Assembly (NCBI GenBank): GCA_023666885.1
Contig: JAMPBB010000002.1
Coordinates: 58,144-110,858, forward strand
Length of the DNA: 52,715 nucleotides
Origin: Muribaculaceae bacterium
GTDB lineage: Bacteria > Bacteroidota > Bacteroidia > Bacteroidales > Muribaculaceae
Reading direction: 5' to 3'
Position 1 is the stretch's first letter. Every line of letters starts with the position of its first letter. The notes under the pieces were generated by a model, which searched no databases, had not been told where the DNA came from, and saw only the letters and a program-made list of their open reading frames with translations. A program made the position numbers and the translations under genes. Below are positions 1-52,715 of the stretch, piece by piece.

Positions 1-2
1 AG

Positions 3-116
3 CTTGAAATCACCAGCTCATCACACCCCTTCTTCACCGGCAAGCAGAAGCTCGTCGATACAGCAGGACGTGTGGACAAGTTCATGAGCCGTTATGGCAA
101 CCGCAAGAAAAAGTAA
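3..116 (+). CDS. rpmE2: 50S ribosomal protein L31 type B, C-terminal part
   Basis: The window opens inside this gene; 37 codons and the stop are visible. The segment [16 protein letters not shown], then [10 protein letters not shown] and the basic ending GNRKKK, is the typical C-terminus of type B L31, a zinc-independent protein of the large ribosomal subunit. The start and roughly the first half lie outside the window. A GC-rich hairpin follows at 152-187 and probably ends the transcript. Confidence 0.9.
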
Positions 117-151
117 GCGAGAAAGTAAGTAAAGCTAACCGCTACATAATA

Positions 152-187
152 GGCATCCCGGACCTCGTTGACGAAGTCCGGGATGCC
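152..187 (+). terminator. Hairpin after the L31 gene
   Basis: Perfect 12-bp inverted repeat, ggcatcccggac and gtccgggatgcc, whose loop contains a further tcgt/acga pairing. It lies 35 bases after the L31 stop. Only a weak T-rich tail follows, so termination is likely but not certain. The AraC-family start codon is just 15 bases downstream of the hairpin. Confidence 0.6.
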
Positions 188-202
188 GCTTATCATCACA
201 GT

Positions 203-1045
203 ATGTTCCGGCATGTAAGCTTCCTGTATTTGGATGATGACTCTGACCGTTTCGGTGTAGGGTCAAGGATATTCTCATCTACAAAATGCGGTGTGTTTCT
301 ATGCACCGAAGGGGCGGCACGCCTCAGTACCGGCGAAACATCTGTTGAACTCACCCCCGGTTCACTATTCATCTATACTGTGGCCAGCATAGTGGAGATC
401 ATAGACATGACCAATGTCAAAGGCGTGATGATAGACGTCCCTACCCATGAACTGCTTAATGCCATAGGTTCCATACTTGATGCTCCGGCCATGTTACATA
501 TCCGGCGTCATCCCTTAGTTACTCCCGAGCCTGATATATTTACGGATCTTATGAGGCGCATCCGTACTCTGCACAAGCACGGAATAGAGCTGGATGCATC
601 CGATGCCGATAACTATATACACAGAATAGACCGGCGTATATTCTGTGCCGAATCAGAAAACCTGATATTCCTACTGCTGAAAATATATTTCACAAAACAC
701 CCAGTTGAAGCCTCCACCCGAATGCGGGGCGACAAAATATATCAGGAATTTATGCAGGCTCTGTACAGCCGGTGCCACCAATTCCGCAGTGTGAATCACT
801 ATGCCCGGATGTTCAATTTAAGCTCCAAGCACTTCTCAAAACTGATAAAGACTTCAAGCGGCATGACACCGGCCACCATCATTGACCATGCAGTGGTATC
901 GGAAGCCCGACGTATGCTCTCCGAGGGCACCATGTCAGTAAAAGAAGTGGCCGTAGAATTGAATTTCCCCTCCCAATCTTTTTTTGGCAAATACTTCAAA
1001 AGACATACCGGACTGACACCTTCAGCCTACAGGAAGATGTCATAA
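203..1045 (+). CDS. AraC-family transcriptional regulator
   Basis: A 280-residue protein with an N-terminal region of about 150 residues resembling a cupin-type sensing domain and a C-terminal AraC double helix-turn-helix at about 185-278. The second helix-turn-helix carries the family signature (VKEVAVELNFPSQSFFGKYF, then KRHTGLTPSAYR). It is expected to be a cytoplasmic DNA-binding regulator; the ligand and targets cannot be read from sequence. No TAnnTTTG box is obvious between the upstream hairpin and the ATG, so its promoter is either unusual or upstream of the hairpin. The gene converges on the DUF3037 gene and overlaps its end by 6 bases. Confidence 0.88.
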   Translation: MFRHVSFLYLDDDSDRFGVGSRIFSSTKCGVFLCTEGAARLSTGETSVELTPGSLFIYTVASIVEIIDMTNVKGVMIDVPTHELLNAIGSILDAPAMLHIRRHPLVTPEPDIFTDLMRRIRTLHKHGIELDASDADNYIHRIDRRIFCAESENLIFLLLKIYFTKHPVEASTRMRGDKIYQEFMQALYSRCHQFRSVNHYARMFNLSSKHFSKLIKTSSGMTPATIIDHAVVSEARRMLSEGTMSVKEVAVELNFPSQSFFGKYFKRHTGLTPSAYRKMS

Positions 1046-1441
1046 TACAAGTTCGGACATAAGGGAGTCAAATGCGTTATCCAAATCATACGTCAGGCCG
1101 GGATGCGGACGCGAGCACTGTACACAGGAACTTTTCACCGCCGCTATCCAACGGAACCGCTCCTCTACCTCCATATTACAGAACACACCTTGCGATGTCC
1201 CGGCATCGGCCACGCGCAGCATCCGCTCAAAGTACGCCACCACTTCATCATGTGAATGAGGAGCCTTGAAGAGCGCAAGCTTTTCAGGCGCCACGGATAT
1301 GGCGGTCCTAATCCAACGCCTGCGTTTACACATCATGACTATGCCCACATTTATAAACTCCTCCCGCTCTACATAGGGTACATAACGGAGCACGGCATAT
1401 TCATATAATAGTTTTTCTTGCTCTAACGGCCTCATCCACAA
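1040..1441 (-). CDS. DUF3037 family protein
   Basis: A 133-residue protein matching the DUF3037 pattern: an N-terminal YEYAVLRYVP segment, then EREEFINVGIVM, followed by a helical region and a closing YDLDNAFDSLM segment. The function is unknown; the family is repeatedly found next to HipA-like kinases. Its start overlaps the end of the HipA-like gene by about 40 bases, so the two are almost certainly translationally coupled. An internal ATG at 1435 is an equally possible start. Confidence 0.75.
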   Translation of the reverse strand: MWMRPLEQEKLLYEYAVLRYVPYVEREEFINVGIVMMCKRRRWIRTAISVAPEKLALFKAPHSHDEVVAYFERMLRVADAGTSQGVFCNMEVEERFRWIAAVKSSCVQCSRPHPGLTYDLDNAFDSLMSELVL

Positions 1442-2189
1442 ATATATTTGAATTAGCGAGTCGGGTTGTCAAAAACTGCTCATACACAGTACGCATCTCT
1501 TGGGCTGATAATGACACATCATCACGCACCAACCACTCATCAGGTATAGCGTTCACTATATCATGTATCAAATCCGGTGTTATCACCTCATGCATAGCCT
1601 TGTCTACCGCCTCTATACGCGATGCCTTATGCAAAAGCGCATGATCTTTTATGAAACTGAATGGCGATAAGGCAGCCTTTTCAGGATCACTCCATGAGTG
1701 ATGAAAGAACAATGATGCACCATGATCTATCAGCCACACCTCACTTCCATGCCATTGGAGCATATTGGTGTTACGTGCCGTGCGATCCACATTGGTAAGG
1801 AATGCGTCAATCCATACTATACGCGATGCCATATCGGCATCCACCGGATTGACATAGGCATCCATCGTTACAGCCCCGGAAAGAAAATGAAGCCCCAGAT
1901 TCAGTCCTCGGCTTGCTTTAAGCAGATCCTGAATTTCCTCATCAGCCTCAGTGATGCCAAACTGTTCAGGCACGTCAAGAAAAACTATCTCCGGCACATT
2001 AAGTCCGACCGCACGGGCTATCTCCCCACCTATCAGTTCTGCTATTAGAGCTTTAGCCCCATGACCCGCGCCACGGAACTTGACCACATACTTGAATCCG
2101 TCATCGGCCTCGGCAAGAGCCGGAAGAGAACCGCCCTCACGGAGCGGCTCGATATATCGGTCAACACTCTGATGTCTTAATTCCAGCAT
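1401..2189 (-). CDS. HipA-like kinase family protein
   Basis: A 262-residue protein with features of the short HipA-type kinase family: an N-terminal REGGSLPALAEADDG segment, a lysine in YVVKFRG that could bind ATP, a catalytic-loop-like NVDRTARNTNML (Asp135) and a metal-binding LIDHG (Asp155). It is much shorter than HipA toxin (about 440 residues) and lacks its N-terminal lobe, and no HipB antitoxin is adjacent, so a toxin role should not be assumed. The ATG at 2189 is preferred because it sits one base after the dcp stop and behind GAGGTGG; a start at 2216 would overlap dcp by 26 bases. It is third in the TPR-dcp-HipA-DUF3037 series. Confidence 0.72.
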   Translation of the reverse strand: MLELRHQSVDRYIEPLREGGSLPALAEADDGFKYVVKFRGAGHGAKALIAELIGGEIARAVGLNVPEIVFLDVPEQFGITEADEEIQDLLKASRGLNLGLHFLSGAVTMDAYVNPVDADMASRIVWIDAFLTNVDRTARNTNMLQWHGSEVWLIDHGASLFFHHSWSDPEKAALSPFSFIKDHALLHKASRIEAVDKAMHEVITPDLIHDIVNAIPDEWLVRDDVSLSAQEMRTVYEQFLTTRLANSNIFVDEAVRARKTII

Positions 2190-2190
2190 A

Positions 2191-4245
2191 TCATTCCACC
2201 TCATCAATACCGTCACGATGCATCATAGCCTTGATGTCGGCATCCCGGCCACGGAAGCGCCTGTATAGCACATCCGGATTCTCCGAGCCGCCCTTCATTA
2301 GTATGTTGCGCCTGAATGAATCAGCACACTCCTTACTGAACACACCGTGCTCCATAAACATTTCAAAGGCATCGGCATCAAGCACCTCAGCCCACTTATA
2401 GCTATAATATCCGGCTGCATAGCCGCCACTGAATATATGCCCGAATTGCGGTGATATAAGCGAGCCTTCCACCTGTGGGAACATTGACACACCGGATATG
2501 GCATCATTTTCAAAAACAGCAACATCACTGATCGGCTCCTCGCCCAAAGTATGCCATGCCATGTCAAGATACCCGAATGCCAACTGGCGAAGGCATGCGT
2601 ACGCCACTCCGAAACGTTTGGTCGCAATGATCCGATCCACATCCTCCTGTGGCAACGGTTCGCCAGTAAGGTAATGACGTGCGAAACTGTCAAGAAATTC
2701 ACGCCTCGTAAAGAAGTTCTCATTGAACTGTGACGGCAGTTCCACAAAGTCACGGTATACATTCGTACCGGATAGTCCGGCATACTTTGTAGCCGAGAAA
2801 AGTCCGTGAAGAGCGTGTCCGAATTCATGAAGGAATGTCTGCACCTCATAGGGAGTAAGGAGCGACGGACGGTCAGACGTAGGCTTGGTGAAATTCATAA
2901 CTATGGAAACATGCGGACGACTATCAGTACCGTCATCCTCAGTCCACTGTTCCTTGAACTCGGTCATCCATGCTCCCGGACGCTTGTTTGAACGAGGGAA
3001 GAAGTCAGTATATATCACCCCCAGATACGTGCCGTCATGGTCACTTACCTCGTATGCCTGAACATCCTCATGGTATACGGATATATCCGTACGGCGTATG
3101 AATTTTATACCATATAGCTTGGTGGCCAAACCGAATACACCCTCCACAGTCCGTCCAAGCTCAAAATACGGACGTAACGCCTCCTCATCAAAGTCATAAA
3201 GCTCCTGCTTAAGCTTATTGGAGTAGAAACTGTAGTCCCACGGCATTATGCGGAAATCATCACCCTCCTTACTTCGGGCATACCCCTCAAGCTCCTTAAA
3301 CTCACGCATCTGCGCAGGCCTATACGCCTCACGCAAGCGATCCAACAGGTTATATACGTTCTGCACCGTGCCGGCCATGGTACGGCCAAGCACATATGAG
3401 GCATAATCCTTATATCCGAGCAGATGCGCCACTTCAGCCCTCTTGGAAGCAATCTCCTTTATGATCTCGACATTGGAATACTGCCCTTTGATATTCCTAC
3501 CCGTGTATAAGCGGTACATATGCTCACGCAAATCACGCCGGGCACTGTACTTCATGAATGATATATAGGTAGGCTGAGCCAAGGTAAACAGATACTCACC
3601 TTCACGACCCTTTTCCGCTGCTGCATAGGCCGCAGCCTCAACCGCCGTTTCCGGAAGCCCGTCAAGATCCTCATGCCGGAGCCAGATCTCATACGTATTA
3701 AGCTCGTTTATTACATTCTGACCGAACTTATTAGTAAGCTCCGACAATCGTGCCGACAGTTCCTTATAGCGTATTCTGTCATCACCTTCAAGGAGAGCTC
3801 CGTTACGGGCAAACGCATCATATGTACGCTGAAGCAGCGTGGCGTCCTCAACGTCCAAATCAAAAGAGTCACGCTCATCATACACAGCCTTAATCCTATG
3901 CCACAGGCGCTCATTGAGTGTTATTGATGTGGAATATTCGCTCAGCAGAGGCATCACCGTATCTGACAATGACATCATTTCAGTATCGGACATAGCTGAC
4001 AGCATGGGGAAAAACAGATTCAACGCCCTGTCAAGGTCACGTCCGGAGCGTGCATATGCCACTATTGTGTTTCTGAAATCAGGCACCTCATCGGAGCTGC
4101 ATATAGCCTCTATCTCTTGCTTACCCTTGCGGATACCTTCCTCAATGGCCGGCAATATATCGGCCGTGGGTATTTCATTAAACGGTATTGTCCCTAAAGG
4201 GGTGTCATATTCTGCTAAAAGCAGGTTCTTATGTGCGGTGTTCAT
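2191..4245 (-). CDS. dcp: M3-family peptidyl-dipeptidase (Dcp-like oligopeptidase)
   Basis: A 684-residue zinc peptidase of family M3, which cuts short peptides. The zinc motif HEFGH is at 473-477, followed by the downstream ELPSQFNENF segment that supplies the third ligand. Length matches the Dcp/oligopeptidase A group (about 680-700 residues). No signal peptide is seen, so it should act in the cytoplasm, recycling peptides from protein turnover. The ATG follows the TPR gene's stop with a 1-base gap, and the HipA-like gene starts 1 base after its own stop, so all are co-transcribed. Choosing dcp over prlC is inference. Confidence 0.9.
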   Translation of the reverse strand: MNTAHKNLLLAEYDTPLGTIPFNEIPTADILPAIEEGIRKGKQEIEAICSSDEVPDFRNTIVAYARSGRDLDRALNLFFPMLSAMSDTEMMSLSDTVMPLLSEYSTSITLNERLWHRIKAVYDERDSFDLDVEDATLLQRTYDAFARNGALLEGDDRIRYKELSARLSELTNKFGQNVINELNTYEIWLRHEDLDGLPETAVEAAAYAAAEKGREGEYLFTLAQPTYISFMKYSARRDLREHMYRLYTGRNIKGQYSNVEIIKEIASKRAEVAHLLGYKDYASYVLGRTMAGTVQNVYNLLDRLREAYRPAQMREFKELEGYARSKEGDDFRIMPWDYSFYSNKLKQELYDFDEEALRPYFELGRTVEGVFGLATKLYGIKFIRRTDISVYHEDVQAYEVSDHDGTYLGVIYTDFFPRSNKRPGAWMTEFKEQWTEDDGTDSRPHVSIVMNFTKPTSDRPSLLTPYEVQTFLHEFGHALHGLFSATKYAGLSGTNVYRDFVELPSQFNENFFTRREFLDSFARHYLTGEPLPQEDVDRIIATKRFGVAYACLRQLAFGYLDMAWHTLGEEPISDVAVFENDAISGVSMFPQVEGSLISPQFGHIFSGGYAAGYYSYKWAEVLDADAFEMFMEHGVFSKECADSFRRNILMKGGSENPDVLYRRFRGRDADIKAMMHRDGIDEVE

Positions 4246-4246
4246 A

Positions 4247-6436
4247 TTATGGCCAAAGTGTACGGTTTACGGTATCTAATACAATATCTTTCATAGTCAT
4301 GTCCACGCCGGCAGCTTCAAGGTACGGCTTGTCGGCATCAATAGTGCGTGTAAGTCTGTCCATATCACGCTTCATTCCTTCAAGAGCCCGGGTATACGAC
4401 GTTACGGCGTCACGATAACGTGACATGGCCATATAAAGGTGTCCCTGATTAACGTAATCGGCGGTGGTGAACACCTCCGGTGCGAGTTTCGAATAATACG
4501 CCGCAGCTTTATTCAAATCTCCTGAAAGGAACAAGCACCATGCTATAGGACGTACTGTACGCGGCGAGATTCCGTCAGTATACTCCACTTTGTAATACTG
4601 ATTAAGCGCCTCGGCATACCGGCCCAATTCCATAAGGCAATGCCCTATACTTAGCGTCACTTTCATATCATCAGGAAATTTATCAGCCAGCTGGAGGTAA
4701 TAGCGTAGAGCCTCCTCCGTGTTACCGGTCATCTTACAGCATGCGGCCAGACGCCGTAGGAGCCATGTGCTTGAAGGATTTATCAGCTCGGCTCTCCTGT
4801 ACATGTCAAGCGCTCCGGCTATGTCGCCCAATTTTTGAAGGCAATATCCGGCCTTCTGATAGATGCTTTCATCAAGCGGGTTCTCATCTATAAGTCTACG
4901 ATATATGTTGAGAGCCTCCTGATAATACTCATGGCGGAAATAAAATTCGGCCACCGTACTGAGCATATCGAACCCGGATAGAGCCTCAGAGCATATATCA
5001 AGCTCCACAAGGTTAATAGGAGCCGTAAACGGATTATAGAACTCCCCTTTCCTACGGAACAGATTAAAGAACCGGTACAGGTCCTTTACATAGCAGTCTA
5101 TGCCCCGCTCACGCCGCTTATCGGCAGTCTGATCTTCGGCCATACTTTCAAAGTCCTTTGCATGCCCTGCGAGCTGGCCAAGAAGCATATTACGCTGCGA
5201 CTCCGGCACTCGATTGAGGGAAAGGGCCATAGAATATTTGTCGCCATCACAGAGAAGTGGCGATGATGAAACAAGCGAAAGATAATCCAAGGCACCATGG
5301 CCTGATATACCATCAAGGGCGGTAACATCAGTATAAAATGGCAGGAACCAGTTGGCCATATCATTGAAGAACGGGAATGTTTTCAAATGCGAGAAAGTGC
5401 TCATAAGTACATCGGCGCCTTCGCTTTGCATTTCCGTGAGTTTTTTCAACTCATTTTCCACGCCCGACTTCCGCATCAGTTCTTCCCATTCAGGATTCTC
5501 CTCAAGCATGGCAAAGTCCTCCGGATTCTCAATATCGCCAAGCTTACCCAGATCCGTACGCAGCTTCATCATGCGGGGTATAACCTCTTCGTTCATAGTA
5601 CGTGTTACACGCTCCGTGTCACGTGCCTTTATAAACTGCATGAACGCCGTGCGTACATCGCGCCTCCAGCTGTCAAGTTCGGCAAGAGCGTCAAGCCGGG
5701 CTTGAAGTGATGATGACAATGGTATGTCACGCCAACGCCACAGTACGAGCAGTAGGCCACACAGTGCCCGGACATCGACCACGGCGCCGCCGTCAGTATA
5801 AGCATCGGCTATCAGACGTACGCCACGCTCATCAAAGCACTGCATCAAGTTCATGGTGACAGCTGAAACACACTGCGCCTTGGCATATACCGGAACGGTT
5901 TCATCACGCAAGAAAGCGAGTATGCTTTCAGCGTCAGGCTTTGACAGAGGGGAAGTAACCCATATACGGTTAAACAGGTCGGTAGATATTGCCTCAAGTT
6001 CCCTCCTTGACTTGGCATCTATGCCTGAGGGCGAGAAAATCTTAAGCGCATTTTCAGCATTACGCTTCATATATTCAGCCACAAGAGTGGGAATGGACTC
6101 ATCATGCCGGTTCCTTACATAGCGCAGTGTACTGAAATACAAATCCGGAGAAAGCTCCGCCTCCTTCTCCCGGATAATATATCCGCATATGCGCCTCACA
6201 TCGGCATCAATGCGTTCGAGCATCTCATCACGGGTGGGATCAGGCGTACCGTTAAGAGCATACTCTACCAGCATACGGTACGTAGAGGTGAGCCGCTCCA
6301 CCTCCATACGCAGCTCATATGGAGCTCCCGAGGCCTCGGCCATAGAGTAAAGCTCCATCAGAGCGACCGTATAACGCCGTTCTGACAGAGCTGATAATAT
6401 CCTGTTATGTATTGATTTTAATTGTTGAGGGGTCAT
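4247..6436 (-). CDS. Tetratricopeptide repeat protein
   Basis: About 729 residues. The N-terminal 350 residues are helical without a recognised domain; the C-terminal part from about residue 490 holds several TPR units (for example YRRLIDENPLDESIYQKAGY, then LQKLGDIAGALDMYRRAELI). No signal peptide is seen, so it is probably a cytoplasmic scaffold; its partner is unknown. The reading frame can be extended to a TTG at 6472, but a TATCTTTG promoter box at 6458-6465 lies inside that extension, so the ATG at 6436 is the credible start. The gene leads the transcript that continues into dcp, the HipA-like kinase and DUF3037. Confidence 0.8.
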   Translation of the reverse strand: MTPQQLKSIHNRILSALSERRYTVALMELYSMAEASGAPYELRMEVERLTSTYRMLVEYALNGTPDPTRDEMLERIDADVRRICGYIIREKEAELSPDLYFSTLRYVRNRHDESIPTLVAEYMKRNAENALKIFSPSGIDAKSRRELEAISTDLFNRIWVTSPLSKPDAESILAFLRDETVPVYAKAQCVSAVTMNLMQCFDERGVRLIADAYTDGGAVVDVRALCGLLLVLWRWRDIPLSSSLQARLDALAELDSWRRDVRTAFMQFIKARDTERVTRTMNEEVIPRMMKLRTDLGKLGDIENPEDFAMLEENPEWEELMRKSGVENELKKLTEMQSEGADVLMSTFSHLKTFPFFNDMANWFLPFYTDVTALDGISGHGALDYLSLVSSSPLLCDGDKYSMALSLNRVPESQRNMLLGQLAGHAKDFESMAEDQTADKRRERGIDCYVKDLYRFFNLFRRKGEFYNPFTAPINLVELDICSEALSGFDMLSTVAEFYFRHEYYQEALNIYRRLIDENPLDESIYQKAGYCLQKLGDIAGALDMYRRAELINPSSTWLLRRLAACCKMTGNTEEALRYYLQLADKFPDDMKVTLSIGHCLMELGRYAEALNQYYKVEYTDGISPRTVRPIAWCLFLSGDLNKAAAYYSKLAPEVFTTADYVNQGHLYMAMSRYRDAVTSYTRALEGMKRDMDRLTRTIDADKPYLEAAGVDMTMKDIVLDTVNRTLWP

Positions 6437-6457
6437 AGATTCATTTATGTCATGATA

Positions 6458-6465
6458 CAAAGATA
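6458..6465 (-). promoter_or_regulatory. -7 promoter box for the TPR-dcp operon
   Basis: TATCTTTG on the minus strand fits the Bacteroidota -7 consensus TAnnTTTG. It lies 21 bases before the ATG at 6436, giving a 5' leader of about 15 bases. It rules out the upstream TTG as a start. Confidence 0.65.
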
Positions 6466-6493
6466 ATAACAAATATCATGCCATAAAATCACT

Positions 6494-6787
6494 CTACACC
6501 TCAAAATCAACGCATGCGCGAGCCTTTATCCTATTCTTCACCAATGCTACAGCTGCCAAATGCGCAGGATGAGCCGAATATTCGGCCACATCCGTCATAG
6601 TGTCAGCACATGCAGTGAGTACCATATCATACTCCTCTACAGGGTTTATGTTCATTCCCACTTCAAGGCTATGAAGCTGAGGTATTATGCCGGGAAGTTT
6701 CTTCAGGGCATCGGCAAATTCCCGGGCGGCAGCTTCCCGGGCGGCTACATCGCCATCAAAACGGAACATTACTACGTGATGTATCAT
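6494..6787 (-). CDS. Dabb-domain (stress-responsive alpha/beta barrel) protein
   Basis: A 97-residue protein beginning MIHHVVMFRF with a central HSLEVGMN segment, the pattern of the dimeric ferredoxin-like Dabb domain. Length equals one complete domain. The biochemical role is not established for the bacterial members. It starts 9 bases after the stop of the ABC-F gene and is therefore the second gene of that transcript. Confidence 0.82.
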   Translation of the reverse strand: MIHHVVMFRFDGDVAAREAAAREFADALKKLPGIIPQLHSLEVGMNINPVEEYDMVLTACADTMTDVAEYSAHPAHLAAVALVKNRIKARACVDFEV

Positions 6788-6796
6788 AATTAAGTC

Positions 6797-8428
<1,632 letters not shown>

Positions 8429-8445
8429 CTATTTTTTTCGGAGTG

Positions 8446-8453
8446 CAAATTTA
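8446..8453 (-). promoter_or_regulatory. -7 promoter box for the ABC-F gene
   Basis: TAAATTTG on the minus strand, 29 bases before the ATG at 8416. No convincing -33 box is seen; TTTC is the closest at about 18 bases. Confidence 0.5.
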
Positions 8454-8550
8454 GTCATTTTTTCCTATCCCGAAAAATCACATATGGTGCTCAGGACGTT
8501 GACATACACTTTTGCCTCACCAAGATTTTGGCACTCTTGGGGATATTGAT

Positions 8551-8558
8551 TAATTTTG
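8551..8558 (+). promoter_or_regulatory. -7 promoter box for the DUF1599 gene
   Basis: TAATTTTG lies 7 bases before the first ATG (8566) and 16 before the second (8575). The tight spacing means a nearly leaderless message or use of the second ATG. Confidence 0.5.
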
Positions 8559-8565
8559 CGCCATT

Positions 8566-9129
8566 ATGAACCATATGGAACCTACCAAAGGGGCTGCACG
8601 CACCATGCAGCAGTTTGATACAGAATTGGCGCGCTGCCGCAAAGTATTTGCCGACAAGCTTGCTGATTACGGACCGTCATGGCGAATACTGCGCCCAAGT
8701 TCGCTCACAGACCAAATATTTATAAAGGCTAAACGCATACGTACCCTTGAGACCACAGGTGAGGCTATGGTAGATGAAGGCATTGCATCAGAGTATCTCG
8801 GCATAGTCAATTACGGCATAATGGGGCTTATACAGCTGGAAATGCCGTTTGCCGACACTGCTGACATCACCTCCGATGAAGCTCTTGCGCTATATGACCG
8901 CTATGCATCCATGACACGCAAGCTTCTTGAAGCAAAAAACCATGACTACGGGGAGGCCTGGCGCGATATGCGGCTTACGTCGTACACGGATTTCATCCTT
9001 ACCAAGATAGACCGTATAAAAGAAATAGAAAACAACAGCGGCGTGACAAAAGTGTCGGAAGGCATAGGCTCAAACTATATGGATATCATAAACTATGCCA
9101 TGTTTGGCATGATAAAACTATCCGAATGA
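8566..9129 (+). CDS. DUF1599 (nucleotide-modification-associated) protein
   Basis: A 187-residue protein made of two similar halves of about 70 residues. The first holds KLADYGPSWRILR, then TDQIFIKAKRIRTLE; the second holds AKNHDYGEAWRDMRLTSYTD, then KIDRIKEIE. Each half ends with a hydrophobic IVNYGIMG or IINYAMFG helix. This is the DUF1599 family, linked by its family name to nucleotide modification, with no proven reaction. The second half may be an ancient internal duplication. The promoter is very close to the first ATG, so ATG 8575 or even the Met before QQFDTEL could be the true start. The stop overlaps the next start (ATGA). Confidence 0.8.
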   Translation: MNHMEPTKGAARTMQQFDTELARCRKVFADKLADYGPSWRILRPSSLTDQIFIKAKRIRTLETTGEAMVDEGIASEYLGIVNYGIMGLIQLEMPFADTADITSDEALALYDRYASMTRKLLEAKNHDYGEAWRDMRLTSYTDFILTKIDRIKEIENNSGVTKVSEGIGSNYMDIINYAMFGMIKLSE

Positions 9130-10460
9130 TTCCAAGAATCAAGACCGGACTTTTCGGTACCGGCCGACATCCGAAATTACGCATCGCTGCCGTATGGACA
9201 CTCCGCATACTCATAGGAGCACTGTTCGTAACATCAGGATTCGCCAAAACCATTGACATATGGGGATTCATCTATAAGATAGAAGAGTACCTCAATGTGT
9301 GGGGATTTCAACAACCCCGTTCACTGGTACTGACAGCAGCCACGCTGATGTCAAGTGCGGAAATGGTGCTGGGACTTATGCTGATGATAGGCTGCTACAG
9401 GCGCGCTGCCGTATGGCTTCTGCTGGCCATGATGGCCGGGCTGCTGCCGCTATCGGCTTACATATGGATTATGAATCCGGTAAGTGACTGCGGATGCTTC
9501 GGTGATATGCTGGTTATATCCAACAGTGCCACATTCTGGAAGAATATAGTCATCACCATAGGCCTGTGCTATCTGGCACTTACCAATGAGAAGGTTGCCG
9601 GACTGTTCCATGCCTATTCCCAATGGATTCTGGCCGTATCAGCCTCCATATATGCAGTAATACTGTCACTGATAGGATATACCGTACAGCCCATGATTGA
9701 CTTCCGGTCATTCCCCATAGGCCGGCAACTATCGGTTGATGACGCGGAAGATGAAAGTGAACCCGATGAAGTATTTGAATTCATTTACGAAAAGGACGGC
9801 CACACGGAAACCTTTACTGAGGACTGCCTGCCTGACAGCACCTGGACGTTTGTTGACCGCAAACTGATATCCGGCACATCGCCTACTGACCGTACTGATC
9901 TCATAGTTTACGATGAATCCGGCCAGGACGTAACCCCGGAGGCCATAGCAGCGGAAGGCGAGCAGATATTGATAGTGGTGCCACAGGGCGATAGAGCCGA
10001 TGTGTCATTTACATACATGATAAATGAGCTGCAGCGGTTTATAGAAGCCCGTGGAGGCTCCCTCATAGAGCTGGCATCATTCCCTGACAGTGAAGGGCTT
10101 GAATACTGGAAGGATCTGTCCATGGCATCATTCCCTATATACAGCGCAGAATCTACCGTGCTCAAAGAGCTTTCACGCGGTGCCATGTCGGCAGTTCTGG
10201 TGAAGGATGGAAGGATAGCGTGGAAACGCACACTCGGCTCCATTGACATAGATATGCTTGACGGGGAAAATGCGGATATATTAATGTCAGCACCGGTAAA
10301 TCCGCCGCTTAAAACATGGCTCAGAAATCTGACAGTATGTCTGGCAGGGCTGTACATATTCGTGTTCATCATTGACCGCAGTGCCCTATTACTGAAATGG
10401 CGTGAACGCCGAGCAAGAAAAGCAGCCGCCAAAATGGGTCAAACCGAAAAAAAAGAGTAA
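9126..10460 (+). CDS. BT_3928-like DoxX/MauE-type membrane protein
   Basis: A 444-residue inner-membrane protein. The first 190 residues contain four to five hydrophobic helices of the DoxX/MauE type, with a CGCFGD motif at 122-127 that may take part in thiol redox chemistry. Residues of about 200-400 form a soluble acidic domain and a last helix (VCLAGLYIFVFII) is followed by a basic tail. The order DUF1599, this gene, tpiA, SPOR protein, folE is, as far as I recall, conserved in Bacteroidales. The start overlaps the previous stop by four bases (ATGA). The substrate is unknown. Confidence 0.78.
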   Translation: MIPRIKTGLFGTGRHPKLRIAAVWTLRILIGALFVTSGFAKTIDIWGFIYKIEEYLNVWGFQQPRSLVLTAATLMSSAEMVLGLMLMIGCYRRAAVWLLLAMMAGLLPLSAYIWIMNPVSDCGCFGDMLVISNSATFWKNIVITIGLCYLALTNEKVAGLFHAYSQWILAVSASIYAVILSLIGYTVQPMIDFRSFPIGRQLSVDDAEDESEPDEVFEFIYEKDGHTETFTEDCLPDSTWTFVDRKLISGTSPTDRTDLIVYDESGQDVTPEAIAAEGEQILIVVPQGDRADVSFTYMINELQRFIEARGGSLIELASFPDSEGLEYWKDLSMASFPIYSAESTVLKELSRGAMSAVLVKDGRIAWKRTLGSIDIDMLDGENADILMSAPVNPPLKTWLRNLTVCLAGLYIFVFIIDRSALLLKWRERRARKAAAKMGQTEKKE

Positions 10461-10467
10461 CTTTGCA
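10460..10467 (+). promoter_or_regulatory. -7 promoter box for tpiA
   Basis: TAACTTTG begins on the last base of the upstream gene, overlapping its TAA stop, and lies 32 bases before the tpiA ATG. It lets tpiA be made separately from the membrane-protein gene. Confidence 0.6.
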
Positions 10468-10499
10468 TCATTAATCATAACTTTTATATACATCTGAAA

Positions 10500-11255
10500 A
10501 TGAGAAAGAATATTGTAGCAGGTAACTGGAAGATGAACACCACCGTACCTGAAGGTGTAGCTCTTGCCAAGGCCGTCAACGAGAAGCTTGCTGACGTAAC
10601 CACAAAATGTGACGTCATTATATGCGTCCCCTTTACTCATCTATGCTCTGTAAACAGCGTGATCAACGCTGAGAAGCTCGGATTAGGTGCCGAGAACTGT
10701 GCCGACCATGCCAAAGGCGCATACACCGGTGAAGTATCAGCCGCTATGGTAGCCTCTACCGGCGCTACATATGTAATACTCGGCCACTCAGAACGCCGCC
10801 AGTACTACGGCGAAACAGCCGCTACACTGAAAGAGAAAGTGGCACTTGCCTTTGAAAACGGCCTTACCCCCATATTCTGCATAGGCGAAGTGCTTGAGGA
10901 ACGTGAAAACGGCACAGCTTTTGACGTAGTAAAATCACAGATCGTGGACGCTCTGTTCCACCTGTCAGCCGAGGACTTCTCCAAGATAATACTCGCTTAC
11001 GAACCTGTTTGGGCCATAGGTACCGGCAAGACTGCCACCGATGACCAGGCCCAGGAAATGCACGCATTCATTCGCGGTGTCATAGCTGAAAAATATGGCA
11101 ACGATGTAGCCGAGAACACTTCAATACTTTACGGCGGAAGCTGCAAGCCCTCAAATGCCAAGGCTCTCTTTGCCAAGCCCGATGTAGACGGCGGCCTTAT
11201 TGGCGGCGCAGCCCTTGACGCTGACTCATTCATGGGTATTGTCACCGCTTTTTAA
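10500..11255 (+). CDS. tpiA: Triosephosphate isomerase
   Basis: A 251-residue TIM barrel of normal length that interconverts dihydroxyacetone phosphate and glyceraldehyde 3-phosphate in glycolysis. The active-site residues are present: Lys11 in GNWKMN, His96 in GHSERR and Glu168 in [12 protein letters not shown], plus the phosphate-binding YGGSCKPSN and GGLIGGAAL loops. It has its own promoter box at 10460 and a strong hairpin after the stop at 11286-11325. Confidence 0.98.
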
Positions 11256-11285
11256 TAGTGTACTGAAATAGTATTTCATTATATT

Positions 11286-11325
11286 TTAGGCTACAAAAAT
11301 TAATTTTATTATTTTTGTAGCCTAA
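11286..11325 (+). terminator. tpiA terminator hairpin
   Basis: Perfect 15-bp inverted repeat (ttaggctacaaaaat and atttttgtagcctaa) with a 10-base AT loop, 30 bases after the tpiA stop. The 3' arm contains TATTTTTG (11310-11317), so the same DNA may serve as the promoter of the next gene. Confidence 0.7.
11310..11317 (+). promoter_or_regulatory. -7 promoter box inside the tpiA hairpin
   Basis: TATTTTTG matches TAnnTTTG and lies 26 bases before the SPOR gene ATG at 11344. No clear -33 TTTG is found at the expected distance, so this is a weak assignment. Confidence 0.4.
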
Positions 11326-11343
11326 ATTGTAACTTGTTCATCC

Positions 11344-11820
11344 ATGTGGACTAACCGCACTTTTCTTTGCAACGTATTTTTACTCTGCGTAGCCGTACCC
11401 GCCTTCGGTCAGAAAGAAGAGCCTGAGCATCCTGATATAGTAGAACATATCACGGCTGACAGCATAAACATTGTGATACAGGATGAGGAGGTGGCAAAGC
11501 TGCTGGAATATTCAGAGCCGCAGAAAGCCGAGAACAAAAAAAATGACAAGATAGGCTACCGGGTGCAGGTGTTTTCCGACAACAATGCCCGTACTGCCAG
11601 AAATGAGGCTCGTTCAAAGCAGCGCAGCATAGGATCACGTTTCCCTAATTACCGCACATATGTAACATACACGGCACCATATTGGAGGCTTAAGGTGGGT
11701 GATTTCCGCACACAAGAAGAAGCCAATACCGCTGCCGCCGCAATAAAAAGGGCATTCCCGGGATATACGGAAATACGAGTGGTACGTGACCGTATAAATC
11801 TACCCAAGACCCAGCAATAA
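11344..11820 (+). CDS. SPOR domain-containing secreted protein
   Basis: A 158-residue protein with an N-terminal signal peptide (hydrophobic NVFLLCVAVPAFG, cleavage near AFG-Q) and a C-terminal SPOR domain from about residue 73 (YRVQVFSDN, then YWRLKVGDFRTQEEA). SPOR domains bind denuded glycan strands of peptidoglycan, typically at division sites. It is therefore likely periplasmic. It sits between tpiA and folE. Confidence 0.85.
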   Translation: MWTNRTFLCNVFLLCVAVPAFGQKEEPEHPDIVEHITADSINIVIQDEEVAKLLEYSEPQKAENKKNDKIGYRVQVFSDNNARTARNEARSKQRSIGSRFPNYRTYVTYTAPYWRLKVGDFRTQEEANTAAAAIKRAFPGYTEIRVVRDRINLPKTQQ

Positions 11821-11854
11821 GCCTCCTACGGCTCACAAAACATCTGTGACAGAC

Positions 11855-12421
11855 ATGACTGCTGAAGAAAAAATTGAAAAGCTCGCCTCACATTACAAAG
11901 CCATACTTGAACTGATAGGCGAAGACCCCGAACGCGAAGGCCTTGTAAAGACTCCTGAGCGTGCAGCACGCGCGCTGCTCTACGTCACATCAGGATATAA
12001 CCGCAGCAGCGCCGAAGTGGTTAACGGAGCGGTGTTCACATCGCCCGGCAGCGGACTTATCACCGTCAAGGATATTGAATTCTATTCTCTCTGCGAGCAT
12101 CACATACTGCCCTTCTTCGGACACATTACCATAGGATACGTACCTAACGGAAAGATTATTGGGCTCAGCAAGCTGGCACGGTTAGTGGACATGTATGCCC
12201 GCCGCCTTCAAGTACAGGAACGTCTGGCTCAGGAAGTGTGCATGGAGCTGTATCGCACCTTAGGATGCAAAGGAGTGATAGTACGATGTGAGGCGCATCA
12301 CTTATGCATGCAAATGCGTGGAGTAGAGAAGCAGGACACCACTACCGTGACTATGGCATCGGAAGGCATCATGACTTCCGATACTGCTCTGCGCAACGAA
12401 TTTTTTGAAGCTATCCGATAA
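11855..12421 (+). CDS. folE: GTP cyclohydrolase I
   Basis: A 188-residue enzyme converting GTP to dihydroneopterin triphosphate, the first step of folate (tetrahydropterin) synthesis. The zinc ligands are visible: Cys80 and His83 in SLCEHHILP and Cys151 in CEAHHLCM. The basic QVQERLAQE helix and the GLSKLAR segment are typical. A GTG at 11846 would add three residues; the ATG at 11855 is preferred. It follows the SPOR gene by 34 bases and is probably co-transcribed. Confidence 0.97.
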   Translation: MTAEEKIEKLASHYKAILELIGEDPEREGLVKTPERAARALLYVTSGYNRSSAEVVNGAVFTSPGSGLITVKDIEFYSLCEHHILPFFGHITIGYVPNGKIIGLSKLARLVDMYARRLQVQERLAQEVCMELYRTLGCKGVIVRCEAHHLCMQMRGVEKQDTTTVTMASEGIMTSDTALRNEFFEAIR

Positions 12422-12426
12422 GATAA

Positions 12427-12459
12427 CCGGAGGGCAGGCATCAGTCTATTGCCGTCCGG
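12427..12459. terminator. Hairpin between folE and the LuxR-type gene
   Basis: Inverted repeat ccggagggca and tgccgtccgg, ten positions with one mismatch, between two convergent genes. Its 3' arm lies inside the last codons of the LuxR-type gene, so it could end transcripts from either side. There is no T-run. Confidence 0.4.
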
Positions 12460-13034
12460 ATTTCATCAATGGTTACAAGTTTGCTTACTATAGCATATAT
12501 CGTAAGACCGGCGGCTGAGTGAATCTGTAATTTGTTGGCTATATTGCGCCGGTGTGTCATTATGGTGTTAACGGACACATTCATTGCCGAGGCTATCTCT
12601 TTATTGGACTGTCCCTTCACTATGCCTATGAGCACTTCGCGCTCACGCGGCGTAAGTTCACTCTGACGGTCGTCAGCAGCAGGCTCCATGGAAGTTTTCA
12701 TAACGAACTTCTCTACCATAGAAAGTGAGTCGTACACGCTGAAGCATCCGTCAAAACTCTTTATAATGTCCTGCGGCAACGCACTGTCAAGCATACCGAG
12801 TACAGCACCCGAATCTGACATGCGGATACGCAATTCACGATCAGAATAAGCAAGCATAGTAAGCGCATCTGTCACCAGAATAGACGGATGCATCTTATCA
12901 AGAGTTTCCAGCAGAAGCCCGGGATCCACTATATGGATGCTCACGTTCGTAATGGCACTTTCATCCATGGCCGCTTTAAGGCCAAGCGAAAGGATGCGTG
13001 AACGCATGGCTATCACCACCGTAACATGTCGCAT
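12441..13034 (-). CDS. LuxR-type helix-turn-helix regulator with degenerate receiver
   Basis: A 197-residue protein with a C-terminal LuxR/GerE helix-turn-helix (ELTPREREVLIGIVKG, then NKEIASAMNVSVNTIMTHR). The N-terminal 120 residues have the length and secondary-structure pattern of a response-regulator receiver, but I cannot identify the conserved phosphorylation pocket, so it may not be phosphorylated. It follows the hemerythrin gene with a single-base gap, implying one transcript. Regulation of, or by, iron or NO-type stress is inference from that neighbour. Confidence 0.8.
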   Translation of the reverse strand: MRHVTVVIAMRSRILSLGLKAAMDESAITNVSIHIVDPGLLLETLDKMHPSILVTDALTMLAYSDRELRIRMSDSGAVLGMLDSALPQDIIKSFDGCFSVYDSLSMVEKFVMKTSMEPAADDRQSELTPREREVLIGIVKGQSNKEIASAMNVSVNTIMTHRRNIANKLQIHSAAGLTIYAIVSKLVTIDEIRTAID

Positions 13035-13035
13035 A

Positions 13036-13734
13036 TTATAAGTCTGTTATCTTTTCAAGTTTCAATGCTCCCGGAATCAGGATATGGTTTTCAATGTCAC
13101 GGTGCGTGTCAAGGTCCTCCTCGCAGTTAAATATGTCCACAAGTGCATCGTACATACGGTCCGGCACCGACGTAGTATAGAACCGCAGGATCAGGCTCTT
13201 AAGGTCAGCCAACTTCTCACCCATCTCATCATGATGCTTACTGAACACTTCAATTCTGAAGTCAGATGAAGACACACAGCCATCGGCAAGCTGCCGGATA
13301 TAAGGAAATACAGTGGATTCCTCGTAGGCGAAATGCTTGCGCACTTCATCCACATAGTCATCAAAAAACCGTATGATGGCCGGATTTATGTCAGAGTGTA
13401 TGGCATCAAGGGCGCTTATAAGGTTGGCCCGTATATGCGGGAACTTGTATCCGAGGAAATAGGTGTGTGACCTCTGAAGGAAGTCTACCACCCCCATTAC
13501 CGCCTTGCCGGAAAGCTCACCATCGGAAAGCTGGCCGGTAAGGATAAGATTGACTATAAGTAGGAAAACTCCCGTATCAATACCGGCAGCCTCACATACC
13601 TCTTTTATGGTCTTGCCATAAAAGCCCAAGGGTATGGAGAAGCGGCTCAGTATGGGAAGTATATTGAAATCGGCCTCCACGAGCTCAGTCATGGAGTCCG
13701 ATTCCGTAAATCTGCGTATGGTTCTGTGGTTCAT
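13036..13734 (-). CDS. Hemerythrin-domain protein (RIC/YtfE-like)
   Basis: A 232-residue protein with an N-terminal DUF542-like part (LSRFSIPLGFYGKTIKEVCE), then a hemerythrin four-helix domain from about residue 85. Likely di-iron ligands occur in the expected order: His in KFPHIRAN, His and Glu in HFAYEEST, His and Glu in HHDEM, and His in HRDIENHILIPG. Families of this architecture (YtfE, ScdA) repair iron-sulfur clusters after oxidative or nitrosative damage. Its ATG shares one base with the DUF5606 stop (TAATG), so the genes are coupled. Cytoplasmic location is expected. Confidence 0.83.
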   Translation of the reverse strand: MNHRTIRRFTESDSMTELVEADFNILPILSRFSIPLGFYGKTIKEVCEAAGIDTGVFLLIVNLILTGQLSDGELSGKAVMGVVDFLQRSHTYFLGYKFPHIRANLISALDAIHSDINPAIIRFFDDYVDEVRKHFAYEESTVFPYIRQLADGCVSSSDFRIEVFSKHHDEMGEKLADLKSLILRFYTTSVPDRMYDALVDIFNCEEDLDTHRDIENHILIPGALKLEKITDL

Positions 13735-14180
13735 TAAGCAGAGGCTTCATCAGCCTTCTCAGCTGCCTCTGCAGCTTCATCCTCGGCTATTTCATCATCC
13801 TTGAATTTCTCCACGCCGGCGGCTATGAGCATATTGTACCAGGAGTACACCTTACGTATGTCATTGGTGTACACGCGGTCATCATCAAAGTCAGGCAGTA
13901 CCTTGCGGAACGCCTCACGCACCTCGGCATCGCTCATTGCCTTCACATTTACAGGCTGAGCGCCATTCTGCTCCTTTATGGTTTCAAAAATGTCAGTCAA
14001 AGGCACATCGCCCTCGTTAGTATATATTGATATATCGCCAAGTGACACAACCTTGTCATGCGAATAGGCCGGTGTGCGTTTTCCTGTGGCAAGTGATTCC
14101 ACTATGAGCATGTTCTTACCTTGGTTTACAAGACGGAACAGTCCGGGGCGACCGGCTATAGAAAGAATTTTCTTAATCAT
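13734..14180 (-). CDS. DUF5606 domain protein
   Basis: A 148-residue protein starting MIKKILSIAGRPGLFRLVNQ, the DUF5606 pattern seen across Bacteroidota. The conserved region runs to about residue 135 (VYTNDIRKVYSWYNMLI) and is followed by an acidic, alanine-rich tail. Function is unknown. The frame is open upstream to 14213, but that codon lies in the -7 box, so the ATG at 14180 is chosen. It is the first gene of the operon with the hemerythrin and LuxR-type genes. Confidence 0.85.
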   Translation of the reverse strand: MIKKILSIAGRPGLFRLVNQGKNMLIVESLATGKRTPAYSHDKVVSLGDISIYTNEGDVPLTDIFETIKEQNGAQPVNVKAMSDAEVREAFRKVLPDFDDDRVYTNDIRKVYSWYNMLIAAGVEKFKDDEIAEDEAAEAAEKADEASA

Positions 14181-14210
14181 TATATTATGAATTTTATTAT
14201 GTTTGTTCTG

Positions 14211-14241
14211 CAAAAATAATTGTTATTTTTCTGTTTTCAAA
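14211..14241 (-). promoter_or_regulatory. Promoter of the DUF5606-hemerythrin-LuxR operon
   Basis: Minus-strand -33 TTTG (14238-14241) and -7 TATTTTTG (14211-14218) with a 19-base spacer, a good match to the Bacteroidota vegetative promoter. It lies 31 bases before the ATG at 14180. Confidence 0.75.
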
Positions 14242-14258
14242 AATTTACCAATATTGTG

Positions 14259-14266
14259 TATCTTTG
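14259..14266 (+). promoter_or_regulatory. -7 promoter box for the YIP1-like gene and smpB
   Basis: TATCTTTG lies 21 bases before the ATG at 14288. It is divergent from the DUF5606 promoter, 18 bases from its -33 box. Confidence 0.65.
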
Positions 14267-14287
14267 CAAACATAAAACACTACCCCA

Positions 14288-14845
14288 ATGTTTCCGCTAT
14301 ATTTAAAGGACATGCTTCAGCTCATTCTGTCGCCCACACACGGGTGGGAGGACATATCATATGACAGCGCCGAGCCACGGAAACTTATGATGCAGGGCTT
14401 TATACCGTGGCTGCTCATAGCGGCAGCTTCCTCGGCCATACAGCTGATATACGGTAACGGCGCTGAAGTGCTCAGTGTGATATTAGAGGCCACGGTGACT
14501 TTTCTGAAGTATTTTGTTACATATTATATAGCCGGATTCGCGTTTGCCATATTCATGCCCCGGTTCAGCGCCGGATCCAAGTCGGCCGAGAAGCATAATC
14601 ACACCTTTATAATATACAGCCTTGGGCTTATGGTACTGTGGAGCACAGTCAAGCACTGTCTGCCCATAGATATGGCCATACTGAACTTTTTCCCGCTGTA
14701 TGTCATTCTTATCATGTGGCGCGGTGTGCGCTATATGAGAGTGGCCTCCATGGCGGTGATACCATTCGTAGGACTGACCATCTTCACCATAATCATACCT
14801 CCCATACTGATTCAGCTTTTATTTAACCTGATATCTCCCATATGA
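14288..14845 (+). CDS. YIP1-like integral membrane protein
   Basis: A 185-residue protein. After a short amphipathic N-terminus ([19 protein letters not shown], typical of YIP1-family proteins) it has about five hydrophobic helices and almost no soluble part. The YIP1 assignment rests on that N-terminal pattern and the topology. Its role is unknown. Its stop overlaps the smpB start (ATGA), so the two are co-translated. Confidence 0.6.
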
Positions 14846-15294
14846 AGTTTTCAGAAGTAAACATACGAAACAAGCGCGCCAACTTTGACTACGCTATCAC
14901 CGAGACATTTACGGCCGGGATAGTGCTTACAGGCACGGAGATAAAGTCCATAAGGCTCGGGAAGGCAAGCCTTGTGGATACATTCTGTTTCGTTACCAAC
15001 GGGGAGGTATGGATCAAGAATATGTATATAGCCGAGTACTTCTACGGCACATATAATAACCACGCCACCCGGCGTGACCGCAAGCTGCTCCTTAATAAGA
15101 AAGAGATAGCCAAGCTGTCCAAGTATGGCAAGGAAACAGGCTTTACCATTGTGCCGCTGAAGGTGTTTATAAATGACCGCGGACTGGCCAAAATGGTAAT
15201 AGGCATAGGTCGCGGCAAAAAGGAGTATGACAAGCGCCAAAGCATAAAAGAGCGTGACGACAAGCGCGCCATAGCCCGCATGTTTGAAAAATAA
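14842..15294 (+). CDS. smpB: SsrA-binding protein SmpB
   Basis: A 150-residue protein that binds tmRNA and rescues stalled ribosomes. The conserved core is present: [10 protein letters not shown], then [16 protein letters not shown] and [11 protein letters not shown]. The C-terminal basic tail ([16 protein letters not shown] type) enters the mRNA channel. Length is normal. The gene ends exactly where the convergent methyltransferase gene ends, with no space for a terminator. Confidence 0.97.
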
Positions 15295-16497
15295 TCAGCG
15301 TACCGTCAGTAGTATGGGGTGCCCGTCGCTGTCACGGACGCCGTAAAGTTTGTGATCTCCCCCACTTTTAATCTTCAACCGTTTTTCAAGCTCGGGTGCA
15401 CTCATAATGAAATTACGAGTGGCTACATTTATACGGTCATGCTCCTTGGCCACCTCCTTGATAGCCTTCTTGCTGAAATCCTCTACGCGCTCTATCACAT
15501 AGGCATGCCCCGGAAACTCGGGCACAAACTCAGTAGAGATATAAAGGTGTGTGTTAGGAGCTATCTTTGCAATGCCGAACCGCTCAGACAGCAATGTAAA
15601 TGCTCCACCGTTCATTACGCTTGGCCAAGGTTCATAAAGCGACATCCCCACTGCAGGCTTGCCATAGGTAGCCGAGGCCGAGGCCGCATCATCGGCATGC
15701 CAGGAAAATGTGTGATATTTGCCGTCAGCAATAGTCACCGCCTCAAACACCGGTCCGGGCTCCGGACTATTACAGCATGTTATAAGCAGTTCTTTACACT
15801 CCGTTTTTGTCCCTACAAGACGTATATGACTGACATAACCATCCAGTTCATGTGTAGCCTTAACGGCATCGTACATTGGGGACGCTTTTATTATCACCTT
15901 ATGAGCATGCGCCAACATATCAGGCATCATTGATACAATGTCAGGCTCACAGTCAGCCATATTGTATACTCGCCCCCCGGTGCTGTCACGGCGTGCCGGA
16001 TCTATAAAGATTACATCGTACGTTTCTTCACACGTCTTAAGCCAATCCCGGCAGTCGGCACACACCACCCTGACATTTTCGCATCCCATTGCCGCTGTGT
16101 TATGCCTGAGTGCATCGGCCACTATTGGCTCCCGCTCAACTGCTGTAACCGAGCTTACACGTCTTGACATGGCCATGACATCCACACCAAGTCCGGAGGT
16201 CAGGTCTGCTATACGGCTATAAGCCGGAACCAGCGAGGCATGATATTCAGCCAACAGTTCTGATGTGCACTGCTCTACTGAAAGCAGCGTAGGGAACACT
16301 ACGTGCGAGTTATCTGCCATAAGAGGTATTTTTCTTGCACCCTTACGCTTACACTCCACCTGCACGGCAGCAAACCGCTTCAGCTCATCACTTCCGGCAG
16401 CAAGCATTAGCGAGGCAAAGTCACACTTCGGCCTGCTACACAGCCATGCCATGATATGCTGCGAGTGTATATATTCATCAATCAGACTGTTCACCAT
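15295..16497 (-). CDS. Class I SAM-dependent methyltransferase with THUMP-like C-terminus
   Basis: A 400-residue protein. The central Rossmann domain has the SAM-binding ADLTSGLGVDVMAMS loop, an acidic AVERE at the end of strand 2 and a catalytic-type VIFIDPARRD motif near 160-170. The C-terminal third matches the THUMP-like domain found with these enzymes, ending in LKIKSGGDHKLYGV. This suggests an RNA-modifying enzyme, but the substrate is not known. It overlaps the HsdR_N gene by 20 bases and is second in that two-gene unit. Confidence 0.8.
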   Translation of the reverse strand: MVNSLIDEYIHSQHIMAWLCSRPKCDFASLMLAAGSDELKRFAAVQVECKRKGARKIPLMADNSHVVFPTLLSVEQCTSELLAEYHASLVPAYSRIADLTSGLGVDVMAMSRRVSSVTAVEREPIVADALRHNTAAMGCENVRVVCADCRDWLKTCEETYDVIFIDPARRDSTGGRVYNMADCEPDIVSMMPDMLAHAHKVIIKASPMYDAVKATHELDGYVSHIRLVGTKTECKELLITCCNSPEPGPVFEAVTIADGKYHTFSWHADDAASASATYGKPAVGMSLYEPWPSVMNGGAFTLLSERFGIAKIAPNTHLYISTEFVPEFPGHAYVIERVEDFSKKAIKEVAKEHDRINVATRNFIMSAPELEKRLKIKSGGDHKLYGVRDSDGHPILLTVR

Positions 16498-16957
16498 ACC
16501 TTAGCGGAATATCATTTATGAACTTATAACTGTGCCTGCCATAATCGATCCGGCAGCAATAGTGCTGCACACCATTGCTCACGGCCAGATATGGAACCCG
16601 GAGCACCATATTGTAGCGCACTATCTGATCAAATGTACGCTGAGTTATCTTTACGTCTGAGGCCTTGTACTCCACTATCATCCACGGCGCCCTGTTACGG
16701 TCATAGACCACCGTGTCACATCGGCGCCGCATGCCATTGAGCACTATCCCTACCTCATTGGCCATAAGATAAGGTGAATAACCATACCGGTTCATAAGCA
16801 GATCCACATAGTGCTGGCGCACCCATTCCTCGGGAGTCAGCACAACCCATCGGCGCCGCAACACATCGTAAATCCGGAGCACGCCCACCGAATCAACATC
16901 AACTCTTTCACGGGATATGTCAGGCAAATTAAGCCGAGGCAGTGATGAAATATCCAT
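16478..16957 (-). CDS. HsdR N-terminal-domain (PD-(D/E)xK-like) protein
   Basis: A 159-residue stand-alone version of the type I restriction enzyme R-subunit N-terminal domain. The putative nuclease residues are Asp81 (in CDTVVYD), Glu96 and Lys98 (in MIVEYKAS). There is no helicase domain and no HsdM or HsdS nearby, so it is not a type I system. The gene is divergent from holA, an arrangement I recall as common in Bacteroidales, which suggests a DNA-metabolism role. This is inference. Confidence 0.75.
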   Translation of the reverse strand: MDISSLPRLNLPDISRERVDVDSVGVLRIYDVLRRRWVVLTPEEWVRQHYVDLLMNRYGYSPYLMANEVGIVLNGMRRRCDTVVYDRNRAPWMIVEYKASDVKITQRTFDQIVRYNMVLRVPYLAVSNGVQHYCCRIDYGRHSYKFINDIPLRYGEQSD

Positions 16958-16974
16958 ACTCTATGCGGGCATTT

Positions 16975-17007
16975 ATGAAATTATGCGTAAATTTACGAAA
17001 ATTTCAT
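16975..17007. promoter_or_regulatory. Dyad-symmetric spacer between the HsdR_N gene and holA
   Basis: The 69-base divergent spacer holds a perfect 12-base palindrome cgtaaatttacg (16986-16997), framed by an inverted pair atgaaatt (16975-16982) and aatttcat (17000-17007) on nearly the same centre. No clean TAnnTTTG box is seen on either strand here. It could be an operator or a shared AT-rich promoter. Confidence 0.4.
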
Positions 17008-17026
17008 CAAACCGTTTATACCCCCG

Positions 17027-18064
17027 ATGGCTGCCCAACAAAATAAGACTTTTGCCGATATACGCCGCGACATAGCTGCACGCCGGTTGGCACCTGTGTA
17101 TCTGCTTCACGGTGAGGAGTGTTATTTCATTGATGAACTGGCCAAGGATTTTGAGTCAGTAATACCGGAATCGGAGCGTGACTTCAACATGTACCAGTTT
17201 TACGCTCCACAGATATCCATGGACACGGTGGCATCCACATGCCAGCGTTACCCGGTCATGTCCCAGTACCAAATGGTAATCCTGAAAGAGGCGCAGGCAG
17301 TATCAGCCAGGGAACTCAACAAACTCATCCCCTACATACAGCACGCCATTCCGTCCACTATATTTGTGATAATAAGCCGTGGCGAAAAGTCAAAATCGGC
17401 CACACTTGTCACCGCAGTGAAAAAAGCCGGTGTAGTTTTTGAATCGGTCAAGCTAAGAGAGAGCGGGATAGATGCGCTCATAGCCTCCATAGTCAAAGAG
17501 CGCGGGCTCAATATAGAGAGCAAGAGTGCGGCCATGCTTCGTGACTTTATAGGCAATGATGTGGCCCGCATATACAATGAGCTAAACAAGCTCACCATGA
17601 TTCTGGGCAAAGATGCCACTATAACTCCTGAAAGCATAGAGCTGAATGTAGGGATAAGCAAGGACTACAATAACTTTGAATTAGTAGACTCTATTGCCGT
17701 AAGAAACATGCATAAGAGTTTCGAGATTGTGGAGTATTTCCGCCGCGATCCGAAACGTAATCCGGCCATAGTTACCGGCACGGCGCTTTACACATTCTTC
17801 TCGAACCTCATGATAGCGCATTTTACCCGCGACAAATCGCCCCGCTCGCTCATGGATGCATTAGGATTCCGATGGGAGAGTCAGCTGAAAAACATCTCTG
17901 CTGCCATGCGCAGCTTCAATGCGCGTCAGACCATTGAGATACTTTCAGCCATAAGGAGCTTCGATGTGAAATCAAAGGGCATAGGAAGCCGAATGAATGA
18001 GTATGACCTGCTCTTAGAGCTGCTTATCAAGGTATATTCGGCTCGCGGCGTAATCAATTCTTGA
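17027..18064 (+). CDS. holA: DNA polymerase III subunit delta
   Basis: A 345-residue clamp-loader subunit that opens the beta clamp for the replicative polymerase. The N-terminus (LAPVYLLHGEECYFIDELAKD) is the HolA pattern, followed by the AAA+-like fold without a working Walker A and the C-terminal helical collar region (KSFEIVEYFRRDPKRNP). Length is normal. The 3' end overlaps the convergent PorT-like gene by 11 bases. Confidence 0.93.
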   Translation: MAAQQNKTFADIRRDIAARRLAPVYLLHGEECYFIDELAKDFESVIPESERDFNMYQFYAPQISMDTVASTCQRYPVMSQYQMVILKEAQAVSARELNKLIPYIQHAIPSTIFVIISRGEKSKSATLVTAVKKAGVVFESVKLRESGIDALIASIVKERGLNIESKSAAMLRDFIGNDVARIYNELNKLTMILGKDATITPESIELNVGISKDYNNFELVDSIAVRNMHKSFEIVEYFRRDPKRNPAIVTGTALYTFFSNLMIAHFTRDKSPRSLMDALGFRWESQLKNISAAMRSFNARQTIEILSAIRSFDVKSKGIGSRMNEYDLLLELLIKVYSARGVINS

Positions 18065-18749
18065 GACGGAACATGTAACCAAGCGATATTTCCACCGAGG
18101 TTACACGAGAAGCCGAGAACTCATCCTTTTTGGCTGCCGGGAAAATATTGCCGAGCCCGAAGTAATACCGCCCCTCAAGCATAACAGAATTACGCTTTCC
18201 AATACGCAACTCAATTCCGGCACCTCCCACTATACCATAGTCAATCTTATTCTTGACTTCATACGTCATCTGGTTCAAGTGCCGGTTTGATGCCAGAAAG
18301 CCCTGAACTGATGCCGGATCATGATAATCGAAATTAGACGTAATGCCACTTGACAACATGTAGCTTACCGATGGGCCGAGGTTGACAAAGCCCCTGAATA
18401 CACGAGAGCCAAAATTGATATGTGTCATAACCGGCAGCTCCACATAGGTAAGGCGCCGCTGATACTTGAAATCCGTATCACGGAACAATTCTTTCCATCC
18501 CCTCTGTGTCACCTTCAGTTCAGCCATAAGCCCAAACAGCTTCTCCTCGCTGTAGCGGGCCATTACACCAAACTCCACGCCTTGAAGCATGCTCTGCTCC
18601 ACGCCCGGTGAAAACTGTATATTTGACATTGTCATGCCACCTTTGGCACCTATATCCCATGTAGGTCTATAATAACGTTGAGCCATAACTGACTGTACGG
18701 CTATGACGGAAAGCAGAAGGGACAATATCAAATTTACAGTATATCTCAT
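18054..18749 (-). CDS. PorT-like outer-membrane beta-barrel protein
   Basis: A 231-residue protein with a signal peptide (SLLLSVIAVQSVMA-Q) and an alternating-strand pattern typical of 8-stranded barrels: DIGAKGGMTMSNIQF near the N-terminus, then YVELPVMTHINFG and a C-terminal strand ISLGYMFRL. It belongs to the outer-membrane beta-barrel/PorT group. The ATG at 18749 shares a base with the stop of the LysM gene (TGATG), so the two are coupled; a TTG one codon upstream is less likely. Confidence 0.8.
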   Translation of the reverse strand: MRYTVNLILSLLLSVIAVQSVMAQRYYRPTWDIGAKGGMTMSNIQFSPGVEQSMLQGVEFGVMARYSEEKLFGLMAELKVTQRGWKELFRDTDFKYQRRLTYVELPVMTHINFGSRVFRGFVNLGPSVSYMLSSGITSNFDYHDPASVQGFLASNRHLNQMTYEVKNKIDYGIVGGAGIELRIGKRNSVMLEGRYYFGLGNIFPAAKKDEFSASRVTSVEISLGYMFRLKN

Positions 18750-20752
18750 CAAAGTATAAGTTTGTCAACCACTCCACTCGGGCGGAAATTAATCATATAA
18801 AGTTCATCGTTTATCCAGCCGGACTCATCGCCATTGTATCTACGGAAATGGAACGGGTTCTGGACACCGTCATACATGCCTGAGTACTTATCAAAATCGC
18901 CTTCGTTCATGGCAAGATTCCGCATCAGGAACATGGCCACATCAAATCCCAGCAAGCCCTGCCTCGGCAGTCCGGCAAGCATAGGGCTACCATACCAGAA
19001 CTCATACCGCTCATCGAGCGCATCGGCTTCAGGATCCGATGTCGTGAAATAGAAACGTGAATATACATACGTGTCAAGAGCCTGCATATTGTCAAGAGTC
19101 TTGCCCCGGTACGTAATCCATTCAGGATAACCGAGCAGACGCACCGGCTCCGATGACGTCATGCGCTCCTTTAGCTCCACCAACGCCGGGAGCACCTTGT
19201 TTAGCTCCGATTGACGTGACACCATAGGTATGAATGCATATTTCCCGCCGGCATTAAGGCCAAGCAAGTCATCAGCAGTAAGCTCATCAGCATACGTGAC
19301 ATCTATAGCATCAACCCCTTTAGCCTTTATTCCGGCGCGGAGCATATCTACATATTCTTTTTTCTCCTTTGAATCCTTCTTTAGCAAAAATACAGGCGTA
19401 AATTCCGGGAACATTCCCAGTTCATACTCCACTGCCCGGCTGAACATGTTGTCATGCGGTATGTTTGCCTGCATAACCTGCGCATTATACACATAGGCGG
19501 TATCCTTGACGGAAAACAGATTCAGGATGTTTATGCCACGTTTCTGACCGTAGTCATAAAACATGGCCAGATGATCGGGCTCTTCGGGAGCAATAATGAT
19601 TTGAGCTTCGCCAAGAGCCGGGTTCTCAAGTATGGAATTTATCTCCTCAGTCGAGGCCTTGGTATCAAATGCTACTACAGTGACAGGATTGCCCACACGG
19701 CTCATACTGTCTATACCCATCATAAAGCCACGGTAGAACTCCGCGTACTGGCGTGCCTGCTTTGACGGTTCCTTCTGCGTAGTCATAAACGGAAGAGCCA
19801 CAGCTACCGTAAGCCTTGACTTTGAAGAGGCATCTCCGGCATTCTCTATCACCCGGGGAATCTCCCCGTTGCCAAGCTTGAACACCGACAATGAATCCGA
19901 GCGCTCATCGCACTGCTGCGGAATTACTATCTCCATTCCTTCTTGCAGAATATTCAGCCCGGGATTGGCATTCTGGATCTGCTCTATTGTCAGGCCAAAC
20001 TTTCTACTTATGCCATAGAAAGTGTCGCCCGGCTGAACAGTATATTTATCACCTTTTTTTATAAAAGCGTCAGATAATCTGTCAGATGCTGATGCCGGAG
20101 CGGCTGCGTCAGGCACATTGATGGTCTGTCCGGCTTCATAATGCGTGGCATCAAGGCCGGGGTTCAGGGCCAGCAGGTTTTCAAGCGTCAGCCCATGGCT
20201 GTGAGCTATCTGGTACAAGCTTTCATGGTCAGCTATAACATATGTCTTGACTCCGGCAGGCTGAACAGGTGTGCTGACATTCTCATCCTTAGGTTCTACA
20301 GCAGAAGCCGTATTTGCTTTCTCGGCCGGCTTGACCATCTTATCTGACATCACCTTGTATACGCTGCCGCCTTTCACTCCGGATGCAGCATCCGGATTTA
20401 GCGCCAGAAACTCATCCTGCGACATCTTAAACTTCTTGCTCAGCCCATACAGAGTGTCACCCTGCCGGGCCTTATAGTCCACTACTTCGCGCTGTAGCTT
20501 TAATTCCTCAACAGGGAAATAAAGCAGCTGATCCACCTTCAGCCCATTTGCCACTTCGGGATTGTACTTCAGGAGCTGATCACGCGTAATTTCAAGCTTA
20601 TGACACACAGCGAGCTCTCCATCCTTAGCCTGTACACGATAAACGTAATATTCACGTCCGCCTATTGACTGCACCGGAAGGTCAAAGACCGATGCCTTGC
20701 CACTAATCCAACAAAAAAACAAAATAATCGAAACGAGTGTTTTCCTTGTCAT
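18749..20752 (-). CDS. LysM-repeat protein with periplasmic-binding-like domain
   Basis: A 667-residue exported protein. A signal peptide (VSIILFFCWISGKAS) is followed by about four LysM-like repeats in the first 300 residues; the clearest are KYTVQPGDTFYGISRKFGLT and DYKARQGDTLYGLSKKFKMS. LysM repeats bind peptidoglycan. From about residue 315 a type 1 periplasmic-binding-protein fold follows (LTVAVALPFM, then YRGFMMGIDSM). No transporter is adjacent, so this domain may sense or scaffold. A frame extension to 20773 runs into the promoter, hence the ATG at 20752. It is coupled to the PorT-like barrel. Confidence 0.83.
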   Translation of the reverse strand: MTRKTLVSIILFFCWISGKASVFDLPVQSIGGREYYVYRVQAKDGELAVCHKLEITRDQLLKYNPEVANGLKVDQLLYFPVEELKLQREVVDYKARQGDTLYGLSKKFKMSQDEFLALNPDAASGVKGGSVYKVMSDKMVKPAEKANTASAVEPKDENVSTPVQPAGVKTYVIADHESLYQIAHSHGLTLENLLALNPGLDATHYEAGQTINVPDAAAPASASDRLSDAFIKKGDKYTVQPGDTFYGISRKFGLTIEQIQNANPGLNILQEGMEIVIPQQCDERSDSLSVFKLGNGEIPRVIENAGDASSKSRLTVAVALPFMTTQKEPSKQARQYAEFYRGFMMGIDSMSRVGNPVTVVAFDTKASTEEINSILENPALGEAQIIIAPEEPDHLAMFYDYGQKRGINILNLFSVKDTAYVYNAQVMQANIPHDNMFSRAVEYELGMFPEFTPVFLLKKDSKEKKEYVDMLRAGIKAKGVDAIDVTYADELTADDLLGLNAGGKYAFIPMVSRQSELNKVLPALVELKERMTSSEPVRLLGYPEWITYRGKTLDNMQALDTYVYSRFYFTTSDPEADALDERYEFWYGSPMLAGLPRQGLLGFDVAMFLMRNLAMNEGDFDKYSGMYDGVQNPFHFRRYNGDESGWINDELYMINFRPSGVVDKLIL

Positions 20753-20770
20753 ATTCTTTAATTTATCCGA

Positions 20771-20802
20771 CAAAGATACTTTCTTTAGCTCAAATATGCA
20801 AA
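20771..20802 (-). promoter_or_regulatory. Promoter of the LysM/PorT-like operon
   Basis: Minus-strand -33 TTTG (20799-20802) and -7 TATCTTTG (20771-20778), spacer 20 bases. It lies 18 bases before the ATG at 20752. Confidence 0.72.
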
Positions 20803-20831
20803 ATTATGGTTAAAGCCAATGGAGAAAATGT

Positions 20832-20839
20832 TAACTTTG
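20832..20839 (+). promoter_or_regulatory. -7 promoter box for the HEAT-like gene
   Basis: TAACTTTG ends 7 bases before the ATG at 20847, which would give an almost leaderless message. Confidence 0.55.
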
Positions 20840-20846
20840 CATCACT

Positions 20847-21404
20847 ATGACAGAATTTAATAAGATTCAAGAGCTTAAACGCCGTTTTTTTGCCATGCGC
20901 AACGGTATTATCGCCGATACGCTCCGCAAGGCCGGCTCACCTTATAAAATCATATTCGGACTGAACTTGCCGCAACTTTCCGAAATAGCTGCATCATTAG
21001 GCACGGACGCAGATATGGCTGAATATCTGTGGGCCAACAACAGCACCCGCGAGAGCATGATGCTGGCTCCTATGCTATACCCATTGGACAAGTTCACCAT
21101 TGACACCGCCCGCTCATGGATTGACAGAGCTGTCAGCACTGAGGCGTCCGATGTGCTATGCCACCGCCTGCTTCGCTACCAGCCATACGCCCACACTCTT
21201 ATTCTTGAATACGCCGATGACCCCTGCGATCTTAAGAGATACATAGCACTCCGATTATTATGGCGCTTTTTAAGCTCGCACACAGGCGAAGCCAAGACAA
21301 TAGCGGACAACGAACTAAAACGGAACTGCGCTATGACTCGGACACCGGCACTACAGCTCCTTGATGAAATAGACTACCTCCTCAGCGGGGACGCCTGTTC
21401 TTAG
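20847..21404 (+). CDS. DNA alkylation repair (AlkD/HEAT-like) family protein
   Basis: A 185-residue all-helical protein. FFAMRNGIIADTLRKAG and IIFGLNLPQLSEIAASLG near the N-terminus, then repeated helix pairs with WANNSTRESMMLAPML, resemble the HEAT-repeat DNA alkylation repair group in Bacteroidales. It is shorter than AlkD (about 235 residues), so some catalytic or DNA-binding repeats may be missing. No membrane segment or signal is present. The end overlaps the convergent transporter gene by 23 bases. Confidence 0.55.
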   Translation: MTEFNKIQELKRRFFAMRNGIIADTLRKAGSPYKIIFGLNLPQLSEIAASLGTDADMAEYLWANNSTRESMMLAPMLYPLDKFTIDTARSWIDRAVSTEASDVLCHRLLRYQPYAHTLILEYADDPCDLKRYIALRLLWRFLSSHTGEAKTIADNELKRNCAMTRTPALQLLDEIDYLLSGDACS

Positions 21405-22335
21405 CGCTTATACTTGAACGGTTGTTAAGCTTCTCACTTAAAATAACACCGCACATTATAATGGCACAACCGGTGTAGCCTACCCACGTTACACGCTCGT
21501 CAAGCATTACCGCTGACAGCACCAATGTCACTATAGGGCTTATATACAGATAATTGCTGGCCTTTATAACACCCAGATGCTTAACCGTCTGAGCCCATAG
21601 GAAATATGCTATAAGCGATGCGAATACACTAAGGAACAGCAGATTACCTATCACAGCCGGACGGCATAACACCTCTAATGGTACTAGCTCAGGCTCTATA
21701 GCCAAGAACGGCAATGCCGTAAGCACTCCGTAAAAGAACGTCTTACGGGTAATGAACCATGCGCTATAGACAGCATTGAGTGGTTTAAGAAGTATACTGT
21801 AAAATGCCCAGCACAGTGCGGCAAGCAGTGAAAGCATGTCGCCCAGCGGCATAATCTTGACCACAAAGCTGCTATTGAATATGACAAGCGCCACGCCCAA
21901 AAATGCGAGTACGGACCCGAACAGAAATCCGCCCGATGGACGCTCATTCTTATACATGGCACCTAAGATAAGCGAAGCCAGTAGTGGCGCCGTAGTCACA
22001 ATGAGTGATACATTGGTGACAAGAGTATAGTTTACAGCCGTATTCTCTGCTATGAAATAAACCGATCCGCCACATATCCCCACAAGGATAAATTTGATTT
22101 CATCCTTGAATGAATTGCTTAAAATAGGCTTAGGGCACAGAATCAATACGAATAAATATGCAATAATGAATCGGTATATATATGCTTCAACCGGGCTCAA
22201 TCCGTTTTGCAACAGGACCTTTGTGCAAATAAACGAATCTCCCCATGCCGTGACAGCCAGCAAGGCTCCTATATGGTATTTAAGTCCGGCACCGTCTGAT
22301 ACCTTGTGTGTCGGATTATAACTAAGCATCCTCAT
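21382..22335 (-). CDS. EamA-family (DMT) transporter
   Basis: A 317-residue protein with about ten hydrophobic helices arranged as two EamA repeats; the first starts LLAVTAWGDSFICTKVLLQNGL and the second DMLSLLAALCWAFYSILLKPL. The short N-terminal tail and the basic C-terminus (KNRRPR) fit cytoplasmic ends. Members export amino acids, nucleosides or other metabolites; the substrate here is not predictable. ATGs at 22335 and 22329 are both possible. Confidence 0.88.
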   Translation of the reverse strand: MRMLSYNPTHKVSDGAGLKYHIGALLAVTAWGDSFICTKVLLQNGLSPVEAYIYRFIIAYLFVLILCPKPILSNSFKDEIKFILVGICGGSVYFIAENTAVNYTLVTNVSLIVTTAPLLASLILGAMYKNERPSGGFLFGSVLAFLGVALVIFNSSFVVKIMPLGDMLSLLAALCWAFYSILLKPLNAVYSAWFITRKTFFYGVLTALPFLAIEPELVPLEVLCRPAVIGNLLFLSVFASLIAYFLWAQTVKHLGVIKASNYLYISPIVTLVLSAVMLDERVTWVGYTGCAIIMCGVILSEKLNNRSSISAKNRRPR

Positions 22336-22359
22336 ACAAAAAGAGCGATATTATTGACG

Positions 22360-22367
22360 CAAATTTA
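22360..22367 (-). promoter_or_regulatory. -7 promoter box for the EamA transporter
   Basis: TAAATTTG on the minus strand, 24 bases before the ATG at 22335, with a TTGG at about 20 bases upstream as a possible -33 box. Confidence 0.55.
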
Positions 22368-22506
22368 ATGATTTTTTCATCTACAAGCCAATTATCATCC
22401 ATAAAATGTCACTCAACTGCATAATTATGCGCAAGCAATACGTAAAAACGTTATCTATCTGACAAATGTACACAATTTTAGACGGTCAAACAATATGGAC
22501 ACCAAT

Positions 22507-22537
22507 TTTGTAATATATATAGATATTACTATATTTG
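22507..22537 (+). promoter_or_regulatory. Promoter of the OmpA-family gene
   Basis: -33 TTTG (22507-22510) and -7 TATATTTG (22530-22537) with a 19-base spacer. It lies 33 bases before the ATG at 22571. The rest of the 235-base divergent spacer is AT-rich and shows nothing else I recognise. Confidence 0.75.
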
Positions 22538-22570
22538 CGCATTAACAAAATTAACTTAAAATAAAGTGAT

Positions 22571-23272
22571 ATGAAAACGTTGAAATTATTAGGAGCCGGA
22601 GCTTTGGCTTTATGTTTATTAGCCTCATCAGGATGTAACAGCATGACTAATCTTGGTAAGGGTGCAGCCATAGGCGGTGGCGGCGGTGCAGCCGTAGGTG
22701 CCGGCCTCGGAGCATTGATAGGCGGCGGCAAAGGTGCCGGAATTGGCGCTGCAATAGGGGCAGCAGTAGGTTCTGGTGCCGGTATGCTTATAGGCAAGAA
22801 GATGGATGACCAGAAGAAAGAGCTTGAAAAAGAACTTGCCGACAAGGCTAAAGTAGAATCTGTAACTGACCAGAACGGTCTGCAGGCCATCAAGGTGACT
22901 TTCGACGGTGGCATTCTGTTCCCCACCAATGGCACATCACTCAGTGCGAGTGCCAAGAAGGATCTTACTCAGTTTGCCTCATCACTGATAAACAACCCCG
23001 AAACGAATGTCCAGATTTTCGGATTTACTGACAATACGGGCACCATGGCAGTAAACGAGCGAGTTTCCACCGGTAGAGCTGATGCCGTAGAAACATACTT
23101 GGAAAACAGCGGTGTGGCTGCAAGCCGCCTAAGCGCAAAGGGCATACCTATGGCTGACTATGTGGCTTCCAATGATACGCCCGAAGGCCGTGCCCAGAAC
23201 CGCCGTGTAGAAATCTACATATCAGCCAATCAGCAGATGATTCAGCAAGCTGAAGCAGGAACACTGAAATAA
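22571..23272 (+). CDS. OmpA-family lipoprotein with glycine zipper
   Basis: A 233-residue protein. The signal peptide ends in the lipobox LASSGC, so it should be a lipoprotein. Residues of about 27-76 are a glycine-zipper region rich in Gly-Ala repeats (GAAIGGGGGAAVGAGLGALI type), able to sit in a membrane. The C-terminal OmpA domain (about 108-225) binds peptidoglycan: VQIFGFTDNTG is followed by SAKGIPM and RAQNRRVEIYI. The likely role is tethering the outer membrane to the cell wall. It is transcribed alone from a good promoter and ends at a very strong hairpin. Confidence 0.92.
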   Translation: MKTLKLLGAGALALCLLASSGCNSMTNLGKGAAIGGGGGAAVGAGLGALIGGGKGAGIGAAIGAAVGSGAGMLIGKKMDDQKKELEKELADKAKVESVTDQNGLQAIKVTFDGGILFPTNGTSLSASAKKDLTQFASSLINNPETNVQIFGFTDNTGTMAVNERVSTGRADAVETYLENSGVAASRLSAKGIPMADYVASNDTPEGRAQNRRVEIYISANQQMIQQAEAGTLK

Positions 23273-23285
23273 CGAAATCAGTAAC

Positions 23286-23338
23286 CATAAATAAATAGCC
23301 CGTCCGGAGGATTACTCAGGACGGGCTATTTATTTATG
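23286..23338. terminator. Bidirectional terminator between the OmpA gene and mutB
   Basis: Perfect 20-bp stem (cataaataaatagcccgtcc pairs with 23319-23338) and a 13-base loop. It has a GC core with A-rich and T-rich flanks on both sides, so it can act as an intrinsic terminator in both directions for the two convergent genes. Confidence 0.9.
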
Positions 23339-23351
23339 TAACGACTATCAG

Positions 23352-25484
23352 TTACTCTTCTGAAAGTATTTCAAGCATCTTGATAGCGGATACCGGAATA
23401 CGTGTACCGGGGCCAAATATTGCCGCCACACCGGCCTTGTAAAGAAAGTCATAATCCTGGGCAGGTATCACACCACCGGCAGTTACCATGATGTCCTCGC
23501 GGCCAAGTTTCTTAAGCTCCTCAATAACCTGAGGTATGAGGGTCTTATGTCCGGCAGCAAGCGAACTTACGCCAAGGATGTGTACGTCATTCTCTACAGC
23601 CTGACGGGCAGCTTCAGCAGGTGTCTGGAAGAGCGGGCCCATGTCTACGTCAAATCCGCAGTCAGCATAGCCTGTAGCTACAACTTTTGCTCCACGGTCA
23701 TGTCCGTCCTGTCCCATCTTGGCTATCATGATACGGGGCTGACGACCCTCACGCTTAGCAAATTCTTCACACATCTTCTGAGCCTTGACAAAGTCAGGAT
23801 CATTCTTGGTTTCGTTTGAATACACGCCTGATATAGTTCTGATTACTGCTTTATAACGTCCTACCACGGCCTCACATGCATCGGATATTTCACCCAATGT
23901 GGCACGCAAGCCTGCGGCCTTAACTGCAAGGTCAAGCAGATTACCCTCGCCGGTACGCACACATTCGGTTATAGCCTCAAGAGCTTCCTTAACCTTTGCA
24001 TCATCACGGTGAGCTTTCACGTCATTGAGGCGTTCTATCTGCTCCTTACGAACCTCGGTATTGTCAATTTCAAGGATATCAATGGGATCCTCATGGTCAA
24101 GACGGTACTTGTTGATACCCACAATGGTCTGACGTCCGGAGTCAATACGCGCCTGAGTACGTGCCGAAGCCTCCTCGATGCGGAGCTTGGGCAGTCCGGT
24201 TTCTATAGCCTTGGCCATACCGCCCAGCTTTTCTATCTCCTGAATATGCTCCCAAGCACGGTGAGCTATCTCATTGGTAAGCGACTCAACATAATAGGAA
24301 CCTGCCCATGGATCTACCTGCTTGGTTATCATGGTTTCCTCCTGAATATATATCTGAGTGTTACGTGCTATACGGGCTGAGAAGTCGGTAGGCAGCGCTA
24401 TGGCCTCGTCAAGTGCATTGGTGTGCAATGACTGTGTATGACCCAAAGCTGCGCCCATAGCCTCGATACAGGTACGGCCCACATTGTTGAACGGGTCCTG
24501 CTCCGTAAGGGACCAGCCTGATGTCTGTGAATGTGTGCGCAGAGCCAATGATTTCGGGTTCTTGGGATTGAACTGCTTCACTATCTTGGCCCAAAGCATA
24601 CGGGCTGCACGCATCTTGGCCACCTCCATGAAGAAGTTCATACCTATGGCCCAGAAGAAAGACAGGCGCGGTGCAAAGGCATCTATATCCATACCTGCGT
24701 TCACACCGGCACGAAGGTATTCAAGACCGTCGGCCAGAGTATAGGCAAGTTCTATATCGCATGTGGCACCGGCCTCCTGCATGTGGTAGCCGGATATGGA
24801 TATACTGTTGAACTTGGGCATGTTCTGCGAGGTATACTCGAAAATATCAGCAATGATACGCATAGAGAATTCCGGCGGATATATATAGGTGTTACGCACC
24901 ATGAATTCCTTAAGGATATCATTCTGTATGGTACCGGCCATTTCTTCAAGCTTGGCACCCTGCTCAAGCCCGGCATTGATATAGAATGCAAGCACGGGCA
25001 GCACGGCACCGTTCATGGTCATGGATACTGACATCTTATTGAGCGGTATACCATCAAACAGTACCTTCATGTCCTCGAGAGAGCATATCGACACACCGGC
25101 CTTACCTACGTCGCCCACCACACGTTCATGATCGGCATCGTATCCACGGTGTGTGGCAAGGTCAAAGGCCACTGACAGACCTTTCTGTCCGGAAGCAAGG
25201 TTACGGCGATAGAAGGCGTTTGATTCGGCAGCCGTTGAGAATCCGGCATACTGACGTATGGTCCAGGGACGCAGGGGGTACATGGCGCTGTACGGGCCAC
25301 GCAGGAAGGGAGGCAGACCTGACACGTAGTTCAAGTGCTCCATACCTTCAAGGTCAGCCTTGGTATATATAGGCTTTACCGGTATGAGTTCGGGGGTGAG
25401 CCATTCTTCACCCTTGGCTATCGGAGCATGTTCCACTCCAAAAGCATCTTTTGTAATATCTATGGTCTTAAAATCTGGTCGCAT
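23352..25484 (-). CDS. mutB: Methylmalonyl-CoA mutase large subunit
   Basis: A 710-residue adenosylcobalamin-dependent enzyme that interconverts methylmalonyl-CoA and succinyl-CoA on the route to propionate. The N-terminal TIM barrel holds [20 protein letters not shown], then [11 protein letters not shown]; the C-terminal cobalamin-binding domain has the DxHxxG motif in [10 protein letters not shown] (His595, the lower axial ligand) and VTAGGVIP near the end. Length is as usual. It follows the small-subunit gene by 37 bases, and together they form the heterodimer. Confidence 0.97.
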
Positions 25485-25521
25485 ATAAAATCCAAATTAA
25501 AGTATATAAGGGTGAATACGG

Positions 25522-27366
25522 TTATTTAAGCAGACGGTCGTTGAATCCGCGCAGCGTGTCAAGCACATTGCAGCGAACATGTACGAAGTGTTCTATACCG
25601 GCAGCCTTGAGGTCGTCCATACAAGCAGGAGCACCTGCCACTACAAACTCAGCACGCCCGTCAAGATACTTGAAGGCTTCAGGTGCAAGGGTGGCATATT
25701 CATCATCGCTCGAGCAGAGCACCACTATATCAGCACCCTTTTCAAGAGCTGCATCTACACCCTGCTGTACGGTATCAAAGCCAAGGTTATCTATTATTTC
25801 GTAACCTGCGCATCCGAAGAAGTTGGTGCTGAACTGAGCACGGGCAAGACGCATAGCCAAATTACCGATGGTAAGCATAAACACCTTCGGACGGTTAGCG
25901 GCAGCCTCCGTAGCAAGGCGAAGAGCCTCAAAGTCGCTCGCGGCACGCGATGTAGGCAGCGAAGCTCCTGCTTCCGGTGCCTCATCACCATGCGAGCATC
26001 CGCATGAACATCCGGTAGCCTCAATCTTGTCAGCAGCCATTTCATTGACATTAGGATACTGGTTGGTGCCAAGCAGTATCTCCTTGCGGCGAGCCACATC
26101 AGTATGGCGCTTTTCAGATGCCTCTGTAATGGCACGCTGAACATCGCCATTATTCACACATGCAAGGAATCCGCCCTTTTCCTCAACGTCAAGGAACAGC
26201 TTCCAAGCCTGTGCGGCTATAGATACGGTAAGCGTTTCCACATAATAGCTGCCTCCGGCCGGATCCACCACCTTGTCAAGATGGCTTTCTTCCTTAAGGA
26301 GGAACTGCTGGTTACGTGCTATGCGCTCGGAGAAGTCATCCGGGCACTTGTAGGGAGTATCAAACGGCGTTACAGTTATAGAGTCAACGCCCGCAAGTGC
26401 AGCTGACATACACTCAGTCTGGCTGCGGAGCAAGTTAACATATGCGTCATATATAGTCTGGTTGAAACGCGAAGTAGATGCGTGCACAGCCATCTTGCAA
26501 TCCTCATCGGCTACTCCATACTGCTTAACTATCTGCGCCCACAGCATACGTGCGGCACGAAATTTGGCCAGCTCCATGAAGTAATTTGATGATATGCCCA
26601 TATTGAACTTCACACGTTCAGCCACGGTGGCAGCATCAAGACCCTTATCCGTAAGCATGGTAAGCCATTCGGCACCCCATGTCAGAGCGTATCCGAGTTC
26701 CTGATATATATAAGCACCGGCATTACTGAGCATATCCGAATTTACGGAAAGCAGCTTAAGACCCTTCACGTCCTTTGCAGCACCGATAAGAGCCACAGCC
26801 ATGTCAGCAATGTCACCGGGGAAAGCTACACCGTGCTTAAGAGGCTTCTTAAAGGGATTGAAATCTACTGATCCACGGAATTCCCGCTCTGCGCCTGCGT
26901 CCTTCACACATTTTACAAGAGCCTCAGTCACGGCCTGAGCCTTGCGCGGGCAGCATGTCAGATTGACTTCTACCGTCTTAAGGTCAACGCCTTTCAGAAG
27001 CACTGCCACGTCATCGGCTTCCTTCACCTTGAATCCAAGCGAGGTAATGCCCTTGGTAAGCACTTCAAGAGCCTTGGCATTGGCCTCAGCAGCGGTATCG
27101 GCAAGGATCTCCTGACGTGCAAGCCAGTCATTGTCAGTGCGAGTACCGCGGACATAGGGATATTCTCCGGGGAGTGAATCTGTAGTCTTAAGGTCAACGA
27201 TATCCTCAGCTCTGTACATAGGCTGCACGTTGAATCCCTCATTAGTACGCCAGACCAGTTTCTTGTCAAAAGGAGCGCCCTTCAGGTCAGCTTCCACTTT
27301 TGCTCTCCATTCCTCCGTTGAAACAGGAGGAAACTGGTCAAACAATCGTTCTTTATTTTCTGCCAT
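25522..27366 (-). CDS. mutA: Methylmalonyl-CoA mutase small subunit
   Basis: A 614-residue partner of the large subunit. It has the same barrel-plus-flavodoxin layout (PYVRGTRTDNDWL, then KVVDPAGGSYYVETLT), but its C-terminal domain lacks the DxHxxG cobalamin motif, as expected for the non-catalytic chain. A Cys-rich CSCGCSHGDE stretch lies in the linker between the two domains. The frame is open to 27408, but ATG 27366 (MAENKERLF) matches the family start. A promoter box lies at 27425. Confidence 0.95.
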   Translation of the reverse strand: MAENKERLFDQFPPVSTEEWRAKVEADLKGAPFDKKLVWRTNEGFNVQPMYRAEDIVDLKTTDSLPGEYPYVRGTRTDNDWLARQEILADTAAEANAKALEVLTKGITSLGFKVKEADDVAVLLKGVDLKTVEVNLTCCPRKAQAVTEALVKCVKDAGAEREFRGSVDFNPFKKPLKHGVAFPGDIADMAVALIGAAKDVKGLKLLSVNSDMLSNAGAYIYQELGYALTWGAEWLTMLTDKGLDAATVAERVKFNMGISSNYFMELAKFRAARMLWAQIVKQYGVADEDCKMAVHASTSRFNQTIYDAYVNLLRSQTECMSAALAGVDSITVTPFDTPYKCPDDFSERIARNQQFLLKEESHLDKVVDPAGGSYYVETLTVSIAAQAWKLFLDVEEKGGFLACVNNGDVQRAITEASEKRHTDVARRKEILLGTNQYPNVNEMAADKIEATGCSCGCSHGDEAPEAGASLPTSRAASDFEALRLATEAAANRPKVFMLTIGNLAMRLARAQFSTNFFGCAGYEIIDNLGFDTVQQGVDAALEKGADIVVLCSSDDEYATLAPEAFKYLDGRAEFVVAGAPACMDDLKAAGIEHFVHVRCNVLDTLRGFNDRLLK

Positions 27367-27424
27367 GTTTGATATTATAAAATATTTCTGTTCAGATTCA
27401 TGATACAATAAGGTATAACGTATG

Positions 27425-27432
27425 CAAAATTA
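27425..27432 (-). promoter_or_regulatory. -7 promoter box for mutA-mutB
   Basis: TAATTTTG on the minus strand, 59 bases before ATG 27366, with a TTGG about 19 bases upstream as a possible -33 box. The long 5' leader shows no recognised riboswitch. Confidence 0.55.
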
Positions 27433-27805
27433 GAAAACTTTGGACACTCCACCAACTATTTCACAACAAATGTGATAGCGCATAAACCGGAGCAGATGCC
27501 AATGTTACAAAACCGTGTCATAACGTATGTTAATAATCACACTTCACATCCCGCATAAATTTGTGCAACGCATCACAATACGCCCTTATACCACAGCGCA
27601 TTATGACACACAATACACAAAACATCGCACGAAGTGTTAATTTCCCACGTATTTAAATACAAACAATAACATCTGTTCACATCTATCCGATACATCTATT
27701 CGCTTCAAAACCCGCACACGACATCACATTAAGAAAATTTCACATTTATGGCTGTGAATATCTATATAATGAGGCCGAGGACAGCAAGTTAAAAATTTTA
27801 ACGCT
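27433..27805. other. AC-rich non-coding spacer
   Basis: About 370 bases between the divergent mutA and NlpC/P60 promoters. The plus strand is unusually rich in A and C, with many short cac and aca runs and no credible reading frame. Near its right end is a 15-base inverted repeat gttaaaa-a-ttttaac (27788-27802) lying just upstream of the NlpC/P60 promoter, a possible operator. Confidence 0.45.
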
Positions 27806-27837
27806 ATTGCGCAGCCATGGCCGTAGCCCTAACTTTG
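27806..27837 (+). promoter_or_regulatory. Promoter of the NlpC/P60 gene
   Basis: -33 ATTG (27806-27809) and -7 TAACTTTG (27830-27837), spacer 20 bases. It lies 28 bases before the ATG at 27866. Confidence 0.6.
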
Positions 27838-27865
27838 CAGTACAAAACAGCAGATTACCAAGCTC

Positions 27866-28492
27866 ATGAAACGCTCCATAATCCTCCCCATACTTACCGT
27901 CATAGCACTGATGTCAAATGTCACGGCTAACTCTACCGGTACCGAATCCAACGGTATCAAGAAGATAAACCCTGATATTGACACACCGTTTGACAACGGC
28001 AACGGGGATGTGCTGATGCCTACCCTCTCCGAGCTGCTTGGTGAGGCTCCGGAATATGATCCGCTCGCCGACTTGCAGGAGAAGATGGTAGAATATGCAA
28101 AGAATTACCTTGGATGCCGATACGTACATGGCGGAAAGGGACCCAAGGTATTTGATTGCAGCGGTTTTACAAGCTATGTGTACCGCAACTTCGGTTATTC
28201 GATAAGCCCCGCATCAAAGGCACAGGGAGCACAAGGACAGCGCGTCAGCCTCAAAGACGCTCAGGTAGGCGACCTGATGTTCTTCAGCGGACGCGCCGGT
28301 GGCAAATCAGTAGGTCATGTAGGTATGGTGGTGGAAGTCAATGAGGAAACCGGTTCTCTGAAGTTCATACATGCCTCCACCAAGAAAGGAGTGACCATAC
28401 AGAACTTTCCCGACGGTAAGTATTACAGCCAGCACTTCCTACACGTTCAGCGCATAATTGATCAGGATAAGCTGATGGCCGACAATGATTAA
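27866..28492 (+). CDS. NlpC/P60-family cell-wall peptidase
   Basis: A 208-residue secreted hydrolase. After a signal peptide (MKRSIILPILTVIALMSNVTAN) and a spacer, the NlpC/P60 domain covers about 72-203. The catalytic Cys98 lies in FDCSGFTSYVY, the His151 in VGHVGMVVEV and a third polar residue, His169, in FIHAST. Such enzymes cut peptide bridges in peptidoglycan. It has a single domain with no cell-wall-binding module. The gene converges on the DXS-like gene, with their stops adjacent. Confidence 0.92.
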   Translation: MKRSIILPILTVIALMSNVTANSTGTESNGIKKINPDIDTPFDNGNGDVLMPTLSELLGEAPEYDPLADLQEKMVEYAKNYLGCRYVHGGKGPKVFDCSGFTSYVYRNFGYSISPASKAQGAQGQRVSLKDAQVGDLMFFSGRAGGKSVGHVGMVVEVNEETGSLKFIHASTKKGVTIQNFPDGKYYSQHFLHVQRIIDQDKLMADND

Positions 28493-30253
28493 TCACTGGC
28501 ACAGCAACCCTACAATATCGGATGCTATCTGCTCCGGTTCAAGATGATTTTCCTTAAGAATAGTTGAATAATCGTACCTGTCAGCAAACTCCTTTTTGAG
28601 CCCGTAACAGCTTACCATCATATCATTATCCACTCCGTAGAAACGGGCTATCTTCTCACCGAATCCGCCATCAAGCACACCGTCCTCAAGCGTCACTATC
28701 AGCCGGTGATTCTCCTTGAGCCCTTCAAGCATTTCCGTATCCACTCCGCTCAGGTATCGCGGGTTTATGAGCGTTACGTCCACACCTTTTTCCTTAAGCA
28801 GATCGGCAGCAGCCTCCCCACGGCCGAAGAAAGACCCGGCAGCTATAATGGCTACGTCCTTACCCGAACGCACCACTTCATATTTGTTCAGATCCGAATA
28901 ATCAGTGGGGAACGTACGTCCGCTTTCCACCACAGTGGAACCCGGTACTCTGACCGCTACGGGATATTGAGTCTGATCCATAGCCCAGTCAAGCATGGCC
29001 AGATACTCTTCTTTACACGTCGGTGCCAAATACACTATGCCGGGGATATTGCTCACAAGAGCTATGTCAAACCAGCCCAGATGCGTCACATCATTCATGC
29101 CGAGCGCCGTGCCATAGAAAATGCCTATTACAGCCGGGGATCCGTTTATGGACAAGTCCTGCGAAAGCTGATCGTATGCCCGCTGAAGGAACGAGCTTAC
29201 CACACCGAAGAAAGGCTTTCCTCCGCCCTTAGCTATACCTGATGCAAGAGCCACACCTTCCTGTTCGGCTATGCCCACGTCCACGAAATTCTTGCCGGCG
29301 GCCTCTCGCCTGTCAGGCGTAAATCCAATCACACCGGGAGTGCCGGCCGTAATGGCTACCACACTCGGATCCTTCTTCATCATTTCAAGCAAGTGTGTAG
29401 CCGTGACATCGCCATAGTCAGGAGTGTCATCATCCCTAAGAGGATTGCCTGTATGAATATCGAACGGCGCTCCGAAATGAAACGCCTCGCGATTCGCCTC
29501 GGCCGGAGCAAAGCCCTCGCCCTTCTGAGTATGGATGTGCACCACTACAGGAGTATCGGTGTCCTTCACCTCCCGGAACGCATCTATAAGGCGGCGCAAG
29601 TCATTTCCGTACGCCACATATTTATACTCAAAGCCCATAGCCTTGAATATATTGCACGGGCATGTACCGTTGCTTTCACGCAGCTCACGCAGGTTTGAAT
29701 ATATACCTCCATGATTTTCAGCTATGGACATTTCATTGTCGTTGACCACAATAATGAAATTGGACTTCAACGTGGCCGCATAGTCCAGACCCTCATATGC
29801 TTCACCACCGCTCAGTGATCCGTCGCCTATAAAGGCTATGATATTCTCCTTGCCGCCCCGCATATCACGAGCTTTGGCAAGGCCGCCTGCCAAGCTTATA
29901 CTGGTAGACGTGTGCCCAACAGTAAATATATCAGTGGGGCTTTCTTTCGGATTTGTATAACCTGAAACGGTATCATACTTAGCCGGATCCGTGAAGGCCG
30001 ACATACGTCCTGTAAGCATCTTATGCACGTAGCTCTGATGTGACACATCATATATTATCTTGTCATCCGGCAGATCAAATACATAATGTAACGCCAAGGT
30101 GGCTTCAACCACTCCGAGGTTCGGGCCTATATGTCCGCCATGGCGGCTCAACTTCTCAAGCAGCGTGGCACGCAGCTTGTCATTAAGAGTCTGTAGTTCA
30201 TCTATTGTCAGCCCTTTAAGGTCAGCGGCCGACTTTATATCATTCAGTTCCAT
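28493..30253 (-). CDS. DXS-like transketolase (1-deoxy-D-xylulose-5-phosphate synthase family)
   Basis: A 586-residue thiamine-diphosphate enzyme. The DXS layout is clear: SHQSYVHKMLTGR near the N-terminus, the cofactor motif GDGSLSGGEAYEGLDY ending in VVNDN, the FVDVGIAEQEG segment in the pyrimidine domain and a C-terminal transketolase domain. DXS makes deoxyxylulose phosphate for isoprenoids, thiamine and pyridoxal. It is shorter than typical DXS (about 620-640) and reads HGGHIGPNLGVVEAT, a variant I associate with a second DXS group in gut anaerobes, so the cell may have another, canonical dxs. It is last in the polyferredoxin operon. ATG 30253 is preferred over 30271. Confidence 0.75.
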   Translation of the reverse strand: MELNDIKSAADLKGLTIDELQTLNDKLRATLLEKLSRHGGHIGPNLGVVEATLALHYVFDLPDDKIIYDVSHQSYVHKMLTGRMSAFTDPAKYDTVSGYTNPKESPTDIFTVGHTSTSISLAGGLAKARDMRGGKENIIAFIGDGSLSGGEAYEGLDYAATLKSNFIIVVNDNEMSIAENHGGIYSNLRELRESNGTCPCNIFKAMGFEYKYVAYGNDLRRLIDAFREVKDTDTPVVVHIHTQKGEGFAPAEANREAFHFGAPFDIHTGNPLRDDDTPDYGDVTATHLLEMMKKDPSVVAITAGTPGVIGFTPDRREAAGKNFVDVGIAEQEGVALASGIAKGGGKPFFGVVSSFLQRAYDQLSQDLSINGSPAVIGIFYGTALGMNDVTHLGWFDIALVSNIPGIVYLAPTCKEEYLAMLDWAMDQTQYPVAVRVPGSTVVESGRTFPTDYSDLNKYEVVRSGKDVAIIAAGSFFGRGEAAADLLKEKGVDVTLINPRYLSGVDTEMLEGLKENHRLIVTLEDGVLDGGFGEKIARFYGVDNDMMVSCYGLKKEFADRYDYSTILKENHLEPEQIASDIVGLLCQ

Positions 30254-30282
30254 GAATATATAACACTTCACGTATAATTTGG

Positions 30283-31674
30283 TTATGCAAACGACCCATT
30301 TTTGAGTGACTCCACGATACCATCAATATGAGCTATTTTAGCCGGTATGTCTATCCCTTGAGGACAGTGTCCCTTGCATACCCCGCACCCAATACAGTGG
30401 GCAGCCTGACGCAGACGGGGAACTTTCCTGTCATATCCTATAAGGAAAGCACGCCTCGCCTCAGCATACTTGGGATCCTTGGCGCTTTCAGGAACATTGC
30501 CCTCGTTGACACATTTATTATAGTGTGAAAATATAGCCGGTATGTCAAGGCCATATGGGCACGGCATGCAATATTTACAATCGGTACACGGCACTGTAGG
30601 ATATTTTGCCACAATATTTGCAGCGCCTTCTAAAAATGCAAGCTCATCATCCGACAGAGGCTCAAGCGGACTGTACGTACGCAGATTATCCTTCAAGTGC
30701 TCCATGTATGTCATTCCGCTAAGTACAGTAAGCACTCCGGGATAATGGCCGGCAAAGCGGAACGCCCATGATGCCACGCTGTCATCAGGACGGCGCTGCT
30801 TCATCTGACCTATAAGATGGTCGTTCAGTTTTGCAAGACGGCCACCCAACAGAGGCTCCATTATCACAGCCGGTATGCCACGCTTCTGAAGCTCATTGTA
30901 CAGGTATTCCGCATTGGTGTTGCGCTCATTAATTTCCTTGGCATGCTTCCAGTCCACGTAGTTAAGCTGAATCTGCACGAAGTCCCACTTGTACTTATCA
31001 TGCACTGACAGCAGATAGTCAAACACCTCCACATCACCATGATATGAGAACCCGAGATTCCGTATCTGGCCGGCCTTGCGCTCAGCATCAAGAAAGTCAA
31101 GCATACCGTTATCTATATACCGGCCATTGAAACTTTCCATACCGCCCATACCTATGCCGTGAAGCAGCATATAGTCTATATGATCAGTCTGTAGTTCACG
31201 CAATGAATTCCGGTACATAGCCTCAGAGGCCTCACGGCTCCATGTCTCAGGCGAAAAATTGGACAGCTTTGTAGCTATGAAATACTTGTCGCGCGGATGT
31301 CGGCTTAAAGCTATGCCCATAGCATGCTCGCTCTGCCCCTTGCAGTAGGCCGGTGACGTATCGAAATAATTGATACCGTGTTCTATGGCATAGTCCACCT
31401 GACGGTTCACCTCCTCCTGATCTATCTCACTGTCTCCACTGCGGGCGCTACCGCCATCCACGGTGGGCAGGCGCATACATCCATATCCGAGTATCGACAC
31501 CGTGTCGCCCGAAGTGGGGCATACACGCATAGTCATCTCACCGCTTCCTGCCACAGAGGTTCCACCTGCGTCACTGGCGGATTTAGTGCATTTACCGGCA
31601 CATGAAGCCGCCAACGCAGCGCTTCCGGCAGCCATGACCTTAAGAAAGTCACGCCTATGCATATGATGTTTCAT
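30283..31674 (-). CDS. Tat-exported aldo/keto reductase with 4Fe-4S domain
   Basis: A 463-residue protein. The N-terminus has a twin-arginine signal (HRRDFLKVMAAG) with a lipobox-like LAASC, implying a folded, membrane-anchored protein outside the cytoplasm. The middle is an aldo/keto reductase barrel (GINYFDTSPAYCKG, DYMLLHG). The C-terminal 100 residues carry two ferredoxin-type clusters (CTDCKYCMPCPYGL and CIGCGVCKGHCPQG). It is probably an electron-carrying oxidoreductase of unknown substrate. It lies between the polyferredoxin and the DXS-like gene with gaps of 15 and 29 bases. Confidence 0.85.
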   Translation of the reverse strand: MKHHMHRRDFLKVMAAGSAALAASCAGKCTKSASDAGGTSVAGSGEMTMRVCPTSGDTVSILGYGCMRLPTVDGGSARSGDSEIDQEEVNRQVDYAIEHGINYFDTSPAYCKGQSEHAMGIALSRHPRDKYFIATKLSNFSPETWSREASEAMYRNSLRELQTDHIDYMLLHGIGMGGMESFNGRYIDNGMLDFLDAERKAGQIRNLGFSYHGDVEVFDYLLSVHDKYKWDFVQIQLNYVDWKHAKEINERNTNAEYLYNELQKRGIPAVIMEPLLGGRLAKLNDHLIGQMKQRRPDDSVASWAFRFAGHYPGVLTVLSGMTYMEHLKDNLRTYSPLEPLSDDELAFLEGAANIVAKYPTVPCTDCKYCMPCPYGLDIPAIFSHYNKCVNEGNVPESAKDPKYAEARRAFLIGYDRKVPRLRQAAHCIGCGVCKGHCPQGIDIPAKIAHIDGIVESLKNGSFA

Positions 31675-31689
31675 AATAAAGATTCACAT

Positions 31690-33198
31690 TTAAATAATAC
31701 GATGTTTTTCATGGCCCACTACATGGATAGCGCTTAACGGGCGCACAGGACATAAGTTTTCACATGCACCGCATCCTATGCACCGCTCCTCATCCACCAC
31801 AGGCACGAGCGGGCTGTCAGGATTGTCAGCCTTCAATGTTATCATTGAAATGGCACCGACGGGACAATGCCGCTCGCAGTTGCCACACCTCACTCCTTCC
31901 GATGCTGAAAGGCAGTCCTGAATAGTCACCACTGCATGTCCTACCTGCGTAGCGCATTTTTCCGAGAGGTCAATAGGCTTTATAGCCCCCGCAGGGCACA
32001 CCGTAGCACAGCTGTTACACTCCGGTCGGCAATACCCCCGGTCATATTCCACCACAGGCTGCATAAACGTTGCGGCCTCCATGGACGGACGCAGCACACC
32101 GTTAGGACACGCCTGAATACATAACTGACAGGCCACACAGTTACGCTCAAGATTCTTGATGCTCAACGCCCCCGGTGGCACAATCCGTGGCCTATCCGTG
32201 CGAGGCTGCTTGTCAATAATCTCTGCAAGGCCGCCGTCAGTAGATTTAGCCATGACGCGGCCTACTGCGCCGCCCACCATTAGAGCGCCCACCGAGAGCA
32301 TAGCCCTGCGTCCACCGTTTACAGCGGTGTCATCACGCTTATCATCTTCACTTTCCGGATGTATATATCGTATAGCGCCCGTGCTGCACTCCCCTATACA
32401 ATCCATGCAAGCCACGCAGCGCGTATAGTCTATCTTGTGATTTACCGCATCAATACATGATGATTTACAGTTACGGGCACATTTCTTGCAGCCGTTGCAC
32501 TTATCCACATCTATTACAGGCTTTAGCCATGAATAACGGCCAAGATAACCCAAAACGGTTCCTACGGGGCATATACTGTTGCAGTAAATGCGCCCTCCGA
32601 ACCAAGCCATACATGCTACCACGGCCAGCGTAACGCCGGCCACTATCATAAGCGCGGCAGGGAGCAAGCGGACAGGAGTGCGATAGAACATATAGCTGTC
32701 AGCATCCTCAGCGGCATCGGCCAGCAGATTATTGCACATATCATACAGCGGCGACATAAAAGCTGACATTATACGCCCGAATTCGCTATAAGGCTCCACT
32801 AATGCGGCAAGCGAGGTAAGGCCGAGCGCTATGACTGCGATGAAACCCACCAGAAAGCATATTCTGATCAGGGTAAGCGGCGGCCTGTAGCCGAATCGGT
32901 TAATCCTGTTTTTACGCTTCCCTACACGGCCCCTTATATGGTTAATAATGTCCTGCAATACGCCAAGCGGGCACAGCACGGAGCAGTACGCCCTACCAAA
33001 CAGAAGTGTCATCATTATCAAAATGACTATAGCCATGATGTTTAGCGAAAGTACCGCAGGTACCACCTGCAGCTTGGCTATCCACCCCCACATAGATGCA
33101 GCCGTCCCCGTAAAATCAAGGAACAACAACGATATGGCTAAGAAACACAGCAGCGCAAACACTATTCGCAATGTCCTCAACCTATTTTTTCTTTTCAT
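31690..33198 (-). CDS. NapH/NapG-like membrane polyferredoxin
   Basis: A 502-residue iron-sulfur membrane protein. The first 200 residues have about four hydrophobic helices and the NapH motifs YCSVLCPLG (71-79) and YCNSICPVG (205-213). Two ferredoxin clusters follow (CNGCKKCARNC and CVACMDCIGEC, 235-271). Then comes an internal RRAMLSVGALMVGGAVG (297-313), resembling a NapG-type twin-arginine segment. Four more Cys groups follow: CVACQLCIQAC, CNSCATVC, CGNCERHC and CIGCGACENLC. It likely passes electrons across the inner membrane, perhaps to the exported aldo/keto reductase. Confidence 0.85.
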   Translation of the reverse strand: MKRKNRLRTLRIVFALLCFLAISLLFLDFTGTAASMWGWIAKLQVVPAVLSLNIMAIVILIMMTLLFGRAYCSVLCPLGVLQDIINHIRGRVGKRKNRINRFGYRPPLTLIRICFLVGFIAVIALGLTSLAALVEPYSEFGRIMSAFMSPLYDMCNNLLADAAEDADSYMFYRTPVRLLPAALMIVAGVTLAVVACMAWFGGRIYCNSICPVGTVLGYLGRYSWLKPVIDVDKCNGCKKCARNCKSSCIDAVNHKIDYTRCVACMDCIGECSTGAIRYIHPESEDDKRDDTAVNGGRRAMLSVGALMVGGAVGRVMAKSTDGGLAEIIDKQPRTDRPRIVPPGALSIKNLERNCVACQLCIQACPNGVLRPSMEAATFMQPVVEYDRGYCRPECNSCATVCPAGAIKPIDLSEKCATQVGHAVVTIQDCLSASEGVRCGNCERHCPVGAISMITLKADNPDSPLVPVVDEERCIGCGACENLCPVRPLSAIHVVGHEKHRII

Positions 33199-33220
33199 AG
33201 TCTAAATTACTTTTCCAGTA

Positions 33221-33228
33221 CAAAAATA
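33221..33228 (-). promoter_or_regulatory. -7 promoter box for the polyferredoxin operon
   Basis: TATTTTTG on the minus strand, 22 bases before the ATG at 33198. A TTTG about 21 bases upstream could be the -33 box. Confidence 0.62.
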
Positions 33229-33322
33229 AATATTTTAAATCAAAATTGCCAAATATGACTATCATTTGGGTACAAAAGCATCTTTTTAACATCAATTATT
33301 TGCAATTACGGCATCAAGCACA

Positions 33323-33330
33323 TATCTTTA
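33323..33330 (+). promoter_or_regulatory. Weak -7 promoter box for the yqgE gene
   Basis: TATCTTTA differs from TAnnTTTG only in the last base and lies 21 bases before the ATG at 33352. Confidence 0.35.
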
Positions 33331-33351
33331 CTTGAAAATTTACCTGATATT

Positions 33352-33960
33352 ATGCTTGACTACGATAATCTGATATTCAACATTGACATTGAATCGCCGC
33401 GGCCACATCCGGGCGCGCTCCTCGTGGCCGAGCCATTCATGGTCGATGCCTACTTCCGCCACTCCGTGGTGTGCATAGTGGAGTACGGTGAGGACGTCAC
33501 ATCCATGGGCATAGTGCTCAATCACTCCACCGGCTACACCCTTCAGGGTCTGGTAAGCGAAGTTACACGTGAGGAGCCTGTGACAGTGTACTGTGGCGGC
33601 CCGCTGTCATGTGACCGTCTGTATTACGTCCACACCCTCGGCTCTCGGCTCATACCCGGAGCCCGCCAGATAGCACCGGGATTATACATAGGAGGCGACT
33701 TCGAGGCCATGATATCTTACGTAAATGACGGACTGCCCATAGACGGCCGCGTGCGCTTTTTCGTAGGCTACAGCGGCTGGAGCTCCGAACAGCTTGATGC
33801 CGAAATACAACAAAACACATGGGCCGTCACCGAACTCATGTCGCCCCCGGGCATAGCCCTTACGGAAAGTGATGATGCGTATTGGCATAGACATGTGCGT
33901 GCTATGGGCAAGGCTTTCAGAGGTTGGCTATATCATCCACGCAACCCACAGTGCAACTGA
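33352..33960 (+). CDS. YqgE/AlgH family protein
   Basis: A 202-residue protein with the YqgE/AlgH pattern: HPGALLVAEPFMVDAYF, then SVVCIVEYGED and GIVLNHSTGY, with YCGGPLSCDRLYYVH and FFVGYSGWSSEQL further on. The family is widespread and its molecular function is uncertain; AlgH was linked to alginate control in Pseudomonas. No signal peptide or membrane helix is present. It lies alone, 51 bases before the protease gene, which has its own promoter. Confidence 0.92.
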   Translation: MLDYDNLIFNIDIESPRPHPGALLVAEPFMVDAYFRHSVVCIVEYGEDVTSMGIVLNHSTGYTLQGLVSEVTREEPVTVYCGGPLSCDRLYYVHTLGSRLIPGARQIAPGLYIGGDFEAMISYVNDGLPIDGRVRFFVGYSGWSSEQLDAEIQQNTWAVTELMSPPGIALTESDDAYWHRHVRAMGKAFRGWLYHPRNPQCN

Positions 33961-33975
33961 TTCAAAGAAAATGCT

Positions 33976-33983
33976 TATTTTTG
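33976..33983 (+). promoter_or_regulatory. -7 promoter box for the tricorn-like protease
   Basis: TATTTTTG, 28 bases before the ATG at 34012 and 16 bases after the yqgE stop. Confidence 0.6.
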
Positions 33984-34011
33984 CACCAAAACAACCCAAT
34001 CATACAAAAAC

Positions 34012-37000
34012 ATGAAAAGAACAATCATTCCGGCGCTTATAGCCTGCGCAGCGGCCTCAGCTTCTGCCTCCGAAGCGCCGTTGTGGCTCCGCGATGTGGC
34101 CATATCGCCGGACGGTGCCACCGTTGCCTTCACCTATAGAGGCGACATTTTCACAGTGCCCGTTTCAGGTGGCCAAGCCAAGCAGATCACAAGCCACAAA
34201 GCCTATGACAGCAAGCCTGTATGGACTCCCGACGGAAGCCGCATAGCATTCCGCAGTAACCGTGAAGGCACTGATGACATATACATTGTCAATGCCACAG
34301 GCGGAACGGCTACACGCCTCACCACATCATCGGGCGTGGAGACACCCATAGCATTCCTCAACGAAAAACAGCTCCTGTTTTCCGAATCAGGTATGCCCGG
34401 ACGTACTACTGCTCAGGCTCCATTCCTCGGCCAGACATATACCATTGATGTAACCCGCCCGGGCACACGTCCGTCACTGTATATATCCCTGCCCATAGGA
34501 GCCGCCGATGTAAATGCCGACGGCCGCATGCTGTATCATGACCGCAAAGGATTCGAGGATCCTCTGCGCAAGCATGAACGCTCCAGCGCTACGAGCGACA
34601 TATGGCTCTATGACAACGGCAAGTTTACACAGCTTACCACCTTCAATGGCCATGACATAAATCCCGTATGGTCACCTAACGCGGATGAATTCTATTTTGT
34701 AAGTGAAGAGGACGGCACCCTAAACGTGTATGCACGCTCCATTGACGGCAAGAGCAAGCGTCAGCTTACCAAATTCACGAAGCATCCGGTTCGCTCGCTA
34801 TCGGCCTCACGCAAAGGCACACTTGCATTCAGCTGGGACGGCGAAATATACACACTGGCTCCCGGTGCCGCAGAACCCACAAAACTAAATGTGTCAGTAG
34901 TAACTGATGACTATGATTCTGATCTGATAAAGGCTCTGCGCAACTATGGCGCCACCGACATGGCCGTAAGCCCCAGCGGCGAGGAAGTGGCATTCGTGAT
35001 ACGTGGTGAAATCTACGTCACTTCAGTAAAATACAAAACCACCAAGCGCATTACCGACACTCCCGATCAGGAACGCTGCCTGAGCTTCTCGCCTGATGGC
35101 CGCACATTGGTATACGACAGTGACCGCAACGGAAAGTGGCAGCTGTTTACCACCACCATCAAGAATCCGGCAGAAAAGAATTTCACATACGCTACCGAGC
35201 TTGTAGAAGAGCCGCTGTACAGCTGCGCCACCACAGCACAGCAGCCGGAATTCAGCCCTGACGGCAAGAAGGTTGCTTTCCTGGAGAACCGTACCGAGCT
35301 TCGTGTGATAGATTTAAAATCAAAGGAAGTAAATACTGCTCTTGACGGTAAATACAACTACTCATACACCGATGGCGATGTAAGCTACACTTGGAGCCCT
35401 GACAGCAAATGGTTCCTTGTTGACTACATAGGCACAGGCGGCTGGAACAATACCGACATTGCGCTTGCCAAAGCTGACGGCACCGAAGTGATAGACCTCA
35501 CTGAAAGCGGTTACAGCGACAGCAATCCCAAATGGGTGCTCGGAGGTAAGGGCCTTGTATACTCCACCGGCAAGTACGGCATGAAAGCCCACGGCAGCTG
35601 GGGCAATCAGCTTGATGCCGTTCTGATGGTACTTGACTCAGAGGCTTGGGATGACTTTAACATGACCGAGGAAGAAGCCGCTCTGAAGGAAAAAGAATCA
35701 AAGGATAGCTCCGATAAGGCCGAGGACAAGAAGGCTGATGATAAGAAGAAGGATAAAAAGGGCAAAAAGAACGACAAGGCTTCCGACAAGGACAAGGAAC
35801 CCGCTGTAAAGCCGCTTGAATTTGACCTGGCCAACCGCCGCTACCGTATGGCTCGCCTCACACCCTCCTCATCATCTATGGGCGACTTTTATCTCTCGCC
35901 CAAGGGCGACAAGTTCTACTACGTAGCCTCAGCTACTGAAGGCGGAGCCAACCTTATGTGCCGCGACCTGAAGAAAGGCGACACCAAAGTTCTGGCCAAA
36001 GGCATATCCGGCGGACTTGTTCCTGACAAGAAAGGTGAAAACCTGTTCCTTATAAGCTGGAACGGGATGAAAAAGATAAATCTAGCCAATGGTTCAACCG
36101 AGAACATAGAATTCGAGGCACCTTATGACCGCCATCCGTCACTTGAACGCGAGTACATGTATAACCACATGTTGAGTCAGGTAAAGGACAAGTTCTACGA
36201 TGCCAACCTCCACGGTGTAGACTGGGACGGCTATGGCGAGCATTACCGCAAATTCCTTCCCCATATCAACAATAACCGCGACTTTGCCAACCTCCTAAGC
36301 GAGATTCTGGGTGAGCTCAACGCCTCACATACCGGTGGACGTGCCGGCTCATTCTATAATGACTACTCCGGCCAGTTCATGTCAGTGGCTTCATTAGGCG
36401 CATACTATGATCCTGAATACAAAGGTGAAGGCCTGAAAGTAACGGAAGTTCTGGCTCGTGGACCTCTTGCCACCAAGAAGGCCGATGTGAAACCCGGCGA
36501 CATTATCATGGCCATAGACGGCGTGACCATTGCTCCTGAAGCTGACTACAACTCACTCCTTGAAGGCAAAGCCGGCCGCAGAGTACGCCTCAACGTACAG
36601 AAAGCTGACGGCACCACTAAGGAAGTAACCGTGAAGCCAATAAGCGCCGGAACACAAAGTTCGCTGCTTTACCAGCGCTGGGTAGAACGCAATGAAGCCA
36701 TAGTCGACAGCATATCAGGTGGCCGCATAGGATACGTACATGTACAGGGCATGAACACCCCCAGCTTCCAGACTGTATATGACCGCCTGCTCGGCAAGTA
36801 CCGCAACTGTGATGCCGTGGTGGTGGACACCCGCTATAATGGCGGCGGCTGGCTGCACAACGACATCGCCCTGCTGCTTAACGGCAAGGAATATGTACGC
36901 TTCATGCCGCGCGGTCAGTATATAGGCAGCGAGCCATTCTCACAGTGGACCAAGCCATCGGCCATGCTTGTCAACGAAAGTAACTACTCCGATGCCCATG

Positions 37001-37281
37001 GCACGCCGTTCGTTTACCAGACACTTGGCATAGGCGATGTGGTAGGCGCTCCCATACCCGGCACCATGACAGCCGTATGGTGGGAGAATCAGATAGATTC
37101 CGACATAGTATTCGGCATTCCGCAGGTAACAAGCGTGGATATGCAGGGAAATGTCCTTGAAAATCATCAGCTCAACCCCGATGTGCTCATCATAAATCAG
37201 CCCGGCGATGTGGTAGCCGGCCGTGATGCACAGCTCGAAGGAGCTGTAAAGCACCTTATGAACAAGGTGGCGAAAAAATAA
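34012..37281 (+). CDS. Tricorn-like S41 family peptidase
   Basis: A 1089-residue secreted protease. After a short signal peptide (IPALIACAAASASA), two WD40/TolB-like beta-propeller regions (for example AISPDGATVAFTYRGDIF) fill about 25-520. A charged Lys/Asp/Glu-rich segment lies at about 555-605, followed by more propeller, a helical bundle, a PDZ domain (about 800-885) and the S41 core. Residues matching the tricorn catalytic set are Ser772-His773 (LNASHTGGR), Ser993-Asp994 (NYSDAH) and Glu1050 (LENHQLNPD). Such enzymes degrade oligopeptides in the periplasm. A weak hairpin follows at 37311. Confidence 0.92.
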   Translation: MKRTIIPALIACAAASASASEAPLWLRDVAISPDGATVAFTYRGDIFTVPVSGGQAKQITSHKAYDSKPVWTPDGSRIAFRSNREGTDDIYIVNATGGTATRLTTSSGVETPIAFLNEKQLLFSESGMPGRTTAQAPFLGQTYTIDVTRPGTRPSLYISLPIGAADVNADGRMLYHDRKGFEDPLRKHERSSATSDIWLYDNGKFTQLTTFNGHDINPVWSPNADEFYFVSEEDGTLNVYARSIDGKSKRQLTKFTKHPVRSLSASRKGTLAFSWDGEIYTLAPGAAEPTKLNVSVVTDDYDSDLIKALRNYGATDMAVSPSGEEVAFVIRGEIYVTSVKYKTTKRITDTPDQERCLSFSPDGRTLVYDSDRNGKWQLFTTTIKNPAEKNFTYATELVEEPLYSCATTAQQPEFSPDGKKVAFLENRTELRVIDLKSKEVNTALDGKYNYSYTDGDVSYTWSPDSKWFLVDYIGTGGWNNTDIALAKADGTEVIDLTESGYSDSNPKWVLGGKGLVYSTGKYGMKAHGSWGNQLDAVLMVLDSEAWDDFNMTEEEAALKEKESKDSSDKAEDKKADDKKKDKKGKKNDKASDKDKEPAVKPLEFDLANRRYRMARLTPSSSSMGDFYLSPKGDKFYYVASATEGGANLMCRDLKKGDTKVLAKGISGGLVPDKKGENLFLISWNGMKKINLANGSTENIEFEAPYDRHPSLEREYMYNHMLSQVKDKFYDANLHGVDWDGYGEHYRKFLPHINNNRDFANLLSEILGELNASHTGGRAGSFYNDYSGQFMSVASLGAYYDPEYKGEGLKVTEVLARGPLATKKADVKPGDIIMAIDGVTIAPEADYNSLLEGKAGRRVRLNVQKADGTTKEVTVKPISAGTQSSLLYQRWVERNEAIVDSISGGRIGYVHVQGMNTPSFQTVYDRLLGKYRNCDAVVVDTRYNGGGWLHNDIALLLNGKEYVRFMPRGQYIGSEPFSQWTKPSAMLVNESNYSDAHGTPFVYQTLGIGDVVGAPIPGTMTAVWWENQIDSDIVFGIPQVTSVDMQGNVLENHQLNPDVLIINQPGDVVAGRDAQLEGAVKHLMNKVAKK

Positions 37282-37310
37282 TCTGTAGTATATCTACCCT
37301 ATAACCTTTG

Positions 37311-37338
37311 AGGTCCGTGGCCATAAAGTCACGGGCCT
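37311..37338 (+). terminator. Hairpin after the tricorn-like protease
   Basis: aggtccgtg pairs with cacgggcct (9 bp with one G-T pair), 30 bases after the stop, with a CT-rich tail. It is a moderate terminator candidate. Confidence 0.5.
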
Positions 37339-37369
37339 CTCTATTTCAACAATATTTTGTACCTTTGCG

Positions 37370-37377
37370 CCGAATTC
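37370..37377 (+). promoter_or_regulatory. -7 promoter box for the helicase gene
   Basis: TACCTTTG, 21 bases before the ATG at 37399. No convincing -33 box. Confidence 0.55.
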
Positions 37378-37398
37378 ATAATGATATACTGATACGTG

Positions 37399-38754
37399 AT
37401 GAGGTTTGATGAGTTTGACCTTAACTATGATGTGCTGGACGCACTGGATGCAATGCATTTTGAAGAATGCACCCCTATACAGGAACAGGCCATTCCGGCC
37501 GTACTTGACGGACGTGACCTTATAGCCGTAGCCCAGACCGGCACAGGCAAGACCGCCGCATATCTGCTGCCGGTAATAAGCGAACTATCTGACGGCGATT
37601 TCCCCACTGATGCCGTAAACTGCATAGTAATGGCTCCCACACGCGAGCTTGCCATGCAGATTGACCGTCAGCTTGAAGGCTTTTCCTACTTCCTGTCCGT
37701 TAGCTCACTTCCTATATATGGAGGCACTGACGGCGCCACATTCGCACAGCAGCAGAAAGGTCTGAAACTCGGTGCCGATGTGGTTATAGCCACCCCCGGA
37801 CGCTTGCTCGCACATTTGCAGATGGGCTATGTGGATCTGTCAAAAGTATCATTCTTTATACTTGATGAAGCTGACCGCATGCTCGATATGGGATTCTATG
37901 ATGACATAATGCAGATAGTGAAGCATCTGCCCAAGGAGCGTCAGACTCTCATGTTCTCGGCTACCATGCCGCCTAAAATTCAGCAGTTGGCCAATACCAT
38001 ACTCAATGACCCTGCCGAGATAAAGATAGCCGTGTCAAAACCGGCCGACAAAATAGATCAGTCAGCCTACGTGTGCTACGAGCCTCAGAAACTGCCCATA
38101 CTTAAGCACCTGTTTGCCACCATGCACTCAAACCGGGTCATAGTGTTTGCATCATCAAAGCTGAAAGTCAAGGAACTGTCACGTGAACTGCGCCGAAGCA
38201 AATATAAGATAGGCGAAATGCACTCTGACCTCGAGCAGGCTAAGCGCGATGAAGTAATGCTTGCTTTCAAGGCAGGCCGCATAGACGTGCTTGTGGCCAC
38301 TGACATTGTGGCACGCGGTATTGACATAGAGGATATATCCATGGTGGTAAACTATGATGTACCGCATGATGCCGAGGACTATGTGCACCGTATAGGCCGT
38401 ACGGCCCGTGCTCAGGCTGACGGCACAGCCGTAACGCTGATAAGCGAACGTGACCAGCTGAAGTTCGGACAGATCGAGCGGTTCCTTGAAAAAGAAGTCA
38501 GAAAGAATCCCATACCCGAAGGCATAGGCGAGGCTCCGCAGTACCGCCCCGACAGGAAAAATCACGGTCAGCGCAGAAACAATCAGAGAGGCCGCGCTAA
38601 CAGAAACCGGACTGACGGACGCAGCTCCAATAACCGGAAGCATTCACAGAAGCCGGGCATTCAGGAGCAGCCTAAGGACATCAGACACACTTCCCGCAGC
38701 AAGAGCAACAACCGGCAGCACCGCCGCCGCCCGAAAAAAGACGCCGAAAATTAA
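37399..38754 (+). CDS. rhlE: DEAD-box RNA helicase, RhlE-like
   Basis: A 451-residue ATP-dependent RNA helicase. All core motifs are visible: Q motif CTPIQEQAIP, Walker A AQTGTGKT (45-52), TREL, DEAD (156-159), SAT (187-189), then RGIDIEDI and HRIGRTAR in the second domain. The last 80 residues are a disordered, very basic tail rich in Arg, Asn and Gln, typical of RhlE-type proteins that bind structured RNA or ribosome precursors. A GTG one codon upstream is an alternative start; the ATG at 37399 is simpler. Confidence 0.93.
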   Translation: MRFDEFDLNYDVLDALDAMHFEECTPIQEQAIPAVLDGRDLIAVAQTGTGKTAAYLLPVISELSDGDFPTDAVNCIVMAPTRELAMQIDRQLEGFSYFLSVSSLPIYGGTDGATFAQQQKGLKLGADVVIATPGRLLAHLQMGYVDLSKVSFFILDEADRMLDMGFYDDIMQIVKHLPKERQTLMFSATMPPKIQQLANTILNDPAEIKIAVSKPADKIDQSAYVCYEPQKLPILKHLFATMHSNRVIVFASSKLKVKELSRELRRSKYKIGEMHSDLEQAKRDEVMLAFKAGRIDVLVATDIVARGIDIEDISMVVNYDVPHDAEDYVHRIGRTARAQADGTAVTLISERDQLKFGQIERFLEKEVRKNPIPEGIGEAPQYRPDRKNHGQRRNNQRGRANRNRTDGRSSNNRKHSQKPGIQEQPKDIRHTSRSKSNNRQHRRRPKKDAEN

Positions 38755-38779
38755 CCGAAGATTAAGCACATTATCGTAG

Positions 38780-38810
38780 CTTGATATTACGGAATTTTTC
38801 TTTATTTTTG
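38780..38810 (+). promoter_or_regulatory. Promoter of the cobalamin-riboswitch transcript
   Basis: -33 CTTG (38780-38783) and -7 TATTTTTG (38803-38810), spacer 19 bases. Transcription should start about 38817, just before the riboswitch. Confidence 0.65.
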
Positions 38811-38821
38811 CGCTGAAAATC

Positions 38822-38990
38822 CTAAGGTGTCCCTCAGTGGATTAAAAGGGAATCGGGTGCGAACCCCGAACAGTCCCGCTGCCGTAATTTCATGCCCGAT
38901 TTTCAGGCGCTCAGTCACTGGTATATTCCGGGAAGGCAAGCTTGAAAATCGTTGAATAAGTCGGAATACCTGCCTTATGGATACGTTTCA
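38822..38990 (+). promoter_or_regulatory. Cobalamin riboswitch
   Basis: The conserved core is present: agggaatcgggtgcgaaccc, then aacagtcccgctgccgtaa, a B12-box-type cagtcactgg and the closing tcggaatacctgcc. Adenosyl- or other cobalamins bound to this class normally repress the gene downstream. About 140 bases separate it from the ATG at 39132; that stretch holds small inverted repeats (such as gtgttgtaaacac) and is presumably the expression platform. The next gene is the large propeller protein, not a btuB receptor. Confidence 0.93.
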
Positions 38991-39131
38991 GCCTGCGAGG
39001 ACAAGTGCCGAAAACAGTTACATACAGACGGGAAAATACACGACATACCATGTCATTTCTTCCTGGCTGTGTTGTAAACACGTCATATGGATTTGCAGGT
39101 TTAAGACAGACTTAACCAATCCATAATAGAC

Positions 39132-42056
39132 ATGAAAAAGAAATCTTACTTTTTACTATTACGTCTGACATTGATAGGGCTTATGCTCGACGTGGCGTAC
39201 CCTACAGAAATGTCAGCACAAACACCCACCGAAGCACAGATTGACTTTGATAAAATAAAGTTTTTTGTGGGGGAAGGTGACAAAACGGCTGCGCTCGTGG
39301 TGCAATGGAATGATAAGTGGGGCGCAGGTAACGTTGTGTTCGGATATCGTTTTAATTCTGACACCAAGATGATAGGCGATATGATGGATCAGCTTGTTAC
39401 GGATGATCCTCGAGTCATTGATTCCAAGGCATGGAGCGATGGTATAGCTTTAGATCTTAACGGTGACCATAAAATATCAGCACTATATGATCATTTGCAG
39501 ATTATAAGTGATGAGGAAACCCGCTGGCGTTTCTTCACCAAAACAGGTAATGAACCGTACCGAGAGGCAACGGCTACCGACATTATTACCGATAAATCTG
39601 TGGTCTACTATACTTATATTCCAAACCGGTTTGCACACCCCTATGTACCATACTGTTTTTATCGCCCTGCGGCAGATGCTCCTGAGGGAATATATGTTCC
39701 TGAAAAATATGTCTACTGTCATACCGGCGAAGAGGAAGCATTGCCCTACTTTATCATCCGGCAGGATCCTACTGACAAGTTGAGTCTTTTATTCAAATGG
39801 ACTCTTACAGAAAATGACGGGGTCATAAAGTCAATAAATGCAGCAAAGCGGACTCCCGTTTTTTCTTCACCATTAGCTACCGGTAAAGCCAAAGCCACAC
39901 TCAGCATGACTATAACGCACGCTGATAAATCAAAATACGAAACACCGTCAGAACCCATGGACATAGATATATGTCTTCCTTGGGTAACGGCTACAGCAAT
40001 GCGTTTCATAGATAAGGAAAAGAGTGTGCCCATGAACAGCAGCTATACAAATCCCATAGTGTTCGATCCGGTGGGTACTACCTATGTGAAAGTCAATTAT
40101 TCATCTGATAATACTGAAATAGCTACGGTAGGGACAGACGGGGCTGTACAGACCACAATGAAGGAAGGCTCGGCTGTAATCACCGCTACCTACGCTATTG
40201 ATGACGCCGTGAATTGCAGCTATACAGTCAATACTGAAGCGCCCAAATTCATTACCGATTTTAATTTCCCAACAGGAAACGATATATCCATTCCCTACAA
40301 GGGTCTGTTCGAGGTAATACCTGAAATTACTCCTGCTGACGCTTCATTGAAAGAATTCACGGTAGAGATTGTTAACGAGGATATAGCTACGGAATTTGGT
40401 GGCAACAGGTATCCGTATTCGGTTATTGTGTCACACAAACCGGGTAAAACCAAGCTCATTCTTACCGCCAAGGATGACGGAGCATTTTCAAAGACCTTTG
40501 ACATTACCGTAAATGAGCCTCACAGCGGCGGCATAAGCGATTTTACTGACGGCACTATCCTATTGAACGAAGAGTGGTACGGCCACACTAACGGATCATT
40601 CAATTATCTTAAGCCTGACGGTACTATAATCTACAGACCATACGAAGCCATAAATGGATATCGCTGCTTTGGGTGTACTTCACAGTTCGGAACCATTTGG
40701 AACGGCAAACTCTTTGTCATGTCCAAGCAGAGTTCTGATGGTGGCGACCCCAATCCCGGTCACGGATGTACATCCATAGTTGATGCCAAGACACTGAAAA
40801 ATATAGCGGATATAAATCCCGGAGGCGAGGGGCGCTCCGTTATCGGTATCAATCCGTCAAAGGTCTACGTGACAACGAAGGATAATGATATCAACGTATT
40901 GAATCTTGATGATTTAACTGAAACTGAAATTGAAGGCTCGGGAGCATACACATATGAGCATGGCGATATGGTAAAATCCGGAAAATATGTTTTTGCCACA
41001 CGTAGTGACAACAAACTGTTTATCATAGATTCCGATGAGGATGAAGTGGTAAAAACCGTAGATATCCATCAGCTGGGCGGAGTATGCGTAACTCCGGATA
41101 ACAAGGTATGGCTATCATCCTATAATACACTATATTGCATGAATCCAGAAACGCTTGAAATAGAGCGTACGGTGGTCTTGCCGGAAAACATGTATATAGA
41201 AAGTAGCTGGGGTATGTGGCGCTCACAGACATTCTTCTCCCACCCCGAGGAGAATACTATTTTCTTTAAGGGAGGCAGCTACTATCTGTATCGTTGGGAT
41301 ACCGATTCTGATATATCATCAGCTGAAGTAATATACAATTCCAATAGCCATCCGGAGTATCTGGGCTTCTATGGAACGCCTGTTTACGATGCCCGAACTA
41401 ATGAAATTATAATGACAACAAGTGGGGGCGCCGCTTATGCAGCCATGGAAAACTATGTCATATTCTTGGATCCGATGTCGGGTAATATCAATAAAGTCAT
41501 ACCTATGCAGCGCTATTTCTGGTTTCCGTCAATGGTAATTCTTCCTGATAAATATGCCCCTGTAATCAAACTTCAAAATATTTCAATCAAGGAAAATGAC
41601 TCGCACACGTTCTCATTGCCGGACTTGGCCACTGATCCCGATGAAAACGATTACGACAGGCTTATAAACCTTTCACTGGTAAGCAATACAAACCCTGATA
41701 TAGTTGAAACCAGCCTGAATGGTCAGAATCTCACTGTAAAAGGAATAAAAAGTGGCAGCGCAGTACTTAAGCTTCGTGCCGAATCACGCGGTGTGGTAAC
41801 AGAGAAGAACATACCTGTGGAAGTTTCCGCAACGGCGGCCGTCACCACTGCGGAAATCAACGCCGTAGCGCTCCATGTTTCCGGGTCACAAATCTCACTG
41901 ACGGGGCTCAGTGAGGGCGATACTATAAGGATATACAACACTTTAGGTTATGAGCTCTTGACAACCACTGCCACAACCACTTCATTTGATTACGTCCTAA
42001 ATCATGGAGTATATGTGATTATGGTAAATACCAAGGCATTCAAAATTGTAATCTGA
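39132..42056 (+). CDS. Cobalamin-regulated multi-domain surface protein with beta-propeller (BtuG-like)
   Basis: A 974-residue exported protein. A signal peptide (to about residue 29, MSAQ) is followed by a domain of about 250 residues with ALVVQWNDKWGAGNVVFGYR, a pattern I associate with cobalamin-regulated Bacteroidales surface proteins. Two Ig-like regions follow (about 285-370 and 372-460), then a propeller of YncE/DUF5074 type (about 465-810), a further Ig-like or cadherin-like domain (about 815-905) and a C-terminal sorting-like domain (IRIYNTLGYELL, ending KAFKIVI). The B12 riboswitch and the propeller suggest capture of cobalamin at the surface, as known for BtuG; this is inference. 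No lipobox is seen. Codon use is more AT-rich than in its neighbours. Confidence 0.78.
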   Translation: MKKKSYFLLLRLTLIGLMLDVAYPTEMSAQTPTEAQIDFDKIKFFVGEGDKTAALVVQWNDKWGAGNVVFGYRFNSDTKMIGDMMDQLVTDDPRVIDSKAWSDGIALDLNGDHKISALYDHLQIISDEETRWRFFTKTGNEPYREATATDIITDKSVVYYTYIPNRFAHPYVPYCFYRPAADAPEGIYVPEKYVYCHTGEEEALPYFIIRQDPTDKLSLLFKWTLTENDGVIKSINAAKRTPVFSSPLATGKAKATLSMTITHADKSKYETPSEPMDIDICLPWVTATAMRFIDKEKSVPMNSSYTNPIVFDPVGTTYVKVNYSSDNTEIATVGTDGAVQTTMKEGSAVITATYAIDDAVNCSYTVNTEAPKFITDFNFPTGNDISIPYKGLFEVIPEITPADASLKEFTVEIVNEDIATEFGGNRYPYSVIVSHKPGKTKLILTAKDDGAFSKTFDITVNEPHSGGISDFTDGTILLNEEWYGHTNGSFNYLKPDGTIIYRPYEAINGYRCFGCTSQFGTIWNGKLFVMSKQSSDGGDPNPGHGCTSIVDAKTLKNIADINPGGEGRSVIGINPSKVYVTTKDNDINVLNLDDLTETEIEGSGAYTYEHGDMVKSGKYVFATRSDNKLFIIDSDEDEVVKTVDIHQLGGVCVTPDNKVWLSSYNTLYCMNPETLEIERTVVLPENMYIESSWGMWRSQTFFSHPEENTIFFKGGSYYLYRWDTDSDISSAEVIYNSNSHPEYLGFYGTPVYDARTNEIIMTTSGGAAYAAMENYVIFLDPMSGNINKVIPMQRYFWFPSMVILPDKYAPVIKLQNISIKENDSHTFSLPDLATDPDENDYDRLINLSLVSNTNPDIVETSLNGQNLTVKGIKSGSAVLKLRAESRGVVTEKNIPVEVSATAAVTTAEINAVALHVSGSQISLTGLSEGDTIRIYNTLGYELLTTTATTTSFDYVLNHGVYVIMVNTKAFKIVI

Positions 42057-42081
42057 AGCCATCAGATCATACTTCATCATG

Positions 42082-42121
42082 TAAGCCCGGAGGTGGCCCA
42101 TAAGGTCATACTCCGGGCTTA
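42082..42121 (+). terminator. Terminator after the propeller protein
   Basis: Perfect 11-bp inverted repeat (taagcccggag and ctccgggctta) with an 18-base loop, 26 bases after the stop. It makes the B12-controlled gene monocistronic. Confidence 0.75.
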
Positions 42122-42166
42122 CCTATATGATGGGTGGGCTGTAATGGAGAATCGCGGGAAATTAAT

Positions 42167-42198
42167 TTTGTATTTTATAATGTTAATCATTACCTTTG
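42167..42198 (+). promoter_or_regulatory. Promoter of the thiamine operon
   Basis: -33 TTTG (42167-42170) and -7 TACCTTTG (42191-42198), spacer 20 bases. The predicted start of transcription is just before the TPP riboswitch. Confidence 0.75.
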
Positions 42199-42208
42199 CC
42201 GCTGACAC

Positions 42209-42302
42209 GACAAAGGGGTGCCGCGCTTACTAAACATTGCGGGCTGAGATATACCCTTCGAACCTGATACGGTTAGCACCGGCGCAGGGATTTGTTGGAA
42301 AC
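42209..42302 (+). promoter_or_regulatory. TPP riboswitch (THI element)
   Basis: Hallmark segments occur in order: aaaggggtgcc, gcgggctgagatatacccttc, gaacctgatacggttagc and accggcgcagggat. Thiamine diphosphate binding represses thi genes in this class. About 80 bases follow before the thiD ATG at 42381, containing gttttaaaac and other short repeats that could form the expression platform. Confidence 0.96.
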
Positions 42303-42380
42303 ATGTCTTAAACATCCGGAGTCGTGACGCTGCCATTTTAACCGGCCGCGTGTTTTAAAACATAAAAAACGTATCCGGAC

Positions 42381-43217
42381 ATGAAATCATACATTCCAGT
42401 ACTTTCCATTGCAGGTTCCGACTCCTCAGGCGGGGCCGGAATTCAGGCTGATATCAAGACCATATCGGCACTCGGCTGCTACGGAATGACGGCCATCACA
42501 GCCATCACAGCACAAAACACTCTTGGCGTTACCGCCATACAAGGCATAGCCCCTGACATAGTAGGTAAGCAGATAGATGCCGTATACTCTGACATCCCAC
42601 CGCTCGCCGTCAAAACCGGTATGCTTTACAACGCCGAGATAGTGGAAGTGGTATCGCAGAAGCTTAATGATCACAAGGCAACAAATCTGGTGATAGACCC
42701 CGTGATGGTTTCTACTTCCGGTTCACTGCTAATAGCTGAGGACGCCATAGAAGTAATGAAGCGTAGTCTGTTTCCATTAGCCACATTGGTTACTCCTAAT
42801 GCCATGGAAGCCCGGCATCTGACCGGATGCGATGATTTGCACCGGCAAGCTCTGTGCCTGCGTGATATGGGCTGCCGAAATATACTCCTTAAAGGCGGAC
42901 ATTCGGAGCGTACCGACCTTAAAATAGATTACCTGCTCACTGAGGGCAGTTCGGACCTTATAGAGCTTCGGGCTGATGCCGTAGAGTCACGTAACACACA
43001 CGGCACCGGATGTACGCTGTCATCTGCCATAGCCTCCTATCTGGCTATGGGATTTGGCATGGAAGAGGCATGTTCACGCGCCAAACTGTATCTGACACGC
43101 GCTCTTAAGTCAGGGGCATCTATCCGGATAGGTCACGGTCACGGCCCGGTGAATCATCTGTTCGGCCCACGTCACATGAAATACATAACCACTTATGAAA
43201 ATAACCATCAACAATAA
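42381..43217 (+). CDS. thiD: Hydroxymethylpyrimidine (phosphate) kinase
   Basis: A 278-residue ribokinase-fold enzyme that phosphorylates HMP and HMP-phosphate to HMP-diphosphate for thiamine synthesis. Motifs include the N-terminal AGSDSSGGAGIQADIKT, VIDPVMVSTSG and the anion-hole HGTGCTLSSAIAS near the C-terminus. It is the first gene after the TPP riboswitch, and its end overlaps thiS by 23 bases. Confidence 0.96.
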   Translation: MKSYIPVLSIAGSDSSGGAGIQADIKTISALGCYGMTAITAITAQNTLGVTAIQGIAPDIVGKQIDAVYSDIPPLAVKTGMLYNAEIVEVVSQKLNDHKATNLVIDPVMVSTSGSLLIAEDAIEVMKRSLFPLATLVTPNAMEARHLTGCDDLHRQALCLRDMGCRNILLKGGHSERTDLKIDYLLTEGSSDLIELRADAVESRNTHGTGCTLSSAIASYLAMGFGMEEACSRAKLYLTRALKSGASIRIGHGHGPVNHLFGPRHMKYITTYENNHQQ

Positions 43218-43395
43218 AGAACTCACCGTGACTGAAAACGCCACCCTCAAAGAGGCTCTTGACATGGCCGGCATACAGGAATCAGGTATTGCCACAGCCA
43301 TAAACGGGTCTGTAGTACCGGCCTCATCACGCGTCTCTCATATTCTGCATGAGGCTGACAAGATAGTTATAATAAAAGCATTCTACGGCGGGTGA
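43195..43395 (+). CDS. thiS: Sulfur-carrier protein ThiS
   Basis: A 66-residue ubiquitin-like protein ending in Gly-Gly (IIKAFYGG), the tail that is adenylated and thiocarboxylated to carry sulfur to ThiG. MKITINNKEL and the VPASSRVSHIL segment fit the family. It overlaps thiD by 23 bases and the following gene by 4 (GTGA). The adenylating partner ThiF is not encoded in this operon. Confidence 0.95.
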   Translation: MKITINNKELTVTENATLKEALDMAGIQESGIATAINGSVVPASSRVSHILHEADKIVIIKAFYGG

Positions 43396-43973
43396 TACGT
43401 ATAGCCTTCACTCCTTATTATCCACATGAAAATGAAGTGGATGCCATAATCGCCATCCTTGATCACGGATGGGATAGGATACACTTACGCCACCCTGACG
43501 CTGATGAGAATAGCATTCGCAATATAATAGAACGGATTCCCGGATCGTTCCATCCGCGCATAAAACTTCACAGCCACTTTCATCTTGCGTGTGAATATGG
43601 CCTCGGCGGTATTCATCTGAACGCACGGAATCCGGACATGCCTGCCGGGTATAACGGTGCTTGGAGCTGTTCTTGCCATAATATCAGCGATATATCCCAC
43701 CATACCGAGGCTGAATACGCAACCTTAAGTCCTATATTTGACAGTATAAGCAAGAGCGGCTACAACGCTGCTTTCACGCCGAATGAGCTTGATGGCATAC
43801 GACAAATTTCCTCGCCGCGTGTTATAGCCTTAGGAGGTATCACTCCGGAGAAAGCCGAGCTCGTAGCGCAATACGGTTTCGCCGGATATGCCGTTCTCGG
43901 ATATATGTCCGATGCCTACGGCAATATTCCGGAGCTTGAGCGCCGACTGGCGGAATTTGACTTGAAAATATAA
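43392..43973 (+). CDS. ThiE/TenI-like protein
   Basis: A 193-residue TIM-barrel protein of the thiamine phosphate synthase/TenI family (WDRIHLRHPDADE, then YGLGGIHLNARNPD, FDSISKSGYNAAF and VIALGGITPE). It differs from the ThiE just downstream at catalytic positions: LRHP replaces the LRMK motif and KLHSHFHLA replaces the IIDDRVNL segment. It may therefore be a TenI-like or accessory protein and not a working synthase. The start is a GTG overlapping the thiS stop (GTGA); no nearby ATG is available. Confidence 0.75.
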   Translation: MIRIAFTPYYPHENEVDAIIAILDHGWDRIHLRHPDADENSIRNIIERIPGSFHPRIKLHSHFHLACEYGLGGIHLNARNPDMPAGYNGAWSCSCHNISDISHHTEAEYATLSPIFDSISKSGYNAAFTPNELDGIRQISSPRVIALGGITPEKAELVAQYGFAGYAVLGYMSDAYGNIPELERRLAEFDLKI

Positions 43974-43986
43974 ACAGACATACCAT

Positions 43987-44616
43987 ATGTTACAATTTAT
44001 TACACATCCCTCTGACAAGTACTCCATAGCTGAAGAAGTACAGATGGCCATAGAAGGCGGCTGCCGATGGATTCAGCTCCGCATGAAAGATGCATCCGAT
44101 GAAGAAGTACGCAATACCGCCATGGAGATTATACCCATGTGCCGGGAGACGGACACCTTTCTTATAATAGATGACCGTGTAAATCTGGTGAACGAGCTCA
44201 AGGTGTCAGGTGTACACCTTGGCAAAGATGACATGGACCCGCTTGAAGCACGCGAGCTGCTCGGCCCGCACGCCATAATAGGCATTACCGCCAACACTGC
44301 TGCCGATATACTGAAATACAAAGGTAAAGATGTGGACTATGCAGGAGTAGGCCCATTCCGCTTCACCACCACCAAAAAGAAATTGGCTCCCGAGCTTGGA
44401 CTTGATGGCTACCGTGAGATAATCAAGGAAATACGCTCGGCCGGCATGGATATTCCCGTAGTGGCCATAGGCGGCATCACCGAGGATGACGTACTCCCGC
44501 TCATGGCTACGGGCGTAAACGGTATAGCCGTGTCAGGAGCCATAATCAATGCTCCGGATCCTATGCTGTACACCTCATCCATAATGGAGAAACTGCTGGA
44601 CATACCTTCAAAATGA
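43987..44616 (+). CDS. thiE: Thiamine phosphate synthase
   Basis: A 209-residue enzyme that joins HMP-diphosphate and thiazole phosphate to give thiamine phosphate. Catalytic segments are intact: WIQLRMKDAS, FLIIDDRVNLV, SGVHLGKDDMD, GVGPFRFTTTKK and AIGGITEDDV. It follows the ThiE-like gene by 13 bases in the thi operon. Confidence 0.95.
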   Translation: MLQFITHPSDKYSIAEEVQMAIEGGCRWIQLRMKDASDEEVRNTAMEIIPMCRETDTFLIIDDRVNLVNELKVSGVHLGKDDMDPLEARELLGPHAIIGITANTAADILKYKGKDVDYAGVGPFRFTTTKKKLAPELGLDGYREIIKEIRSAGMDIPVVAIGGITEDDVLPLMATGVNGIAVSGAIINAPDPMLYTSSIMEKLLDIPSK

Positions 44617-44647
44617 CATTAGATAAATCACAATCATTATTACAAAG

Positions 44648-45424
44648 ATGACCGACATACTTACCTTGGGAGGCCGGGATTTCCACTCACGCCTGTTTGT
44701 AGGCACCGGGAAATTCGCTTCCAACTCTCTCATGCTTGAATCCATACTGGCCTCCGGCTCTGAAATGATAACCGTGGCCATGAAACGCATAGACATGGAC
44801 CATGAAGAAGAGGATGACATGCTCCGCCATATCAATCGCGAACATGTACAGTTCCTGCCCAACACCTCCGGAGTGCGTAATGCCGAGGAAGCCGTGCTTG
44901 CTGCCAAGCTGGCTCGTGACTGTTTCGGCACTGACTTCATAAAACTTGAAATACATCCGGATCCCAAATATCTGCTTCCGGATCCTATAGAAACACTACG
45001 CGCCACTGAGATTCTGGCTCGCGAAGGCTTCAAGGTACTCCCCTACATTCAGGCCGACCCTGTGCTGTGCAAGCGCCTTGAAGAGGTGGGCACTGCCGCC
45101 GTAATGCCGTTGGGCGCCCCCATAGGCACCAATAAAGGACTGAAGACACGTGACCTGCTGGAAATAATAATAGAGGAAAGCCGCGTACCGGTGGTAATAG
45201 ATGCCGGACTGGGCGCCCCCTCACACGCCGCCGAAGCCCTTGAAATGGGAGCTGATGCCGTACTTGTAAATACCGCCATAGCCGTAGCAGGCAATCCCGT
45301 AGAGATGGCTCGTGCTTTCCGTATGGCTGTTGAGGCCGGTCGTAAAGCCTATCTTGCCGGACTTGGCTCAGTGCAGTCAGCTCCGCAAGCCACCAGCCCG
45401 TTAACCGCATTTCTTGACCTGTAA
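44648..45424 (+). CDS. thiG: Thiazole synthase
   Basis: A 258-residue TIM-barrel enzyme that forms the thiazole ring from deoxyxylulose phosphate, ThiS-thiocarboxylate and dehydroglycine. The Schiff-base lysine is Lys99 in [32 protein letters not shown] and [12 protein letters not shown] are characteristic. Dehydroglycine is expected from ThiH, encoded two genes downstream. Confidence 0.97.
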
Positions 45425-47146
<1,722 letters not shown>

Positions 47147-47154
47147 CTGTGCGT

Positions 47155-48264
47155 ATGTTTTACGAAGAACTGAAAAAATATGACTGGGACTCCACCACAC
47201 GTGCCATACAGCAAAAAACGGCACGTGATGTGGAGGCAGCCCTGAAGAAAGAGCGCATTGACATTGATGACTTCATGGCACTCATCTCGCCCGCAGCAGC
47301 TCCGTACCTTGAGCAGATGGCCGCCCTGTCACATAAGTACACTCTGGAACGGTTCGGGAAAACCATAAGCATGTACATACCCCTGTACGTGTCCAATGCC
47401 TGCACCAACCAGTGCGTGTACTGCGGCTTCAATCATAACAACCCCTTCACTCGCGTAACCTTGACGCTTGACCAAGTAAAGGCTGAATGTGAAGCCATAC
47501 GCAAGCTGGGGCCGTTTGAAAATCTGCTCATAGTATCAGGCGAATTTCCGCGCCTTAACGGCGTGGACTACCTTGAACAGGTACTGAAAGTGGCCCGCCC
47601 ATACTTCAATAATCTTACCATCGAGGTAATGCCCATGAGGGAGCGTGACTATTATCGCCTTACCAAGAGCGGCCTCAATGGAGTGGTGTGTTTCCAGGAG
47701 ACGTATCATGAGGAGAACTACAAGAAGTATCATCCGCGTGGTATGAAATCGATATTCGAATGGCGTGTCAACGGTTTTGACCGCATGGGCATGGCCGGTG
47801 TCCATAAGATAGGCATGGGTGTGCTCATAGGACTTGAGGACTGGCGCACTGACGTCACCATGATGGCCCGCCACCTTAAATACCTTCGCCGCACTTACTG
47901 GCGCACCCGTTACAGTGTGAACTTCCCGCGCATGTGCCCTGCCGAAGGAGGGTACCAACCGTCTGTAGTTATGTCTGACCGCGAACTGGCTCAGCTTACG
48001 TTTGCATTCCGCATATTTGACCATGATGTGGACATATCCTACTCCACCCGCGAGAAGCCTGAATTCCGTCACGGCATGATGAAACTCGGAGTAACATCCA
48101 TGAGTGCCGGCAGCCAGACCGAACCGGGAGGATATGTATCCACCCCCGATGCCCTTGAGCAGTTTGAGGTGTCCGATTCACGCAAGCCGCTTGAAGTGGC
48201 CGCCGAGATACGTAATTCAGGCTACGAAGCCGTATGGAAGGACTGGGACAAATGCTTTGACTGA
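47155..48264 (+). CDS. thiH: 2-iminoacetate synthase ThiH
   Basis: A 369-residue radical SAM enzyme that splits tyrosine to dehydroglycine for ThiG. The cluster motif CX3CX2C is present as CTNQCVYC (Cys83, Cys87, Cys90). ThiH is oxygen-sensitive, fitting an anaerobe. A GTG at 47149 would add two residues; the ATG at 47155 is chosen. The stop overlaps the acyltransferase start by one base. Confidence 0.97.
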   Translation: MFYEELKKYDWDSTTRAIQQKTARDVEAALKKERIDIDDFMALISPAAAPYLEQMAALSHKYTLERFGKTISMYIPLYVSNACTNQCVYCGFNHNNPFTRVTLTLDQVKAECEAIRKLGPFENLLIVSGEFPRLNGVDYLEQVLKVARPYFNNLTIEVMPMRERDYYRLTKSGLNGVVCFQETYHEENYKKYHPRGMKSIFEWRVNGFDRMGMAGVHKIGMGVLIGLEDWRTDVTMMARHLKYLRRTYWRTRYSVNFPRMCPAEGGYQPSVVMSDRELAQLTFAFRIFDHDVDISYSTREKPEFRHGMMKLGVTSMSAGSQTEPGGYVSTPDALEQFEVSDSRKPLEVAAEIRNSGYEAVWKDWDKCFD

Positions 48265-49382
48265 TGATGACTTCAGGCTCCAAGCCCCGATATGCGCTGC
48301 TTGACGGGCTGCGCGGTGTGGCCGCACTTATGGTGATATGGTACCACGTGTTTGAGGCATTTGCCACAAGCCCGGTGGACCAGAATTTCAATCACGGCTA
48401 TCTGGCCGTTGACTTTTTCTTTGTATTGTCAGGATTCGTACTTGGTTATGCCTACGATGACCGCTGGCAAAAAGGACTGACACGCGGCGGCTTCATGCTG
48501 CGGCGTATCATACGGCTGCACCCCATGGTAGTGGCCGGTGTGCTGATGGGGGTAGCGGCCTTCATAATCCAAGGCTGCGAGAAGTGGGACGGCACCGCCG
48601 TATCAGGCACCGCTGTGGCACTCTCTTTGCTTTTGGGCCTGTTCATGCTTCCCTCCCTGCCCGGCACATTGCCGGAGGTGAGGGGCAACGGCGAGATGTT
48701 TCCGCTCAACGGCCCGAGCTGGTCGCTCTTTTTTGAATACATAGGCAGCATAGCCTATGCGTTGTTCCTGCACCGCCTGTCAAGGAAAGCACTTCGCATA
48801 TATGTGGCCATATCAGCTATAGCTCTTATACTGGCTGCCGTACTCAATATGTCAGGCGCATATCACATAGGAATGGGGTGGACACTGGCCGACTACGGAT
48901 TTTTCGGCGGACTGTTCCGGCTGTCGTTCTCGTTCAGCGTCGGGCTACTATTGTCGCGCGAGTTCAAGCCCGTGCGCATCAGAGGCGCCTTCTGGATATG
49001 CTCCATTGCCATGATATGCATATTTTCCGTGCCGTATATAGGAAGTGACATATCCGTATTTAACGGTATATATGACAGTGTATGCACCATATTGATATTC
49101 CCGGCTATAGTTTACTTGGGCGCATCGGGCTGTACTACAGACCGACTCTCCACCGGCATATGCGAATTTTTCGGCGCCATATCCTATCCGGTGTACATCA
49201 TACAGTACCCCATGATGTACCTGTTCTATTCCTGGATATGGAAAAACGGCTACACTTTCGGTGAAGTTTGGTACGTACCGGTGATGATATTCTTAGGCGC
49301 AATAGTGCTGGCCTGGCTCCTGCTGCGATACTATGACCAGCCACTCCGCTCCTACCTCACCCGCAAACTCATCAAGCGCTAA
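48264..49382 (+). CDS. OafA-like membrane acyltransferase (acyltransferase 3 family)
   Basis: A 372-residue inner-membrane protein with about ten hydrophobic helices. Family motifs include LDGLRGVAALMVIWYHVFE with the catalytic-type His, DFFFVLSGFVLGY and LRRIIRLHP. Such proteins O-acylate surface sugars. Its ATG overlaps the thiH stop, so it is read as the last gene of the thiamine operon, although no role in thiamine synthesis is apparent. It may simply share the transcript. Confidence 0.87.
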   Translation: MMTSGSKPRYALLDGLRGVAALMVIWYHVFEAFATSPVDQNFNHGYLAVDFFFVLSGFVLGYAYDDRWQKGLTRGGFMLRRIIRLHPMVVAGVLMGVAAFIIQGCEKWDGTAVSGTAVALSLLLGLFMLPSLPGTLPEVRGNGEMFPLNGPSWSLFFEYIGSIAYALFLHRLSRKALRIYVAISAIALILAAVLNMSGAYHIGMGWTLADYGFFGGLFRLSFSFSVGLLLSREFKPVRIRGAFWICSIAMICIFSVPYIGSDISVFNGIYDSVCTILIFPAIVYLGASGCTTDRLSTGICEFFGAISYPVYIIQYPMMYLFYSWIWKNGYTFGEVWYVPVMIFLGAIVLAWLLLRYYDQPLRSYLTRKLIKR

Positions 49383-49510
49383 CCTCGCATAATCCCCTTA
49401 AAATAATCTTTGTGCAGATGAATCAAAAGAAATGAGCCGGAATATATACGTATTGTATAAAATGGAATAATACACCGTGACTAAAAGTTTGTAATATTCT
49501 GATATTGTTG

Positions 49511-49544
49511 ATGCAAATTTGCGGAATGTTCTGTAAATTTGCAT
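49511..49544. promoter_or_regulatory. Inverted-repeat operator over the cassette promoter
   Basis: A perfect 10-bp inverted repeat, atgcaaattt (49511-49520) and aaatttgcat (49535-49544), separated by 14 bases. The right arm covers the -7 box TAAATTTG (49534-49541). A second, overlapping palindrome gcaaatttgc lies at 49513-49522. This is the layout expected for a repressor site. Confidence 0.55.
49534..49541 (+). promoter_or_regulatory. -7 promoter box of the small accessory cassette
   Basis: TAAATTTG fits TAnnTTTG. Transcription would start near 49548, about 240 bases before the first start codon at 49786. No -33 TTTG is found at the usual distance. Confidence 0.5.
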
Positions 49545-49788
49545 TGCCTTTTCGTAAGGCAACGTTTGAAATAGAGAAAAGTGCCTCAAATTCGTTGAAA
49601 TCGCCAATTTGAACTAATTATACACGAGGTACGGTGACAGCTCATATTACGTGGGCTGCCTATCCGTGCGTGTATAAGGGTGTTTGGCGATGCCCAGCGA
49701 ATTGCAGGGATGGCAGCCCACTTTTATCAATCAGCAACAATGTTAACTCCTCCTATCGGATGCCTGTGGAGGAATAGGATAAAAAATG
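49544..49788 (+). ncRNA. Structured leader RNA with pseudoknot-type stems (unassigned)
   Basis: This 240-base untranslated stretch has several pairings. A 5' hairpin ttgcctt-ttcgt-aaggcaa (49544-49562) sits at the predicted transcription start. Stem A pairs ttatacacg (49618-49626) with cgtgtataa (49669-49677), plus acgg (49631-49634) with ccgt (49664-49667). Stem B pairs gtgggctgcc (49651-49660) with ggcagcccac (49712-49721), followed by TTTT. The 5' arm of B lies in the loop of A, so they form a pseudoknot or exclude each other. A third helix pairs cctcc (49749-49753) with the Shine-Dalgarno ggagg (49768-49772). I do not recognise an RNA family. Confidence 0.55.
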
Positions 49789-50094
49789 GCAAATAAAGAG
49801 ATTAACCCTACGAAAACCTTTGCTATCTGTACGGGTGTAGCATTTGCAATTAGCGTAATTGCCCTGTTATTTATGGGAGCTCAATCGGGAAAAGTAAACC
49901 ACTTATTTACCACTGATGGTGCATTAGTCTTGTTTGATATAGCATGGATGTGTGCCCTATTTGGTCTGTTTATGGGTTTCATCGCATGGTGTGGAAAACG
50001 AAATCAGAAGATGAAAGAAAAAGATGACATAAATGATTTGATGCGTCAGTATCTTGAAAAGAAACTACGGGAGGAGGAAGAAAATGGGCAATAA
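49786..50094 (+). CDS. Small two-helix membrane protein of an accessory cassette
   Basis: A 102-residue protein of unknown function. Two hydrophobic helices (about 12-32 and 45-68, the second in LVLFDIAWMCALFGLFMGFI) are followed by a charged, probably coiled tail (KEKDDINDLMRQYLEKKLREE). It could be a holin-like or membrane-associated phage protein, but nothing proves this. It has a strong Shine-Dalgarno sequence (ggagg at 49768), unlike most genes here, and its end overlaps the next start by 11 bases. Base composition is more AT-rich than in the thiamine operon. Confidence 0.6.
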   Translation: MANKEINPTKTFAICTGVAFAISVIALLFMGAQSGKVNHLFTTDGALVLFDIAWMCALFGLFMGFIAWCGKRNQKMKEKDDINDLMRQYLEKKLREEEENGQ

Positions 50095-50459
50095 TCCAAT
50101 CTGCACAAGCGTGGAACAATCACATGCACTCATAAACAATGGGTTGACAGCAGATACAGCCGACTTATACTATGTCATCCGAAGGAATTGTGAGCCACGA
50201 CTTGCATTGCTTGTCAATGAACCACCCAAAGGGTTACTCAATTCCATACCTGCGTGGTCATTATCAGCACTGATTAATCTAGTTGCCTGAATTTGTAAGC
50301 TTCAAAGGCATTGAATATTGCCTTATGATGCTATCTTACAGGGTAGTATATTAGAATTCAGAAGTTGAGAATCTTTTTGAATGCACCGAAGTAAATCTGT
50401 TAGATGCTGTTGTCAATGCCTTAATTTGGTTGGCTGACAACAGAGAAATCAATTATTGA
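50084..50459 (+). pseudogene. Decayed phage-type small protein gene (ICTSxEQS family)
   Basis: The gene starts at ATG 50084 behind the strong Shine-Dalgarno ggaggagg (50070-50077) and encodes GNNPICTSVEQSHALI, then IPAWSLSALINLV, before stopping at 50288. In the next frame, from about 50286, the protein continues as PEFVSFKGIEYC, then ENLFECTEVNLLDAVVNAL, to a stop at 50457, with one in-frame TAG at 50352. From memory, intact proteins in Bacteroidales prophages and mobile elements have the same order: CTSxEQS, PAWSLxALL, and a C-terminal DAxVNxxxWL segment. A frameshift plus a nonsense codon therefore explains the break. The short product of 68 residues might still be made. Confidence 0.6.
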
Positions 50460-50477
50460 TGGTTCTTCCTTTCCCTG

Positions 50478-50528
50478 ATTCAACCTTGCTCTATATTTTT
50501 CGACATTAAAATGTAGGGCAGGTTGAAT
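50478..50528. repeat. Inverted repeat after the decayed gene
   Basis: attcaacct (50478-50486) and aggttgaat (50520-50528), a 9-bp stem with a 33-base AT-rich loop. It could be a terminator or a remnant of an element end. The rest of 50460-50605 shows nothing recognisable. Confidence 0.4.
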
Positions 50529-50605
50529 ATCAAAGAAAAGTCAAAACCCTTCTTGGTATAATATTAGTCAGTCTTATGATTTGGGAGCAATGGAGATCTT
50601 TCAAT

Positions 50606-51883
50606 TCAATCCTTCAAACTTCCGATTGGTACTACATAGACTCCATCTGAAGGCCTTTTATATGCATATTGACCCACTCCCGTAAGAACCATCAAAAATG
50701 ATGGGGGATTCATTTTATCAGTATCAATTTTTTCAGCCAGTTTTACAAGATTTGACGCACCTTCATTTATAAGTTTTTCCCCTCCAAGTTTCACCTCAAT
50801 TAAGCCATATCGCCCATTTTTCAAATGCACTACAGCATCACATTCAAGTCCATTTTTATCTCTATAGTGATAAACAGTACCACCTATCGCGTCAGCATAA
50901 ACTCTTAAGTCCCTTATGCACAATGTTTCAAACATAAGCCCAAAAGTATTAAGATCATTCATTAAATCATCAGGACCGAGCCCCAATGCAGCAGTAGCTA
51001 TGGATGGGTCTGAAAAATACCTTGTATCAGATGTTCTCACCGTAGTCCTGCTCCTTAGATTAGGATTCCACGCTATAGAGTCTTCTATAACGAATATGCT
51101 TTTTAAGGCATTTATATAAGAATAGACCGTGCTTTCGGACGGCGCTATTCCATTTACCGTCAGATCGGAAACAAAAGTTGAGATGGTGGCCTGCGCACCT
51201 TGATTCCTCGCATAACTTCTCATCAACCTTCTTGCCAATTCCTGATCGCGTTGAACCCCATCGGCTCTTGAGATGTCGCTTCTAACGACGGCTTCAAAAT
51301 ATTCTTCCGCCTGCATAAGTGCAGCCTTGGAATTCGATTTCAAAGATGCTTTTGGCCAACCTCCCCTACAAGTAATGAACGCCAATCGTTCTATATCAAT
51401 GTGACTGCTTCCATCAATATTATCAACATTCTTGAAAAGAGATCTCATACTTACTTCACCGGTAGAATCACCAGACTCCCAAAGGCTCATAGTGCGAAGC
51501 TTAAGCCATGACATTCTGCCAGTTCCTGAATGAAAAATTTCAGCAGGATCTGCAGGTACGGCTGAACCTGTTAATATAAATTGTCCGTCCTCGCCTCTCT
51601 TATCAACTTCATTTCTGACGGCATCCCAAAACTGAGGAGCAATCTGCCATTCATCTATTAATCGCGGAGTGGCGCCCTTCAACAATCTACCGATATTGGT
51701 TTGAGCCAATATAATATTTTGCTCGCGTGTATCCGGATCGGCCATGAACAAGACACTTTTTGCATGTTGGCATGCGAGTGTGGTCTTTCCACAATACTTG
51801 GCGCCCTCAACAAGAACGGCACCTACGGCGGCAAGTTTATCATCTAAAATACTATCTGCTATACGAGGTTTGTAATCGGCCAT
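50606..51883 (-). CDS. AAA ATPase with DUF4143 domain
   Basis: A 425-residue protein. The N-terminal ATPase domain has Walker A GAKYCGKTT (27-35) and a Walker B-like region in TPRLIDEWQ. The C-terminal DUF4143 part contains ECDAVVHLKNGRYGLIEVKLG, a PD-(D/E)xK-type nuclease core. Such proteins are common, often multi-copy, in Bacteroidales and their role is unknown. ATG 51883 is chosen because an upstream ATG at 51910 lies in the -7 box. No partner gene lies beside it on the same strand. Confidence 0.88.
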   Translation of the reverse strand: MADYKPRIADSILDDKLAAVGAVLVEGAKYCGKTTLACQHAKSVLFMADPDTREQNIILAQTNIGRLLKGATPRLIDEWQIAPQFWDAVRNEVDKRGEDGQFILTGSAVPADPAEIFHSGTGRMSWLKLRTMSLWESGDSTGEVSMRSLFKNVDNIDGSSHIDIERLAFITCRGGWPKASLKSNSKAALMQAEEYFEAVVRSDISRADGVQRDQELARRLMRSYARNQGAQATISTFVSDLTVNGIAPSESTVYSYINALKSIFVIEDSIAWNPNLRSRTTVRTSDTRYFSDPSIATAALGLGPDDLMNDLNTFGLMFETLCIRDLRVYADAIGGTVYHYRDKNGLECDAVVHLKNGRYGLIEVKLGGEKLINEGASNLVKLAEKIDTDKMNPPSFLMVLTGVGQYAYKRPSDGVYVVPIGSLKD

Positions 51884-51907
51884 ACTTCTTGATATTTTTT
51901 GAGAGCA

Positions 51908-51915
51908 CAAATGTA
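51908..51915 (-). promoter_or_regulatory. -7 promoter box for the DUF4143 ATPase
   Basis: TACATTTG on the minus strand, 24 bases before the ATG at 51883. Confidence 0.55.
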
Positions 51916-51948
51916 ATCATAAAATACTGAATAACAAAATTATGATTA

Positions 51949-52038
51949 TTTTCATTAGTACACTTGGCCGTTTTTCATTAGTACACTTGGCCGTTTTTCA
52001 TTAGTACACTTGGCCGTTTTTCATTAGTACACTTGGCC
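51949..52038. repeat. Four-copy 23-bp tandem repeat
   Basis: The unit ttttcattagtacacttggcc plus gt repeats four times with an exact 23-base period and no substitutions in the shared part. An inverted copy of the last unit's end follows: cttggccac at 52032-52040 and gtggccaag at 52077-52085. The array lies between the promoters of two divergent genes. There are no spacers, so it is not a CRISPR. Subterminal repeats of an IS21-type element are one possibility, but no transposase is present. Confidence 0.85.
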
Positions 52039-52108
52039 ACCGTCAGCTGTGTGTATGAGTAAGAAATGAAAGAGTCGTGGCCAAGAAATGATTTTTAACG
52101 AGAGAATA

Positions 52109-52140
52109 TTTGGTATATTGCATAAAAAGTGCTATTTTTG
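52109..52140 (+). promoter_or_regulatory. Promoter of the small sorting-domain protein
   Basis: -33 TTTG (52109-52112) and -7 TATTTTTG (52133-52140), spacer 20 bases. It lies 17 bases before the ATG at 52158. Confidence 0.72.
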
Positions 52141-52157
52141 CATCAAGTAACCGAAAT

Positions 52158-52475
52158 ATGAGAAGATTCAGCGTAATATCATTTATAGCCGCCTTGGCTC
52201 TGACCGTTGCCCCAATGGCTTCGGCCACCACTTCGCGCACTGAATCGCAGCACATTACGGCTACAGCTGAAGCAGTACCCACAGTAAAGATTGTAACCGG
52301 CGGCGCTGAAATAACAGTGCCTGATGACACCGAGTATACATTCAACGTTTACTCCATAACCGGACAGCTCGTAAAGACATTCAAGCTTGCCGACGGATCC
52401 GTTACGGTAGAACTGCCTCGCGGCTGCTATATAATAAAGTGCGAAAAGTGGTCAAAGAAAATCGTTATCCGATAA
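52158..52475 (+). CDS. Small secreted protein with sorting-like C-terminal domain
   Basis: A 105-residue protein. A signal peptide (FSVISFIAALALTVAPMASA) and a short Ser/Thr-rich spacer are followed by about 60 residues resembling the C-terminal sorting domain of type IX-exported or related Bacteroidales surface proteins: FNVYSITGQLVKTF, then GCYIIKCEKWSKKIVI. Nothing is left over as cargo. The same kind of ending occurs on the B12-regulated propeller protein in this window. The frame extends upstream to 52110, but that overlaps the promoter. A hairpin terminator follows. Function unknown. Confidence 0.7.
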   Translation: MRRFSVISFIAALALTVAPMASATTSRTESQHITATAEAVPTVKIVTGGAEITVPDDTEYTFNVYSITGQLVKTFKLADGSVTVELPRGCYIIKCEKWSKKIVIR

Positions 52476-52495
52476 ATCCCTCCCATAAATATAAT

Positions 52496-52532
52496 ATGAA
52501 GCGCTGTCAATATTGATGGCGCTTCATGTTTT
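52496..52532 (+). terminator. Terminator after the small secreted protein
   Basis: atgaagcgc pairs with gcgcttcat, with an inner tcaat/attga pairing, and is followed by gtttt. It lies 20 bases after the stop. Confidence 0.75.
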
Positions 52533-52715
52533 AAACAGGGCTGACGCATCTTAATTTTTAATAACGTCAAAACTTTTTAAGGGTCAATGTAGAAAGTAGG
52601 TTGAAATGTTAAAAAACTACCTGAGTGATAAAATTATTAGGCGCATAGCTTTGAGAGCCGGTAAAGGAAGAAAGGTATGTCGGTTACGCCCCTGAACTGG
52701 CTGCGGAACGCTTTG
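52533..52715. other. Unassigned end of the window
   Basis: No gene is recognised. An ATG at 52677 behind gaagaaagg opens a plus-strand frame (MSVTPLNWLRNAL) that runs off the window and could be the start of a gene. A minus-strand frame ending at about 52638 (PFFLYRLSKLCA) also enters from outside and could be a C-terminus. Neither can be decided from so little sequence. Confidence 0.25.

Follow-up and report, generated by a model that had tools for sequence, protein, structure and literature searches.

A candidate riboswitch-like leader RNA with two mutually exclusive conserved folds in Bacteroidota and some of their phages

The window, which is the whole stretch of 52,715 nucleotides analysed from a Muribaculaceae bacterium, contains a structured leader upstream of a gene for a small membrane protein (Table 1). 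A sequence-only reading of this leader had described a 7-bp hairpin at a predicted transcription start, a 9-bp stem A and a 10-bp stem B whose 5' arm falls within the stem A loop, and each of these is found in the sequence. The hairpin is present at 49544-49562 and the predicted start agrees with a TAnnTTTG box at 49534-49541, stem A pairs TTATACACG (49618-49626) with CGTGTATAA (49669-49677), and stem B, the 5' arm of which lies inside the stem A loop, pairs GTGGGCTGCC (49651-49660) with GGCAGCCCAC (49712-49721), directly followed by TTTT (49722-49725). A near-perfect inverted repeat (ATGCAAATTTGCGGAA / TTCTGTAAATTTGCAT) at 49511-49544, noticed via a chance Rfam match, spans the promoter -7 box and may be an operator site. 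A 68-codon ORF (50084-50290) without a Pfam match at E<=1 overlaps the 3' end of the 102-codon gene and is possibly the remnant of a longer gene, and a protein carrying AAA_14 and DUF4143 domains is encoded at 50606-51910 on the minus strand. The window also holds a cobalamin (RF00174) and a TPP (RF00059) riboswitch at 38808-38991 and 42204-42308, beyond which lie ORFs that we take to resemble thi genes.

The leader (49544-49788) has a free fold of -78.9 kcal/mol (z -3.66), which none of 200 dinucleotide shuffles equalled, and its 150-nt core (49576-49725) has a z of -4.93 (200 shuffles), in agreement with the earlier claim that pairings of this kind are unlikely by chance. The 3' part of the core (49654-49725) reaches z -3.83, with 1 of 200 shuffles as good, and the 5' part folded alone (49576-49653) is no better than shuffles (z -0.64). 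Stem A forms the central part of an extended rod made up of helices P0, P1, P2, P3 and P4, and because the 5' arm of stem B also pairs inside this rod, in P4, stem B and P4 are mutually exclusive.

Table 1. Features of the leader and its downstream gene, in window coordinates.
Feature	Position	Strand	Basis
Bacteroidota-type promoter -7 box TAnnTTTG (TAAATTTG)	49534..49541	+	sequence; same box in window-like leaders
7-bp 5' hairpin, presumed transcript start	49544..49562	+	fold z -2.5
Conserved RNA core, 150 nt, rod or two-hairpin fold	49576..49725	+	phage spacer identity, model matches, z -4.93
P0 5' strand, partner 49719-49725	49577..49583	+	95.6% of cells paired; both-side changes in 5/7 pairs (26 sequences)
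H1 5' strand GUGCCUC, partner 49626-49632 in the alternative fold	49581..49587	+	95.6% of cells paired; both-side changes in 4/7 pairs
P1 5' strand, partner 49696-49704	49588..49596	+	both-side changes in 8/9 pairs; 75.8% of cells paired, several rows one column misaligned
P2 5' strand AUCGCCAA, most conserved segment, partner 49684-49691	49600..49607	+	100% of cells paired, 26 sequences
P3 5' strand (P3a 49618-49625, P3b 49629-49634)	49618..49634	+	both-side changes in P3a 8/8, P3b 2/6 pairs
H1 3' strand, shared with P3 5' strand	49626..49632	+	overlap of the two folds
P4 apical hairpin CAGCUCA/UGGGCUG	49638..49658	+	93.8% and 89.6% of cells paired (two runs); both-side changes in 3/7 pairs
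Stem B 5' strand GUGGGCUGCC, competitor of P4	49651..49660	+	95.8% of cells paired; both-side changes in 6/10 pairs
P3 3' strand	49664..49677	+	rod covariation
Local hairpin GGGUG[UUUGGCGA]UGCCC; loop holds most of the P2 3' strand 49684-49691	49678..49695	+	99.2% of cells paired; both-side changes in 3/5 pairs
P1 3' strand	49696..49704	+	rod covariation; complement before start codon in 11/26 window-like relatives, not in the window
Stem B 3' strand GGCAGCCCAC plus TTTT; 49719-49725 doubles as P0 3' strand	49712..49725	+	both covariation analyses
Hairpin just 5' of the start codon, UCCUCC/GGAGGA	49748..49773	+	single-sequence fold only, z -1.2
Downstream gene, 102-residue small membrane protein	49786..50094	+	ORF; no Pfam family above cut-off

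A BLAST search of 50,697 phage records with a 1301-base query around the leader gave a single match, of 150 nt at 90.1% identity (E 1e-46), in an intergenic spacer of Bacteroides phage BS-TP1, the boundaries of which coincide with those of the core (GAAAAGUGCC to CCCACUUUU). The gene downstream of the phage copy encodes a 119-residue hydrophobic protein with no significant similarity to the 102-residue protein of the window, which itself has no relatives among viral contigs or phage records. A leader bound to the family of that protein was rejected on these grounds, and the small membrane-protein gene reported downstream is indeed present but represents one case among a wide set of downstream genes. 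BLAST of the DNA against 296 genomes of the phylum returned the window's own copy and two short weak matches, two exact patterns had zero matches in viral contigs, and plasmid records had none.

Of 393 genomes from the order to which the window belongs, 54 (its own among them) had matches at E<=0.001 to a covariance model built from three sequences, and 33 of these matches, on inspection, had a common anatomy in which AATCGCCAA and GGTGTTTGGCGATACC are kept in most. A motif pattern recovered at least 119 stretches from GTDB genomes, with titles among the matches listed that include Prevotellaceae, Bacteroidaceae, Muribaculaceae, Alistipes, Flavobacterium, Winogradskyella and Tenacibaculum, and 11 viral stretches; earlier pattern scans had added two viral contigs. 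Besides leaders that resemble the window's, the relatives include a larger branch, and a second model made from 47 sequences of that branch had matches in 158 of the 393 genomes of the order and, across the phylum, in 49 of 395, again with the own genome counted, although model E-values are rough and the large genome searches were run with stricter filters. Matches labelled Ignavibacteria, Cloacimonadota and Lentisphaerae are contigs of metagenome-assembled genomes and are possibly mis-binned. Twelve genomes (the window's own and eleven picked for having matches) carry 2 to 28 copies each, the 28-copy genome being split over about 700 contigs. The window's own genome has two, the second of which (L180, G000:C5:5503-5671) precedes a 193-residue protein with a hydrophobic, signal-peptide-like N-terminus.

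'Window-like' refers below to two slightly different sets of 26 leaders, one defined by a motif rule (used for promoter distances, mini-ORF and U-run counts) and one hand-picked (used for covariation, the <=75-nt promoter and the AUG-proximal copy); the motif rule assigns a few doubtful sequences (such as L018, L079, L081 and L110) to the other branch than the eye would. The hand-picked set was aligned as A7 and the 47 larger-branch sequences as A8. A GTDB pattern that fixes P2 and GGUG..ACC was the source of 11 of the 26 rows in A7 and 38 of the 47 in A8, so part of the conservation of those letters follows from how the rows were gathered; the remaining rows came from rod-containing models or other patterns. 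With that restriction, six of the eight P2 pairs are invariant in the 26 sequences, and one pair is GC in 24, AU in one and UA in one.

Two folds were compared across these alignments, namely the rod P0-P1-P2-P3-P4 and an alternative consisting of a 5' hairpin H1 and a 3' hairpin in which stem B encloses the GGUG...UACC hairpin. In A7 the rod is paired in 91.5% of 1146 cells, with both-side changes at 27 of 45 pairs, and pairing falls to 32-48% when the partners are slid; the alternative fold is paired in 96.5% of 572 cells, with both-side changes at 13 of 22 pairs. The corresponding values in A8 are 89.0% and 24 of 37 pairs for the rod and 89.6% and 9 of 15 pairs for the alternative fold, and for each fold in each alignment none of 500 shuffles reached the real value on any of five measures. 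In A8 the alternative fold exceeds the slid controls in pairing (slid, at most 56%) and covariation score but not clearly in both-side changes (9 pairs against up to 7, 15 cells against up to 16). The outermost two pairs of P0 change from AU to GC in 8 and 7 of the 26 window-like sequences.

A partner-swap test that needs no alignment compared the pairing of each 5' segment with the 3' segment of its own leader and with those of other leaders; over 126 sequences the results were z -33.7 for P1, -30.1 for P3, -14.5 for H1, -15.0 for stem B and -8.7 for P0, against controls of +1.4 (that of H1), -0.3 and 0.0. A further helix, between the 3' strand of stem B and sequence past the U-run, has a swap z of -7.8 in the same set. 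The set was reached by leaving out L023 and matches with too little flank and by removing 12 near duplicates from 157 sequences, 4 with short flanks from 145 and 15 without a U-run from 141, and relatedness is only partly corrected for in the swap and shuffle tests. For all six helices the gain of real over swapped partners is greater on the given strand than on its complement, as expected from G-U pairs in RNA. Absolute energy is also better on the given strand for P1, P3, H1 and stem B, but not for P0 (-6.22 vs -6.23) or the further helix (-7.58 vs -8.04). Of the 26 window-like leaders, 20 have sufficient sequence beyond the box for a test of the 5' hairpin at the presumed transcript start, and in these it scored -6.3 with real and -3.9 with swapped partners (lowest swap -4.7).

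The covariation check thus finds that homologous leaders keep the pairings, with compensatory changes for both alternatives in A7, in A8 and in the swap test, and this comparison of sequences shows two mutually exclusive folds that are both conserved. The sequence-only reading had left open a pseudoknot or a switch. Because H1 and stem B draw on strands that the rod needs as well, the comparison favours a switch between two folds, and a single static pseudoknot was rejected, since relatives support competing folds and the linkers seem not long enough for every helix to form at the same time. When each fold is forced, the window gives -59.4 kcal/mol for the rod and -56.3 for the two hairpins. 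The means are -52.7 and -52.8 kcal/mol in the 26 window-like sequences (free minimum -62.7) and -42.8 and -46.6 in the 47 of the larger branch (free minimum -60.4), the forced folds averaging about 10-18 kcal/mol above the free minimum, and the two folds lie within 5 kcal/mol of each other in only 10 of 26 and 13 of 47 cases.

The position of the element relative to genes is polarised. Of the 148 distinct pattern matches listed, 114 have a same-strand ORF as their next neighbour within 400 nt, 15 an opposite-strand one and 19 none; the nearest upstream ORF within 600 nt is on the plus strand in 89, on the minus strand in 53 and absent in 6. Upstream regions of 220 nt from 141 leaders contain 123 TAnnTTTG boxes, where single-base shuffles predict 20, and the position of the box peaks at 91-110 nt before AATCGCC in the larger branch and at 61-70 nt in window-like leaders. 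By raw count, the box is found no more than 75 nt upstream of the aligned element in all 26 hand-picked window-like leaders. Leaders of the larger branch also show a candidate GACATAT motif between promoter and element and, about 40-80 nt before AATCGCC, a recurrent TGCCTATG with a start-stop mini-ORF.

A hydrophobic N-terminus was assigned, by a crude hydropathy rule applied to mechanical ORF calls, to 74 of 104 first downstream ORFs and to 188 of 768 other ORFs of the same loci (odds ratio 7.6), a control weakened by the spurious ORFs among the 768. Pfam and PADLOC scans covered 92 of the 114 downstream proteins, and among the first 25 Pfam families listed there was none in common, the hits including BspA-type LRR (9), OMP beta-barrel (3), HTH_26 (3), type I restriction N-terminus (2) and DNA methylase (2); PADLOC found type III methyltransferase models in two and UzuA in one. 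Six copies (L085, L163, L055, L060, L186 and L199) stand before genes that resemble restriction-modification parts by eye. The 92 scanned proteins share no function pointing to a ligand, and the element appears to sit mostly before genes for exported or accessory proteins. A leader position combined with competing folds that involve expression signals, as expected of a riboswitch, was found at the level of sequence comparison.

These expression signals differ between the branches. In 11 of the 26 window-like leaders the P1-P2 5' strand occurs a second time (for example as ACTCGTTGAAATCGCC), 1-5 nt upstream of the ATG, against 1 of 26 in a same-size upstream window, and the P1 part of this second copy covaries with P1' (swap z -5.4, controls 0.9 and -0.1), from which it follows that P1'-P2' is able to pair with the rod 5' strand or to cover the start region. 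This copy is present in viral contigs L157 and L159 and absent from the window, phage BS-TP1 and viral contigs L006, L007 and L158. Leaders of the other branch show it at a background rate (4 of 115 vs 3 of 115; swap z -2.2), and one of those four leaders, L081, looks window-like. Two other candidates for a switch part in window-like leaders were rejected, as swapping had no significant effect on the downstream hairpin (-9.5 vs -9.2 kcal/mol, n=26) or on the stem B 3' strand with the sequence that follows it (-11.2 vs -10.7 kcal/mol, n=26).

A run of at least four Us is found in 126 of 141 leaders, against 47 of 141 in a same-size upstream window. In a count by branch, with one rule for both, a U-run follows stem B in 113 of 119 larger-branch leaders and 17 of 26 window-like ones, so that window-like leaders often lack a strong U-run. 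The larger branch combines this U-run with a stem B exclusive with P4, which might suit a transcription attenuator; the window has stem B and only U4. The suggestion that stem B and TTTT could terminate transcription holds in that both are present, but the signal is weak in the window, and in window-like relatives the TTTT is the covarying 3' strand of P0, which already accounts for the terminal Us and so argues against simple termination in these leaders. In the larger branch the further helix pairs the stem B 3' strand with a GGACU-like sequence about 20 nt past the U-run (50 of 113 at an energy of -6 or better), and simple attenuation does not explain it because the polymerase would already be past the U-run.

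The rod shape and promoter box, together with a P0 that joins both ends and a 3'-terminal U-run in 126 of 141, would also suit a free-standing small RNA, a 6S-type rod ending at the U-run that merely happens to be encoded before other genes. This explanation is unlikely, since the same-strand bias toward the downstream ORF (114 to 15), the bias of downstream genes toward hydrophobic N-termini, the P1-P2 copy before the AUG in 11 of 26 leaders and the larger-branch helix that extends past the U-run all tie the element to an mRNA; it also matches no Rfam family.

A start-stop mini-ORF is a further feature of the larger branch, whose 116 leaders have 80 ATGs at -80 to -61; 67 of these reach an in-frame stop within three codons, compared with 16 of 80 and 25 of 80 in the other frames. 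This enrichment would fit a translation sensor, in which a ribosome at the mini-ORF decides between the rod and the two hairpins, but such a sensor is hard to reconcile with a mini-ORF that is not enriched in the window's own branch, has an ATG start in only 9 of 38 leaders of a second set and is located upstream of the switching strands; we give it little credence as the explanation of the element, and as a general feature the mini-ORF was rejected in favour of one confined to the larger branch. Less probable still is the idea that the element is not an RNA but part of a mobile element acting as folded DNA, either integron attC-like or a transposon end, which would account for the many dispersed copies, the unrelated downstream genes and the presence in phages but not for swap gains greater on the given strand with G-U cells common, a promoter at a preferred position, a polarity stronger to the downstream than to the upstream ORF (114:15 vs 89:53), or the mini-ORF and AUG-proximal copy.

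The segment is therefore best read as a cis-acting leader RNA, probably of a new orphan riboswitch-like or attenuator class present in Bacteroidota and some phages, the fold of which would control expression of the downstream gene. The P2 region (AAAUCGCCAA with GGUGUUUGGCGAUACC), which is nearly invariant, may be the sensing core, and a ligand, protein or RNA could stabilise it in one fold and so shift the balance between rod and two hairpins. Downstream expression would then be set by the fold that forms, through an expression platform that appears to differ between branches. In some window-like leaders, P1'-P2' paired with the rod 5' strand would leave the start codon free, and paired with the copy 1-5 nt before the AUG would block it. 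In the larger branch, in which many leaders carry the upstream start-stop mini-ORF, stem B followed by the U-run suggests transcription termination. The output of the window's own copy is the least certain step, as the core is present and the AUG-proximal copy absent, and could be either stem B with U4 or the start-proximal hairpin; with neither a strong U-run nor an AUG-proximal copy, the window copy may be a variant or partly decayed.

More tentatively, these leaders could form one sensing class with at least two output modules (a start codon blocked by a duplicated core strand, and a terminator with a start-stop mini-ORF) through which a single common signal would act on genes for exported, surface and phage membrane proteins and for restriction-modification. 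The presence of the element in a Bacteroides phage suggests that phages may use the same signal as host leaders. If the reading as a leader RNA is correct, the element would be a widespread regulatory RNA of Bacteroidota absent from Rfam 15, found in 158 of the 393 genomes sampled from a single order. Exported and accessory genes would then make up its regulon, the search for its ligand or factor would be directly testable, and the element would offer a natural switch part for gut bacteria.

The earlier statement that no known riboswitch class is recognised agrees with the Rfam scans. Against the 4227 families of Rfam 15 at gathering scores, the whole window matched only the cobalamin and TPP riboswitches, both elsewhere; at E<=5, the region 49380-50700 gave three matches, all of them outside the core and not close to the gathering score; and at E<=0.5, the loci of 20 relatives gave two, neither over the element. 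With no Rfam 15 family matching the leader or the 20 relatives' loci, membership of a known Rfam family was rejected. Rfam holds a T-box model, which, like the 6S RNA covariance models, had no match in the window region or at the 20 relatives' loci.

Motif strings searched in the openly licensed PMC literature returned, among the matches listed, only unrelated subjects, and no described family of this kind was found in that literature, including the available portions of PMC2864571 and PMC8040213. The long rod with a closing helix recalls the shape of 6S RNA and 6S-flavo (RF01685, named in a table of PMC2864571), from which the element differs in having no Rfam match, in being tied to a downstream gene and in occurring in several copies per genome. 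The available portion of PMC8040213 describes the candidates HMP_4078 (109 bp) and HMP2_4205 (132 bp) as palindromic and mostly from Bacteroidetes, with HMP_4078 near phage-related domains; the likeness to the element is one of description, and it is possible that the element was listed there earlier without a name.

The TPP and cobalamin riboswitches of the same window (RF00059 and RF00174) are likewise cis-regulatory leaders, but reach Rfam gathering scores, which the element does not. Riboswitch-type families combine one core with different outputs. The element differs from known riboswitch families in that it matches none of them, has no metabolic theme among the scanned downstream proteins and has single strands with three possible partners. 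With orphan riboswitch candidates and variable-platform riboswitches, as generally known, it shares a 5' leader position, a conserved core and competing folds, together with a proposed terminator-like or start-codon-blocking output and several copies per genome.
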